Assembly: GCF_037055355.1 (NCBI RefSeq) | Contig: NZ_CP146350.1 | Coordinates: 6,657,001-6,721,000 of the forward strand | Source of the DNA: Streptomyces sp. DG1A-41 | GTDB taxonomy: Bacteria > Actinomycetota > Actinomycetes > Streptomycetales > Streptomycetaceae | Length of the DNA stretch: 64,000 nt | Direction of reading: 5' to 3' | Shown here: one piece after another, positions 1 through 64,000 of the stretch | How the letters are laid out: every line of letters starts with the position of its first letter | Position numbering within the stretch: position 1 is the stretch's first letter | Translations under genes and position numbers: made by a program | The notes under the pieces: model-generated | The model's database searches: none | Told to the model about the DNA's origin: nothing | Seen by the model: only the letters and a program-made list of their open reading frames with translations

Positions 1-2
1 CC

Positions 3-1172
3 GCGCTGTACGACGCCTCCGGCGCCGTCGTCGCCACGGCACCGGAGTGGGCCGGGCGGCGGGCCGCGCGGCTCACCGGCGACATACAGCGGCTGCGGGA
101 ACGGCCCGCGCCCGCCTCGTCGGTGGTCGGCGGACCGGAGCACGAGGACCGGGTCGAACTGCACACCATCGGCACGGGCCGGCGCCCCCGCGCGGCCCTC
201 GCCGTGGGCACGGCCGCCGCCCTCGGCACCGCCGAGCGCTACGCCGTCCACTCGGCCATCGCACTGCTGACCCTGACCACGGAGCGCTCCCGGTCCCTCC
301 AGGCCGCCGAGCAGCGGATCGGCGCGGCGGTGCTGCGCATGCTGCTGGCCGGGGAGCCGGACCACGCGCGAGCGGTCGCCGGGGACCTCTACGGCGGGCT
401 GCTGGACGCGCCGTTCCGGATGCTGGTCGCGGAGCGGGTGCCGGTGTCGGCCTCGGCCGCGCTGGCCCGTGCCGAGGCCGGGGCGGGCGCCCCGGCCGTC
501 GAGCGGCCGTCGGCCGCCGCGCTCGCCGCGGCCGACACCAACGGCGACCCCCTCGCGGCGCTCGCCGACGTCATGGAGTCCGCCGCGGCCCGGGCCGGCG
601 AGGCCGTCCTCGTCGTGCCGGAGGGGGAACGGCTGGTGGTGCTGGCCGCGGACGGCGGCGCCGCCGCCGCGGCCTGCGGGGAGTACGCGGCCGCCCTGGA
701 GACGGCCCGGGCCGGCGTAGGCGAGAAGGTGGCGGGCGGCGAGGAGGACGAGCTGGTCGTGGGGCTGTCGGCGCCGGCCGGGCCCATCGCCGCCTCCGCC
801 GCGTACAAGCAGGCCGAGCAGGCGCTGTCGGTGGCGCGGCGGCGCGGGCGCGTCCTCGTGGAGCACGAGCAGATGGCGGCCGGATCCGTGCTGCCGCTGC
901 TGGCGGACGACGCGGTACGGGCCTTCGCCGACGGGATGCTGCGGCCGCTGTACGAGCACGACGCCACGGGCCGCGGCGACCTCGTGGCCTCCCTGCGCGC
1001 CTGGCTGTCCCGGCACGGCCAGTGGGACGCGGCGGCGGCCGATCTCGGCGTCCACCGCCACACCCTCCGCTACCGCATGCGGCGGGTCGAGGAGATCCTC
1101 GGCCGCTCCCTGGACGACGCCGACGCCCGTATGGAGCTCTGGCTGGCCCTCAAGGCGACCAGCTCCGAGTAG
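3..1172 (+). CDS. PucR/CdaR-family transcriptional regulator, 5' truncated by window edge
   Basis: The reading frame is open from base 3, so the start lies upstream of the window; 389 codons are visible. The C-terminus has the PucR-type helix-turn-helix: a stretch reading AAADLGVHRHTLRYRMRRVEEI, followed by a short tail, is the hallmark of this family. The middle part looks like the GGDEF-like/linker region that usually precedes it. PucR-type proteins typically activate catabolic genes for purines, amino acids or amines when their ligand is present. The gene ends 122 bp before an aldehyde dehydrogenase on the same strand, so that gene is a plausible target, but no operator was identified. The family assignment is firm; ligand and targets are unknown. 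Confidence 0.85.
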   Translation, partial: ALYDASGAVVATAPEWAGRRAARLTGDIQRLRERPAPASSVVGGPEHEDRVELHTIGTGRRPRAALAVGTAAALGTAERYAVHSAIALLTLTTERSRSLQAAEQRIGAAVLRMLLAGEPDHARAVAGDLYGGLLDAPFRMLVAERVPVSASAALARAEAGAGAPAVERPSAAALAAADTNGDPLAALADVMESAAARAGEAVLVVPEGERLVVLAADGGAAAAACGEYAAALETARAGVGEKVAGGEEDELVVGLSAPAGPIAASAAYKQAEQALSVARRRGRVLVEHEQMAAGSVLPLLADDAVRAFADGMLRPLYEHDATGRGDLVASLRAWLSRHGQWDAAAADLGVHRHTLRYRMRRVEEILGRSLDDADARMELWLALKATSSE

Positions 1173-1294
1173 CCAGACCGTAGTGTCCCCGCCTCCTATT
1201 GCTACGCCCCGGACAAACGCCGTTCGGTCACCCCGCGCCTACCGTTGATCCCGAAGCACAGGACCACCCCCAACGCCGAAGGGCCGGAACCCAC

Positions 1295-2739
1295 ATGACC
1301 TCCACCCACGCCTTCTGGCTCGCCGGCCGTCAGGCCACCGGCGAGGACACCTTCGACGTCACCTCCCCGTGGGACGGGCGGCTCGTCGGCAAGGTGAGCG
1401 TGCCGACGGACGCGCAGGTCGAGGAGGCCGTGGCCGCCGCGTACACCGTGCGGGACGAGTTCGCCGCCACCCCCGCCCATGTCCGCGCCGCCGCCCTCGA
1501 CCACGTCAGCAAGCGCCTCGCCGAGCGCACCGAGGAGATCGCGCGGCTGATCTCCGCCGAGAACGGCAAGCCGCTCAAGTGGGCGCGCGGCGAGGTCGGC
1601 CGGGCCGTGTCCGTCTTCCGCTTCGCGGCCGAGGAGGCCCGGCGGTTCAACGGCGGCGAGGCCCAGCGCCTCGACACCGACCTCGGCGGCCAGGGCCGGC
1701 TCGCCCTCACCCGCCGCTTCCCGAAGGGCGTCGTACTGGGCATCGCACCCTTCAACTTCCCGCTCAACCTCTGCGCCCACAAGGTCGCCCCGGCCATCGC
1801 CGCCGGTGCCCCGATCATCCTCAAGCCGGCCCGGCCACCCCGCTGTCCGGCCTGATCATCGGCGACCTGCTGGCCGAGACCGACCTGCCCGCGGGCTCCT
1901 GGAGCATCCTGCCGGTCGCCAACGACAAGATGCCCGCCCTCGTGCAGGACGAGCGCCTGCCCGTGATCTCCTTCACCGGCTCCGAGAAGGTCGGCTACGC
2001 GATCATGGACTCGGTGCCGCGCAAGCACTGCACCCTGGAGCTGGGCGGCAACGGCGCGGCCGTCGTCCTCGCCGACTGGACGAGCGACGAGGACCTGGAC
2101 CGGGCGGCGAACCGCATCGCCACCTTCTCCAACTACCAGGGCGGGCAGTCCTGCATCTCCGTCCAGCGGGTCATCGCGGACGCCTCCGTGTACGACCGGC
2201 TGCTGCCGCGCATCGTCGCCGCCGTCGAGGCCCAGGTCACCGGCGACCCGAGCGACGACGCGACCGACGTCGGGCCGCTGGTCAGCGAGGACGCCGCCAA
2301 GCGCGTCGAGACCTGGGTGCGGGAAGCGGTCGACGCCGGTGCCCGGCTGCTCACCGGCGGCAAGCGCGACGGCGCCTCGTACGCGCCGACCGTGCTGGCC
2401 GACGTTCCGGCCGGTGTCACCCTCTCCTGCGAGGAGGTCTTCGGGCCGGTCCTCACCGTGCAGAAGGTGAGCGGCGAGGCCGAGGCCTTCGCCGCCGTCA
2501 ACGACTCCAAGTACGGCCTCCAGGCGGGCGTCTTCACCCACGACCTCCAGACCGCCTTCCGGGCCCACCGCGCCCTGGAGGTCGGCGGCGTGGTCGTCGG
2601 CGACGTGCCGTCCTACCGCGCCGACCAGATGCCGTACGGCGGCGTCAAGCAGTCCGGCGTGGGCCGTGAGGGCGTGCGGTTCGCGATGGAGGACTACACG
2701 TACGAGCGCGTGATGGTGCTGACCGGAATCAACCTCTAG
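1295..2739 (+). pseudogene. NAD(P)-dependent aldehyde dehydrogenase, split by a one-base deletion
   Basis: Two frames together give one aldehyde dehydrogenase of about 480 residues. The first part (ATG 1295, GAAGGG upstream) covers the nucleotide-binding half up to ILKPA and then runs into a TGA at 1853-1855. The second part continues in the next frame from TPLSG, with the catalytic Glu in LELGGN and the catalytic Cys in GGQSC, and ends normally at 2739. The break is at a CCC run at 1830-1832; one extra C (CCCC) would restore the family-typical KPAPATPLSG. Everything else looks intact and under normal codon use, so this is either a very recent frameshift or a sequencing error in a C run. The family oxidises aldehydes to acids; the substrate cannot be told. 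It may be controlled by the PucR-type gene just upstream. Confidence 0.8.
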
Positions 2740-2775
2740 CTCATGGGAACCATTTTCATATAGGCTGTGCGAAGA

Positions 2776-2807
2776 GGCCCGGCACCGATGCCTTCCGGTG
2801 CCGGGCC
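2776..2807. terminator. Bidirectional terminator between convergent genes
   Basis: Perfect 12-bp inverted repeat (GGCCCGGCACCG and its complement) with an 8-base loop, between the aldehyde dehydrogenase and the convergent GH3 gene. Extra A/T pairs flank the stem, so it could work for both strands. Confidence 0.75.
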
Positions 2808-2836
2808 CCTTCTCTGCGCCGGCCTGCTCCGGACCC

Positions 2837-5671
2837 TCAACCGGAGAAGCCGACGTGCGCGAGCCGCAGCGGGCCGCGCAGTCTGAGGTGCACGTCGTGC
2901 ACGCCCGCGGCGGCGACGGACGCGCCGAGCGAGACGTAGTCGTACGGGCCCGCCGTGGGGGTGCCGGGCGACAGCACCGCGAGCGCAGGGCCGCCGTCGA
3001 GGGACAGCTCGACCGTGCCCTCGCCGGCCACCTCCACCGTCACCTCTTCGATGCCGCGCCCGAAGTCGCAGCGCCGGTAGACGACTTCGCCCGTCGCCCC
3101 GTCCGCCGGCGTCACCGCGTCGCCCGACACCTTCGTACGGTCGACGATCTCGATGCCGCTGTGCTCGTCGAAGCCGGCCGCGGCCAGACCGCCCGCGACG
3201 ACCGGGCGCGGAAGGGCGGGCTCGCCGTCCAGCGTGACGGCCGTCCGCAGCCGGACGTCCTCGCTGGAGGCCCCGGCCAGCAGCTCGTACGCGCCCGGCT
3301 CCAGACGCCACCGGTCCTGGGCAACGTCCCAGAACGCGAAGGCGGACAACGGCACCTGGAAACCCACCTCCGCCGTCGCCCCGGGGGCGAGGGTGACGCG
3401 GCGGTGGTCCAGCAGCTCGCGGCGCGGACGCGGCACGGACGGGTCGACGGCCCGGGTGTAGAGCTGGGCGACCTCGTCGGCGGTGACGTCACCGGTGTTG
3501 GTGACCGTGAAAGAGACGTGCACCGACCCGTCCGCGACCCGGGCCGTCAGGCCGTCGTACGAGAACGACGTGTACGACAGACCGTGCCCGAAGGGGAACA
3601 GGGGCGTGCCCTCGAAGTACAGGTACGTCTGCCGGCTGCCGATCACGTCGTAGTCGAGGAGGCCGGGCAGGTCGGCGTCGCCGGCGTACCAGGTCTGCGG
3701 GAGGCGGCCGGCGGGGGAGACGTCGCCGGCCAGCACACGGGCCAGGGCGGTGCCGGCCGCTTGGCCGCCGTGCGCGGTCCACAGCACGGCCGGGAGATCT
3801 GCCGGGTCGATCGCGTACGGGTAGGCGGAGACCAGCGCCAGCACGGTCGCCGGGTTCGCCGCGCGGGCGGCCCGCAGCAGCCGCTCCTGGTGACCGGGCA
3901 GCCGCAGGGTCGTACGGTCCTCGGTCTCGCGGCCGTTGATGTGCGGGTCGTTGCCCGCCACCACCACGACCACGTCGGCCTGCGCGGCGGCCCGCGCCAC
4001 CGCCTCCTCGCCGCGCTCGGTGACGACCAGCTCGAACACCTCGGGATCTTCGTCGGCAACCTTCACGCCGTCGGCGGAGACACACACGTGGCGACCCGTT
4101 CCCAGGTGCTTCAGGAGGTGCCCGTTCTCGTGCGGTTCCAGGCGGAACGTCTCCTGGACGATCCAGCCCCCCGGCTGGTCGGCGGAGGCGCGGACGCGGC
4201 CGTCGTCGGCGACCGAGAGGTAGCGGCCGTCGGGCGCGCGCAGGGTCAGCACGCCCTCGCCCCAGTCGACCAGCGCGAGCTCCGTGCCGGTCGCGTCGGT
4301 GGTGAGCGGGGGCAGGTCGGTGCGGCCCGCGAGCAGCGCCGGGTCGAGGGCGCCCTCGGCGCCGCGCACCTCGTCGTCGGCGTCCGCCTCGGGGACGTGC
4401 AGGAAGGTTCCGGCCGAGGCCTTCAGCCGGACCCGGTCCACGCCCTCCGCGAACTCCACCCGCTCCGCGCCGAACCGCTCGTACAGGCCCTCCAGCGGGG
4501 TCGAGCGGTGGATGAGCGTGCCGCTGTACCAGTCGAGCTTGCACTCGTCGGCGAGCAGACCGACCACCGCGACCCGGGTGTCCGGGGCGAGCGGCAGCAG
4601 GCCGTCGTTCTTGAGCAGCACGACGGCCTGCTCGGCGGCCTCCTGCGCGAGGGCGCGGTGGGCCGGGGAGTCGAACTCGCTGGTCGCGTTGTGCGGGTCG
4701 TACTCCGGGTCGAACTCGCCGAGCCGGAAGCGGACCGAGAGCTGCCGTCGGACGGCCGTGTCGACGTCGGCCTCGGTGAGCAGCCCGCGTTCCAGGGCGC
4801 CGCGCAGGCGTCCGATCATCTGCGAGGAGTCCGTGCCATGGTCCGTGAAGCTGTCGACGCCCGCCACGAGGGAGGCCGCGGTGGCCTCCTCGTGCGTGTC
4901 GAAGTAGTGCTCGGAATCGACCAGGTTGCTCGGCGCGCCCGCGTCCGAGCAGACCAGCAGGTCCTCCTCGGTCCAGGCGCGCAGCTGCTCGCCCAGGTAG
5001 GGGGAGACGTGGTTGGGGCGGCCGTTGACCAGGTTGTACGCCGGCATCACGCCGGCCACCGCACCCGCCTCGACGGTCTCGCGGAAGGCGCGCAGGTCGT
5101 ATTCGTGCAGCACGCGCGGGCGCACGGAGCTCGACGTCGTGGACCGGTCCGTCTCGTTGTTGTGTGCGAGCCAGTGCTTCAGCACGGGGGCGGTGCGCCA
5201 GTAGGTCGGGTGGTCGCCGCGCAGGCCGTGCGTGTAGGCGGTGGCGATCGTCGAGGTGAGCTTCGGGTCCTCCGAGTAGCCCTCCTCGTTGCGGCCCCAC
5301 AGGGGGTGGCGCAGCAGGTTGACCGTCGGGGCCCAGACGTTGAGGCCGACCCGGTCGTCCTTGGCGCGCATCGCCCGGACCTCCCTGGACACCGCGTCGC
5401 CGACGCGCCGCACCAGCTCCGGGTTCCAGGTGGCGCCGAGGCCGACCGCCTGCGGGAACACCGTCGCCGGGCCCATCCACGCCACGCCGTGCAGCGCCTC
5501 CTGGCCGGTGCGGAAGGCGGCGATGCCGAGCCGTTCCACGGCGGGCGCGAACTGGTGCAGGAAGGCGATCTTCTCCGCCGGCGTGAGCCGCGACAGGAGG
5601 TCGTCGATCCGCTTCGCGAACGGAAGGCGCGGATCGCGGAACGGCGGGCTGGGCGGCGTGTGTGCGGTCAC
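2837..5671 (-). CDS. Glycoside hydrolase family 3 beta-glucosidase (or beta-xylosidase)
   Basis: A 944-residue GH3 enzyme without a signal peptide, so probably cytoplasmic. The (beta/alpha)8 domain is followed by the nucleophile region LVCSDAGAP (Asp about residue 243), the C-terminal alpha/beta sandwich and a fibronectin-III-like domain. Two additions are visible: a beta-trefoil-like insert (DGRYLSVADDGRV, middle third) where many GH3 enzymes carry PA14, and a C-terminal CBM6-like module starting near RRCDFGRGI. I chose GTG 5671 because GAGGG stands 8 bases upstream; the longer ATG at 5728 would place codons across the operator. In this locus it would remove glucose from the non-reducing end of xyloglucan oligosaccharides after side-chain removal. 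It is transcribed divergently from the importer and probably repressed through the operator at 5708-5721. GH3 specificity (glucose or xylose) is not certain. Confidence 0.88.
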   Translation of the reverse strand: MTAHTPPSPPFRDPRLPFAKRIDDLLSRLTPAEKIAFLHQFAPAVERLGIAAFRTGQEALHGVAWMGPATVFPQAVGLGATWNPELVRRVGDAVSREVRAMRAKDDRVGLNVWAPTVNLLRHPLWGRNEEGYSEDPKLTSTIATAYTHGLRGDHPTYWRTAPVLKHWLAHNNETDRSTTSSSVRPRVLHEYDLRAFRETVEAGAVAGVMPAYNLVNGRPNHVSPYLGEQLRAWTEEDLLVCSDAGAPSNLVDSEHYFDTHEEATAASLVAGVDSFTDHGTDSSQMIGRLRGALERGLLTEADVDTAVRRQLSVRFRLGEFDPEYDPHNATSEFDSPAHRALAQEAAEQAVVLLKNDGLLPLAPDTRVAVVGLLADECKLDWYSGTLIHRSTPLEGLYERFGAERVEFAEGVDRVRLKASAGTFLHVPEADADDEVRGAEGALDPALLAGRTDLPPLTTDATGTELALVDWGEGVLTLRAPDGRYLSVADDGRVRASADQPGGWIVQETFRLEPHENGHLLKHLGTGRHVCVSADGVKVADEDPEVFELVVTERGEEAVARAAAQADVVVVVAGNDPHINGRETEDRTTLRLPGHQERLLRAARAANPATVLALVSAYPYAIDPADLPAVLWTAHGGQAAGTALARVLAGDVSPAGRLPQTWYAGDADLPGLLDYDVIGSRQTYLYFEGTPLFPFGHGLSYTSFSYDGLTARVADGSVHVSFTVTNTGDVTADEVAQLYTRAVDPSVPRPRRELLDHRRVTLAPGATAEVGFQVPLSAFAFWDVAQDRWRLEPGAYELLAGASSEDVRLRTAVTLDGEPALPRPVVAGGLAAAGFDEHSGIEIVDRTKVSGDAVTPADGATGEVVYRRCDFGRGIEEVTVEVAGEGTVELSLDGGPALAVLSPGTPTAGPYDYVSLGASVAAAGVHDVHLRLRGPLRLAHVGFSG

Positions 5672-5707
5672 GTGGGTTTCCCTCTGGGATGGAGCGGCAA
5701 GGCCCTT

Positions 5708-5721
5708 TCGAAGCGCTTCGA
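5708..5721. promoter_or_regulatory. LacI-type operator, GH3 side
   Basis: Perfect 14-bp palindrome TCGAAGCGCTTCGA with the central CG typical of LacI-family operators. It overlaps the proposed -10 and start point of the GH3 promoter, the usual place for repression. Identical copies lie at 5891-5904 and 21590-21603, and a near-copy at 21501-21514. Confidence 0.8.
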
Positions 5722-5750
5722 TGCTCATTCGACGTGGGGGTGGGTGTCAA
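5721..5750 (-). promoter_or_regulatory. Proposed GH3 promoter
   Basis: On the minus strand a perfect -35 TTGACA (5745-5750) is followed after 18 bases by GAGCAT (5721-5726), a weak -10. The operator palindrome begins at the -10, which supports the assignment. The transcript start is inferred, not shown. Confidence 0.5.
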
Positions 5751-5890
5751 GACACCCCGGTGCAACAACTCGCGACATTCGGCGGCATTCCAAGCGGCAT
5801 ACGACTCAGGTCGCGATCGTGCATACCTCGGAGGAATCTTGGAATCGCCCCTTGTGCACCCCTGGGTGTTCACTTAACCTCGCAGCAACA

Positions 5891-5904
5891 TCGAAGCGCT
5901 TCGA
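5891..5904. promoter_or_regulatory. LacI-type operator, sugar-importer side
   Basis: Second perfect copy of TCGAAGCGCTTCGA, 138 bases before the binding-protein gene. A possible promoter stands just upstream (TTGTGC at 5852, then TAACCT at 5875 after 17 bases), so the palindrome would cover the early transcribed region. The promoter is tentative; the palindrome is clear. Confidence 0.75.
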
Positions 5905-6042
5905 CTGTGAAGTCCGCCACCCAATGGTGCGCCATCCTCGTCACGCGTCGGAGTATCGCTTCGGCTCAGCCAGTTCCACTCGAGACACCGCAGCCGACGG
6001 CCCACCGCCGGGTGTCCTGGTGCGCCATGAAGGGTTGACGCA

Positions 6043-7734
6043 ATGACGCCGAACGCCGCCTCCGCCTCCTCCGGACCGAGCCGGAGAAGTTTCCTCGCCT
6101 CCACGGCGGTCGCCACCGCAGCGGTGGCGGGGGGAGTGCCGTTGCTCGCCGCCTGCGGGGGGTCGGACAACGGGTCGCGCGACGGCACCACCTCGGGCAA
6201 GGACGCCAAGAAGATCCTGCCGGCCTTCGTGGCCAGCAACGTGGTGAAGCCGGACATCCCGGCCAAGAACGGCTCGGCGATCGGTTTCACCAGCAAGCTC
6301 GACCTGGCCACTTTGAAAACCTCGGTCTCGAAGAAGCTAGGCAAGGGTGGCAAGGTCACCATCATGTCGCCGTTCTGGGGCTCCCCGCCTCAGCAGAACA
6401 ACGCCTACTACAGGGCGATGAACGACCTGATAGGCGTCGACGTCGTCTGGCAGAACCAGGACGGCAACACCTACGACCAGAAGCTCGGCGCCGTCCTCGC
6501 CTCCAGCGACATCCCGGATGTGGTGGTCGTCCCCGGCTGGAACATGAACGGCAAGATCCCAAGCGCCATCATCAGCAAGTTCGCCGACCTTGGCCCGTAC
6601 CTGTCCGGGGACGCGGTCAAGGAGTACCCGAACCTCGCCGCGATCCCTACGGACGCCTGGCAGCGTTCCATCTTCGGCGGGAAACTGCGCGGCCTGCCGC
6701 AGCCCGCCCCGTACGTCACCGGCATCGTGCCGCTGTACCGCAAGGACATCTTCGACAAGGAGGGATACGAGATCCCCCGGTCGGCGGACGAGTTCATGGC
6801 CCTGGCCAAGGAGATCACCAACGCCAAGGCCAAGCGGTGGGCCTGCCTCGACATGAAGTGGACCGCCTTCCAGAACTTCGGGGTGCTCTCGGGCAGCGAG
6901 AAGCCGCTGTGGTGGAACCTCGTCGACGGCAAGCTGATCTGCCGCATCGAGACCGAGGAGTACCTCGAGGCCCTGGAGTGGACCCGCAAGCTCTTCGCCG
7001 CCGGAGTCGTGCACCCCGACTCCGAGTTGGGCAAGAACGCCCCCGACCCCGGCCCTAAGTTTGCCGCCGGCGAGTTCCTGATCTACCCCAACAACATCAC
7101 CCAGTGGTGGAGCCGCACGAGCGAACAGGCTACCCAGAACCCGGAGTTCAAGATCTGGGGCATGGACATCTGGGGCCACGACGGCGGCAACCCACGCCTC
7201 TGGGCCGAACAGCCGGCCGGCATCTTCGCCTTCATCAACAAGAAGGCCTCCGAGTCGGTCATCCGTGACGTGCTGGCCGTCGCCAACGTCACCGCCGCGC
7301 CGTACGGCACCAGGGAGTACATGATGACCAACTACGGCGTCGAGGGCACCCACTACTCCGTCAAGGACGGCGTCCCCGTCAAGACCGACAAGGGCAACAA
7401 CGAGGTGATGAACGCCTACGTGATGGTCGCGAGCCCTGCGGCGACTCTCGCCCACCCCGACTTCCCGGACGTCGCCAAGGGCCAAGTCGAGTGGCAGCAG
7501 CGGATGGGCGCCTTCACCAAGAAGTCCTCCTTCTGGGGCATGCAGATCACCGAGCCTGGCCGCTACACCAACCTCGGCAACGACTTCGAGCAGCTCGAGG
7601 ACGACATCACCCGCGGCCGCAAGAAGATCAGCGACATGCAGCAGGCCGTCTCCGACTGGAAGAGCAAGGGCGGCGACAAGCTGCGCGACTGGTACATGAA
7701 GATCCTCGATGAGAACGGCTCCGCGTCCAACTGA
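6043..7734 (+). CDS. Sugar ABC transporter substrate-binding lipoprotein
   Basis: A 563-residue extracellular solute-binding protein. The N-terminus has a twin-arginine motif (SRRSFL) and a lipobox ending LLAAC, so it is probably exported by Tat and anchored as a lipoprotein. The ATG is preceded by GAAGGG. Its size and its two downstream permeases fit the LipO/LplB/YtcP-type subgroup of CUT1 importers, which take up complex oligosaccharides, rather than the smaller monosaccharide binders. Given the neighbouring xyloglucanases, xyloglucan oligosaccharides are the likely ligand; this is inference from context. First gene of a same-strand run 6043-16988, probably expressed from the operator-controlled region at 5.9 kb. 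Confidence 0.88.
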   Translation: MTPNAASASSGPSRRSFLASTAVATAAVAGGVPLLAACGGSDNGSRDGTTSGKDAKKILPAFVASNVVKPDIPAKNGSAIGFTSKLDLATLKTSVSKKLGKGGKVTIMSPFWGSPPQQNNAYYRAMNDLIGVDVVWQNQDGNTYDQKLGAVLASSDIPDVVVVPGWNMNGKIPSAIISKFADLGPYLSGDAVKEYPNLAAIPTDAWQRSIFGGKLRGLPQPAPYVTGIVPLYRKDIFDKEGYEIPRSADEFMALAKEITNAKAKRWACLDMKWTAFQNFGVLSGSEKPLWWNLVDGKLICRIETEEYLEALEWTRKLFAAGVVHPDSELGKNAPDPGPKFAAGEFLIYPNNITQWWSRTSEQATQNPEFKIWGMDIWGHDGGNPRLWAEQPAGIFAFINKKASESVIRDVLAVANVTAAPYGTREYMMTNYGVEGTHYSVKDGVPVKTDKGNNEVMNAYVMVASPAATLAHPDFPDVAKGQVEWQQRMGAFTKKSSFWGMQITEPGRYTNLGNDFEQLEDDITRGRKKISDMQQAVSDWKSKGGDKLRDWYMKILDENGSASN

Positions 7735-7760
7735 CCGAGTACCGAGGCAAGGAGACGGCC

Positions 7761-8795
7761 GTGTCCCACAGCACGGTGCCTCGGAGCAGGGCCGAGGCCG
7801 ACATGACGGAGAAGACCCCGGTGGCGTCCGGCGGCGCCACCGGTTCACCGGAGAAGCGACCCTCGGGGAAACTGAGCCTGTGGCTCAGGTTCAGACGCGA
7901 CCGCGTCCTGCTCCTGATGACCCTGCCGGCCGTCGTGCTGGTCCTGGTCTTCAACTACCTGCCGATCCTCGGCAACGTCGTCGCCTTCCAGGACTACGAC
8001 CCCTACATCAGCGACAACGGCATCGTCTCCATGCTGAACAGCCCCTTCGTGGGCATGGAGAACTTCCAGCGGATCTTCGAGGACTCGGCGTTCTGGAACG
8101 CCCTCCAGAACACGCTGGTGCTGTTCTCCCTCCAGCTCGTGCTGTTCTTCCCGATCCCGATCCTGCTCGCGCTGCTCATCAACAGCGTGGTCAGGCCCCG
8201 GGTGCGGGCGGTGGCACAGGCCGTTCTCTACCTGCCGCACTTCTTCTCCTGGGTGCTGGTCATCGCCGTCTTCCAGCAAATCTTCGGCGGCGCGGGCATC
8301 CTCTCCCAGCTGCTGCGGCAGCACGATTACAACGGCCTCAACATCATGACCGACCCGAACACCTTCCCCCTCCTGATCACCGCGCAGAGCGTGTGGAAGG
8401 ACGCCGGGTGGGGGATCATCGTCTTCCTCGCCGCACTGGCCTCGGTCAGCCCGGACCTGTACGAGGCCGCCGCGATGGACGGCGCCGGCCGCTGGCGCCG
8501 CATGTGGCATGTCACGCTGCCCGCGCTGCGCCCGGTGATCGCCTTGCTGCTGGTCCTGCGGGTCGGCGACGCCCTCACCGTCGGTTTCGAACAGATCCTG
8601 CTGCAACGCGACGCCGTCGGACCGGGCGCGGCCGAGGTCCTCGACACCTTCGTGTGGTGGAACGGCGTGCGCAACCAGGACTTCGGCTACGCGGCCGCCG
8701 CCGGACTCATCAAGGGCGTGATCAGCATCGGCCTGGTCCTCGCCGCGAACAAGGTGGCCCATCTTATGGGCGAGCAGGGGGTGTACAAGAAGTGA
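7761..8795 (+). CDS. Sugar ABC transporter permease, LplB type
   Basis: A 344-residue integral membrane protein of the binding-protein-dependent permease family. The EAA loop that contacts the ATPase is visible as EAAAMDGAGRWRRM in the second half. GTG 7761 is chosen because AAGGAG stands 6 bases upstream. Several hydrophobic segments follow a charged cytoplasmic N-terminus of about 45 residues. It partners the second permease, whose start overlaps its stop by four bases, and the upstream lipoprotein. No ATP-binding subunit is encoded nearby. Confidence 0.9.
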   Translation: MSHSTVPRSRAEADMTEKTPVASGGATGSPEKRPSGKLSLWLRFRRDRVLLLMTLPAVVLVLVFNYLPILGNVVAFQDYDPYISDNGIVSMLNSPFVGMENFQRIFEDSAFWNALQNTLVLFSLQLVLFFPIPILLALLINSVVRPRVRAVAQAVLYLPHFFSWVLVIAVFQQIFGGAGILSQLLRQHDYNGLNIMTDPNTFPLLITAQSVWKDAGWGIIVFLAALASVSPDLYEAAAMDGAGRWRRMWHVTLPALRPVIALLLVLRVGDALTVGFEQILLQRDAVGPGAAEVLDTFVWWNGVRNQDFGYAAAAGLIKGVISIGLVLAANKVAHLMGEQGVYKK

Positions 8796-9727
8796 GCGCC
8801 GTCATCGACAAGCCGGTGAAGGAACCTGGCTGGTGGGAGGCGCCGCCCCGGCCGGCCTGGGAGGAGGCGCCCTCCAGGGCCGGTCTCGCCGGCAAGGGTC
8901 TCGCCCTGTCGCTGGCCTGCCTGGCGATTCTCTTCCCGCTGTGGATCGTGGTCGTCACCAGCCTGTCCTCACGCAAGACCATCGACGAGGCCGGCGGCCT
9001 GGTGATGGTGCCCAAGGACATCACCTTCATCGCCTACAAGGAACTGCTCAGCGGCGGCCAGGTCACCCGCGCGGCGATCATCAGCGTCCTCGTCACCCTG
9101 GTCGGCACGCTGTTCTCGATGACGGTGTCCGTCCTGTGTGCCTACGGCCTGTCCCGCAGCGGCTCCCTCGGCCACCGCTGGATCCTGATGATGCTGCTGG
9201 CGACCATGTTCTTCAGCGCCGGTCTCATCCCGACCTACCTTCTGGTGCAGTCCCTCGGCCTGACCGACAGCTATCTGGCGCTGATCCTGCCGAGTGCCCT
9301 AAGCGTCTTCAACATCCTCGTGCTGCGCGGCTTCTTCATGGGGATCTCGCAGGAGCTCATCGACAGTGCGCGGATCGACGGGGCCGGGGACTTCCGGATC
9401 CTGTGGCAGATCGTCATGCCGTTGTCGCGTGCGGTGCTCGCCGTCATCACGCTGTTCTACGCCGTCGGGTACTGGAGCGCCTGGTTCAACGCCTCCCTGT
9501 ACCTGAACGACCAGGACATGATGCCGTTGCAGAACGTCATGATCCAGCTGGTGCAGAAGCAGGAAGCACCGGTGGGGTTGGGCCAGGCCATCAAGACCGG
9601 GCAGCTGTCGGGCCTGGCCGTGCAGATGGCCGTCATGGTGATGGCCCTCCTGCCGGTCGCCGTCCTGTCGCCCTTCGTCCAGAAGCACTTCAAGAAGGGC
9701 ATGCTCACGGGGGCCGTCAAGGGGTGA
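8792..9727 (+). CDS. Sugar ABC transporter permease, YtcP type
   Basis: A 311-residue inner-membrane permease with the EAA-like loop SARIDGAGDFRILWQI near residues 190-205. The GTG start overlaps the previous stop (GTGA), indicating translational coupling; a G-rich ribosome site precedes it. The open frame extends further upstream, but that part is shadow coding of the previous gene. With the preceding permease it should form the heterodimeric channel of the oligosaccharide importer. Because no ATPase gene is present, it must borrow one; in streptomycetes the shared ATPase MsiK energises several CUT1 sugar importers, so MsiK is the likely partner (established for other systems, inferred here). 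Confidence 0.9.
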   Translation: MSAVIDKPVKEPGWWEAPPRPAWEEAPSRAGLAGKGLALSLACLAILFPLWIVVVTSLSSRKTIDEAGGLVMVPKDITFIAYKELLSGGQVTRAAIISVLVTLVGTLFSMTVSVLCAYGLSRSGSLGHRWILMMLLATMFFSAGLIPTYLLVQSLGLTDSYLALILPSALSVFNILVLRGFFMGISQELIDSARIDGAGDFRILWQIVMPLSRAVLAVITLFYAVGYWSAWFNASLYLNDQDMMPLQNVMIQLVQKQEAPVGLGQAIKTGQLSGLAVQMAVMVMALLPVAVLSPFVQKHFKKGMLTGAVKG

Positions 9728-9775
9728 TGCCCCTTGTGTGAGTTCTCGCCGTAGGGCTGTTCGTCGTGTGTTGGC

Positions 9776-9823
9776 TGCGGCTGCGTTGTGGTTGTTCGCG
9801 CAGTTCCCCGCGCCCCTAAGTGC
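9776..9823. repeat. Streptomyces-type dispersed intergenic repeat (partial)
   Basis: The stretch containing GCGCAGTTCCCCGCGCCCCT matches a repeat I recognise from many Streptomyces intergenic regions. It lies between the importer and the GH74 gene and may separate their expression. Related sequence is seen at 27784-27838 and 45602-45655. Confidence 0.5.
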
Positions 9824-9859
9824 CTTAACTTCTCCCCTTTGTAAGAACTGAGGTATGTC

Positions 9860-12070
9860 ATGCGCACGTTTCCCCTCAGCAGACGCGCAGTGCTCGCCGG
9901 GACCGCTGCCGCCGCTGCGGTCGCCACCCTTCCGGTCCTCCAGGGGCGTGCGCAGGCCGCCGTCCCCGCCGCAGGCGGCGCCTACCGCTGGCGCAACGCC
10001 GTCCAGGGCGGCACCGGATTCGTCACCGGCGTCCTCTTCCACCCCACCGTCCGCGGCCTCGCCTACGCCCGCACCGACATCGGCGGCGCCTACCGCTGGG
10101 ACGACCGGACCGACCGGTGGATCCCGCTGACCGACCACATCGGCTGGGACGACTGGAACCTGCTCGGCGTCGAGGCCATGGCCGTCGACCCGGCCCACCC
10201 GAACCGGCTGTACCTCGCCCTGGGCACGTACGCGCAGTCCTGGGCCGGCAACGGGGCCGTGCTGCGCTCCGAGGACCGCGGCGCGACCTGGAAGCGCACC
10301 GACCTCACCGTGAAGCTCGGGGCCAACGAGGACGGGCGCGGCTGCGGCGAGCGGCTGCTCGTCGACCCGCGCGACAGCGACACCCTCTGGCTGGGCACCC
10401 GGCACGACGGGCTGCTCAAGTCGACCGACCGGGGCGCCACCTGGAAGGCCGTGAGCTTCCCGGCCACCCCCAGCGCCACCGGCCAGGGCATCACCCTCCT
10501 CGTCGCCGCGGGCCGCAGCGTCTACGCCGGCTGGGGCGACTCCGACGGCACCTCCGCGAACCTCTACAGAACCGCCGACGGCACGACCTGGAAGGCCGTC
10601 CCCGGGCAGCCCGCCGGTACCGCAGCCAAGGTCCCGGTCCGGGCCGCGTACGACCGGCACACGTGCGAGCTGTACGTGACGTACGCCAACGCTCCCGGCC
10701 CGAACGGGCAGTCCGACGGCAGCGTGCACAAGCTGCGTACGACGACCGGGAAGTGGACCGAGGTCACCCCGGTGAAGCCGGGCGGAACCACGGCCGACGG
10801 CTCCACCGACTCCTTCGGCTATGGCGGTGTGGCCGTCGACGCCCGCCGCCCCGGCACGGTCGTCGTCTCCACCAACAACCGCTGGGCCGAGATCGACACC
10901 GTCTTCCGTTCCACCGACGGCGGCCGCACCTGGACGTCCCTGAAGGACAGGGCCGTCTTCGACGTCTCCGAGACGCCGTACCTCAAGTGGGGTGGCGACG
11001 ATCCCAAGTTCGGCTGGTGGATCCAGGCCGTCGGCCTCGACCCGTTCGACTCCGAGCACATCGTCTACGGCACCGGCGCGACCCTCTACGGCACCCGCGA
11101 CCTCAGGAACTGGGCCCCGCAGATCCGCGGCCTGGAGGAGGCGTCCATCCGGCAGCTGATCTCCCCTCCGGCCGGGGAGGCGCACCTGATCAGCGGGTCC
11201 GGGGACATCGGCGTCATGTACCACGAGCGGCTCACGGCGTCCCCCTCGCGCGGCATGGCGTCGAACCCGGTGTTCGGCACGTCGACGGGACTCGCGCTGG
11301 CCGCTGCCAAGCCGTCGTACGTCGTGCGGGCCGGCTGGGGCGACCACGGCAACGGCGCCTGGTCGAACGACGGCGGCAAGACCTGGGAGCCCTTCAAGGC
11401 GCAGCCCGCCATCGCCAAGGACGCGCCCGGGCCGATCGCCACGAACGCCGACGGCAGCGTGCTGCTGTGGTCCTTCGCGCACTGGGACGGCACCACGTAC
11501 CCGGCCCACCGCTCGGCGGACAACGGCGCCACCTGGACCGAGGTCACCTCCTACCCGAAGGGCGCCGCCCCGGTCGCGGACCCGGTCGATCCGAAGCGCT
11601 TCTACGCCTTCGACACAGCCACCGGCACGCTCCACGCCAGCACCGACGGCGGCATGACCTTCACCGCCCGGGCCACCGGCCTGAACTCGGGAGACACCGA
11701 GTTCCGGCTCGTCGCGGCCCCGGGCCGCTCCGGCGACCTGTGGCTGAGCCTGAAGTGGAACGGGCTGTACCGCTCCACCGACGGCGGTGCGACCTTCACC
11801 AAGGTCGGCAGCTGCTGGGCGTCGTACACGCTCGGCTTCGGCAAGGCCGCCGAGGGCGCCTCCTACCCGGCGGTCTACATGGTCGGCTCCACCGAGACCA
11901 TCACCGCCGTCTACCGCTCCGACGACGAGGCGAAGACCTGGACGCGGATCAACGACGACCAGCACCAGTGGGGCTGGATCGGCGCGGCCATCACCGGCGA
12001 CCCGCGCGTCTACGGCCGGGTCTACATCGCCACCAACGGGCGGGGAGTGCAGTACGGGGAGCCCGCCTGA
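9860..12070 (+). CDS. GH74 xyloglucanase (secreted, Tat-type signal)
   Basis: A 736-residue GH74 enzyme, which cleaves the beta-1,4-glucan backbone of xyloglucan. The signal peptide has a twin-arginine motif (SRRAVL), a hydrophobic stretch and a probable cleavage after AQA. Repeated blades of the seven-bladed propellers show BNR/Asp-box motifs such as STDRGATWK and STDGGRTWT. Both family catalytic Asp regions are present: RTDIGGAYRWD early in the N-terminal propeller and SGSGDIGVMYH in the second. There is no cellulose-binding module; the protein ends with the catalytic fold. ATG 9860 has GAGG upstream. It shares a base with the following GH42 start, so it is translationally coupled to the debranching enzymes, a strong hint that all work on one polymer. 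Confidence 0.92.
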   Translation: MRTFPLSRRAVLAGTAAAAAVATLPVLQGRAQAAVPAAGGAYRWRNAVQGGTGFVTGVLFHPTVRGLAYARTDIGGAYRWDDRTDRWIPLTDHIGWDDWNLLGVEAMAVDPAHPNRLYLALGTYAQSWAGNGAVLRSEDRGATWKRTDLTVKLGANEDGRGCGERLLVDPRDSDTLWLGTRHDGLLKSTDRGATWKAVSFPATPSATGQGITLLVAAGRSVYAGWGDSDGTSANLYRTADGTTWKAVPGQPAGTAAKVPVRAAYDRHTCELYVTYANAPGPNGQSDGSVHKLRTTTGKWTEVTPVKPGGTTADGSTDSFGYGGVAVDARRPGTVVVSTNNRWAEIDTVFRSTDGGRTWTSLKDRAVFDVSETPYLKWGGDDPKFGWWIQAVGLDPFDSEHIVYGTGATLYGTRDLRNWAPQIRGLEEASIRQLISPPAGEAHLISGSGDIGVMYHERLTASPSRGMASNPVFGTSTGLALAAAKPSYVVRAGWGDHGNGAWSNDGGKTWEPFKAQPAIAKDAPGPIATNADGSVLLWSFAHWDGTTYPAHRSADNGATWTEVTSYPKGAAPVADPVDPKRFYAFDTATGTLHASTDGGMTFTARATGLNSGDTEFRLVAAPGRSGDLWLSLKWNGLYRSTDGGATFTKVGSCWASYTLGFGKAAEGASYPAVYMVGSTETITAVYRSDDEAKTWTRINDDQHQWGWIGAAITGDPRVYGRVYIATNGRGVQYGEPA

Positions 12071-14049
12071 TGACCGGGAGGAAACAGCCCGGTCTGAGCG
12101 ATGCCACCCGGGGGCGTCTCCTCTTCGGCGGGGACTACAACCCGGAGCAGTGGCCGGAGGAGACCTGGCACGAGGACGTCCGGCTGATGAAGGACGCCGG
12201 CGTCAACTCCGTCACCCTCGGGGTGTTCTCGTGGTCGAAGCTGGAACCGGGGCCCGGTGCGCGGGAGTTCGGCTGGCTGGACACCCTGATGGACCTGATG
12301 CACGAGAACGGCATCGGTGTCGTCCTCGCCACCCCCACCTCCTCGCCCCCGCCCTGGATGGGCCGGCTGCACCCCGACACCCTGCCCGTCACCGAGGACG
12401 GCCGCACCGAGTGGTGGGGCGGCCGCCAGCACTTCTCGCACTCCAGCGCCACCTACCGGCGTTACGCCGCCGCCATCACCGAGGACCTGGCCGCCCGCTA
12501 CGGCGGCCACCCGGCCCTGACGATGTGGCACATCAACAACGAGTACTGCACCTTCGACTACGGCGACGAGGCCGCGGCCGCCTTCCGCCGCTGGCTGCGC
12601 GAGAAGTACGGCACCCTCGACGTCCTCAACGAGGCCTGGGGCACCGCCTTCTGGAGCCAGGGCTACGACTGCTGGGACGGCATCCTGCCGCCCCGCCTGC
12701 CGCACTACATGCGCAACCCCGCCCAGGTCCTGGACTTCAGGCGCTTCACCTCCGACATGCTCCTGGAGTGTTACACCGCCGAGCGGGACATCGTCCGGCG
12801 TCACACCCCGCACATCCCGGTCACCAGCAACTTCATGCCGCTGTGGTTCGGGCAGGACGCGTGGCGCTGGGCGGGGGAGGAGGACGTCGTCTCCGTCGAC
12901 CTCTACCCGGACCCGCGCGATCCGCTCGGCGCCCAGAACGGCGCACTCGTCCAGGACATGACCCGCTCCCAGGCGCGCGGCCCGTGGATGCTCATGGAGC
13001 AGGCGGCCGGGCCGGTCAACTGGCGGGGTGTGAACCACCCGAAGCCGCGTGGCCTCAACCGGCTGTGGTCCCTCCAGGCCGTCGCCCGGGGTGCCGACGC
13101 CGTCTGCTACTTCCAGTGGCGGCAGTCCCGGCAGGGCGCGGAGAAGTTCCACTCCGGCATGGTCAGCCACGCGGGGGAGGAGGGCCGTACGTACCAGGAG
13201 GTCAAGCAGCTCGGCGCGGACCTGGCGAAGATCGCCCCCCAGGTGGCCGGCCGGCACATCACCGCGAACATCGCGGTCCTGCACGACTGGAACGCCTGGT
13301 GGGCAGGCGCCCAGGACGGCCGCCTGTCCAGCCAGGTGGACTACCCGGACGTCCTGCGCGCCTGGCACCGGGCCCTCTGGCAGGCCCACCTCGCAACCGA
13401 CCTCGCCCACCCCGAGCACGATCTGACGCCGTACTCGGTGGCCGTCGTGCCCCAGCTGTACGCGCTCACCGACGCGGCGATCGACAACCTCCTCGCCTAC
13501 GTCCGCGGCGGCGGCACCCTCGTCTGCGGCTTCCTGACCGGCGTCGCCGACGAGGATGACCGCGTGCGCCCCGGCGGCATGGACGCCCGGCTGAGGGAGC
13601 TGTTCGGCATCCGCACGCTGCACGAGTGGTGGCCGCTGGACGCGGGGGAGACCGTCGCCTGCGAGGGCTTCCGGGGCACGCTGTGGTCCGAGGAGATCGA
13701 GCCCGCCGACCCCGACGACACGACTTGCTACAAGGGCGGCGAACTGGACGGCATGCCCGCCGTCCTGCGCAAGGGCCGGGCCTGGTACCTCTCCACGCTC
13801 CCCGAGCCCGGGGCCCTGCGCGAGCTGCTGGCCCGGATCGCCGTCGACGCGGGCGTCCGGCCGGTGCTCGACGGCCTCCCCGAGCAGGTCGAGGCCGTCC
13901 TGCGGGGCGAGGTGCTGTTCGTGCTCAACCACGGCCGCGAGCCGGTGACCGTCGAGGTCCCCGGCACCCACCACGACCTGCTGACGGGGACGGCCGTCAC
14001 CGACCGGGTCACCCTCGGCCGCTACGGGGCGGCGGTGCTGCGGCCATGA
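12070..14049 (+). CDS. GH42 beta-galactosidase
   Basis: A 659-residue GH42 enzyme with no signal peptide, so probably cytoplasmic. The N-terminal TIM barrel opens with FGGDYNPEQWPEE; the acid/base Glu is in WHINNEYC and the nucleophile Glu in LMEQAAGPVNW. The trimerisation and small C-terminal beta domains follow. Length is normal for the family (about 650-690). The ATG overlaps the GH74 stop by one base and its own stop overlaps the next start, so three genes are coupled. In this setting it would remove beta-1,2-galactose from the xylosyl side chains of imported xyloglucan oligosaccharides. GH42 enzymes also act on galactooligosaccharides, so the exact substrate is inferred from the neighbours. 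Confidence 0.92.
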   Translation: MTGRKQPGLSDATRGRLLFGGDYNPEQWPEETWHEDVRLMKDAGVNSVTLGVFSWSKLEPGPGAREFGWLDTLMDLMHENGIGVVLATPTSSPPPWMGRLHPDTLPVTEDGRTEWWGGRQHFSHSSATYRRYAAAITEDLAARYGGHPALTMWHINNEYCTFDYGDEAAAAFRRWLREKYGTLDVLNEAWGTAFWSQGYDCWDGILPPRLPHYMRNPAQVLDFRRFTSDMLLECYTAERDIVRRHTPHIPVTSNFMPLWFGQDAWRWAGEEDVVSVDLYPDPRDPLGAQNGALVQDMTRSQARGPWMLMEQAAGPVNWRGVNHPKPRGLNRLWSLQAVARGADAVCYFQWRQSRQGAEKFHSGMVSHAGEEGRTYQEVKQLGADLAKIAPQVAGRHITANIAVLHDWNAWWAGAQDGRLSSQVDYPDVLRAWHRALWQAHLATDLAHPEHDLTPYSVAVVPQLYALTDAAIDNLLAYVRGGGTLVCGFLTGVADEDDRVRPGGMDARLRELFGIRTLHEWWPLDAGETVACEGFRGTLWSEEIEPADPDDTTCYKGGELDGMPAVLRKGRAWYLSTLPEPGALRELLARIAVDAGVRPVLDGLPEQVEAVLRGEVLFVLNHGREPVTVEVPGTHHDLLTGTAVTDRVTLGRYGAAVLRP

Positions 14050-16238
14050 CCGACTCCGCACCCGTCCACGGCACGTGGGAGCCGCACCCGGCCGCTCGCT
14101 GGGAGGACGGTTTCCTGAGCGGCAACGGCCGCCATGGCACCCTTGTGTTCGGCGACCCGAACTACGAGCGGGTCGTCGTCACCCACCACACCCTGGTACG
14201 GCCGGGCGGCAGGGACCCCCGGCCGCCGCAGCTCGCCGCCGGCCTCCCCGCCCTCCAGGACCGCCTCCTGGCGGGCGACACGACAGCGGCCGAGAGCTTC
14301 ACGGACGGACGGCCGCACCAGTGGGTGCAGCCCTTCCACCCCGCCTTCCAGGTCCGGTTGCGCCGACCGCCGGGCGACTGCCCCGACCACCGGCGCGACG
14401 TCGACTTCACCACCGGTGTCGTACGGGCGGCCTGCACCGGCTGGACCAGCCGCGTCTTCGTCTCCCGCGCCGACGACGTGATCGTCCAGCAGGTCACCGG
14501 GCCCGGCCTCACCCTCGACGTCGACCTGGACCACCGGCTGCCCGGCGCCCCCGCCGGACTGGGCGTCGGCCACGGAGCCGTCCTGACCCCCGAGGGTGCC
14601 CTGCTGAGCCTGCGGGCCCGCTACCCGGACAGCGACCTGGCCGTCACCGGCGTCACCCTGCTCGCCGTCACCGGCGGCACGTGGACCCTCACGCCCCCCG
14701 GCGTGCACGTCGAGGGAGCCCGCTCCGTCCTGCTCCTCACCCGGGTGCACCGGCACACCGGCGAACTGGACGTGGTCGAGGAGGGCCGTGCCCTGCGCGA
14801 CCTGCTCACCGGGTACGACGTGCTCCTCGACCGCCATGCCGCCCTGCACCGAACCGCCTACGAGCGCGTCACCCTCGACCTGGCCGCCGACCCCGCCGAA
14901 CGCGCCCTGCCGGGCTCCGAGTTGCTGAAGCGTCCCCGCAGCGCCGCCCTGCTGGAGCGCCTGTTCGCGGCCGGCCGCTACCACCTGCTGTCCGCGAGCG
15001 GCCTTTTCCCGCCCCGCCTGACCGGACTGTGGACGGGCGACTGGAACACGGCCTGGTCGGGAGCGTTCACCAACGACGCCAACCTCAACCTCCAGACCGC
15101 GTCGGCCGCTGCCGCCGCCCTCCCCGAGGTCACCGAGGCCCACGCGAACCTGATCCACCGCCAGCTGCCCGACTGGCGCGACAACGCCCGCGCCGTCTTC
15201 GGCACCCGGGGCGCCGTCGCACCCGGCCACACCGACGGCGAGTCCGGCCACTCGTACCACTTCAACCGCGAGTACCCGCTGCACCTGTGGACCGCCGGCG
15301 CCGACTGGCTGCTCAAACCGCTCGTCGACCACGACGAGACCCACGGCACCCGCGACCCGCACACCGCCGCCGCGCTCGCCGAAGTCGCCCTGTTCTACGA
15401 GGACTTCCTCACCCGCACGGACGAGGACGGCCGGCTCGTCGTCGTCCCCTCCTACTCGCCCGAGAACCGGCCCGCCAACGCGAGCTGGGGCACGATCAAC
15501 GCGGCCATGGACCTCTCCGCGGCCCGCCACGCCCTGCGGACGGCCGCCGCCTACCACCCGGGCCGCGACGCCGACCGCTGGCGTACCCTCGCCGACCGGC
15601 TCCCACCGCACCGGATCAACGACGACGGAGCCCTGGCGGAATGGGCCTGGCCGGGCCTGGAGGACTCCTACGACCACCGCCACCTCAGCCACCTCTACGG
15701 CGTCTGGCCGCTCGACGAGATCACCCCCTACGACACCCCCGAGCTCGCGGCCGCCGCCCATCGCGCCCTCGAACTGCGCGGCGCCGAGAACGACTCCGCG
15801 CACGGCCACCTGCACCACGCGCTCATCGCGGCCCGGCTCAGGGACGGCGAGCGCGTCGCCCACGCTCTCGGCCAGGTCCTGGACGGCGACTTCTTCCACG
15901 CCTCCCTGATGAGCGCCCACTACCCCAAGCGCGACGTCTACAACGCCGACGCCGCGCACACCCTGCCCGCCGTGCTGATCGAGATGCTCGTGCAGTCGAC
16001 CCCCCACCGGCTGGTCCTGCTGCCCGCGCTCCCGGCGGCGTACCCCAGCGGCGCACTGCGCGGTGTGCGTACGCGGTTCGGGGCCGAGATCGACCTCGCC
16101 TGGTCCCCGGACGGCGGGGCCACCGCCGTCCTCCGGCCGAGCCGTACCGTCCGCGTCGAACTCAGGACTTCCTCCGGTGCCGAGCCCCTCGACCTCGTCG
16201 CCGGAGAAGACCGCGTCCTCACCGTGAGGGCGCGGTAA
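14046..16238 (+). CDS. GH95-type alpha-L-fucosidase (divergent)
   Basis: A 730-residue protein of the GH95 fold: N-terminal beta-sandwich beginning RWEDGFLSGNGRHG, then an (alpha/alpha)6 barrel. Family landmarks are LTGLWTGDWN, the Asn-rich NDANLNLQ, PSYSPENRP carrying the conserved Glu, and HRHLSHLYG. Beyond these the C-terminal catalytic region differs: where classical members have a DGNFG-like segment, this one reads NADAAHTLPAV. No signal peptide is present, so it probably acts in the cytoplasm. ATG 14046 overlaps the GH42 stop (ATGA). GH95 enzymes remove alpha-1,2-fucose, which in fucosylated xyloglucan caps the galactose that GH42 would remove next. alpha-L-Galactosidase activity is a possible alternative because of the divergence. 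Confidence 0.8.
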   Translation: MTDSAPVHGTWEPHPAARWEDGFLSGNGRHGTLVFGDPNYERVVVTHHTLVRPGGRDPRPPQLAAGLPALQDRLLAGDTTAAESFTDGRPHQWVQPFHPAFQVRLRRPPGDCPDHRRDVDFTTGVVRAACTGWTSRVFVSRADDVIVQQVTGPGLTLDVDLDHRLPGAPAGLGVGHGAVLTPEGALLSLRARYPDSDLAVTGVTLLAVTGGTWTLTPPGVHVEGARSVLLLTRVHRHTGELDVVEEGRALRDLLTGYDVLLDRHAALHRTAYERVTLDLAADPAERALPGSELLKRPRSAALLERLFAAGRYHLLSASGLFPPRLTGLWTGDWNTAWSGAFTNDANLNLQTASAAAAALPEVTEAHANLIHRQLPDWRDNARAVFGTRGAVAPGHTDGESGHSYHFNREYPLHLWTAGADWLLKPLVDHDETHGTRDPHTAAALAEVALFYEDFLTRTDEDGRLVVVPSYSPENRPANASWGTINAAMDLSAARHALRTAAAYHPGRDADRWRTLADRLPPHRINDDGALAEWAWPGLEDSYDHRHLSHLYGVWPLDEITPYDTPELAAAAHRALELRGAENDSAHGHLHHALIAARLRDGERVAHALGQVLDGDFFHASLMSAHYPKRDVYNADAAHTLPAVLIEMLVQSTPHRLVLLPALPAAYPSGALRGVRTRFGAEIDLAWSPDGGATAVLRPSRTVRVELRTSSGAEPLDLVAGEDRVLTVRAR

Positions 16239-16274
16239 TCCCCCCGCATTTCCCCCACCCATGGAAGGGACACC

Positions 16275-16988
16275 ATGGCAACACGCACACTGAGCCGGAT
16301 CACCAAGGCACTGCTGGCCCCGGCCCTCGCGCTCGGCGCCACCGTCGGCCTCGCCTCCGCCCCCGCCTCCGCCGCCGTCTGGAACTCCTGCGACCAGTGG
16401 GGCAACACGAGCCTGAACGGCTACACGCTCTACAACAACATCTGGGGCTCCGGCGCCGGCAGCCAGTGCATCTGGGCCAACTCCGGGACCAACTGGGGTG
16501 TCTGGGCCAACCACCCCAACACCGGCGGCATCAAGTCCTACCCCAACTCCAAGAAGGTGATCAACAAGTCGATCACCTCCCTCTCCTCGCTCACCAGCAA
16601 CTACAACGTCAGCGTCCCGTCGTCCGGCGCGTACAACACGTCGTACGACATCTGGGACACCGACTACGACTACGAGATCATGCTCTGGATGAACTACAAC
16701 GGCGCCGTCGGCCCGATCGGCACCTCCCAGGGCAGCGTCACCCTCGGCGGCCACACGTGGAACGTCTACAAGGGCAGCAACGGCAACAACGAGGTCTTCT
16801 CGTTCCTGCGGACGTCCGACTCCAACTCCGGCAGCGTCAACATGCTGCCCATCCTGAAGTGGATCAAGGACACCAAGAAGTGGATGGGCAACGAGACCAT
16901 CGGTGACGTGCAGTTCGGCTACGAGGTCACCTCGTCGTCCGGCGGCCTGAACTTCACCACCAACAACCTGACGGTCAGCAGCAGCTGA
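16275..16988 (+). CDS. GH12 endo-beta-1,4-glucanase / xyloglucanase (secreted)
   Basis: A 237-residue secreted enzyme with a Sec-type signal ending ASAPASA-A, giving a mature domain of about 205 residues, the usual size of a single GH12 jelly-roll. The two catalytic Glu are visible in YEIMLWMNY (nucleophile) and QFGYEVTSS (acid/base). No linker or binding module follows. GAAGGGA stands before the ATG. GH12 enzymes cleave beta-1,4-glucans, many acting on xyloglucan; beside GH74 this looks like a second endo-acting depolymerase. It lies 36 bp after GH95 on the same strand and is probably the last gene of the run. Confidence 0.92.
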   Translation: MATRTLSRITKALLAPALALGATVGLASAPASAAVWNSCDQWGNTSLNGYTLYNNIWGSGAGSQCIWANSGTNWGVWANHPNTGGIKSYPNSKKVINKSITSLSSLTSNYNVSVPSSGAYNTSYDIWDTDYDYEIMLWMNYNGAVGPIGTSQGSVTLGGHTWNVYKGSNGNNEVFSFLRTSDSNSGSVNMLPILKWIKDTKKWMGNETIGDVQFGYEVTSSSGGLNFTTNNLTVSSS

Positions 16989-17022
16989 TCCTGGGATCTC
17001 AGGGCCGGGGCCGGCCGTGCCG

Positions 17023-18210
17023 TCAGGCGCGGTCGACCTCGGCCCGCAGCGCGTTGTAGTCCGCGAACGCCGACTCGACCTCGGCGCGGGTCAGGCCGTA
17101 GCGGGACAGGTCGTAGGTGTGCTTGCGGGTGCCCTGGGGGCGGGCGACGGCCGCGGGGAGACGGGCCGCGTCGGCTTCGGTCCAGGGGGCGCCGACGGCC
17201 GCGTAGAGCTTCGGGGCACCGGTGGCGGGGTCGGACCCGAGCCAGGAGTACGGGGCGTCCACCAGCTGCTCCGTCGGGATGGCGGCCCGGGCCGCGAGAC
17301 CGCGCGTCATGGCACGGCTCAGCAGGCCCAGCCAGGTGGTGCCGATGCCGGCCAGGTCGAGCGGGCGGGTGCTGACGGCCATGCCGTGCTCGATCAGCGA
17401 GCAGAACGACGCCACGACGGTGACCGGGTCGCGGTGGCACCACACGATCGTGGCGTCGGGGAAGACCGTGCGCAGCGCGTCCAGGTTCTCCAGGTGCATG
17501 GGGGACTTCAGCATCCAGCGCCGCCGCGGACGGCCGTACTGGAGCACCTGGTAGACCTGCTTGAGGTACCGGTAGTCGGCGACGAAGTCCCGCTCGCGGT
17601 GCCAGGCCAGGTACTCGGGGATACGGGCCTGGGAGAACGGCATCAGGGCGTGCGGGAGCGCGAACGTGCACTCCTCGGGGCCCTCGGCGGCCATCGCGTG
17701 GATGTCGCGGAAGCGCGGCGCGAAGAGGTTCGTGCCCTGCACCAGCCGGCGCCCGGCCGTGATCGCCTTGCGCCGCTGCCGGGGCGGCAACTCCAGGTCG
17801 GGCCCGAGCAGTTCCCACAGCAGGGGACACCGGTGCTCGTCCGAGATCGACAGCACGGAGTGCGTCACCGTGGTGGCGGTGCGCGGCAGCCCCACGACGA
17901 ACACCGGCCGCTCGATCGGCTCCCGCTCGATCTCCGGACGCTCGGCGATCAGCCGCCGCACCCGGGCCCGGTTGGCGAGATGCCGCCTGACGTGCGCCTG
18001 CGCGGACTGCCAGCCGACCGGGGTGAGGTTCTCGGCCTTCGCCCACCACCCCAGCAGCGACCGGAAGCCGTCGACGAACTCCCGGTCTCCGGGCGCCTCA
18101 CCGGCCTCCACCACGATGCGGTCGAAGATCCGGTCCGGGGTACGACGGGAGCCGAAGCCCGGCCGCAGCAACACATTGGCCAGCGTGAGGGCGAGCGGAG
18201 ACGTGGACAC
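17023..18210 (-). CDS. Sulfotransferase family protein
   Basis: A 395-residue sulfotransferase-like protein. The PAPS 5'-phosphosulfate loop is visible as VVGLPRTATTVTHS and the 3'-phosphate segment as WCHRDPVTVVASFCS. The frame is open further upstream, but GTG 18210 gives the family-typical N-terminus and has GAGAGG about 14 bases before it; the start is moderately sure. It is transcribed alone on the minus strand, bounded by the GH12 gene and by the terminator after GH31. Actinobacterial members sulfate lipids or small molecules; the substrate here is unknown. Nothing ties it to xyloglucan breakdown except position. Confidence 0.82.
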   Translation of the reverse strand: MSTSPLALTLANVLLRPGFGSRRTPDRIFDRIVVEAGEAPGDREFVDGFRSLLGWWAKAENLTPVGWQSAQAHVRRHLANRARVRRLIAERPEIEREPIERPVFVVGLPRTATTVTHSVLSISDEHRCPLLWELLGPDLELPPRQRRKAITAGRRLVQGTNLFAPRFRDIHAMAAEGPEECTFALPHALMPFSQARIPEYLAWHRERDFVADYRYLKQVYQVLQYGRPRRRWMLKSPMHLENLDALRTVFPDATIVWCHRDPVTVVASFCSLIEHGMAVSTRPLDLAGIGTTWLGLLSRAMTRGLAARAAIPTEQLVDAPYSWLGSDPATGAPKLYAAVGAPWTEADAARLPAAVARPQGTRKHTYDLSRYGLTRAEVESAFADYNALRAEVDRA

Positions 18211-18270
18211 GCAGGGAAACCTATCCTCTCGAACACGACTGCGGTGGACGGAAGTTGGCCGAGCAGGCGG

Positions 18271-18311
18271 AAGGGGTGGCCGGAAGACCTCCATCGATCC
18301 GGCCACCCCTT
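18271..18311 (-). terminator. Terminator after GH31
   Basis: Perfect 14-bp inverted repeat (AAGGGGTGGCCGGA and complement) with a 13-base loop just downstream of the minus-strand GH31 gene, ending its transcription before the sulfotransferase. Confidence 0.75.
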
Positions 18312-18321
18312 GCCGACACGG

Positions 18322-20364
18322 CTACTCCGCTACAGGCAGCCGCGCCCCGTCCCGCAGGAACAGCGGGATGCGGTCCAGCGGGGCGTCGACCGTCACGGAC
18401 CGGCCGCCCTCGTACGTCTCACCCGTCCACGCGTCCGTCCACGTGGCCCCCGCCGGCAGGTACGCCGTCCGGGCGGTGGCGCCGGCGGTCAGCACCGGGG
18501 CGACCAGCAGGTCCGGGCCGAAGAGGTAGGAGTCGTCGACCGACCAGGTGGCCTGGTCGTCCGGGAACTCCAGGAACAGTGGCCGCATCACCGGCAGGCC
18601 CTCCTCGTGCGCCTCCCGCATGACCCGCAGGACATACGGCTTCAGGCGCTCACGCAGCCGCAGGTACTTCTCCAGGACGGCCCCCGCCTCCTCACCGTAC
18701 GACCACACCTCGTTCGGGCCGCCGGTCATCTCCGGGCCCAGCGGCATGCCCGGGTCGCGGAAGCCGTGCAGGCGCATCAGCGGGGACAGCGCGCCGAACT
18801 GGAACCAGCGGACCATCACCTCCCGGTACGCCGGGTCGTCCGGATCGCCCCCGTGGAAGCCGCCGATGTCGGTGTTCCACCACGGGATGCCCGACAGCGC
18901 GGTGTTGAGGCCGGCCGCGATCTGGCGGCGCAGGGTCGGGAAGTCCGTGCCGATGTCCCCGGACCACAGGGCGGCGCCGTAGCGCTGACTGCCCGCCCAG
19001 GCCGAGCGGTTGAGGCTGATGACCTCCTCCTCGCCGGTGGCGACGAGGCCTTCGTAGAACGTGCGGGCGTTCTCGGCCGGGTAGATGTTGCCGACCTCCA
19101 GGCCGGGGCCCGCCCAGTAGCGCAGGTTTTCCTGGAAGCCCGGCTTCAGCTCCGGCTCGCAGGCGTCCAGCCAGAACGCCGTGATGCCGTACGGGTCGAG
19201 GTAGTTCTCCTTGACCTTCGACCACACGAACTCCCGGGCGTCCGGGTTGGTGGCGTCGTAGAAGGCCACCTGGACCGTGGAGGCGACCTCCTTGTCGGGC
19301 CAGTCGGCGTGGGCCATCGGGCCGTACTGGGTTCCGATGAAGTAGCCGCGCTGCTCCATGACCGGGTGGTTCTCGCTCAGCGGCGACACCGACGGCCAGA
19401 CGCTCACCACCAGCTTGATGCCGAGCTCCTCCAGCTCCCGCACCATGGCCGCCGGGTCGGGCCACTCCTTCGGGTCGAACTTCCACTCGCCGAGGTGCGT
19501 CCAGTGGAAGAAGTCGCACACGATCGCGGAGATCGGCAGGCCCCGCCGCTTGTACTCCCGTGCCACCGCCATGAGTTCGTCCTGGGTGCGGTAGCGCAGC
19601 TTGCACTGCCAGAAGCCGGCCGCCCACTGAGGCAGCATCGGCGTCCGGCCGGTCACCGCGCTGTAGCGGCGCTGGGCGGCGGCCGGGTCGCCCGCCGTGA
19701 TCCAGTAGTCGATCTGCCGGGCCGAGTCGGCGACCCACCGCGTGCCGTTGTGCGCGAGCTCCACGCGGCCGATCGCCGGGTTGTTCCACAGCAGGGTGTA
19801 GCCGCGGCTGGAGGTCAGCACCGGGATGCCGACCTCGGCGTTGCGCTGGACCAGGTCGAGGACCAGGCCCTTCTGGTCGAGGCGCCCGTGCTGGTGCTGG
19901 CCGAGGCCGTACAGCTTCTCGTCGTCGTAGGCGGCGAAGCGCTGCTCCAGGCGGTGGTGGCCGTTGCCGACGGCCGTGTAGAGGCGGGAGCCGGGCCACC
20001 AGAAGTGGGCGCGGTCCTCGGCGAGCAGCTCGGCGGAGTCCTCCGTCCGCAGGAAGCGGACCAGGCCCTCGGCGTTCACGTCGACGGTGAGCGCGCCGAC
20101 GGTCAGCTGCCCGCGCCCCTGCTCGATCTTCACCGTGGACGGTGTCGCGGGGGCCTCGTCGAGGAGCGCGCCCGGGAGCCCTTCGAGCACCGGGCCGCCG
20201 AGCCGGGCCCGCACCCGGACCGCGTCCGGACCCCACGGCTCGATCCGTACGGTCTCCTGACGGCCGCTCCACTCCAGCGCGCCGCCCCGTTCGCGGAACG
20301 TGCCGACGGTGGGGGAGGACTGCGCCAGGCTCACCTGGGGCTGGGTTTCAGCAGGCTGATTCAC
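18322..20364 (-). CDS. GH31 alpha-xylosidase
   Basis: A 680-residue GH31 enzyme without a signal peptide. The nucleophile Asp is in FWLDACEPE and the acid/base Asp in LWSGDIGTDF; the substrate-site block WWNTDIGGFHGG is also clear. The FWLD-CEPE form is typical of bacterial alpha-xylosidases rather than alpha-glucosidases. ATG 20364 has AGGAG upstream. It would remove the alpha-1,6-xylose from the non-reducing end of imported xyloglucan oligosaccharides, alternating with the GH3 enzyme. It lies 102 bp downstream of the LacI-type gene on the same strand, so regulator and enzyme probably share a transcript that is autoregulated through the operators at 21.5 kb. Confidence 0.9.
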   Translation of the reverse strand: MNQPAETQPQVSLAQSSPTVGTFRERGGALEWSGRQETVRIEPWGPDAVRVRARLGGPVLEGLPGALLDEAPATPSTVKIEQGRGQLTVGALTVDVNAEGLVRFLRTEDSAELLAEDRAHFWWPGSRLYTAVGNGHHRLEQRFAAYDDEKLYGLGQHQHGRLDQKGLVLDLVQRNAEVGIPVLTSSRGYTLLWNNPAIGRVELAHNGTRWVADSARQIDYWITAGDPAAAQRRYSAVTGRTPMLPQWAAGFWQCKLRYRTQDELMAVAREYKRRGLPISAIVCDFFHWTHLGEWKFDPKEWPDPAAMVRELEELGIKLVVSVWPSVSPLSENHPVMEQRGYFIGTQYGPMAHADWPDKEVASTVQVAFYDATNPDAREFVWSKVKENYLDPYGITAFWLDACEPELKPGFQENLRYWAGPGLEVGNIYPAENARTFYEGLVATGEEEVISLNRSAWAGSQRYGAALWSGDIGTDFPTLRRQIAAGLNTALSGIPWWNTDIGGFHGGDPDDPAYREVMVRWFQFGALSPLMRLHGFRDPGMPLGPEMTGGPNEVWSYGEEAGAVLEKYLRLRERLKPYVLRVMREAHEEGLPVMRPLFLEFPDDQATWSVDDSYLFGPDLLVAPVLTAGATARTAYLPAGATWTDAWTGETYEGGRSVTVDAPLDRIPLFLRDGARLPVAE

Positions 20365-20466
20365 GTGGCGGGCTCCTGTGCTCCTGGGGGAGTGCAGACA
20401 GAGGGTGCGGACATGGGGGTGCCCTCGCAGGAGGGCTGTGGCCGGCGAGCGGGAGGAGGGGGGTGC

Positions 20467-21483
20467 CTACGGCCGGGGGGTGGGCGCCGGACCCGTGCTG
20501 CCCCGGACCGTCAGCTCGGGCGCGATCAGCACGACCTCGTCGCTGCCGCGCCCCTCGAACTTGGCGACCAGGTGTTCCACGGCATGCCGGCCCATCTCCT
20601 GCGCGGGGATGGCGACCGACGTGAGCCGCACCGAGGCCTGGGTCGCGACCTGGTCGGGGCAGATCGCGACCACCGACACGTCCTCCGGCACGGCCCGGCC
20701 CTGCTGCCGCAGCAGCGCGAGCAGCGGCTCGACCGCCGACTCGTTCTGCACGATGATCCCCGTGGTCCCCGGGCGTTCGTCGAGGATCCGGGCGAGCGTC
20801 ACGGCCATCGCGTCGTACCCGCCGTCGCACGGCCGGTGCAGCAGCCGCACGCCCAGCTCCCGGGAACGGGACCGCAGCCCGTCGAGGGTGCGCTCGGCGA
20901 AACCGGTGTGCCGCTCGTACACGGCCGGGGCCTCGCCGATGACAGCGATGTCCTGGTGCCCCTGCTTCGCCAGGTGCTCCACACACAGCGCGCCCGTCGC
21001 CCGGAAGTCCAGATCGACGCAGGTCAGCCCCGCGGTGTCGGCGGGCAGCCCGATCAATACGGACGGCTGGTCCGTCGCGCGCAGCAACGGCAGCCGCTCG
21101 TCGTCGAGCTCGACGTCCATCAGGATCATCCCGTCGGCGAGCCCGCTCCCGGCGACGCGGCGCACCGCGTCCGGGCCCTCCTCGCCGGTGAGCAGCAGCA
21201 CGTCGTACCCGTGCGTCCGCGCGGCGGTCGCGACCGCGATGGCGATCTCCATCATCACGGGCACGTACATGTCCGTGCGCAGCGGGACCATCAGCGCGAT
21301 GATGTTCGATTTACTGCTGGCCAGGGCACGGGCCCCGGCGTTCGGGTGGTACCCGAGCTCGCGGATGCTCCGCTCGACCCGCTGCCGGGTGGTCGCGGAG
21401 ATGGACCGCTTGCCGCTGAGGACATAGCTCACCGTGCTCGCCGAGACTCCGGCGTGCTGGGCGACCTCGGCGAGGGTGACCAT
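20467..21483 (-). CDS. LacI-family repressor of the xyloglucan locus
   Basis: A 338-residue LacI/GalR-type regulator. The N-terminal helix-turn-helix reads TLAEVAQHAGVSASTVSYVL and the hinge region ends NAGARALA; a periplasmic-binding-protein-like ligand domain follows. I start at ATG 21483, which gives the exact family N-terminus with GGAG upstream; the open frame extends further but is non-coding leader. The hinge Leu/Ala arrangement fits a palindromic operator with central CG, which is exactly what is found four times around the locus. The inducer is probably a xyloglucan-derived oligosaccharide; this is inference. Two operator copies in its own leader suggest autoregulation. Confidence 0.9.
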   Translation of the reverse strand: MVTLAEVAQHAGVSASTVSYVLSGKRSISATTRQRVERSIRELGYHPNAGARALASSKSNIIALMVPLRTDMYVPVMMEIAIAVATAARTHGYDVLLLTGEEGPDAVRRVAGSGLADGMILMDVELDDERLPLLRATDQPSVLIGLPADTAGLTCVDLDFRATGALCVEHLAKQGHQDIAVIGEAPAVYERHTGFAERTLDGLRSRSRELGVRLLHRPCDGGYDAMAVTLARILDERPGTTGIIVQNESAVEPLLALLRQQGRAVPEDVSVVAICPDQVATQASVRLTSVAIPAQEMGRHAVEHLVAKFEGRGSDEVVLIAPELTVRGSTGPAPTPRP

Positions 21484-21500
21484 CCAGCTCTCCAAGCTTT

Positions 21501-21514
21501 GTGAAGCGCTTCGA
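21501..21514. promoter_or_regulatory. LacI-type operator in the lacI leader (imperfect)
   Basis: GTGAAGCGCTTCGA, matching the 14-bp palindrome except in the first two bases. It lies 18 bases before the regulator's start codon, a place suited to autorepression. Confidence 0.65.
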
Positions 21515-21589
21515 CAATGCGCGTTGCTGATATGCGGGGGTGAGGGTGGTTCGACAGTAGCTCCAGCGGGAGTACGTGTCCATAGGTCG

Positions 21590-21603
21590 TCGAAGCGCTT
21601 CGA
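21590..21603. promoter_or_regulatory. LacI-type operator upstream of lacI
   Basis: Perfect TCGAAGCGCTTCGA, 107 bases before the regulator start. The pair with 21501-21514 is about 89 bases apart centre to centre, which could allow looping. The rest of the 21484-21828 gap shows no further gene; the acyl-CoA dehydrogenase leader occupies its right end. Confidence 0.75.
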
Positions 21604-21828
21604 TACCGAATTCCAGAACGGCGAGCGAGAGGTGGGCCGTTCCCGGGGAGGCACCTTGATGCAACACCGTCGTCAAGCCCCCGACAAGTCCGGGAGCGTT
21701 CCGCCCCCTTCGGCTGAACGGACGCGCGAGGACTGGTGGGGGCGTCCGGTTTCGGGTACCAACGATCCAGTAGCACTGATCGGTAGCGTACGGTCCTCAT
21801 TATCCCTATATGCGGCGAGGTGACCCTC

Positions 21829-23769
21829 ATGTCCGCTTCCACCACTCCCTCTTCCCGTCCCGCCGTCACCGAGCGGGAGGCCCGAGAGGTGGCGGAGGCC
21901 GCCCGGGAACAGCACTGGCGCAAGCCCAGCTTCGCCAAGGAGCTGTTCCTCGGCCGCTTCCGGCTCGACCTCATCCACCCCCACCCCCTCCCGGCCGACG
22001 AGGCGGCCCAGCGCGGCGAGGAGTTCCTCGCCAAGCTCCGCGACTTCGTCGAGACGAAGGTCGACGCGGCCCTCATCGAGCGCGAGGCCCGCATTCCCGA
22101 CGAGGTGATCGACGGGCTGAAGGAGCTCGGCGCCTTCGGCATGAAGATCGACACCAAGTACGGCGGTCTCGGCCTCACGCAGGTGTACTACAACAAGGCG
22201 CTGTCCCTGGTCGGCTCCGCCAGCCCCGCGATCGGCGTGCTGCTCTCCGCGCACCAGTCGATCGGCGTACCGCAGCCGCTCAAGCTCTTCGGCACGCAGG
22301 AACAGAAGGAGCGCTTCCTGCCGCGCTGCGCCCGCACCGACATCAGCGCCTTCCTGCTCACCGAGCCCGACGTCGGCTCCGACCCGGCCCGCCTCGCCAC
22401 CACCGCCGTGCCCGACGGGGACGACTACGTCCTCGACGGCGTGAAGCTGTGGACCACCAACGGCGTTGTCGCCGACCTGCTGGTCGTCATGGCCCGGGTC
22501 CCGAGGAGCGAGGGCCACAAGGGCGGCATCACGGCCTTCGTCGTGGAGACCAACTCGCCCGGCGTCACCGTCGAGAACCGCAACGCCTTCATGGGCCTGC
22601 GGGGCATCGAGAACGGCGTCACCCGCTTCCACCAGGTCCGCGTCCCCGCCGCCCACCGCATCGGCGAGGAGGGCCAGGGCCTGAAGATCGCCCTGACCAC
22701 GCTCAACACCGGACGCCTCTCCCTGCCCGCCTCCTGCGTCGCGGCCGGCAAGTGGTGCCTGAAGATCGCCCGGGAGTGGTCGGCGGCCCGCGAGCAGTGG
22801 GGCAAGCCCATCGCGCACCACGAGGCGGTCGGCTCCAAGATCTCCTTCATCGCGGCCACCACCTTCGCCCTGGAGGCCGTGACGGATTTGGCCTCACAGA
22901 TGGCCGACGAGGACCGCAACGACATCCGCATCGAAGGCGCCCTCGCCAAGCTGTACGCCTCCGAGATGGCCTGGCTGATGGCCGACGAACTCGTCCAGAT
23001 CCGCGGTGGGCGCGGATTCGAGACGGCCGAGTCCCTGCGGGCCCGCGGCGAGCGCGGCGTTCCCGCCGAGCAGGTGCTGCGCGACCTGCGCATCAACCGC
23101 ATCTTCGAGGGCTCGACGGAGATCATGCATCTCCTCATCGCCCGCGAGGCCGTCGACGCCCACCTCTCGGTCGCCGGCGACCTCATCGACCCGGAGAAGT
23201 CCCTCGGGGACAAGGCGAAGGCCGGCGCCAACGCGGGCGCCTTCTACGCCAAGTGGCTCCCGAAACTGGTCGCGGGCCCGGGCCGGCTCCCGACCTCCTA
23301 CGGCGAGTTCAGGCACGGCGTGGACCTCTCCGGACACCTGCGCTACGTCGAGCGCACCGCCCGCAAGCTCGCCCGCTCCACCTTCTACGCCATGTCCCGC
23401 TGGCAGGGCCGGATGGAGTCCAAGCAGGGCTTCCTCGGCCGGATCGTCGACATCGGCGCCGAACTGTTCGCCATGAGCGCGGCCTGCGTACGGGCCGAAC
23501 TCCTGCGCAGCCAGGGCGACCACGGCCGCGAGGCCTACCAGCTCGCCGACATCTTCTGCCGCCAGTCCCGGATCCGGATCGAGGAGCTCTTCAACCGCCT
23601 GTGGACCAACACCGACGACCTCGACCGCAAGGTCGTCAAGGGCGTCCTGTCGGGCACGTACGAGTGGCTGGAGCGCGGCATCGTAGACCCGTCGGGCGAG
23701 GGGCCGTGGATCGCGGACGCGACACCGGGGCCGTCCCAGACGGAGAACGTCCACCGGCCGATCCGCTGA
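21829..23769 (+). CDS. Acyl-CoA dehydrogenase with C-terminal extension
   Basis: A 646-residue flavoprotein. Residues up to about 450 have the standard acyl-CoA dehydrogenase fold, with the FAD/substrate block FLLTEPDVGSD and the C-terminal signature QIRGGRGFE...RIFEGSTEIM. About 190 further helical residues follow, as in very-long-chain types. ATG 21829 is preferred over GTG 21820 because GAGGTGA stands five bases upstream. It would introduce the 2,3-double bond into acyl-CoA in beta-oxidation. It stands alone between the regulator (divergent) and dxr. The fatty acyl specificity is not readable. Confidence 0.9.
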   Translation: MSASTTPSSRPAVTEREAREVAEAAREQHWRKPSFAKELFLGRFRLDLIHPHPLPADEAAQRGEEFLAKLRDFVETKVDAALIEREARIPDEVIDGLKELGAFGMKIDTKYGGLGLTQVYYNKALSLVGSASPAIGVLLSAHQSIGVPQPLKLFGTQEQKERFLPRCARTDISAFLLTEPDVGSDPARLATTAVPDGDDYVLDGVKLWTTNGVVADLLVVMARVPRSEGHKGGITAFVVETNSPGVTVENRNAFMGLRGIENGVTRFHQVRVPAAHRIGEEGQGLKIALTTLNTGRLSLPASCVAAGKWCLKIAREWSAAREQWGKPIAHHEAVGSKISFIAATTFALEAVTDLASQMADEDRNDIRIEGALAKLYASEMAWLMADELVQIRGGRGFETAESLRARGERGVPAEQVLRDLRINRIFEGSTEIMHLLIAREAVDAHLSVAGDLIDPEKSLGDKAKAGANAGAFYAKWLPKLVAGPGRLPTSYGEFRHGVDLSGHLRYVERTARKLARSTFYAMSRWQGRMESKQGFLGRIVDIGAELFAMSAACVRAELLRSQGDHGREAYQLADIFCRQSRIRIEELFNRLWTNTDDLDRKVVKGVLSGTYEWLERGIVDPSGEGPWIADATPGPSQTENVHRPIR

Positions 23770-23781
23770 ACATCCACCCCA

Positions 23782-23810
23782 GGGGCGCGAGCCAGTGCGG
23801 CACGCGCCCC
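23782..23810 (+). terminator. Hairpin after acyl-CoA dehydrogenase
   Basis: 8-bp perfect inverted repeat (GGGGCGCG and CGCGCCCC) with a 13-base loop in the gap before dxr; likely terminator. Confidence 0.5.
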
Positions 23811-23864
23811 CGGGAGTGGGGACGCGCTGTCCTCACACACGATGCTTACGGCAACAATGGAGGA

Positions 23865-25121
23865 ATGAGCGACAGTCCAGCCCCCCTCGCCGACCCGCAC
23901 CTCGTCTACGACCCGGTGGCGGGCGACGGCCCGAAGGACGTGGTGATCCTCGGTTCCACCGGGTCCATCGGCACGCAGGCCATCGACCTCGTGCTGCGCA
24001 ACCCCGACCGGTTCCGGGTCACCGGCCTGTCTGCCAACGGCGGCCGGGTCGCCCTCCTCGCCGAGCAGGCGTACCGGCTGCGGGCGCGCACGGTCGCGGT
24101 CGCCCGCGAGGACGTCGTACCCGCCCTGCGCGAGGCGCTCACCGCGCAGTACGGCACGGGCGAGCCGCTCCCCGAGATCCTCGCCGGCCCGGACGCCGCC
24201 ACGCAGCTGGCGGCGTCCGACTGCCACACCGTCCTGAACGGCATCACCGGCTCGATCGGACTCGCCCCGACCCTGGCCGCCCTGGAGGCGGGCCGCACCC
24301 TCGCGCTCGCCAACAAGGAGTCGCTCATCGTGGGCGGCCCGTTGGTCAAGGCCCTCGCCAAACCCGGGCAGATCATCCCGGTCGACTCCGAGCACGCCGC
24401 CCTCTTCCAGGCCCTGGCCGCCGGCACCCGCGCCGACGTCCGCAAGCTGGTCGTCACCGCCTCCGGCGGTCCGTTCCGCGGCCGTACGAAGGAGGAGCTG
24501 GCCCACGTCACCGTCGAGGACGCCCTCGCGCACCCCACGTGGGCCATGGGCCCGGTCATCACGATCAACTCCGCGACCCTCGTCAACAAGGGCCTGGAGG
24601 TCATCGAGGCACACCTCCTCTACGACATTCCCTTCGACGGCATTGAGGTGGTCGTGCATCCCCAGTCGTATGTCCACTCGATGGTTGAGTTCACGGATGG
24701 ATCGACACTTGCCCAGGCGACCCCGCCCGACATGCGCGGGCCCATCGCCATCGGCATCGGCTGGCCCGAGCGGGTCCCCGACGCCGCACCCACCTTCGAC
24801 TGGAGCAAGGCCTCGACCTGGGAGTTCTTCCCGCTCGACAACGAGGCCTTCCCGTCGGTGAACCTCGCCCGGCACGTCGGCGAGCTCGCGGGCACCGCCC
24901 CGGCGGTGTTCAATGCGGCCAACGAGGAGTGCGTGGAGGCGTTCCGGCAGGGCGCACTGCCCTTCAACGGGATCATGGAGACCGTCACCCGGGTCGTCGA
25001 GGAGCACGGCACCCCGCGTACGGGAACCTCACTCACCGTGTCGGACGTCCTCGAAGCGGAGACCTGGGCGCGGACCCGGGCCCGGGAACTGGCGGCACAG
25101 ACGGCGGAGGCCCGTGCATGA
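23865..25121 (+). CDS. dxr: 1-deoxy-D-xylulose 5-phosphate reductoisomerase
   Basis: A 418-residue enzyme for the second step of the MEP isoprenoid pathway, converting DXP to MEP with NADPH and a divalent metal. The NADPH loop reads [19 protein letters not shown] and the metal-site region [11 protein letters not shown] are intact, as is the flexible loop [18 protein letters not shown] 23865 has GGAGGA immediately upstream. Its stop overlaps the start of the membrane protease by four bases. The dxr-protease-ispG order is common in actinobacteria and other bacteria. Confidence 0.97.
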
Positions 25122-26422
25122 CGACCCTGATGTTCATCCTCGGCATAGGCCTCTTCGTGGTCGGCCTGCTGTTCTCGATCGCGTGGCACGAGCTGGGGCA
25201 CCTGTCCACCGCCAAGCTGTTCGGCATCCGCGTGCCGCAGTACATGGTCGGTTTCGGCCCGACGATCTGGTCGCGCAAGAAGGGCGAGACGGAGTACGGG
25301 CTCAAGGCCATCCCGTTCGGCGGCTACATCCGCATGATCGGCATGTTCCCGCCCGGTCCCGACGGCCGGCTGGAGGTCCGCTCCACCTCCCCGTGGCGCG
25401 GCATGATCGAGGACGCCCGCTCGGCCGCGTACGAGGAGCTCGGGCCGGGCGACGAGAAGCGCATGTTCTACACGCGCGCGCCCTGGAAGCGCGTGATCGT
25501 GATGTTCGCGGGCCCCTTCATGAACCTGGTCCTGGCCGTGGCGCTGTTCCTCACCATCCTGATGGGCTTCGGCATCACCCAGCAGACCACCACCGTCAGC
25601 TCCGTCTCGCAGTGCGTCATCGCGCAGAGCGAGAACCGCGACAAGTGCGAGAAGGGCGACCCGGCCGCCCCGGCCGCCGCCGCGGGCCTCAAGGCGGGCG
25701 ACAAGATCGTCTCCTTCAACGGCGTGCCGACCGACGACTGGAACAAGCTGTCCGACCTGATCCGTGCCAACCCCGGCAAGGAGGTGCCGATCGTCGTCGA
25801 CCGCAAGGGCCAGGACGTCACCCTGCACGCGACGATCGCCACCAACCAGGTCGCCAAGAAGGACTCCGCCGGACAGATCGTCGAGGGCCAGTACGTCCAG
25901 GCCGGATTCCTCGGCTTCAGCGCCGCCACCGGCGTGGTCAAGCAGGACTTCGGCGAGTCCGTGACCTGGATGGGCGACCGGATCGGCGAGGCCGTCGACT
26001 CCCTCGCCGCCCTCCCCAGCAAGATCCCGGCCCTGTGGAACGCGGCCTTCGACGGCGCCCCCCGCGAGGCCGACTCCCCGATGGGCGTGGTCGGCGCGGC
26101 CCGCGTCGGCGGCGAGATCTTCACGCTCGACATTCCGCCGACCCAGCAGCTGGCCATGGCCCTCATGCTGGTCGCCGGCTTCAACCTCTCCCTGTTCCTG
26201 TTCAACATGCTCCCGCTGCTGCCGCTCGACGGCGGCCACATCGCGGGCGCCCTGTGGGAATCGCTGCGCCGCAACACGGCCAAGCTGCTGCGCCGGCCGG
26301 ACCCCGGCCCCTTCGACGTGGCGAAGCTCATGCCGGTGGCGTACGTGGTCGCCGGGATCTTCATCTGCTTCACGATCCTGGTGCTGATCGCGGATGTGGT
26401 TAACCCGGTGAGAATCTCCTAG
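25118..26422 (+). CDS. Site-2 (RseP-like) intramembrane metalloprotease, M50 family
   Basis: A 434-residue membrane protease. The zinc motif HELGH is at residues 24-28 in the first transmembrane segment, and the second conserved site LPLDGGH lies near the C-terminus. A PDZ-like domain ([17 protein letters not shown]) sits between. Members cleave membrane-bound anti-sigma factors or remnant signal peptides. ATG 25118 overlaps the dxr stop, with GGAGG upstream, so it is coupled to dxr. The substrate is unknown here. Confidence 0.93.
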
Positions 26423-26437
26423 TCATACAGCGTTCGC

Positions 26438-26468
26438 GGCGGCCCGGCACACTTTGTGCCGGGCCGCC
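26438..26468 (+). terminator. Strong terminator between protease and ispG
   Basis: Perfect 14-bp stem (GGCGGCCCGGCACA and complement) with a 3-base loop, 16 bases after the protease stop. It suggests ispG has its own promoter. Confidence 0.75.
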
Positions 26469-26590
26469 TCCCATTGAGTGGCAATGCGAGTGGGATGTGC
26501 CCGCGCCAAGGCATGTGCCGTAATCTCGAAGCTCGGAGCCCGCTGCTCACGGGACCGGACCTTGATCCACGACTTGGGGTTGCACAGCAG

Positions 26591-27748
<1,158 letters not shown>

Positions 27749-27783
27749 GGCTTCCAGGACTGGTGGTTTACCCGCGCCCTGTT

Positions 27784-27838
27784 TCAGGGGCGCGGGGCTG
27801 TGGTCGATATGCGGCTCCGCCACGTGGGCGCGACAAGC
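27784..27838. repeat. Dispersed Streptomyces intergenic repeat, copy A
   Basis: The segment containing CAGGGGCGCGGGGCTGTGG, then ATGCGGCTCCGCCACGTGGG, is nearly repeated in inverted orientation at 45602-45655. It lies between ispG and an acetyltransferase gene and can form several G/C-rich stems. Such elements are widespread in Streptomyces intergenic DNA. Confidence 0.65.
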
Positions 27839-27953
27839 CACAGACAACCCGCAGCCGCCCGACAACGAGAAGCGCCCGAGCTCCAAGGCGCCCGCCCAAG
27901 CAGCGCAGCTATAGTGCGGAGACCAGCAGACCCGAGTGTGTGAGGCCCCGCAC

Positions 27954-28802
27954 GTGTTGACGCAGACCACATCCCGGGTCCTCGAACCGAGCGACCTGGA
28001 CGCCGCGCTGGCCGTACTCGACCGCGAGCCGGTCGCGAACGCCTTCGTGGCGTCCCGGGTGCAGATCGCCGGCCTCGACCCGTGGCGACTCGGCGGAGAG
28101 ATGTGGGGCTGGTACGAGGACGGCATGCTGACGTCCCTGTGCTACGCGGGGGCCAACCTCGTCCCGATCTGCGCCACCCCGCGCGCCGTCCGCGCCTTCG
28201 CCGACCGCGCCCGCCGGGCCGGCCGCCGCTGCTCCTCCATCGTCGGCCCGGCCGGCTCCACCGCCGACCTGTGGCGGCTGCTGGAGCCCCAGTGGGGCCC
28301 GGCCCGCGACGTGCGCCGTCATCAGCCGCTGATGGTCACCGACCGCCTGCCGGAGGACATCGCCCCGGACCCCTACGTCCGTCGCGTCCGCAAGGACGAG
28401 ATGGAGAAGATCATGCCGGCGTGTGTGGCGATGTTCACCGAGGAGGTCGGCGTCTCCCCGCTGGCCGGCGACGGCGGTCTCCTCTACCAGGCCCGCGTCG
28501 CCGAACTCGTCGGCTCCGGCCGCTCCTTCGCCCGCTTCGACACGGACGGCAAGGTCGTCTTCAAGGCCGAGATCGGCGCCGCGACCGACCGCGCCTGCCA
28601 GATCCAGGGCGTGTGGGTGGCCCCCGAATACCGGGGCACCGGCCTGGCGGCCCCCGGCATGGCAGCGGTCCTGCGCTACGCCCTGGCCGACATCGCCCCG
28701 GTGGCGAGCCTGTACGTCAACGACTTCAACACGGCAGCACGAAGGACGTACCAGAGGGTGGGCTTCCAGGAGGTCGGCGCTTTCATGAGCGTCCTGTTCT
28801 GA
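27954..28802 (+). CDS. GNAT-family N-acetyltransferase with DUF4081-like N-terminus
   Basis: A 282-residue protein. The C-terminal half has the GNAT acetyl-CoA site VWVAPEYRGTGLA and the strand ending YVNDFNTAARRTYQRVGF. The N-terminal half resembles the DUF4081 domain often fused to such enzymes in actinobacteria. GTG 27954 is chosen because GAGG lies about nine bases upstream; an in-frame GTG at 27936 is the alternative. A second GNAT gene follows 90 bp downstream. The acceptor substrate is unknown. Confidence 0.85.
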   Translation: MLTQTTSRVLEPSDLDAALAVLDREPVANAFVASRVQIAGLDPWRLGGEMWGWYEDGMLTSLCYAGANLVPICATPRAVRAFADRARRAGRRCSSIVGPAGSTADLWRLLEPQWGPARDVRRHQPLMVTDRLPEDIAPDPYVRRVRKDEMEKIMPACVAMFTEEVGVSPLAGDGGLLYQARVAELVGSGRSFARFDTDGKVVFKAEIGAATDRACQIQGVWVAPEYRGTGLAAPGMAAVLRYALADIAPVASLYVNDFNTAARRTYQRVGFQEVGAFMSVLF

Positions 28803-28892
28803 AGTGCCCTGACGGGGCGCGGTGATCCGCGCGGGCAACCCCGCGGAATCCGCCCCCGGACGACAACCGAAACGCCCCTGTAGGCTCCCCGC

Positions 28893-29423
28893 ATGGACCT
28901 CGTGATCGGCCCACTCGACCTCCCCGCCCACGTCGACGAGGCCCTGGCCGTCCAAGCCGTAGCGTTCGGCCTCGGCCCCGACGAAGTCGCAGTCCGCCGC
29001 CAGATCGTCCTCCGCCACATGACCTACCCGGGCGCCCGCGCCCTCGGCGCAACAGTCGGCGGAAACCTCGTGGGTTTCGTCTACGGCATGCCCAACGACC
29101 GCACCCACTGGTGGTCCACGGTCGTGGAGCCGTACCTCAGGGCGAACCACCACGACCACTGGCTCGACGACGCCTTCGTGATCACCGAACTGCACGTCCA
29201 TCCCGCCTACCAGAACCGCGGCATCGGACGCTCCCTGATCACCACGATCACCGACAGCGCCGACGAACCCCGCTCGATCCTCTCCGCGATCGACACCGAG
29301 AGCCCCGCCCGCGCGCTCTACCGTTCCCTCGGCTACCGGGACCTGGCCCGCCAGGTCCTCTTCCCGAGCGCCCCGAAGCCGTACGCGGTGATGGGCGCTC
29401 CGCTCCCGCTCCGCCGTCGTTAA
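28893..29423 (+). CDS. GNAT-family N-acetyltransferase
   Basis: A 176-residue single-domain GNAT protein. The acetyl-CoA pyrophosphate loop is visible as HVHPAYQNRGIGRSL (about residues 95-110), followed by ARALYRSLGY. No strong ribosome site precedes the ATG. It may be co-expressed with the preceding acetyltransferase, but the 90-bp gap holds a G/C-rich hairpin. Substrate unknown. Confidence 0.85.
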   Translation: MDLVIGPLDLPAHVDEALAVQAVAFGLGPDEVAVRRQIVLRHMTYPGARALGATVGGNLVGFVYGMPNDRTHWWSTVVEPYLRANHHDHWLDDAFVITELHVHPAYQNRGIGRSLITTITDSADEPRSILSAIDTESPARALYRSLGYRDLARQVLFPSAPKPYAVMGAPLPLRRR

Positions 29424-29492
29424 CCGATTTCCACCGCCCGGTACCCCCCGGATAACCTCCTGCCATCACCCACACGTAGCAGGAGCTAAACC

Positions 29493-31193
29493 ATGGCGAA
29501 CGTACCGGTCCAGCGCATGTCCCAGTTGTTGGCGAAGACGTTGCGCGACGACCCGGCGGACGCCGAGGTCCTCAGCCACAAGCTGCTCGTCCGCGCCGGT
29601 TACGTGCGCCGCACCGCCGCCGGAATCTGGAGCTGGCTGCCGCTCGGCAAGCGGGTCCTGGCCAATGTGGAGCGCATCGTCCGCGAGGAGATGGACGCCA
29701 TCGGCGGCCAGGAGGTGCTGCTCCCCGCCCTGCTGCCGCGTGAGCCGTACGAGGCGACCGGCCGCTGGGACGAGTACGGCCAGGAGCTGTTCCGCCTCCA
29801 GGACCGCAAGGGCGGCGACTACCTCCTGGGCCCCACCCACGAGGAGATCTTCACGCTGCTGGTGAAGGACCAGGCGTCCTCCTACAAGGACCTGCCGGTG
29901 ATCCTCTACCAGATCCAGCACAAGTACCGTGACGAGGCCCGCCCCCGCGCCGGCATCCTGCGCGGCCGCGAGTTCCTGATGAAGGACTCCTACTCCTTCG
30001 ACACCGAGGACGAGGGCCTCGCGCAGTCCTACGCCCTGCACCGCGAGGCCTACCAGAAGATCTTCGCCCGCCTCGGCCTCGACTACCGCATCTGCGCCGC
30101 CACCGCCGGCGCGATGGGCGGGTCCAAGTCCGAGGAGTTCCTCGCCCCGGCCGAGGCCGGCGAGGACACCTTCGCCGACTGCCCGAACTGCGACTTCGCC
30201 GCCAACACCGAGGCGATCACGTACGAGCTGAAGCCTGTCGACGCGGCGGACGTGCCGGCCGCCGAGGACATCCCGACCCCGGACACCCCGACCATCGAGA
30301 CCCTCGCCGCCTCTCTCGGCGTCCCGGCCTCGGCCACGCTGAAGAACCTCCTCGTCAAGGTCGACGGCGAGATCGTCGCCATCGGCGTCCCCGGCGACCG
30401 CGAGGTCGACCTGGACAAGGTCGAGGCGCACTTCGCCCCGGCCGTCGTCGAGCTGGTCACCGAGACGGACTTCGCGGCCCGCCCCGACCTGGTCCGCGGC
30501 TACGTCGGACCGCAGGGCCTGGACAAGGTCCCGTACATCGCCGATCCGCGGGTAGCCCCGGGCACGTCCTGGATCACCGGTGCGAACAAGGCCGGCACGC
30601 ACACCAAGAACGTCGTTGCGGGCCGCGACTTCGAGGTCGGCGAGTACGTCGACGTCGTGGTCGTGCAGGAGGGCGACCCCTGCCCGAAGTGCGGCACGAG
30701 CCTCGTGCTCGACCGGGCCATCGAGATCGGCCACATCTTCCAGCTGGGCCGCAAGTACGCCGACGCCCTCAAGCTCGACGTCCTCGGCCAGAACGGCAAG
30801 CCGGTCCGCGTCACCATGGGCTCCTACGGCGTCGGCGTCTCCCGCGCGGTCGCCGCCCTGGCCGAGCAGACCGCCGACGACAAGGGCCTGTGCTGGCCCA
30901 AGGAGGTCGCCCCGGCCGACGTCCACGTGGTCGCCGCCGGCAAGGCCCTCCAGACCGAACTGGCCCTCGACATCTCCGGGAAGCTGGCCGCCGCCGGTGT
31001 CCGCGTCCTGGTCGACGACCGCCCCGGCGTCTCCCCGGGCGTCAAGTTCACCGACTCGGAGCTGATCGGCGTACCGCAGATCCTGGTGGCCGGGCGGCGC
31101 GCGGCCGACGGCGTCGTGGAACTGAAGGACCGCCGCACCGGCGAGCGCGAGGAGCTGACGGTCGAGGAGGCCGTCGCCCGGCTCACGGCCTGA
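29493..31193 (+). CDS. proS: Proline--tRNA ligase
   Basis: A 566-residue class II synthetase of the long bacterial type. Motif 2 is in [21 protein letters not shown] and motif 3 around [10 protein letters not shown]. The editing (INS) domain lies between motifs 2 and 3, with [13 protein letters not shown], and a C-terminal anticodon-binding domain closes the protein. AGGAG stands 7 bases before the ATG. It charges tRNA-Pro in the cytoplasm and can hydrolyse misacylated Ala-tRNA-Pro. Confidence 0.97.
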
Positions 31194-31211
31194 GAGACCG
31201 GACCTCCGGGC

Positions 31212-31243
31212 GCCGGACGCGCTGACGATCCAGCGCGTCCGGC
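31212..31243. terminator. Bidirectional terminator after proS
   Basis: Perfect 13-bp stem (GCCGGACGCGCTG and complement) with a 6-base loop between convergent proS and the kinase-like gene. Confidence 0.75.
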
Positions 31244-31284
31244 CCGCGAGGCCCTCACAGCTGGACCCTTCCGGCCCGGACGCC

Positions 31285-32223
31285 TTACAGCCACCCGGCG
31301 AACTCCAGCAGCAACTCCGCGTCCCGCTCCCGGCCGACCCGCCGTGCCCGCGCCCCGGACTCCACGGCCCGGAACAGCGTCCAGCCCCGCAACCGCTCCT
31401 GGTCCACGTCGAGCGACTCCGCGAGCCGCTTGACCCGCCGGCGGGTCGTCGCCGCACCGGACGGCTGGGCGATCAGGTCCTCCACCCGGTCGCGGACCAG
31501 CCGGGCCAGATCGAACGCGCACTCGCCGACCACCGGGTCGGGACCCACGGCCAGCCACGGCATCCGCTCCCCGGAGAGCACCTTGCTCTGCCGGAACGTG
31601 CCGTGCAGCAGCCGGTGTTCGGGCGGCGCGGCCAGTAGCTCCTCACGCGCCGCGAGCGCCACGTCGACCAGCGGCGCCACCTCGGGATCCACCCGGGCAC
31701 GCGCCCGCATCGCCTCGGCCTGCCGCCCGGTCCGCTCGGCCACGGTCTCGAAGGGGTAGTCGGCGGGCGGCTCCACCCACAGCCGCCGCAGCGTCCCCGC
31801 CGCCTCCAGCAACGCCTTCGCCTCCGGCAGCGACCGCACCGACACGTCCGGATGCAGCCGCTCCAGCAGCAGCACGCCCTCGGTCGACGGGGGGATCTCC
31901 CCGCTCGAGCGAAGCCGAGAGCTAGGGGGAGGTTCGAGCAGCTGTACGGCACCCCGCCCGCCCCAGTGCGCGAGCGCGGCCCGCTCCGCCTCCGGGCGGG
32001 CCCGGCCAGGCGCCAGCTTCAGCACGGCGGGCGTTCCGTCGGCCGTCCGCACCAGCACGACCAGGCTGCTGCGCCCGCCGGGCACCTGCACCCGCTCCAC
32101 AATCAACTCGCGTAGCGCGACGGCCTGCTGCGCCGTCCCGGGCAGCTTCTCCAGCCAGTCGTCACCGTCCGGTGCCGTCTCACCGAGCGCCCTGTCCAGA
32201 CGCTTCGGCGGTTCGAAAACCAT
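31285..32223 (-). CDS. Aminoglycoside/hydroxyurea phosphotransferase-like protein
   Basis: A 312-residue kinase-fold protein. It shows the family's features: an ATP-binding Lys in PAVLKLAPG, an acidic EAERAAL helix, VLLLERLHPD as the hinge, HGTF in the catalytic-loop region and VGECAFDLARLVRDR. The usual catalytic HGDL is changed to LLHGTFRQSKVL, so Asp is replaced by Thr and activity is doubtful unless the family subgroup uses another residue. About 15 residues (SSRLRSSGEIPPS region) come from an inserted palindromic repeat at 31888-31934 that keeps the frame. The ATG is in frame with the family start. No resistance phenotype can be inferred. Confidence 0.75.
   Translation of the reverse strand: MVFEPPKRLDRALGETAPDGDDWLEKLPGTAQQAVALRELIVERVQVPGGRSSLVVLVRTADGTPAVLKLAPGRARPEAERAALAHWGGRGAVQLLEPPPSSRLRSSGEIPPSTEGVLLLERLHPDVSVRSLPEAKALLEAAGTLRRLWVEPPADYPFETVAERTGRQAEAMRARARVDPEVAPLVDVALAAREELLAAPPEHRLLHGTFRQSKVLSGERMPWLAVGPDPVVGECAFDLARLVRDRVEDLIAQPSGAATTRRRVKRLAESLDVDQERLRGWTLFRAVESGARARRVGRERDAELLLEFAGWL
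31888..31934. repeat. Palindromic Streptomyces repeat inserted within the kinase-like gene
   Basis: A G/C-rich imperfect palindrome containing GCTCGAGCGAAGCCGAGAGC, flanked by GGGGGATCTCCCC on one side and GGGGGAGG on the other. I recognise closely similar units (with CTCTCGGCTTCGCTCGAG) from intergenic regions of many Streptomyces. Here it lies inside a gene and preserves the frame, adding a Ser/Arg/Pro-rich loop between the sheet and the hinge of the kinase fold. Confidence 0.7.
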
Positions 32224-32271
32224 GCGCGAGTCGTTCCCTTCGTGCTGTCCGCGGTGCGTGCCCCGCGCGGG

Positions 32272-32736
32272 TCACGCCGTCGGCGCCGCCAAGGGCGGAG
32301 CCGTGCCGGCCCGCTCGGCGAGCCCAGGGAAGGCTACGCTCTCGCCGCGCCAGCGCACCGCCCGCACCGCCGCCTCCCGCAGCGCCTCGGCGGCCAGGGC
32401 CCGTCGCCCGCCGCCCGCCGCGCGCACCAGGTCCGAGTACACCGCGGCCACCCGGTCCTCCAGCTCGGCGGCGAGCCGTACGGCCGCCGCCGCGTCCGGC
32501 ACCGGGAACGGCAGCGCGTACCCGGCGGCGGCCGCCACGGGCCTGCTCCCCAGATCCTTCACCTCGCGCACCAGCGCGTCCCGGCGCGCCCGGTGCGCGT
32601 CGTACGCGGTCCGCGCCTCGGCACGCTGCCCCTCGCCGATCCGCCCGCCGACCACGCCGTACCCGTACACCGCCGCGTGCTCGGCCGCCAGCGCCGCCTG
32701 GAGGGCCCGCAGCTCCCGGTCCTTCGCCTCGCTCAC
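32272..32736 (-). CDS. Ferritin-like DUF4439 protein
   Basis: A 154-residue, Ala- and Arg-rich helical protein matching the ferritin-like DUF4439 family: it begins ALQAALAAEHAAVYGYG and carries repeated acidic/His positions (AEHAAVYG, ELEDRVAAVYSDL) of a four-helix bundle. Whether a metal is bound is unknown. The GTG start overlaps the stop of the upstream lipoprotein gene by four bases, so the two are translationally coupled and probably act together. Confidence 0.8.
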   Translation of the reverse strand: MSEAKDRELRALQAALAAEHAAVYGYGVVGGRIGEGQRAEARTAYDAHRARRDALVREVKDLGSRPVAAAAGYALPFPVPDAAAAVRLAAELEDRVAAVYSDLVRAAGGGRRALAAEALREAAVRAVRWRGESVAFPGLAERAGTAPPLAAPTA

Positions 32737-33260
32737 GCGCCACCCTCCGTCAGCAGATACACGTGCGCCGCCCCGGCCGCCGCCACCGATGCCAGAAGCC
32801 GCGCCAGCTCGCCCGGCACGTCGAGCAGCGCCTTGGCCCGCCGGTCGGCGAGCTCCCGCTCCGCGGCGGCGAGCGCGGCGAGCGCGTCCTTGTCGTCGCC
32901 CGGCACGGCGGTGGCCGGGGGAGATGCGGAAGAGGGGGAGGGAGAGGCGGACGCCTCCCGGCCCGCGTCCCCTCCGAAGGCCCGCGCATGCCGTACGGCC
33001 TCCGCCCGCAGCGGCCGCAGCCGCTCCGCGAGCCCCGGGTGGGCGGCGATCACGGCGTCGTACCGCTCCACCAGCCCCTCGCTGTCCCGCGCCGCACGCG
33101 CGCGTGCCCGGCGTTCCGCCGCCGACGGGCCGTCCCCCGGGTCGCCCCGGTCCTCGTCGCCGCCGGTGCAGCCGGCCAGGGCGAGGGCCGTCGGGCCGAC
33201 GGCGAGCAGAGTCCTTCTGCGCGGCCCCGAGCGGGCGCGCGGCGATGAGGGGAACGGCAC
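32733..33260 (-). CDS. Lipoprotein, partner of the DUF4439 protein
   Basis: A 175-residue secreted lipoprotein. The N-terminus has an Arg cluster (GPRRRTLLAV, possibly a Tat signal) and a lipobox LALAGC. The rest is Ala/Arg/Glu-rich and helical with a Ser/Pro spacer in the middle. GTG 33260 is chosen for GAGG about ten bases upstream; the open frame continues further but lacks a signal before that point. No known function. It lies in a two-gene unit with DUF4439 and is divergent from rimP. Confidence 0.72.
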   Translation of the reverse strand: MPFPSSPRARSGPRRRTLLAVGPTALALAGCTGGDEDRGDPGDGPSAAERRARARAARDSEGLVERYDAVIAAHPGLAERLRPLRAEAVRHARAFGGDAGREASASPSPSSASPPATAVPGDDKDALAALAAAERELADRRAKALLDVPGELARLLASVAAAGAAHVYLLTEGGA

Positions 33261-33304
33261 GTCAGACGTCCTCGGGGGGCTCGTACGAGAAGGGAGCGAC
33301 TCTA

Positions 33305-33351
33305 AGGGCCCTTCTGCTCCTTCTCCTGCGGAGATCCAGCAGAAGGGCCCT
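33305..33351. promoter_or_regulatory. Perfect 14-bp inverted repeat between divergent genes
   Basis: AGGGCCCTTCTGCT (33305-33318) and its exact complement (33338-33351) enclose 19 bases. It sits 45 bases before the lipoprotein start and about 160 bases before rimP, so it is not a normal terminator for either. It could attenuate the minus-strand transcript, bind a dimeric regulator, or be a relic repeat. Confidence 0.55.
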
Positions 33352-33513
33352 AGGGCTGAACGCCCGTGATCACGGTACCCGGGCCGCCGCCCGGGACCAC
33401 TCAGCGGCACCGTTCGTCACCGGGTGGACGGCAACACACCCCGCGACCGGATACCCTTTGACCAGACACGCGACCCATCCCACAACAGCACACGCGGCCG
33501 AGGAGTCACCCGG

Positions 33514-34014
33514 ATGAGCACCACCCAGAGCGAGAGGCTGCGAGAACTGCTGGAACCGCTCGTCACATCCCAGGGCCTGGATCTCGAAGAGATCGAAGTG
33601 GACTCCGTCGGGCGCAAGCGTGTGCTGCGCGTCGTCGTCGACTCGGACACCGGTGCGGACCTGGACCAGATCGCCGATGTGAGCCGCGCGCTCTCGGCGA
33701 AGCTCGACGAGACGGACGCTATGGGCGAGGGGGAGTACACCCTCGAGGTCGGCACCCCGGGCGCGGAGCGCCTCCTCACGGAACACCGGCACTACGTCCG
33801 CGCCACGGGCCGGCTGGTGAGGTTCCAGCTGGCCGAGGGCGGCGAGCTGGTCGCCAGGATCCTCAAAGTCGACGACGAGGGCGTCGACACCGAGGTGCCC
33901 GGGGTCAAGGGCCGCAAGGCCACCGCGCACAGACTCGCCTTCGACGACATCGTCCGGGCACGCGTCCAGGTCGAGTTCAGCCGCAAGGACAACAAGAAGG
34001 AAGAGGAGGCGTAG
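33514..34014 (+). CDS. rimP: Ribosome maturation factor RimP
   Basis: A 166-residue RimP, which binds the 30S subunit during assembly. The N-terminal domain has [20 protein letters not shown] and the second, SH3-like domain ends with [22 protein letters not shown] stands nine bases before ATG 33514; the frame is open upstream but that is leader. It opens the rimP-nusA-rnpM-infB cluster; nusA starts two bases after its stop. Confidence 0.95.
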
Positions 34015-34016
34015 CC

Positions 34017-35015
34017 GTGGACATCGACATGAGTGCCCTGCGGGGCTTGGTTCGGGAGAAGGAGATCTCCTTCGACCTGCTGGTCGAGGCGATCGAATCG
34101 GCCCTCCTCATCGCCTACCACCGCACCGAGGGAAGCCGCCGCCACGCGCGCGTGGAGCTCAACCGGGAGACCGGCCATGTGACCGTGTGGGCGAAGGAGG
34201 ACCCAGAGGACCTCGAGGAGGGCCAGGAGCCCCGCGAGTTCGACGACACCCCGTCCGGCTTCGGCCGTATCGCCGCCACCACGGCCAAGCAGGTCATCCT
34301 CCAGCGCCTGCGCGACGCCGAGGACGACGCGACGCTCGGCGAGTACGTCGGCCGTGAGGGCGACATCGTCACCGGTGTGGTCCAGCAGGGCCGCGACCCG
34401 AAGAACGTGCTGGTGGACATCGGCAAGCTCGAGGCCATCCTGCCGGTGCAGGAGCAGGTGCCGGGCGAGACGTACCCGCACGGCATGCGGCTGCGGTCGT
34501 ATGTCGTCCGGGTGGCCAAGGGCGTCCGCGGCCCGTCCGTGACGCTGTCCCGTACGCATCCCAATCTGGTGAAGAAGCTCTTCGCCCTGGAGGTGCCGGA
34601 GATCGCCGACGGGTCCGTGGAGATCGCCGCGATCGCCCGTGAGGCCGGTCACCGCACCAAGATCGCCGTCCGGTCCACCCGGTCCGGTCTGAACGCCAAG
34701 GGCGCCTGTATCGGCCCCATGGGCGGCCGCGTGCGCAACGTGATGGGCGAGCTGAACGGCGAGAAGATCGACATCGTCGACTGGTCGGACGACCCGGCCG
34801 AGATGGTGGCGAACGCGCTGTCCCCGGCCCGCGTCTCCAAGGTGGAGATCGTGGACATGGCGACCAGGTCGGCCCGGGTGACCGTGCCCGACTACCAACT
34901 GTCCCTGGCCATCGGCAAGGAAGGGCAGAACGCCCGCCTCGCCGCCCGGCTGACCGGCTGGCGGATCGACATCCGGCCGGACACGGAACCGGCCGCGGAC
35001 CGGACCGGGGAATAG
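34017..35015 (+). CDS. nusA: Transcription termination/antitermination protein NusA
   Basis: A 332-residue NusA: N-terminal RNA polymerase-binding domain, S1 domain ([20 protein letters not shown]) and two KH domains ([30 protein letters not shown]). It lacks the C-terminal acidic repeats of the E. coli protein, as is normal in actinobacteria. GTG 34017 follows GAGGAGG at the end of rimP. It regulates pausing, termination and rRNA antitermination. Confidence 0.96.
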
Positions 35016-35117
35016 ATCCAAGCCGCGGGTCGTTCAGATCACGACAGGTTCGGACGCGGCACCTGTTCGAATCCTGCCCCAAAGGGGTGAGGTGCCTACG
35101 GGGAGGTAGACTTAACG

Positions 35118-35447
35118 GTGTCTGGCCGGACACGCACCCGCGCATGCCCTGAACGCACCTGTGTGGGGTGTCGGGAGCGAGTGGCCAAGGCCGATCTGTT
35201 GCGGATCGTGGCGGTCGAGGGCGCATGCGTCCCTGATCCACGCGGTACGCTGCCCGGCCGGGGTGCGTATGTGCATCCCACACCGGTCTGTCTTGACCAG
35301 GCGGTTCGCCGCCGGGCGTTCACGAGGGCACTGCGCGCCCCGGGAGCGCTCGACACAAAGGCGTTGCGCCGGTACGTCGAGCAGACAACAGTTGCCGATC
35401 AGGGCAACACGGTAAGAACGCGCCGCACGGAACCCCGTGCGGTCTAG
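35118..35447 (+). CDS. rnpM: YlxR/RnpM family RNA-binding protein (DUF448)
   Basis: A 109-residue protein of the YlxR family, recognised by PERTCVGCRER, PDPRGTLPGRGAYVHP and C/R-rich RNA-binding surface. In Bacillus the homologue binds and modulates RNase P; that role is presumed. GTG 35118 has GGGAGG about 11 bases upstream. Its place between nusA and infB is the conserved one. Confidence 0.9.
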   Translation: MSGRTRTRACPERTCVGCRERVAKADLLRIVAVEGACVPDPRGTLPGRGAYVHPTPVCLDQAVRRRAFTRALRAPGALDTKALRRYVEQTTVADQGNTVRTRRTEPRAV

Positions 35448-35479
35448 GTACCTCGCGAGTCGAAAGCAGGTCGAGATTG

Positions 35480-35512
35480 CGATGAGCACTCGATGAGTAC
35501 GCGATGAGTACG
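35480..35512 (+). repeat. Three 11-bp tandem repeats in the infB leader
   Basis: Units CGATGAGCACT, CGATGAGTACG and CGATGAGTACG lie end to end between rnpM and infB. Each contains ATGAG, so they add out-of-frame start-like triplets before infB. Function unknown. Confidence 0.6.
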
Positions 35513-35528
35513 CCCATGAACTAGCGAC

Positions 35529-35548
35529 GGTCCGGCTTCACCCGGACC
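35529..35548 (+). promoter_or_regulatory. Hairpin immediately before the infB ribosome site
   Basis: Perfect 7-bp stem GGTCCGG/CCGGACC with a 6-base loop, ending two bases before AAAGGAG of infB. It may influence translation of infB. Confidence 0.4.
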
Positions 35549-35561
35549 TCAAAGGAGCGAA

Positions 35562-38606
<3,045 letters not shown>

Positions 38607-38623
38607 CACCCACGGCACCCAGA

Positions 38624-38654
38624 CCGGCCGACGCGGCACCGCCGCGTCGGCCGG
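38624..38654 (+). terminator. infB terminator
   Basis: Perfect 14-bp stem (CCGGCCGACGCGGC and complement) with a 3-base loop, 17 bases after the infB stop. It suggests the downstream genes have another promoter or rely on readthrough. Confidence 0.7.
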
Positions 38655-38686
38655 CTGGCCGTTTGTCTCACCGGCGGACAGACTCG

Positions 38687-38728
38687 GCGCAGCCCGCCGG
38701 GGTGCCTCGGCACCCCACCGGGCTGCGC
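38687..38728. repeat. 20-bp imperfect hairpin
   Basis: Two arms of 20 bases (two mismatches) beginning GCGCAGCCCG and ending GGGCTGCGC, loop of two bases. It directly precedes the 25-bp tandem repeats, in the non-coding stretch between infB and the DUF503 gene. Confidence 0.6.
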
Positions 38729-38734
38729 AGGGGC

Positions 38735-38809
38735 GAAGCCCCGCGAGGGGTGCAGGGTTGAGGCCCCGCGAGGGGTGCTGGCGTGAGGCCGCGAGAGGGG
38801 CGCAGGGGA
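38735..38809 (+). repeat. Three 25-bp tandem repeats
   Basis: Three degenerate units sharing the pattern GAGGCCCCGCGAGGGGTGC plus a variable tail, in phase at 38735, 38760 and 38785. Each unit can form a small CCCCGCGAGGGG stem. The rest of the 38607-38995 gap shows no gene; a GGTACGCGGTACC palindrome lies at 38917-38929 ahead of DUF503. Confidence 0.65.
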
Positions 38810-38995
38810 CGCAGGCCCCGCCCGGGCCTGGGGCGGAGCCCCAGGGGGCAGGGCCTCCTGGCCAACCGTGTCGGGCGGGTGGCCGGGCAAAGGAAAACCC
38901 CGTCGAGCCACCGGCAGGTACGCGGTACCGTTCTTGATGTCCCTGCCCCAACCGCAGGGCCATCGATCCCGTACCGGCGGGTCATCCGGATACAC

Positions 38996-39289
38996 ATGTA
39001 CGTGGGGACGCTGTCCTTCGACCTGCTCCTCGGCGACGTACGGTCGCTGAAGGAGAAGCGCTCCGTCGTCCGCCCCATCGTCGCCGAGCTCCAGCGCAAG
39101 TACGCGGTGAGCGCGGCCGAGGTGGATCACATGGACCTCCACCGCAGGGCCGTCATCGGCCTCGCGCTGGTGTCCGGCGACGCGGCGCACCTGAGCGACG
39201 TACTCGACCGGTGCGAACGGCTGGTCGCCGCCCGCCCCGAGGTGGAGCTGCTGTCCGTCAGGCGGCGCTTCCACGGCGAAGACGACTGA
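38996..39289 (+). CDS. DUF503 (YlxP-like) protein
   Basis: A 97-residue protein of the DUF503 family: it starts MYVGTLSFDLLLGDVRSLKEKRS and ends with a strand containing VELLSVRRRF. Family members sit beside rbfA in many bacteria and their function is unresolved. ATG 38996 matches the family start, although no good ribosome site precedes it; the frame is open further upstream through repeats and is not coding there. Confidence 0.87.
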   Translation: MYVGTLSFDLLLGDVRSLKEKRSVVRPIVAELQRKYAVSAAEVDHMDLHRRAVIGLALVSGDAAHLSDVLDRCERLVAARPEVELLSVRRRFHGEDD

Positions 39290-39333
39290 CGAACCGAGAA
39301 CGACCCAGACAGGAAAGAACGGGAGACGGACCA

Positions 39334-39786
39334 GTGGCCGACAACGCGCGGGCCAAGAGGCTGGCGGACCTCATCCGGGAAGTGGTGGCCCAGAAGCTGC
39401 AGCGCGGGATCAAGGACCCGCGGCTCGGCTCGCACGTCACCATCACGGACACGCGGGTCACGGGTGACCTGCGGGAGGCGACCGTCTTCTACACCGTGTA
39501 CGGGGACGACGAGGAGCGGAACGCGGCCGCAGCGGGCCTGGAGAGCGCCAAGGGCATCCTGCGCTCCGAGGTCGGCCGGGCCGCCGGTGTGAAGTTCACG
39601 CCGACCCTGACCTTCGTCATGGACGCCCTACCGGACACCGCCCGGAACATCGAGGACCTCCTCGACAAGGCGCGCCAGTCCGACGCGAAGGTGCGCGAGG
39701 CGTCCGCGGGCGCGAAGTACGCCGGCGACGCCGACCCGTACCGCAAGCCGGACGAGGACGACGAGACGGACGACACCGCCGAATGA
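39334..39786 (+). CDS. rbfA: Ribosome-binding factor A
   Basis: A 150-residue RbfA, a 30S maturation factor of KH type II fold. It begins NARAKRLADLIREVVAQKLQ and has the core ITDTRVTGDLREATVFYTVYG. GTG 39334 follows GGGAGACGGACCA. The C-terminal 35 residues are an acidic tail. Its stop overlaps the truB start by four bases. Confidence 0.95.
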   Translation: MADNARAKRLADLIREVVAQKLQRGIKDPRLGSHVTITDTRVTGDLREATVFYTVYGDDEERNAAAAGLESAKGILRSEVGRAAGVKFTPTLTFVMDALPDTARNIEDLLDKARQSDAKVREASAGAKYAGDADPYRKPDEDDETDDTAE

Positions 39787-40688
39787 CCCAGAAGCACACC
39801 ACGCCCGACGGCCTCGTCATCGTCGACAAGCCGTCGGGCTTCACTTCGCACGACGTCGTCGCCAAGATGCGCGGCATCGCCAGGACGCGACGCGTCGGGC
39901 ACGCCGGCACCCTCGACCCGATGGCGACGGGCGTCCTCGTCCTCGGCGTCGAGAAGGCCACCAAACTCCTCGGCCACCTCGCACTGACCGAGAAGGAGTA
40001 CCTGGGCACCATCCGGCTCGGGCAGAACACCCTCACCGACGACGCCGAGGGGGAGATCACCTCCTCCACGGACGCCTCCGGGGTCACCCGCGACGCCATC
40101 GACGCCGGCATCGCCAAGCTGACCGGCGACATCATGCAGGTGCCGTCCAAGGTCAGCGCCATCAAGATCAATGGCGTGCGGTCCTACAAGCGGGCCAGGG
40201 ACGGCGAGGAATTCGACATCCCGGCCCGGCCCGTCACGGTGTCCTCCTTCGGCGTGTACGACGTCCGGGAGGTCATCGCCGAGGATGGCACGGCCGTACT
40301 CGACCTGGTCGTCTCGGTCGTCTGCTCCTCCGGCACGTACATCCGGGCCCTGGCCCGCGACCTGGGCGCCGACCTCGGAGTCGGCGGACATCTCACCGCC
40401 CTGCGCCGCACCCGCGTCGGCCCCTACAAGCTGGACGCGGCCCGCACCCTGGACCAGCTCCAGCAGGAGTTGACCGTGATGCCGGTCGCCGAGGCCGCCG
40501 CGGCCGCGTTCCGGCGCTGGGACGTCGACGCCCGGCGCGCCCGGCTGCTCACCAACGGCGTACGGCTGGACATGCCCGAGGAGTACGCGGGCTCCGGCCC
40601 CGTCGCCGTCTTCGACCCGGAGGGCCGCTTCCTCGCCCTCGTCGAGGAGCAGCGGGGCAAGGCCAAGAGCCTGGCCGTCTTCGGCTGA
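39783..40688 (+). CDS. truB: tRNA pseudouridine(55) synthase
   Basis: A 301-residue TruB that makes pseudouridine 55 in the tRNA T-loop. The catalytic Asp is in GHAGTLDPMATGVL; KPSGFTSHDVV opens the protein and SGTYIRALARDLG is the second conserved block. A C-terminal RNA-binding domain follows. ATG overlaps the rbfA stop (ATGA), so the pair is coupled. Confidence 0.96.
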   Translation: MTQKHTTPDGLVIVDKPSGFTSHDVVAKMRGIARTRRVGHAGTLDPMATGVLVLGVEKATKLLGHLALTEKEYLGTIRLGQNTLTDDAEGEITSSTDASGVTRDAIDAGIAKLTGDIMQVPSKVSAIKINGVRSYKRARDGEEFDIPARPVTVSSFGVYDVREVIAEDGTAVLDLVVSVVCSSGTYIRALARDLGADLGVGGHLTALRRTRVGPYKLDAARTLDQLQQELTVMPVAEAAAAAFRRWDVDARRARLLTNGVRLDMPEEYAGSGPVAVFDPEGRFLALVEEQRGKAKSLAVFG

Positions 40689-40710
40689 CGGCACGCCGGG
40701 ACCGTCCGCC

Positions 40711-40757
40711 CGTGGAGCGGCGACCACGGGGTACCTCCGCTGCCGCCGCTCCACGGT
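40711..40757 (+). terminator. truB terminator
   Basis: Perfect 13-bp stem (CCGTGGAGCGGCG and complement) with a 21-base loop, shortly after truB. The remaining bases to 40943 hold the leader of the next gene. Confidence 0.6.
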
Positions 40758-40943
40758 CCCCCCTCGGTTCCCCCACCCCTAGGGTGTATCCAGCCGCCCC
40801 GCTTCGTTCACCCGTCCGTGCAGGCGCTCGGAGTGAACCGGGGGAGCGGAAGGGGGCGCTTTCGCCGAGCGATCTGTCCCGCTGATCATCTCGCCCCTAC
40901 CGTCGAACACAAGGGCACGGGTGTACGGCGGGGAGGCTCGACG

Positions 40944-43900
40944 ATGACGTCGCGAAACCGGTCCGGGGAGACACACGACAGCGCACCAGACTCCCAGGAC
41001 CGCCCCGGAACAGCGGAGCGGACGACCGAGGGAACCGACGGCGGGGCATCCGGCCCGGCCCTCGTCCGTGTCCACGACCTCGCCGGCCGCCCCGGGGCAC
41101 CGGCTTCGTGGCCGACCACCACGGCACGCTCGTCACCAGCCACGAGGCGGTCGACGGCCTGCCCCGGCTCGTCCTGTACGGAGCCGGGGACCGCCGCCGG
41201 GTCGTGTCCGCCGACGCGGTGACCCCGCTGCCCGCGCTCGGCCTGGCCCTCGTACGGACCGAGGGCCTCGGCGTGCCGCCGCTGCCCGTCACCGCGCGGG
41301 GCGGGGCCGGTACCGGCACCTATGTGCGGATCGCCGCCGGAGGCTGGCGCGAGGCCAGGGTGCTGGGCTCGACCGCCGTGACGTACACGGCCACGGACCG
41401 CCTCCACCGCCTCGACGGCGCGCTGGAGCTGGCGGTGGGCACGGCGGGGCGGGACGCGCTGCGGCTGGGCGGCGGAGCGGCCGGCGGCCCGGTGCTCGAC
41501 GCCGCGACCGGCGCCGTCGTCGGTGTCCTCGGCACCGCGCTCAGCTCCGCCCACAGCGACGTCGGGTTCGCCGTACCGCTGCATGCCCTGGTCTCCGGCG
41601 CGGCGGGCCCGCTCGCCGAGCTGCTCGCCGAGAACGCGGCGACGGTCCCCGCGTACGGCGCCGACCTCAACCTGGCCGGGGCGCTGGAGCTGACCGGCAC
41701 CGCGGTGGGGCTGGACGGCCCGCCCGGCGGCACGGGTCTCCCGGAGCCGGTCGAACGGGCGGCGGTGGTGGACGAGTTCAGCGCGTTCACGGCAGCCCCG
41801 GCGGCCGTGCTCGGCCTCGTCGGGGCGCCCGGCAGCGGTCGTACGACGGAACTCGCGGCGCTCGCCGCGCGCCGCGCCCGCAGCGGGCATCCCACGCTGT
41901 GGCTGCGCGGCTGCGAACTGCGGGACGACGACGCCTCGGTGGCCGACGCGGCACGCCGGGCGCTGACCCGGGCCGCCCCTGTCGTGGCCGCGTCCCGGCC
42001 CCGTTTCCTGCCGGCCGACCTGGGCGACACCACGCCCGAGCGCCTCGCCCGCCTCGCCGGTGCCCTCGGCCGGCCCCTGCTGCTGCTCCTCGACGGCCCG
42101 GAGGAGATGCCTTCGGCGCTGGCCCGCCGCCTGGCCGACTGGACGGACGGGACGGTGCGGTGGCTGCGCGAGACGGGCGTGCGGCTGGTCGTGGCGTGCC
42201 GGGCGGAGTACTGGGAGGGGGCGGGGTTCCCGGCGGAGGTCCTGCACCGGCCGGCCGGTGCCCAAGAGCGGTCCGCGTGCGTGCGCCTCGGTGATCTCAC
42301 CGAGGACGAGGCCCGTCAGGCCCGCCTGCGCCACGGCATCCCGGAGAGCGCCCTCGTCGACACCGACGCCCGGCACCCCCTCACCCTGCGGCTGCTCGCC
42401 GAGATCCGGGAGGCCCTCGGTGCCCTCGACGGCCCGGAGATCGCCGGTGCTCCCGACAGTCCCGGCGGCCCCGGCGTCACCGTCGGCCGCGACGATGTCT
42501 TCGCGGCCTACCTGGACCTGATGTCCCTGCGCATCGCCGCGCGGCTGGCCGCCGGGAACGGCCTGGGCGGCACGGCCGTACGCCGGCTGGCCGCGAAGGT
42601 CGCCGGGCAGGTGCACGAGGCCGCCCGGCGCAGCCTCGCACCCGGGCTGGGGGATCTGGACAGGAAGGCGTTCGAGACCGTGTTCCCATGGGGGCCCGCA
42701 CCCGCGCGGCTCGGCGGCGGCACCGGCTGGGCGTCGGCCGTCCTCGCCGAGGGGCTGCTCGTGCCCGCCGGAGCCGGCTACCGCTTCGCCCACGAGGAGC
42801 TCGCCGACTGGCTCCAGGGCCTGCACCTCGACCTCGCCGAGGCCCTGCACGCCCTGGTCCACCGCGGGCATGACGCGCACTGCGACCCCGTCCCGCACCA
42901 CCGCATCGGGCCCGTCGTCCAGGCGCTGCTGTTCCTCGCCCGCCAGCACGGGACCGACCAACTGGCCTCCCGGCTGACGGACCTGGTGCACGCCCTGGAC
43001 GCCGACCCACGGTCCTGGTGGGCCGCCCGGCTGCTCGCCGGAACCCTGTCGGCCGTGCCCGAGGCGACGCCGTACACGGAGGTGCTGCGGCTGCTCGCCG
43101 ACCGGATCGTGGCCTGGCGGCGGCAGGACAGGCCCGTGCCGGAGGAGGTCGGGCCCGCCTTCTGGGCCGGCGTACGGCTGCCGGAGGGCGAGCGGTTCGC
43201 CCTGCTGAGGCGGCTGGTGCACGCCGACGGCCCGCCGTGCGAGGCCGGTCCCCGGTTCCTGGACACGGTCGCGCGGCTGCTGGCCGCCGACCCCACCGCC
43301 GTACAGCCGCTGCTGGCCCGCTGGTTCGACGACGAGCAGCCGCTGCCCGCCACCCCGCACGCGACCGTCGCCACGGCCGCGCAGGCGCTGCTGCACACCC
43401 ACCGGCACAGCGCCCTGGACGACCTGGCGGACGTGCTCGTCGACCGCGCGCACCGGAGGGCCGACGAACTGCTCGCCGTGCTGGCCGAGGAGGAGCCGTC
43501 GGCGGTGTGCCGGGCCGTCGACCGGTGGGCGCGCGACGAGCGGCCGGCGCGACGCAGTGCCGCGATGGCGCACGGCCTGCGCGTCGCGCCGCACGTGAGC
43601 ACCGGAGGCGACCGCGCCCTGCTGCGCTACGCGGCCCTCACCCTGCTCGCCCGCCCCACCGACCGGGCCCTGCACGGCGGCGCCCTCGCCCTCCTCGTCC
43701 AGGATCCGCACACCCGGGCCCGGTATCTGCCGCGGGCGCTGGAGCACTTCGCGGCGGGCGACCCGCACCTCCCGCCGCACGCGCCGGCCGCCGCCCTCCT
43801 GGCCCACCCCGAGCCGGTCCTCGGCGCCTTCGCTGCGCGGCTGGAGCGGCCGGACCCGGAGGAGGCGCTGCGGGCGCTCGCCGACGCCACCCCGCGCGGC

Positions 43901-44542
43901 CTGGCCCGGCGGGTCGCCGCGCTGGTAGGGCGGGCGGCACAGCAGCGGCCGGAACTCGCCGGGCACATGGCCGCGTACGTGGACCAGCGGCTCGACCGGG
44001 GCCCCGCCGCCCGGGCCGTGCTCCTGCCGCTGGTCACCGGCCTGCTGGAGGGCGGCCCGGTGCGGCTGCGATGCGCCCTCGCCGCGGTCCTCATCGAACC
44101 CGGCATCCCCGCCTCCCGCCCGCTGCGCCGCGAGCTGCGCGACGCGCTCCTGGCCCGCGAGCACGACATCGACGTCCTGGACGCGCTGCTGGACGCCGCC
44201 GCCCGGAACGGCGGCGGCGACGACCTGCGCGACCTCGTCCGCCGCGTCGGACTGCTCCTCGCGAGCACCCCGGAGGGCGCCGGCCGCTTCGACCGCGCCC
44301 TGGTCGACCTCGGCCGGCACGTGCCCGGCTTCGCCGCCCGCGTGGCCGGCTGGCTGGCCGACGCGCCCGAGGAGTGGGCGGCGCTGGTCGGGCCGAGTTC
44401 CCACCGGACGATCGAGAACCTGGCGGGCGTACGCGTCCCCGCCCGACGGATCCCGCGCACGTCGGAGGGGATCGCAGGGTCGTGCGCCCTGTCACAGCCC
44501 CATGCCGATGCGGGCCGCAGGCACCCGGCATGGCACCCTTAG
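40944..44542 (+). pseudogene. Large trypsin-like/NTPase fusion protein, frameshifted; protease site degenerate
   Basis: Two frames join into one protein of about 1199 residues. ATG 40944 (GGGGAGG upstream) gives the first 50 codons; the frame shifts at CCCC 41090-41093, where one more C would give the expected GRPRGTGFVADHHG. The N-terminal domain is trypsin-like but inactive: His remains (TSHEAV), yet the usual Asp position reads GLALV and the Ser motif reads GAAGGPV. A P-loop NTPase follows, with Walker A GAPGSGRTTE (41823-41850) and Walker B LLLLLDGPEE (42076-42108), then roughly 650 helical, repeat-like residues (ARM/HEAT-like by appearance). This is the layout of STAND-type signalling or defence NTPases. 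It sits alone between truB and ribF. A sequencing error is as likely as true inactivation. Confidence 0.7.
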
Positions 44543-44613
44543 ACCTGCGTACGAGGCAACCAGGAACAACCACGGACACGGGTTCGACCAGCTTTCGACA
44601 AGGAGCAGGCACA

Positions 44614-45567
44614 GTGCAGCGCTGGCGTGGCTTGGAGGACATCCCCCAGGACTGGGGGCGCAGCGTCGTCACCATCGGCTCCTACGACGGAGTCCACCGC
44701 GGACACCAGCTGATCATCCGGCATGCCGTGAACCGCGCCCGGGAGCTGGGCGTGCCCGCCGTCGTCGTCACCTTCGACCCGCATCCCAGCGAGGTCGTCC
44801 GCCCCGGCAGTCACCCGCCGCTGCTCGCCCCGCACCACCGCCGCGCCGAACTCATGGCCGGCCTGGGCGTGGACGCGGTGCTCATCCTGCCCTTCACGAC
44901 CGAGTTCTCGAAGCTGTCCCCGGCCGACTTCGTCGTCAAGGTGCTCGTCGACAAGCTGCACGCCAAGGCCGTCGTCGAGGGCCCCAACTTCCGCTTCGGG
45001 CACAAGGCCGCCGGCAACGTGGAGTTCCTCGCCGCGCAGGGCAAGATCTACGACTTCGAGGTCGAGGTCGTCGACCTGTACGTGACCGGCGAGGCAGGTG
45101 GCGGTGAGCCGTTCTCCTCGACGCTGACCCGTCGTCTGGTCGCCGAGGGCGACGTGGAGGGCGCCGCCGAGATCCTGGGCCGTCCGCACCGGGTGGAGGG
45201 CGTGGTCGTCCGGGGCGCCCAGCGCGGCCGCGAGATGGGGTTCCCGACCGCCAACGTCGAGACGCTGCCGCACACCGCCATTCCCGCCGACGGTGTCTAC
45301 GCCGGCTGGCTGCACGCCCAGGGCGAGGCGATGCCGGCCGCCATCTCCGTCGGCACGAACCCGCAGTTCGAGGGCACCGAGCGCACGGTGGAGGCGTACG
45401 CCATCGACCGCGTCGGGCTGGACCTGTACGGGTTGCATGTCGCGGTCGACTTCCTGGCGTTCGTGCGGGGGCAGGCGAAGTTCGACACGCTCGACGCGCT
45501 GCTGGAGCAGATGGGGCAGGACGTTCAGAAGTGCAGGGAGCTGGTGGCGGCTGACGAGGCTGCCTAG
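44614..45567 (+). CDS. ribF: Bifunctional riboflavin kinase / FAD synthetase
   Basis: A 317-residue RibF that phosphorylates riboflavin to FMN and adenylates FMN to FAD. The N-terminal FAD synthetase domain has the nucleotidyltransferase motif GSYDGVHRGHQ and FDPHPSEVVRP; the C-terminal kinase domain has RGREMGFPTANVE. GTG 44614 has AAGGAG upstream. It is separated from truB by the NTPase gene. Confidence 0.96.
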   Translation: MQRWRGLEDIPQDWGRSVVTIGSYDGVHRGHQLIIRHAVNRARELGVPAVVVTFDPHPSEVVRPGSHPPLLAPHHRRAELMAGLGVDAVLILPFTTEFSKLSPADFVVKVLVDKLHAKAVVEGPNFRFGHKAAGNVEFLAAQGKIYDFEVEVVDLYVTGEAGGGEPFSSTLTRRLVAEGDVEGAAEILGRPHRVEGVVVRGAQRGREMGFPTANVETLPHTAIPADGVYAGWLHAQGEAMPAAISVGTNPQFEGTERTVEAYAIDRVGLDLYGLHVAVDFLAFVRGQAKFDTLDALLEQMGQDVQKCRELVAADEAA

Positions 45568-45601
45568 TTCGCTTGTGGGCCGTCTGCGAGTGTGTGGGGG
45601 C

Positions 45602-45655
45602 TTGGCGCGCCCACGCGGCGGAGCCGCATAGTGTCACAGCCTCGCGCCCCTGAGG
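45602..45655. repeat. Dispersed Streptomyces repeat, copy B (inverted)
   Basis: Reverse complement reads CAGGGGCGCGAGGCTGTGAC, then TATGCGGCTCCGCCGCGTGG, matching copy A at 27784-27838. It covers the last codons and stop of the minus-strand ATPase gene, so that gene's C-terminus is supplied by the repeat. Confidence 0.65.
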
Positions 45656-46655
45656 GCGGACGACGCTGCCCAGTGGCAAGCCACCTGCGATTCCCCGCCC
45701 CCACTCAGGACCTTCAGGTCCTGGTTCCTGCACGCGTCGGCCACTCCCGCTGTCTCCGCCTCACCGCTCGCGAGAATCTGGCAGCGCACATGGAAGCGGC
45801 AGCCGGACGGCACCCGCGACGGGTCCGGGGGCTCGCCGGTGAGGACCACCGGGTCACCGGGGGCTTCCGGGAGCACCGACAGCAGGGCCTGGGTGTACGG
45901 GTGACGGGGCGCGGTCAGGACCTGCTCCACGGCGCCCGTCTCCACGATCCGGCCCAGGTACATCACGGCGACCCGGTCGGCGATGTTCCAGGCCAGCCCA
46001 AGGTCGTGCGTGACGACCAGCGCGGACAGGCCCAGCTCGGTGCGCAACCGCAGCAGCAGGGCGAGGATCTCACCGCGCACGGAGGCGTCGAGGGACGCCA
46101 CCGGCTCGTCGGCGACGAGGAGTTCGGGTCCCAGGACGAGCGCGCCCGCGATGACGACCCGCTGGCGCTGCCCGCCGGACAGTTCGTGCGGGTAGCGCAG
46201 GAAGAAGCGCTCCGGGGGGCGGAGACCGGCCCGGGACAGGGCCTGTGCGACCGCCGTCCGCTCGTCGCCGCCGTAGCCGTGGATGCGCAGGCCCTCGGCG
46301 ACCGCGTCGTACACCGTGTGCCGCGGGTTGAGCGAGCCGCTCGGGTCCTGGAGGACCAGCTGGACCCGCTTGCGGTACGCCTTGAGGGACCGGCCGGAGT
46401 ACTCCAGCGTGCGGCCGTCGAAGGCGACCCGGCCCGAGGTCGGCTCGACCAGGCCCAGCAGACAGCGGGCCAGGGTCGTCTTGCCGCAGCCGGACTCGCC
46501 GACCAGCGCGACGATCTCGCCGGGCCGGATGTCGAGATCGACCCCGTCCACCGCGCGGGCCCGGGGGCCGCCGTGCCGGCCGGGGAAGGTGACGTGCAGG
46601 TCCTGGGCGCTCAGCAGAGGTGCCGTGGTGACCTCGGGGGCCGTGGGGGACGTGG

Positions 46656-46659
<4 letters not shown>
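45634..46659 (-). CDS. Oligopeptide-type ABC transporter ATPase (OppF/DppF-like)
   Basis: A 341-residue ABC ATPase. Walker [10 protein letters not shown], signature LSGGQRQRV, Walker [13 protein letters not shown] and the His switch VTHDLG are all present, and the C-terminal oligopeptide-type extension carries Cys residues (CRFHVRC). ATG 46659 overlaps the stop of the second ATPase by four bases. Last gene of the five-gene operon 51499 to 45634. Its final residues come from repeat copy B, so the native tail may be altered. Confidence 0.92.
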
Positions 46660-47671
<1,012 letters not shown>

Positions 47672-47675
<4 letters not shown>

Positions 47676-48583
47676 CGCGACACCCCCAGCCTGGGGTTGA
47701 GGACGGACTCCACGGCCCGCCCGCACAGCGTGAACGCCAGCGCCACCACGGCGATGGCGATACCCGGCGGCACCAGGTACCACCAGTCCCCGGCACTGAC
47801 CGCGCCCGCCTCCCGCGCGTCCTGGAGCAGCCCGCCCCACGACACGACCGTGGGGTCACCGAGGCCGAGGAAGGCCAGCGTCGCCTCGGCGAGGATGGCG
47901 GTGGAGATGATCAGGGTCGTCTGGGCCAGCACCAGCGGCATGACGTTGGGCAGCACGTGCCGGGACATGATGTGCCAGTGGCCGCCGCCGAGCGCCTTCG
48001 CCCGCTCGATGTACGGCCGCGTCTCCACGGCGAGGGTCTGCGCGCGCACCAGGCGGGCCGTGGTCGGCCAGGTGGTGACGCCGATCGCGATGACCGTCGT
48101 GGTCAGCGAGCGGGACATCACGGTGGCCAGGGCGATCGCCAGCACCAGCGTCGGCATGACCAGGAACCAGTCGGTGATCCGCATCATCACCGTCGCGTAC
48201 CAGCCCTTGAAGTGGCCCGCCGTGACCCCGATCAGCGTGCCGATCGCGACCGACAGCACGGCGGCCAGCAGCCCGACCAGCAGCGACACCCGCGAGCCCC
48301 ACACCACCAGGCCCAGCAGGTCCCGGCCGAACTGGTCGGTGCCGAGCGGGAACTCGGCGCTCGGGCTCTGCATCGGATGCCCCGGCGCGTCGGTCACACT
48401 GCTCACGCCGGAGCCGACGAACAGCGGCGCGAACAGCGCCAGCAGCGCGCAAAGCGCGAGCGCGGTCAGGCCGTACAGCCCCGCCCGCTCGGCGCGGTAC
48501 TGCCGCCAGAAGCGCGCGACGGAGGCCCGGCGCCGCTGCCGGGCGAGGGCGCGCGGGCTCAGGGCCGTGTCGGTCGTCGTCAT
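47672..48583 (-). CDS. Peptide/nickel-type ABC permease (DppC/OppC-like)
   Basis: A 303-residue permease. The N-terminal segment with a charged tail, the PLGTDQFGRDLLG block and the EAA loop ERAKALGGGHWHIM identify the OppC/DppC side. ATG 48583 overlaps the stop of the other permease. About six membrane segments are apparent. Confidence 0.93.
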
Positions 48584-49626
48584 CGGGCCACCCGGGGGTC
48601 CAGCAGCGGATAGACCAGGTCGGCGAGGGTGTTCATCACGATCACAGCGGCGGCGAACACGAAGAACAGCCCCTGCACCAGCGGCAGGTCGGGCACGCTC
48701 AGCGCCTGGTAGAACAGCCCGCCGAGGCCTGGCCAGGAGAACACCGTCTCCACCAGGATCACGCCCGCCACCGTCCGGCCGAGGTTGATGAAGATCAGCG
48801 TCACGGTCGGCAGCAGCGCGTTCGGCACGGCGTGCCGGCGCCGCACCAGGTCGTCGCGCAGCCCCTTGGCCCGCGCGGTGGTCAGATAGTCGCTGCCCAT
48901 CTCGTCCAGCAGCGCCGACCGCGTGACCAGCAGCGTCTGCCCGTACTCCACGGCCACCAGCGTCACCACCGGCAGCACCAGATGGTGCGCCACGTCGACG
49001 ACGTACGCGAAGCCCTCCTTGCCGCCCGACTCCATGCCGCCGGTGGGGAACATGCCCGGGATCGGGCCGATGCCCACCGACAGCACGATGATCAGCAGCA
49101 GCCCGAGCCAGAAGGACGGGATGGAGTACAGGGTCAGCGCCAGGCCGGTGTGGATCCGGTCGCCGAGCCCGCCGCGCCGCCAGGCCGACCGGGTGCCGAG
49201 GAAGATGCCCAGCGCGGTGTAGAGGACGAAGGCGGTCCCGGTGAGCAGCAGGGTGTTCGGCAGCGCCTCGGTGATCTTGTCGACGACGGGAGCACGGAAC
49301 TGGTACGACGTCCCCAAGTCGCCGGTGAGCGCCTTGCCGCAGTAGTCCGTGAACTGCCGCCACAGCGGCAGGTCGAGCCCGAACTCCTCGCGGTAGGCGG
49401 CCAGTTGCTCGGCCGAGACCTGACGGCCGCCCGTCATGGTCTTGACCGGGTCGCCGGGGATCAGCCGGAAGAGGAAGAAGCTGGTGACGAGCACGGCCAG
49501 CAGCGAAACGAGCGCACCGGCCAGCTTGCCCGCCAGGTACCGCGGGTACGCGGAGCTCTTGCGTACCCGAGGCCCGGCCGCCGTGTGCTTGTCCTCGACC
49601 AGTGCGGGGGTCGCGTCAGCGGTCAT
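48580..49626 (-). CDS. Peptide/nickel-type ABC permease (DppB/OppB-like)
   Basis: A 348-residue permease of the OppB/DppB side: first membrane segment followed by FRLIPGDPV, and the EAA loop TTARAKGLRDDLV. ATG 49626 starts 19 bases after the binding-protein stop. The N-terminal 35 residues before the first membrane segment are longer than usual. Confidence 0.92.
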   Translation of the reverse strand: MTADATPALVEDKHTAAGPRVRKSSAYPRYLAGKLAGALVSLLAVLVTSFFLFRLIPGDPVKTMTGGRQVSAEQLAAYREEFGLDLPLWRQFTDYCGKALTGDLGTSYQFRAPVVDKITEALPNTLLLTGTAFVLYTALGIFLGTRSAWRRGGLGDRIHTGLALTLYSIPSFWLGLLLIIVLSVGIGPIPGMFPTGGMESGGKEGFAYVVDVAHHLVLPVVTLVAVEYGQTLLVTRSALLDEMGSDYLTTARAKGLRDDLVRRRHAVPNALLPTVTLIFINLGRTVAGVILVETVFSWPGLGGLFYQALSVPDLPLVQGLFFVFAAAVIVMNTLADLVYPLLDPRVAR

Positions 49627-49645
49627 CAGTGCCCGCTCGCCCGCG

Positions 49646-51499
49646 CTACTCGCGGTCCTCGGCGGTGGAGCGCCGCCGCATCGCCGCGAAGACGCCGAGC
49701 CCGGCGAGGACCACGACACCCCCGACGATCCCGAGCACGACCCCCGTCGACGACGCGTTGTCCGACGAGCCACTCGACTGAGCCGGGACCGCCGACCACC
49801 AGCTCCAGTAGCCGTCCTGGCCGTAGATGTTCCCCGCCTTCGCCGGCATGGTCGTGATCGACTTGATCTGGTCCGTCCGGTAGGCCTCGACCGCGTTCGG
49901 ATACGCCATGACGTTCATGTACCCGAGGTCGTACAGCCGCGACTCCATCTGCTTGACGATGTCCGCCCGTTTGGCGGGGTCGTACTCGGCCAGCTGCCGG
50001 GCGTAGAGCTCGTCGTACGTCTTGTCACAGATGAAGTTGTCGGTCGCGCCCGTGTCCTTCGGGGTCGCCGGGAGCGCTCCGCAGGTGTGGATGGACAGCA
50101 CGAAGTCCGGGTCCGGGTTGACCGACCAGCCGTCGAAGGCCAGGTCGTATGTGCCGGCGAGCCAGGGGTCGGTCACGTTGTCCAGGCAGTTGAGCTGGAC
50201 CCCGATGCCGAGCTTGCCCCACCACTCCTGGAGGTACTTGCCGACCGCCTTGTCATTGGGGTCGGTGGCGTGGCACAGGACGCGGTAGGTGATGGGCTTG
50301 CCGTCCTTGCCGACGCGCTTGCCGTCGCCGTTCATCTCGTACCCCGCCTGGTCGAGCATCCGGGCCGCCTCGGCCGGGTCGTACGTCAGCTTCTGGCCGG
50401 CGGACGGCTTCCAGAAGTACTGCGAGAAGCGCGGCGGGATGTAGCCCTCGCCCTCGACGGCGTGCCCCTGGAACACCTTGTCGATGATGGCCTTGCGGTC
50501 GACCGCCTTGAACAACGCGTTCCGCACCCGCTGGTCCAGCAGGGACGGGTGGCCGTCGCCGAACTTCTCGCCGTTCTTCGCCTTCGCGCCCGGGTTGGTG
50601 GCGAGGGCGTAGAAACGGCGGCCGGGGGCGTCGTTGACCTTGATGTTCTCCGCGTCCTCCAGGGAGGCCGCCTGGGCGGGCGTCAGGGACGGCGAACCGG
50701 CGACGAACGACACCTCGCCCTTGCGCAGCGCCGACACCGCCGCGTCCTGGTCCTTGTAGTAGCGGAAGACCAGCTCGTCGAACTTCGGCGATCCGCGCCA
50801 GAAGCTCTTGTTGGCCTTGAGCCGGACGTAGCTGTCGGCCTTGTACCCGGTCAGCACGAACGGCCCGTTGCCCACCACAGGGAAGCTCTTGTCGTTGTTG
50901 AACTCGGAGAAGTCCGAGACCTTCTCCCACACGTGCTTCGGCACGATCGGCACATCGAGCGCGGTCATCGTGGCCTGCGGTTTCTTCAGCTCGATGACCA
51001 GCTTGGTGGGGCTGGGCGCCGTCACCTTCCGGAAGTTGCCGACGTAACTGCCGTTCGCCGTGGCGGCGCCGTCGTCGGTCATCATCTTGTTGAACGTCCA
51101 CGCCGCGTCCTCGGCGGTGGCCCGCTTGCCGTCCGACCACGTGGAGTCGGAGCGGATCGTGTACGTCCAGGTCAGCTTGTCCGACGACGACTCCCACTTG
51201 GTGGCCAGGCCCGGGACGGCGTGGTTGTCCTTGGGGTCGTAGTTCGTCAGGTACTCGTACATGAGCCGGTGAATGCTCGTACTGAGCAGCCGGACCGCCA
51301 GGAACGGGCTGAGCGAGTCCACGCTCTGCGCCACCGCGACGGTCAGCACCTTCTTGCCGTCGTCGGCCGCACGGGCCTGCCGGGCCGCCGGGTCGAGCGG
51401 AGTCGCGAGACCGGCGGTGAGGGTGAGCGCGGCCGCTCCGGCCACGGCGACGAGCCTGAGGCCGCGCGGGAGGCTGCGTGTCTGATCTTTCGTGCCCAT
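49646..51499 (-). CDS. Peptide/nickel-type solute-binding protein with C-terminal membrane anchor
   Basis: A 617-residue family-5 binding protein, which delivers peptides, nickel or sugars to the permeases. It has a Sec-type signal (cleavage probably after ARA) but no lipobox Cys. Instead a hydrophobic helix (VVLGIVGGVVVLAGLGVFAA) and a basic end close the protein, so it seems tethered by a C-terminal transmembrane segment. ATG 51499 is chosen over 51517 because GAGG lies 7 bases upstream. First gene of the operon. Ligand not predictable. Confidence 0.9.
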   Translation of the reverse strand: MGTKDQTRSLPRGLRLVAVAGAAALTLTAGLATPLDPAARQARAADDGKKVLTVAVAQSVDSLSPFLAVRLLSTSIHRLMYEYLTNYDPKDNHAVPGLATKWESSSDKLTWTYTIRSDSTWSDGKRATAEDAAWTFNKMMTDDGAATANGSYVGNFRKVTAPSPTKLVIELKKPQATMTALDVPIVPKHVWEKVSDFSEFNNDKSFPVVGNGPFVLTGYKADSYVRLKANKSFWRGSPKFDELVFRYYKDQDAAVSALRKGEVSFVAGSPSLTPAQAASLEDAENIKVNDAPGRRFYALATNPGAKAKNGEKFGDGHPSLLDQRVRNALFKAVDRKAIIDKVFQGHAVEGEGYIPPRFSQYFWKPSAGQKLTYDPAEAARMLDQAGYEMNGDGKRVGKDGKPITYRVLCHATDPNDKAVGKYLQEWWGKLGIGVQLNCLDNVTDPWLAGTYDLAFDGWSVNPDPDFVLSIHTCGALPATPKDTGATDNFICDKTYDELYARQLAEYDPAKRADIVKQMESRLYDLGYMNVMAYPNAVEAYRTDQIKSITTMPAKAGNIYGQDGYWSWWSAVPAQSSGSSDNASSTGVVLGIVGGVVVLAGLGVFAAMRRRSTAEDRE

Positions 51500-51583
51500 G
51501 GTCGGACCTCGCGTCATCGCTCGGACGGGGAAGGATGGGTGATCAGGCGTCAGGTTGATCGGTTGTCAGATGGATGATGAGTG

Positions 51584-51612
51584 TGTCTATCAGCGGCCAT
51601 CTCACGCGTCAA
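51584..51612 (-). promoter_or_regulatory. Promoter of the peptide ABC operon
   Basis: On the minus strand TTGACG (51607-51612) and TAGACA (51584-51589) are separated by 17 bases, close to the Streptomyces vegetative consensus TTGACR-N17-TAGRRT. The start of the binding-protein gene is about 85 bases downstream. Confidence 0.65.
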
Positions 51613-51739
51613 CGGCACATTGACCCCTTGTGGCCTGCGGAAATAACGAATTGGCGAGCTTTCCGCGGCCATTGGTCGAGACCACTGACGCGCCCCTGGC
51701 CAGGGCCTGGCAACGGATTTCGCCCCCGGAACGCACCGC

Positions 51740-51800
51740 GGCCCGCGCCGAGTGGGAACGGCGCGGGCCACGAAGGGGACCGGCCCCTCGAAAGGGGCCG
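51740..51800 (-). terminator. Two tandem hairpins after the EspI-like gene
   Basis: First hairpin 51740-51769 (11-bp perfect stem GGCCCGCGCCG, 8-base loop), second 51781-51800 (8-bp stem CGGCCCCT, tetraloop CGAA), directly downstream of the minus-strand ATPase gene. Likely terminators. Confidence 0.7.
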
Positions 51801-51814
51801 ATCGGGTGAGGCGA

Positions 51815-54800
51815 TTACTGCGACGGCGGCGGAGGCGGGGGCGGCGGGGTCTGCCCGTCGGGCTGCGCCGGGTACCCCGGCTGGCCGGGCTGCGGGTAGC
51901 CGTAACCGGGCTGACCTGGTTGACCGGGCGGACCGGCCTGCGGGTAGCCGTAGCCCGGCTGCGGGGGCGCTGCCGGGGGCTGTCCGGGCTGGGGATACGG
52001 CTGTCCGGGCTGCGGGGCCGGCTGTCCCGGCTGACCGGGCTGCGGAAAGGGCGGCTGACCTGCGGCCTGCGGGTACGGCTGTCCGGGCTGGGCGTACGGC
52101 TGACCGGGCTGCGGCTGCTGGGTGTACGGGCCCGGCTGGCCCGGGACCTGCTGGCCGGGAACCGGCTGCCCGGGGCCTGGCTGCTGTCCGGGATACGGGG
52201 GCTGGGGCTGGCCCGGGACGGGCTGGCCGGGCAGCGGCGGGGCGGCCACCGGCGGCGGGTTGCCGTCGGAGGTCCACAGGCCGTGCGCCTGCTGGTGGCG
52301 GGTGAAGTCCTCGGCGACCATCGCCGCGAGGTTGAAGTACGCCTCCCGCACCTTCGGCCGCATCATGTCAAGGTCGACCTCGGCACCTGCGGCGAGATGT
52401 TCGTCGAAGGGCACGACGATGACGCCACGGCAGCGCGTCTCGAAGTGCGACACGATGTCCTCGACCTTGATCATCTTGCCGGTCTCGCGCACACCCGAGA
52501 TGACGGTGATGGACCGGGCGACGAGATCGGCGTACCCGTGCGCCGACAGCCAGTCCAGCGTCGTGCTCGCGCTGCTCGCACCGTCCACCGACGGTGTCGA
52601 GATGATGATGAGCTGGTCGGCGAGGTCCAGCACACCGCGCATGGCGCTGTAGAGCAGTCCGGTACCGGAGTCCGTGAGGATGACCGGGTACTGCTTGCCC
52701 AGCACGTCGATCGCGCGCCGGTAGTCCTCGTCGTTGAAGGTCGTCGACACGGCCGGGTCGACGTCGTTGGCGATGATCTCCAGCCCGGACGGCGCCTGGG
52801 ACGTGAACCGCCGGATGTCCATGTACGAGTTGAGGTACGGGATCGCCTGGACGAGGTCACGGATGGTCGCCCCGGTCTCGCGCCGCACGCGACGCCCGAG
52901 GGTGCCGGCATCCGGGTTGGCGTCGATCGCGAGGATCTTGTCCTGCCGCTCGGTGGCGAGCGTGGAGCCGAGCGCGGTGGTCGTGGTCGTCTTGCCGACA
53001 CCGCCCTTGAGGCTGATCACGGCGATCCGGTAGCAGGAGAGCACCGGCGTGCGGATCAGCTCCAGCTTCCGCTGCCGCTCGGCCTCCTCCTTCTTCCCAC
53101 CGATCTTGAACCGTCCGCCGCCGGCCGCCGGACGGCTGCTCTTGGCCTTCTGCTTCTTGCTGTTCAGCAGCCGGTCGGACGACAACTCAACGGCAGCGGT
53201 GTAACCGAGCGGCGCGACCCCCGGGTTGGTCGGCTGCCGCTGGTCGTGCTGCATGGGCTGCGGCCAGGCGGCCCCGGTCCGCGGGTCCACGGGCTGCGGA
53301 GGCTGCCCTTGCCCTTCGGGCTGCGACTGGGCCTGGGCCTGCGGGGGCACGCCGGGGTGGGGGAAGCCGTAGCCGCTCGGGGGGTTGGGCGCGGGGGTGG
53401 GTGGGGTGTTGGGCTGCTGTGCCTGGGCGGGCGTGCCGGGGTGGGGGAAGCCGTAGCCGCCTTGCGCGCTGGGCGCGGGGGCCGACGGGCTGTCGGGCCC
53501 GGGCTGCGGGAATCCGTAACCGCCCTGCGCGTTCGGGGCGGGGGCGGGCGGGGTGTTGGGCTGCTGGGCCGGGGGTTGATGTGCGGCCGGGGCGCCGGGG
53601 TGCGGGAAGCCGTAGCCGCCCTGGGCGTTGGGCGCGGTCGGCGCCGGAGCTCCCGGCTGCGGGAAGCCGTGGGCGCCGGGCTGCGGTGCGGGCTGGCCGG
53701 GCGGCTGGTTCGGCGGCGTCGGTGCGGTCGGCGGGTTCCAGGCGGCGGGCGCGGGCTGCGGCGCCTGCGGCTGGAACGGCGGCTGCTGAGCCGGCACCGA
53801 CGGCTGCGGCTGCGCGGGCGCGTTCGGGTCCGTGGGCTGGGCCTGCGGCTGAGGCTGGTGCTGCGGCTGCGCGGGCCACTGGCCGGCCGGGGCCGGAGCG
53901 GCCGGCTCATACGACGGCGGCAGCGGCGGCATGGCCTGAGGAGCCGGGGGAGTCCAGGCGGGCTGGGCGCCGGACACACCCGGCGCGGCGGCGTCGTGCG
54001 GAACGCTGTCCTCCGAAGCGGCGTCGGCGGGCGGGGCGTCGTCGGGCTGTGCGTCGGCCGGCTCGGGAGCAGCCGGGACCTCGTCCGCAGGCACGGCATC
54101 AGCCGGGTCCTCATCGGCAGGCACCGCGTCCACAGGAGTCGCATCCGCCGGGACCGCCTCCGCGGACACCGCGTCCACATCCGCAGGCACGGAGTTCTCG
54201 GGCTCGGCATCCTGCGGCCCGGCCTCGTCCGTCTCCGCCTCCGGAGCCGCGTCCTCGGGAGCCTCTTCCTCCGGTGCGGTCACCGCACCTTCCCCGTCCC
54301 CGCTGTAGGCATCGTCGGAAGCAGGCCCGTCCGCACCGGACACGTCAGCCGCATCCACCGCCACCACCGAGTCGGAGGAGACGTCTTCGCCGGCGTCACC
54401 GTCGGCGTCGATGGGAGCGCCCTCGACGTCACCGCCGGACTCCTCGCCCGGGCCGGAAGCGGCCGCGCTGTCCTCGTCGGCCGACTCCAGCCGTGCCTCG
54501 GCCTCGGCGGCACGCTCCGCGAGCTCCCGCTTCAAGGCGACGGCGGAGAACCGCATCGTGGCACCGCTCTCCAGATCACCGTGCCCCGGCTCCGCGTCAT
54601 CGGAAGCCGGAGCAGGCGAAGCCTCGGGAGTGGCCGGAGCCTGCGACGGAGGGGCCGGCGCCCACTGCGCCTGATACCCACTGACGGGGATGTTCGGCAC
54701 GGCCGTAGGAGAGGCCGGATCCGCCGCAGGCGTCTCGGCCCGCCCTTGCGGCGGCGAGCCTGGTGACTGCGCCCCCTGCGGCTCGAACCCCACCGGAAGC

Positions 54801-55339
54801 CGGGGCACGGCAGCCGGCCCTCCGGAAGCAGGTGCGGGCGGCGTGAAGGGCGCCCCCGGCCCGGGCGCGGGAGGTGCGGGAGGCGTAGGAGGCGTGAACG
54901 GAGCGCCCGGAGCAGGAGGCGGCGCGGGCGGCGTGAAAGGCGCCCCCGGGGCCGGAGAAGGAGCCGGTGCCGGAGCCGGGCCGGAAGCCTCCCCCTGCCC
55001 CTGCCTCGGAATGGACGATGCCGCACCGGAAGGATTGGCATGCGGCGGCGGAGTGAGCCCGGGCAGCGGCGGAACCGGCCCGCTCGGCGCCCCGGACTCC
55101 TGCGCTTGGGAACCCCCCTGCGGGCGGGGTCCCCCGGGCGCCCCGGAAACACTCGAGTCCTCGGACGCACCCGCTCCCTGCCCCGAGCTCGAACTACCCG
55201 AGGCGTTCTGCGTGTACCAGGCCGGCGGCGCGTAGTCGATGGTGAACTCGCCCGTCATCTCTGCCGCGGACTCCGCGTCGGGCTGGTCATCGCCGGGTGT
55301 CGCCCAGCCCCCGCGGTTCCCGTCCCGATCGCTGCTCAC
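51815..55339 (-). CDS. Proline-rich MinD/ParA-like ATPase, EspI-like
   Basis: A 1174-residue protein in three parts. Residues 1 to about 760 are low-complexity Pro, Ala, Glu, Gln and Gly, with repeats of the form GGYGFPHPG. The ATPase follows, with the deviant Walker A KGGVGKTT at about residue 780 and [14 protein letters not shown] after it. A C-terminal tail of about 130 residues is again Pro/Gly/Gln-rich (QPGQPY repeats). GTG 55339 has AGGAGG seven bases upstream. This plan matches EspI-type proteins of type VII secretion loci; the orthologue in S. coelicolor lies at the edge of its ESX cluster. No secretion gene is seen here. Confidence 0.8.
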
Positions 55340-55790
55340 AGTGTTCCTCCTGGTGTGGTCGAGCACCCTCATGCCGTGCTGGGGCGACCCTTGCTTGTCG
55401 TCCGACGTCGTACGAGGTCGTTCTGAGGCGTAAACAGGGGTCGTCCGAGGTCGTCCGGATCCAGGCTCCCCCGCTCTCCCCCTGGGACGCCCACGCCTAC
55501 TCACGGGTTCTGACGTCGCGCCCTGTCCCAGCCTAATCACCACAAGCCCCACCTCGGCAGGCCCGTCCACCCCCGAGCCCCTGTCCGTCGCGTCACTTTG
55601 GTGAACAAACAGGGTGACTAACGTGAAGAACCACGAACCACCTTGCCCCGAAGGTGCCTTGAAACGGACCGGCCGCCGCACACGAACAAGCGCGACCACA
55701 CACGAAGAAGCACGGCGAGGGGCGGCCGATCACCGGCCCACCCCTCGCCGCGCTCCGCGGAAGCTACGTACGACTGCGGAGAATCTGCGA
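55340..55790. other. Gap between EspI-like gene and DUF397 gene
   Basis: About 450 bases. The left part is the leader of the EspI-like gene (promoter not identified); the remainder shows no convincing gene, tRNA or hairpin. A short repeat GGTCGT/CGTCCGAGGTCGTCCG near 55420-55460 is visible. Confidence 0.4.
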
Positions 55791-56093
55791 CTACTGCCCG
55801 GCCTCCGCCTGCAACTCCCCGTTGTGCGCCCCCGGCTCCAGATCGAACTCCCCGTCCCGCGCTCCCAGCACGAACGCCCGCCACTCCGCCTCGGTGTAGC
55901 GCAGCACCGTGTCCGGGTCGAGCGAGGACCGCATCGCCACCGCGCCCTCGGGCAGGTACGCGATCTCGACCCGCTCCTCGTGCTCCTCGGTGCCCGGCGC
56001 GCAGTGCCACTCGACACCGGAGATGTCGAGGGCGTAGAGCTCGTCGCGCTCCCGCTCCTTGCGTGCCTTGATCTCCTCAGCCGTCTCCGCCAT
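55791..56093 (-). CDS. DUF397 / BldB-like small protein
   Basis: A 100-residue acidic protein. The second half reads VAMRSSLDPDTVLRYTEAEWRAFVLG and ends with DGEFDLE, the typical DUF397 pattern. DUF397 proteins include BldB, a developmental regulator of S. coelicolor, and the partners of WhiJ-type regulators. The N-terminal charged helix (EEIKARKERERDELYALDI) is typical of the BldB-like branch. ATG 56093 has AAGGGG upstream. No Xre-type partner gene is beside it. It may be bldB or a paralogue; I cannot decide from sequence alone. Confidence 0.72.
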   Translation of the reverse strand: MAETAEEIKARKERERDELYALDISGVEWHCAPGTEEHEERVEIAYLPEGAVAMRSSLDPDTVLRYTEAEWRAFVLGARDGEFDLEPGAHNGELQAEAGQ

Positions 56094-56431
56094 GCCGTAG
56101 CGACCCCTTCCCGACGTACCGGTTCCGAACGTCCGGATCCCGACGTGCCAACGACGACGTGCGAAGGGCGACGTACCCACGACGCCGTACCGACGATCCG
56201 AACCCGCTCACCCTAGTGGCCCCGCCCGCCCCCTCCGGCCGGTTCGGGGACCAGCGCAAAGACGGCCCCGACCGCCTGGTACCCTGGTCGACGGCCGTTT
56301 GTGTACGCACCCCCGGAGCCCACGCCCTGGGGGCCGCGCCCAGCGGATCCCCGCCTTCCGAGTCACGGAAGCTCCCCCGAGAAGCAGACCGGGGGCACTC
56401 GGTGGCCATTCACAGACTATGAGGAGTACGC
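56094..56431. other. Divergent control region of DUF397 and rpsO
   Basis: 338 bases of non-coding DNA with leaders on both sides. A TACCCT at 56280-56285 could be a -10 for rpsO, but no matching -35 is convincing. No gene seen. Confidence 0.35.
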
Positions 56432-56719
56432 GTGTCGCTCGACGCCGCTACGAAGAAGCAGATCATGTCCGAGTTCGGTACCAAGGAGGGCGACACCGGC
56501 TCCCCCGAGGTCCAGGTCGCTCTGCTGTCGCGTCGGATCTCCGACCTGACCGAGCACCTCAAGACCCACAAGCACGACCACCACTCCCGCCGTGGTCTGC
56601 TGATCCTGGTCGGTCAGCGCCGCCGGCTGCTCCAGTACCTCGCCAAGAAGGACATCCAGCGCTTCCGTGCGCTGGTCGACCGCCTCGGCATCCGCCGCGG
56701 TGCGGCGGGCGCCAAGTAA
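56432..56719 (+). CDS. rpsO: 30S ribosomal protein S15
   Basis: A 95-residue S15, which binds 16S rRNA in early 30S assembly. The signature [16 protein letters not shown] and the C-terminal [13 protein letters not shown] are intact. GTG 56432 gives the normal N-terminus. It precedes pnp, the usual arrangement in bacteria, with a hairpin between. Confidence 0.97.
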
Positions 56720-56728
56720 GACGCTGTG

Positions 56729-56768
56729 AAGGGAGCGGTTCCCTGCTGGAAAGGGGACCGCTCCCTTT
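56729..56768 (+). terminator. rpsO-pnp intergenic hairpin
   Basis: A 15-bp stem (AAGGGAGCGGTTCCC and complement, one G-T pair) with a 9-base loop ten bases after rpsO. In Streptomyces a hairpin at this place is a known RNase III processing site for the rpsO-pnp transcript and partial terminator; the sequence fits either role. Confidence 0.7.
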
Positions 56769-57020
56769 GCTGTACGTGCGGAGTGTCACTGCCGCTTTGT
56801 AGTGTGGTAGCACAACGCCATACGGACGACACAGCACGACAAGAAGAGGGGAAGCGCGCCTAGCCGCCGCCGGTCCTCGGTAGTGGCCCCCGGGGGAAGC
56901 GAGCCCCGGGTGCTTCGATCGAAGACCGGCCCGCACAGCACGGAGCGCTTCTCCGCCACCGTCCCCCTGCCACACGGGCAGCGTGGGACGAAAGACGACA
57001 AAGTAACGGAGAAAACGCTA

Positions 57021-59233
57021 GTGGAGAACGAGACCCACTACGCCGAGGCCGTCATCGACAACGGTCCCTTCGGCACCCGCACCATCCGCTTCGAGACGGG
57101 CCGCCTGGCCAAGCAGGCCGCCGGCTCCGCCGTGGCGTACCTGGACGACGACACCATGGTGCTGTCGGCCACCACCGCGTCCAAGAACCCCAAGGACCAG
57201 CTCGACTTCTTCCCCCTCACGGTGGACGTCGAGGAGCGGATGTACGCCGCCGGCAAGATCCCCGGCAGCTTCTTCCGTCGTGAGGGCCGGCCCTCCGAGG
57301 ACGCGATCCTCACCTGCCGCCTGATCGACCGCCCCCTGCGCCCGTCCTTCAAGAAGGGCCTGCGCAACGAAATCCAGGTCGTCGCCACGATCATGGCGCT
57401 CAACCCCGACCACCTGTACGACGTTGTGGCGATCAACGCCGCCTCCGCGTCCACGCAGCTGGCCGGTCTGCCCTTCTCCGGCCCGATCGGCGGCGTCCGC
57501 GTCGCGCTGATCCGCGGTCAGTGGGTGGCCTTCCCGACGCACACCGAGCTCGAGGACGCCGTCTTCGACATGGTCGTCGCGGGCCGCGTCCTGGAGGACG
57601 GCGACGTCGCGATCATGATGGTCGAGGCCGAGGCCACCGAGAAGACCATCAAGCTGGTCGAGGGCGGCGCCGAGGCGCCCACCGAGGAAGTCGTCGCGGC
57701 CGGTCTGGACGCCGCGAAGCCCTTCATCAAGGTCCTGTGCAAGGCCCAGTCGGACCTCGCCTCCAAGGCCGCCAAGCCGACCGGGGAGTTCCCGATCTTC
57801 CTGGACTACCAGGACGACGTCCTCGAGGCGCTCACCGCCGCCGTCAAGCCGGAGCTCGCTCAGGCGCTCACCATCGCCGGCAAGCAGGAGCGCGAGTCCG
57901 AGCTGGACCGTGTCAAGCAGCTCGCCGCCGAGAAGCTTCTGCCGGAGTTCGAGGGCCGCGAGAAGGAGATCTCCGCCGCGTACCGCTCGCTGACCAAGCA
58001 GCTGGTCCGCGAGCGCGTGATCAAGGAGAAGAAGCGCATCGACGGCCGCGGTGTCACCGACATCCGCACCCTGGCCGCCGAGGTCGAGGCGATCCCGCGG
58101 GTCCACGGTTCCGCGGTGTTCGAGCGCGGCGAGACCCAGATCCTGGGTGTCACGACGCTGAACATGCTCCGCATGGAGCAGCAGCTGGACACGCTGTCGC
58201 CGGTGACCCGCAAGCGCTACATGCACAACTACAACTTCCCGCCGTACTCCACCGGTGAGACCGGCCGCGTCGGCTCCCCGAAGCGCCGCGAGATCGGTCA
58301 CGGCGCCCTCGCCGAGCGCGCCCTGATCCCGGTCCTGCCGGCCCGCGAGGAGTTCCCCTACGCGATCCGCCAGGTCTCCGAGGCGCTCAGCTCGAACGGC
58401 TCGACCTCCATGGGCTCGGTCTGCGCCTCCACCATGTCGCTGCTGAACGCCGGTGTGCCGCTGAAGGCCCCCGTCGCCGGTATCGCCATGGGCCTGATCT
58501 CCCAGGAGATCGAGGGCGAGACGCACTACGTCACCCTCACCGACATCCTCGGTGCGGAGGACGCCTTCGGTGACATGGACTTCAAGGTCGCCGGCACCAA
58601 GGACTTCGTGACCGCCCTCCAGCTCGACACCAAGCTGGACGGCATCCCGGCCTCCGTCCTGGCCGCCGCCCTGAAGCAGGCCCGTGACGCCCGCCTCCAC
58701 ATCCTCGACGTGATGATGGAAGCGATCGACACGCCGGACGAGATGTCCCCGAACGCGCCGCGGATCATCACCGTGAAGATCCCGGTCGACAAGATCGGTG
58801 AGGTCATCGGCCCCAAGGGCAAGATGATCAACCAGATCCAGGAGGACACGGGCGCCGAGATCACGATCGAGGACGACGGCACGATCTACATCGGTGCCGC
58901 CGACGGCCCCTCCGCCGAGGCCGCCCGCGCCACGATCAACGGCATCGCCAACCCGACGATGCCGGAGGTCGGCGAGCGCTACCTCGGTACGGTCGTCAAG
59001 ACGACCACCTTCGGTGCGTTCGTCTCCCTGCTGCCCGGCAAGGACGGTCTGCTGCACATCTCGCAGATCCGCAAGCTCGCCGGCGGCAAGCGCGTGGAGA
59101 ACGTCGAGGACGTTCTCGGCGTGGGCGCCAAGGTCCAGGTCGAGATCGCCGAGATCGACTCCCGCGGCAAGCTCTCTCTGATCCCGGTCATCGAGGGCGA
59201 AGAGAACGATGAGACGAAGGACGACACCGACAA

Positions 59234-59237
<4 letters not shown>
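57021..59237 (+). CDS. pnp: Polynucleotide phosphorylase
   Basis: A 738-residue PNPase: two RNase PH cores (first near residues 15-150 with [22 protein letters not shown], second from about 330 with [23 protein letters not shown]), then KH ([15 protein letters not shown]) and S1 ([18 protein letters not shown]) domains. It degrades RNA 3'-5' with phosphate and, in streptomycetes, adds 3' tails. GTG 57021 is chosen for GGAG nine bases upstream; the open frame extends 46 codons further but without family similarity. Confidence 0.97.
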
Positions 59238-61394
<2,157 letters not shown>

Positions 61395-61407
61395 GCTGCT
61401 GACAGTC

Positions 61408-61863
61408 ATGCGCGCGAAGCTCACCTACGTCCTCACGGCCGCGGTCCTGGTCGTCTACTTCGTCCTGGTCGGCAGCCGCGGCGTCCTGCTCATCGAGACC
61501 GGCACCCCCCTCACCGTCACCTTCGGTGTCGCGGTGCTGATCCTGCCGGCCATCGGCCTGTGGTTCCTGTGGAAGAACACCCAGTTCGTCCGCAGGGCCA
61601 ACGCCCTCGCCGCCGAACTCGACGCCGAGGGCGGCCTGCCCGTCGACGAACTGAGGCGCACCCCCAGCGGGCGGATCGACCGGGACTCGGCCGACGAGGT
61701 CTTCGCCAGACGCAAGGCCGAGACGGAGGCCGCCCCCGACGACTGGCGCGCCTGGTTCCGCCTCGCCGTCGCCTACCACGACGCCCGCGACACCCCGCGC
61801 GCCCGCAAGGCGATGCAACGCGCGATCGCCCTGCACGACGGCAAGCAGCCCGAGACGGCCTGA
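61408..61863 (+). CDS. Two-helix membrane protein with TPR-like tail
   Basis: A 151-residue protein. Two membrane segments (about residues 8-25 and 37-54) are followed by a soluble helical tail ending DDWRAWFRLAVAYHDARDTPRARKAM, a TPR-like pair. It lies 13 bases after dapB and is probably co-transcribed. No known function. Confidence 0.8.
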   Translation: MRAKLTYVLTAAVLVVYFVLVGSRGVLLIETGTPLTVTFGVAVLILPAIGLWFLWKNTQFVRRANALAAELDAEGGLPVDELRRTPSGRIDRDSADEVFARRKAETEAAPDDWRAWFRLAVAYHDARDTPRARKAMQRAIALHDGKQPETA

Positions 61864-61874
61864 ACCGCACCCCG

Positions 61875-61924
61875 CTCATGCCGGAGGGGCCGGACCGTTC
61901 GCGGTCCGGCCCCTCCGGCATGAG
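61875..61924. terminator. Bidirectional terminator with 23-bp perfect stem
   Basis: Arms 61875-61897 and 61902-61924 are exactly complementary over 23 bases around the tetraloop TTCG. It separates the dapB unit from the convergent membrane-protein gene. Confidence 0.9.
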
Positions 61925-61946
61925 AATCCGGGATCACCGAGGGACG

Positions 61947-62501
61947 TCAGTGCGGGCGGTACTCGTCCGCCCAGGCCTCGACCGAGTCGGCCGCCCGGTC
62001 GAAGGCCTCCACCCGGCCCAGGAAGTCCGCGTTGTGCGTGGTCAGCAGCGCCGACCCACCGTCCGGCGACTGCCCCTGCCGGACCAGCAGCAGCGCCTGC
62101 CCCTGCACCGGCCGGGGCAGCCCCAGCCAGCGCACCGGCTGCTGCACCGTGCGCACGGCGGCGACCTGGTCCCAGGACGCCGTACGGGTGGTAAGGAAAC
62201 TCACGTGCCGCAGCCCGCGCGCGCTCACCCACACGCCCACGCGGAGCAGCCGAAGCGCCCCGGCGATGACGAGCAGCGCGAGCCCGAAGACCACACCGGC
62301 CGAGGCCAGTTGGGCCGTCGCCGCGATGATGACCGCCGCGAACAGCACGAACGAGGCGAGCAGCAGCGCCAGGGCCGCCGCCCCCACCCGCCACGGCCCG
62401 GGCCGGTACGGCCGCCGCCAGCGGTCACGGTCGTCGTACGGCAGCGGGACATCGTCCGCCGCCTCGAAAACGCGGTCGGCCGTCAGGAAGGGCAGGGGCA
62501 C
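61947..62501 (-). CDS. Membrane protein with PH-like domain
   Basis: A 184-residue protein with two membrane segments (about residues 38-62 and 67-85) and a C-terminal beta-rich domain (SARGLRHVSFLTTRTASWDQVAAV) resembling bacterial PH domains. GTG 62501 is the start. No assigned function; it is followed on the same strand by no other coupled gene. Confidence 0.75.
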   Translation of the reverse strand: MPLPFLTADRVFEAADDVPLPYDDRDRWRRPYRPGPWRVGAAALALLLASFVLFAAVIIAATAQLASAGVVFGLALLVIAGALRLLRVGVWVSARGLRHVSFLTTRTASWDQVAAVRTVQQPVRWLGLPRPVQGQALLLVRQGQSPDGGSALLTTHNADFLGRVEAFDRAADSVEAWADEYRPH

Positions 62502-62612
62502 GGCTGGTCCTCACTCGATCCATGCTGGGCTGTGCCCGGTGAGGTTACCGATCTGTGTCCCCGGTCACCACTGGCGGGGGGCCGGATGGAGTCACCGCCG
62601 GTCCGGGGCGGT

Positions 62613-62852
62613 TCAGCGACTCTCGGACGCCTGGGACTGCTGAGGCTGCTGGGCCGAATGGTCGGGCGACAGCGCGGGCGTCCCGATGACCAGGGACCCC
62701 ACGAGCCCCGCCACGATGGTGAGCCCCATGAGCCATCGCCCGGCCATCTGGCCGGCGGACAGCCGCTCACGCGGTGGGGGAGTGACATTGCTGCGGAACC
62801 TGTCGGCCTCGGCGACGAAGGCAAACGGTACGGGTTCACGCCGACCGAACAT
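62613..62852 (-). CDS. Small membrane protein
   Basis: A 79-residue protein with one hydrophobic segment (LMGLTIVAGLVGSLVIG) and a Ser/Gln-rich tail. ATG 62852 has GAAGGGAG about 11 bases upstream; a TTG-started extension to 62873 is possible. Unknown function; it is divergent from thyX. Confidence 0.65.
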   Translation of the reverse strand: MFGRREPVPFAFVAEADRFRSNVTPPPRERLSAGQMAGRWLMGLTIVAGLVGSLVIGTPALSPDHSAQQPQQSQASESR

Positions 62853-63029
62853 CAGGGGTGCGTCTCCCTTCAAGGGTGGAACGGATCACTTTCATCTGTA
62901 GAGACGAACGAACTCCCTCAGAGGTGCCCTGTTTCGCCGACTTCATTGCGGCACGCCACCGATCGCGCGGTTTTCGTCGGGCCGTAGAGTGGCGTCGCCA
63001 CAAGACGAGATGGGAAGGCCCTGCCAACC

Positions 63030-64000
63030 GTGACCGACACCCCCGCCGACGACCTCAAGCCCAGCTACCGCAGCGATGTGACCGTCGAGCTGGTCAAGCA
63101 CACCGCGTCCGACGCGGACGTCCTTTTCTCCGCCCGCGTCTCGACCCTCGGCGAGCAGTCCCTGGACGAGCTGAACAAGGACCCCGAGCGCTCCAAGGGC
63201 CTGATCAACTACCTGATGCGGGACCGGCACGGCAGCCCCTTCGAGCACAACTCGATGACCTTCTTCATCAGCGCCCCGATCTTCGTCTTCCGCGAGTTCA
63301 TGCGGCACCGCGTGGGCTGGTGCATCGCGGGTGACACGGAGATCACGCTGGTGAGCGAGGCCGGTCACCTCCGCCGACGCACCATCGCCGAGCTGTACAG
63401 GCTCTGGCACCTGGGCGTCGAGGACCGTCTGCCGCACTCGGCCGGTGGTGTCACCTGGCACAGCCGGGCGGGCAAGTGGATGGCCCAGGTCCGACGCGGC
63501 GACACCAACCACTACCTCGGCCTGTACGAGAGTCGCGAGGCGGCCGAGTCCGCCGTCGCCGAGTTCCGCGAGCAGCATCCCAGCACCCGGATCCGCAAGC
63601 TCGAATCGGTGCGCCGCAACCACGTGCGCTGCTACGACGAAGAAAGCCTGCTTGCCCAGCGGGCCAGGATCGTCGACGTGATCGAGTCGGGTGTGAAGCC
63701 GCTCATCAAGATCACCACGGCCTCGGGTAAAACCCTCCGCTGCACGGTCGACCACGCAGTGTTCACTCCCGAAGGCTGGTGCAAGGCGGGTGAACTCACC
63801 GTCGGGGACGCCGTGCTGGTGGCCGGCACGGTCCCGCGCCCGTCGCAGGCCCTGGTCCCGCCGAGCCTGCGCCGTGGCATCGGCGTGTGGACGGCCATGC
63901 AGCGCGAGAAGCTGATTAAGGAGATCGACGCCTGCCACCTGTGCGGACAGGACTTCCCGCGGGACCGACTCGCCCTGGACCACAGGGTCCCGGTGGCGAG
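63030..64000 (+). CDS. thyX: Flavin-dependent thymidylate synthase interrupted by an intein (partial)
   Basis: The frame is open from GTG 63030 (GGAAGG upstream) to the window end. The first 97 residues are ThyX: VELVKHTASDADVLFSARVST, the HGSPFEHNSMTFFI block and FREFMRHRVGW, the first part of the RHRxxS signature. The protein then changes abruptly to an intein at Cys codon 63321, so the signature Ser and the rest of ThyX must lie downstream of the intein, outside the window. ThyX methylates dUMP using methylenetetrahydrofolate and FAD. Function depends on protein splicing. Confidence 0.9.
   Translation, partial: MTDTPADDLKPSYRSDVTVELVKHTASDADVLFSARVSTLGEQSLDELNKDPERSKGLINYLMRDRHGSPFEHNSMTFFISAPIFVFREFMRHRVGWCIAGDTEITLVSEAGHLRRRTIAELYRLWHLGVEDRLPHSAGGVTWHSRAGKWMAQVRRGDTNHYLGLYESREAAESAVAEFREQHPSTRIRKLESVRRNHVRCYDEESLLAQRARIVDVIESGVKPLIKITTASGKTLRCTVDHAVFTPEGWCKAGELTVGDAVLVAGTVPRPSQALVPPSLRRGIGVWTAMQREKLIKEIDACHLCGQDFPRDRLALDHRVPVA
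63321..64000 (+). mobile_element. Intein in thyX with AP2-like and HNH endonuclease parts (partial)
   Basis: Intein block A is CIAGDTEITL, starting with Cys1, at 63321. Block B is TVDHAVFTPEGW (about 63741-63779). Between A and B lies an AP2/ERF-like DNA-binding insert (WHSRAGKWMAQVRRG...YLGLYES, about 63450-63566). After block B the first HNH parts appear: CHLCGQ and LALDHRVPVA (63930-64000). Codon use is less G/C-biased than in thyX (AAA, ATT, GAA, CTT, ACT), fitting transfer. At least 226 residues are visible; blocks F and G lie outside. Confidence 0.85.

Follow-up and report, generated by a model that had tools for sequence, protein, structure and literature searches.

The window, a 64,000-nucleotide stretch of the Streptomyces sp. 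DG1A-41 chromosome (G000:C1:6657001-6721000; single-contig genome, 8.99 Mb), closes within a thyX gene that is interrupted in frame. The precursor ORF spans 63030-64679 in window numbering (L003 5030-6679), crosses the window end and encodes 549 aa with no internal stop, with a computed unspliced mass of ~61 kDa. ThyX was matched on either side of the insert by Pfam Thy1 (PF02511; E = 1.2e-42) and TIGR02170 (194.9 bits; cut-off 87.9). The N- and C-terminal intein models (TIGR01445 and TIGR01443) both scored above their cut-offs, as did Pfam Intein_splicing (57.3 bits; cut-off 35.8). The junctions read RHRVGW/CIAGD... and ...GIVVHN/SYNEESGRY. Feature positions are given in Table 1.

Table 1. 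Features of the intein-bearing thyX and of the S. humi locus carrying a free-standing derivative
Feature	Position (window numbering unless stated)	Strand	Basis
thyX N-extein, aa 1-97, ends RHRVGW	63030..63320	+	PF02511 half matches; translation
Whole intein, 303 aa	63321-64229 (L003 5321-6229; G000:C1:6720321-6721229); window edge cuts at 64000	+	Translation; Pfam/TIGR models; filled/empty comparison with G124
Splicing block A with Cys1 (CIAGDTEITL...)	63321..63359, limits approximate	+	C1 invariant in 25/25 aligned relatives
AP2-like module, intein aa 37-86, between blocks A and B	63429..63578	+	Pfam AP2 below cut-off; PHROG; WRI1 profile match; predicted fold of L008
Splicing block B with TVDH (T142, H145)	63726..63767, limits approximate	+	H145 invariant in 25/25
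HNH nuclease, two CxxC pairs, intein aa 205-251, between blocks B and F	63933..64000 in window; ends 64073	+	PF01844, E = 3.3e-7
Blocks F and G, ending HN	~64161-64229, past window	+	Translation; TIGR/Pfam intein models
thyX C-extein, SYNEESGRY to stop	64230-64679, past window (L003 6230-6679)	+	PF02511 half matches; translation
S. humi (G084) orphan and adjoining different ThyX	L108 1462-2520 and 574-1374	-, +	Syntenic stretch

A class 1 intein in the ThyX signature

A sequence-only reading of the window had placed an intein directly after RHRVGW, splitting the ThyX motif, and its start at 63321 is exact; 64000, given there as the end, is only the window edge, and the true end is 64229. The same reading had expected the +1 residue to be the conserved Ser of the ThyX signature, a residue with a catalytic role, and the C-terminal junction directly before SYNEESGRY bears this out. 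It had written the motif as RHRxxS: the active-site motif is indeed split, but three residues separate RHR from Ser here (RHR-V-G-W/S), against two in the solved ThyX chain 3n0b (aligned with a prophage ThyX described below). When the frame was followed past 64000, blocks F and G and the ThyX remainder were present with no stop, so that the signs of a broken insertion named in that reading are absent.

Class 1 inteins have Cys or Ser at position 1, TxxH in block B, a terminal Asn (usually His-Asn) and Cys, Ser or Thr at +1. The insert carries C1, T142-V-D-H145, H302-N303 and a +1 Ser, its splicing domain has the Hint fold, and dN/dS values among relatives point to purifying selection on the splicing regions. 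The complete splicing residues, the precise insertion, the conserved nuclease and AP2-like module and the patchy distribution together lead us to hold with high confidence that the insert is a class 1, mobile intein of the Streptomyces ThyX "TdS-a group 2" type, lying between W97 and the Ser of RHRxGWSxNE. The 549-aa precursor would splice through an acyl shift at Cys1, transfer to the +1 Ser and cyclisation of Asn303, yielding the intein and a normal 246-aa ThyX near 28 kDa that would carry the junction RHRVGWSYNEESGRY. Empty thyX alleles would be cut at this motif by the HNH nuclease, helped by DNA binding of the AP2-like module, which would project from the splicing domain at a second place; the intein would be copied in when the cut allele is repaired.

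Inteins of Streptomyces ThyX (TdS-a) were described in 2016 as two groups, group 2 being widespread (Kelley et al. 2016, PMC5050341), and the intein in the window thus belongs to an already known kind. We assigned group names from the description in that paper, and infer that the insertion point here is its site "a". Like the intein reported here, TdS-a group 2 has a ThyX host and occurs in the genus Streptomyces, and the two clades of that account, with their incongruent exteins, were recovered in our trees as well; the evidence of recent gain, the prophage ThyX and the mini and orphan forms come from the present analysis. Horizontal transfer of ThyX inteins between mycobacteriophages and Streptomyces was also inferred there (PMC5050341).

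In a quick maximum likelihood tree of 51 inteins, the split from group 1 plus Colt/Gizmo was starred at 99, and group 2 without StAugustine had a support of 93, below the star. The DG1A-41 intein thereby falls among the Streptomyces group 2 sequences and is separated from group 1 and the Gizmo-type phage inteins. The group 1 Streptomyces and mycobacteriophage (Gizmo, Colt, StAugustine) ThyX inteins resemble it in having an HNH nuclease and in lying directly before SYNEESGRY, and differ from it in being 247-257 aa long and without the AP2 module. The Ter ThyX intein, whose organism we take to be the cyanobacterium Trichodesmium, is also ThyX-borne, in another organism, and is likened here by host protein, not by insertion site. 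An engineered mini version of it splices ~100% in E. coli (PMC3620165).

Several further loci were noted in the searches. The StAugustine intein (L154 1752-3221) follows RHRIA, which makes its N-junction a variant one; in the tree, it sits at the end of a very long branch on the group 2 side. Viral contigs gave 7 loci with best-segment identities of 30-57%, of which two (L058 and L061) were read; the ThyX of L058 (2601-4400) has its intein after RHRAGWSY, two residues further into the motif and therefore at a different insertion point. The plasmid collection held no match to the intein. One genome (G316; L125, L131) has a group 1 intein-bearing ThyX plus two other full ThyX matches, one of which, in L125, has an empty RHRAGW-SYNE site. 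A weak match in G135 (L113) is a helicase, presumably DnaB-like, that carries a different intein.

The AP2-like module and the HNH nuclease

The HNH motif, with its catalytic His/Asn/His, was matched by PF01844 at 30.8 bits (cut-off 21.4). C205, C208, D220, H221, N237, C242 and C245 occur in 35/35 aligned sequences and H246 in 33/35; the last HNH His is replaced by Gln in 3 of 37 full-length loci, where the nuclease may consequently be dead. The module between blocks A and B scored 20.1 bits against Pfam AP2, under the curated cut-off of 33.3, and we therefore call it AP2-like. An AP2 match at E = 0.01 or better was obtained in 15 of 25 aligned inteins (21 of the 25 being non-minis), and PHROG families named HNH endonuclease match the AP2-like stretch (phrog_99, E = 5.1e-8). 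A profile of 21 loci matches the solved plant AP2 of WRI1 (E = 2.3e-5), and the model of a 92%-identical homologue (L008) shows the strand-strand-strand-helix order of the AP2 fold at aa 40-85. AP2 folds were absent from the best 50 rows of either structure comparison, which is no argument against AP2 since hits to a single domain may take up all the rows.

That the module is a neutral insert, with no role in DNA binding, is unlikely. HNH nucleases without AP2 do exist in the group 1 and mycobacteriophage ThyX inteins. Against neutrality, AP2 and HNH are both under purifying selection, the AP2 median dN/dS of 0.067 being the lowest of the regions tested, and both are absent in all 4 group 2 mini-inteins among 41 group 2 loci. 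The presence of AP2 was scored by sequence expressions in 153 proteins, of which 33 without intact junctions were left out and one (P0141) matched neither expression, leaving 119 with the HNH expression. The strict AP2 expression was unmatched in 18 of these 119; 17 of the 18 keep an insert of ~50 residues, some atypical, and P0112 retains HNH with 29 AP2 residues missing. This last pattern, which speaks for neutrality, indicates that AP2 and HNH are not strictly lost together. A DNA-binding aid to the nuclease is the reading that we prefer.

Pfam already places an AP2 label on 2 of 120 database proteins, among those listed. We found no report of AP2 in inteins among the open-licence papers listed, and the term is absent from the main text of PMC5050341. 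The nearest report concerns an intein-like insertion in a phage methylase with an HNH enzyme in another frame, whose BLAST matches include AP2-domain proteins (PMC11855218). The combination of AP2 and HNH is shared with IPA-HNH, free-standing homing endonucleases whose gene is contiguous and puts HNH at the N terminus and AP2 at the C terminus (PMC10448857); in the intein reported here the order is the opposite, with AP2 first, and the modules occupy separate places.

Probable recent gain of the intein and possible dependence on splicing

Alignment with intein-free streptomycete ThyX, proposed in the sequence-only reading, gave a precise 909-bp difference between the filled gene and the empty gene of a relative (G124). 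DNA identity is 96.3% up to the intein start and 97.2% from the intein end, with edges within one base. Among the fetched loci, the 13 ThyX coding sequences closest to this one (91.8-97.7% identical) are without exception intein-free, and for this reason the intein looks recently gained in this thyX. The most similar intein, that of S. hyaluromycini (L008), is 88.9% identical in DNA and 92% in protein, and its extein is just 87.4% identical; the intein and extein trees are discordant with modest support, both being partly resolved. The empty loci compared were mainly the 30 best PF02511 matches and not a random sample, so that loss in relatives has to be weighed against gain here. Under such a scenario an ancient intein would have been passed down vertically and then lost from the close relatives sampled. 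The wide occurrence of group 2 inteins (37 full-length loci of 50 found) and the partial resolution of both trees are compatible with this; many precise losses would be required among the 13 closest fetched exteins, however, and only 17 of 392 genus genomes have a ThyX intein. We consider vertical inheritance quite unlikely and favor recent gain.

The 17 intein-bearing genomes, which include DG1A-41, comprise 13 with full group 2 inteins (DG1A-41 among them), 1 with a group 2 mini, 2 with full group 1 inteins and 1 with a group 1 mini. A ThyX match was present in 368 of the 392 same-genus genomes. Of the 24 lacking one, 20 were listed; 19 of these match PF00303 (E of 1.1e-59 or lower), and the remaining genome is 79% complete. 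Mutual exclusion of ThyX and ThyA was considered and dropped, as PF02511 was matched in 13 of 34 genomes with PF00303 at E < 1e-100 (one of them, G213, very weakly).

The window's first reading had proposed that thymidylate synthesis depends on splicing and suggested a search for thyA. None was found in the DG1A-41 genome (PF00303, 0 matches), which upholds one part of the proposal; the dependence itself is not supported for this strain in the form proposed, because a prophage (G000:C1 ~4996000-5033600; L159, L160, L004) carries its own intein-free ThyX. This second, uninterrupted enzyme (G000:C1:5027211-5027918; 235 aa; RHRAGWSYNEESGRY) lies with genes for terminase, portal, capsid, tail, DNA polymerase, ribonucleotide reductase, dCMP deaminase and integrase, and may serve as a spare. 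No other ThyX or ThyA-family match was detected in 13 of the 17 intein-bearing genomes; the other four have an alternative candidate, a further ThyX in DG1A-41 and G316 and a PF00303 match in G193 and G225 (weak in G225). Judged from gene content, the general argument for dependence is sound and holds better for the relatives than for this strain.

The second intact ThyX also raises the question of whether the insert is a broken, non-splicing element, with the strain relying on the prophage enzyme. We regard this as highly improbable: all splicing residues are present, the frame is open across 549 codons, the splicing regions are under purifying selection in relatives, most intein-bearing genomes lack another detected enzyme, and the insertion looks recent. 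A splicing-competent, mobile intein is the preferred reading. The thyX target in the prophage is empty; over 40 bp, it has 7 mismatches to the chromosomal target. Given this still-empty target, the nuclease here may be inactive, specific or recently arrived. We dropped the empty target as proof of an inactive nuclease, the 7/40 mismatches being within the range of 3-9 among filled sites.

Free-standing derivatives and other altered copies

In G084, taken as S. humi because its derivative is identical to P0121, a 352-aa intein-derived ORF stands in place of thyX. Its Cys1, TxxH and His-Asn are altered, and the eight HNH residues are retained. The ThyX beside it is convergent and different, carries RHRAGVAVSQESLRF and is without the target motif. 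Two more strains have the same derivative (P0122 and P0123; 74-76% identity); the gene neighborhood was read in G084 alone. Orphan-to-orphan identity is 80-86% over the AP2, linker and HNH columns and 68-77% over the splicing columns. Among 140 functional inteins (6647 pairs, non-independent), a gap of this size or more was reached by 69, 0 and 0 pairs for the three orphan pairs, the weakest of which, G084-P0122, differs by only 3 points. The pattern suggests that in the orphans the nuclease stayed under selection and splicing was released from it. The P0122 model keeps the AP2-like and HNH elements at a mean pLDDT of 72.4. Further sampling of the genus, largely the same draw, yielded no more orphans.

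A phage origin of the S. humi replacement ThyX was considered and dropped. It is 72-73% identical to the ThyX of seven Streptomyces phages of 184-200 kb, and closer, at 75-91%, to the 120 listed of 7459 matches, many of them chromosomal actinobacterial ThyX. Two further altered copies were also seen. A 308-aa metagenomic protein (P0136) has changes at the H145, H302 and N303 positions with HNH residues kept, and is likely to be a splicing-dead derivative distinct from the orphans. In Streptomyces sp. TRM68367 (L051 2868-3400), an intein-bearing thyX is broken by several deletions and frameshifts, which may also reflect an assembly fault; PF02511 found nothing in this genome, which does encode a ThyA (E = 2.8e-125).

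No report of free-standing bacterial intein derivatives was found among the open-licence papers listed. In our analysis the closest precedent is WHO/HO of yeasts, intein-zinc finger proteins related to LAGLIDADG enzymes, for which cleavage of FBA1 has been demonstrated (PMC7282813). WHO/HO and the bacterial orphans are both intein-related, stand-alone and non-splicing and lie beside a host gene; the orphans are AP2-HNH proteins known from sequence, whereas WHO/HO are of the intein-zinc finger, LAGLIDADG-related kind. We offer as a speculation, more doubtful than probable by a wide measure, that Streptomyces ThyX inteins seed a bacterial counterpart of WHO. Once the intein-bearing thyX is replaced by a ThyX without the target motif, as in S. 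humi, the intein would live on as a free-standing AP2-HNH nuclease incapable of splicing; by cutting native thyX in other strains, it could favor the spread of the pair of nuclease and resistant ThyX.

The filled and empty thyX genes, nearly identical and both chromosomal, make a clean comparison for an HNH intein housed by a key metabolic gene, and the AP2-like module offers a testable example of a DNA-recognition module set into a splicing domain at a second place. Across relatives, the ThyX inteins form a graded series of fates, from full and mini inteins through a wrecked gene in a thyA-bearing genome to a free-standing derivative. Such free-standing derivatives would parallel, in bacteria, the proposed route to yeast HO.
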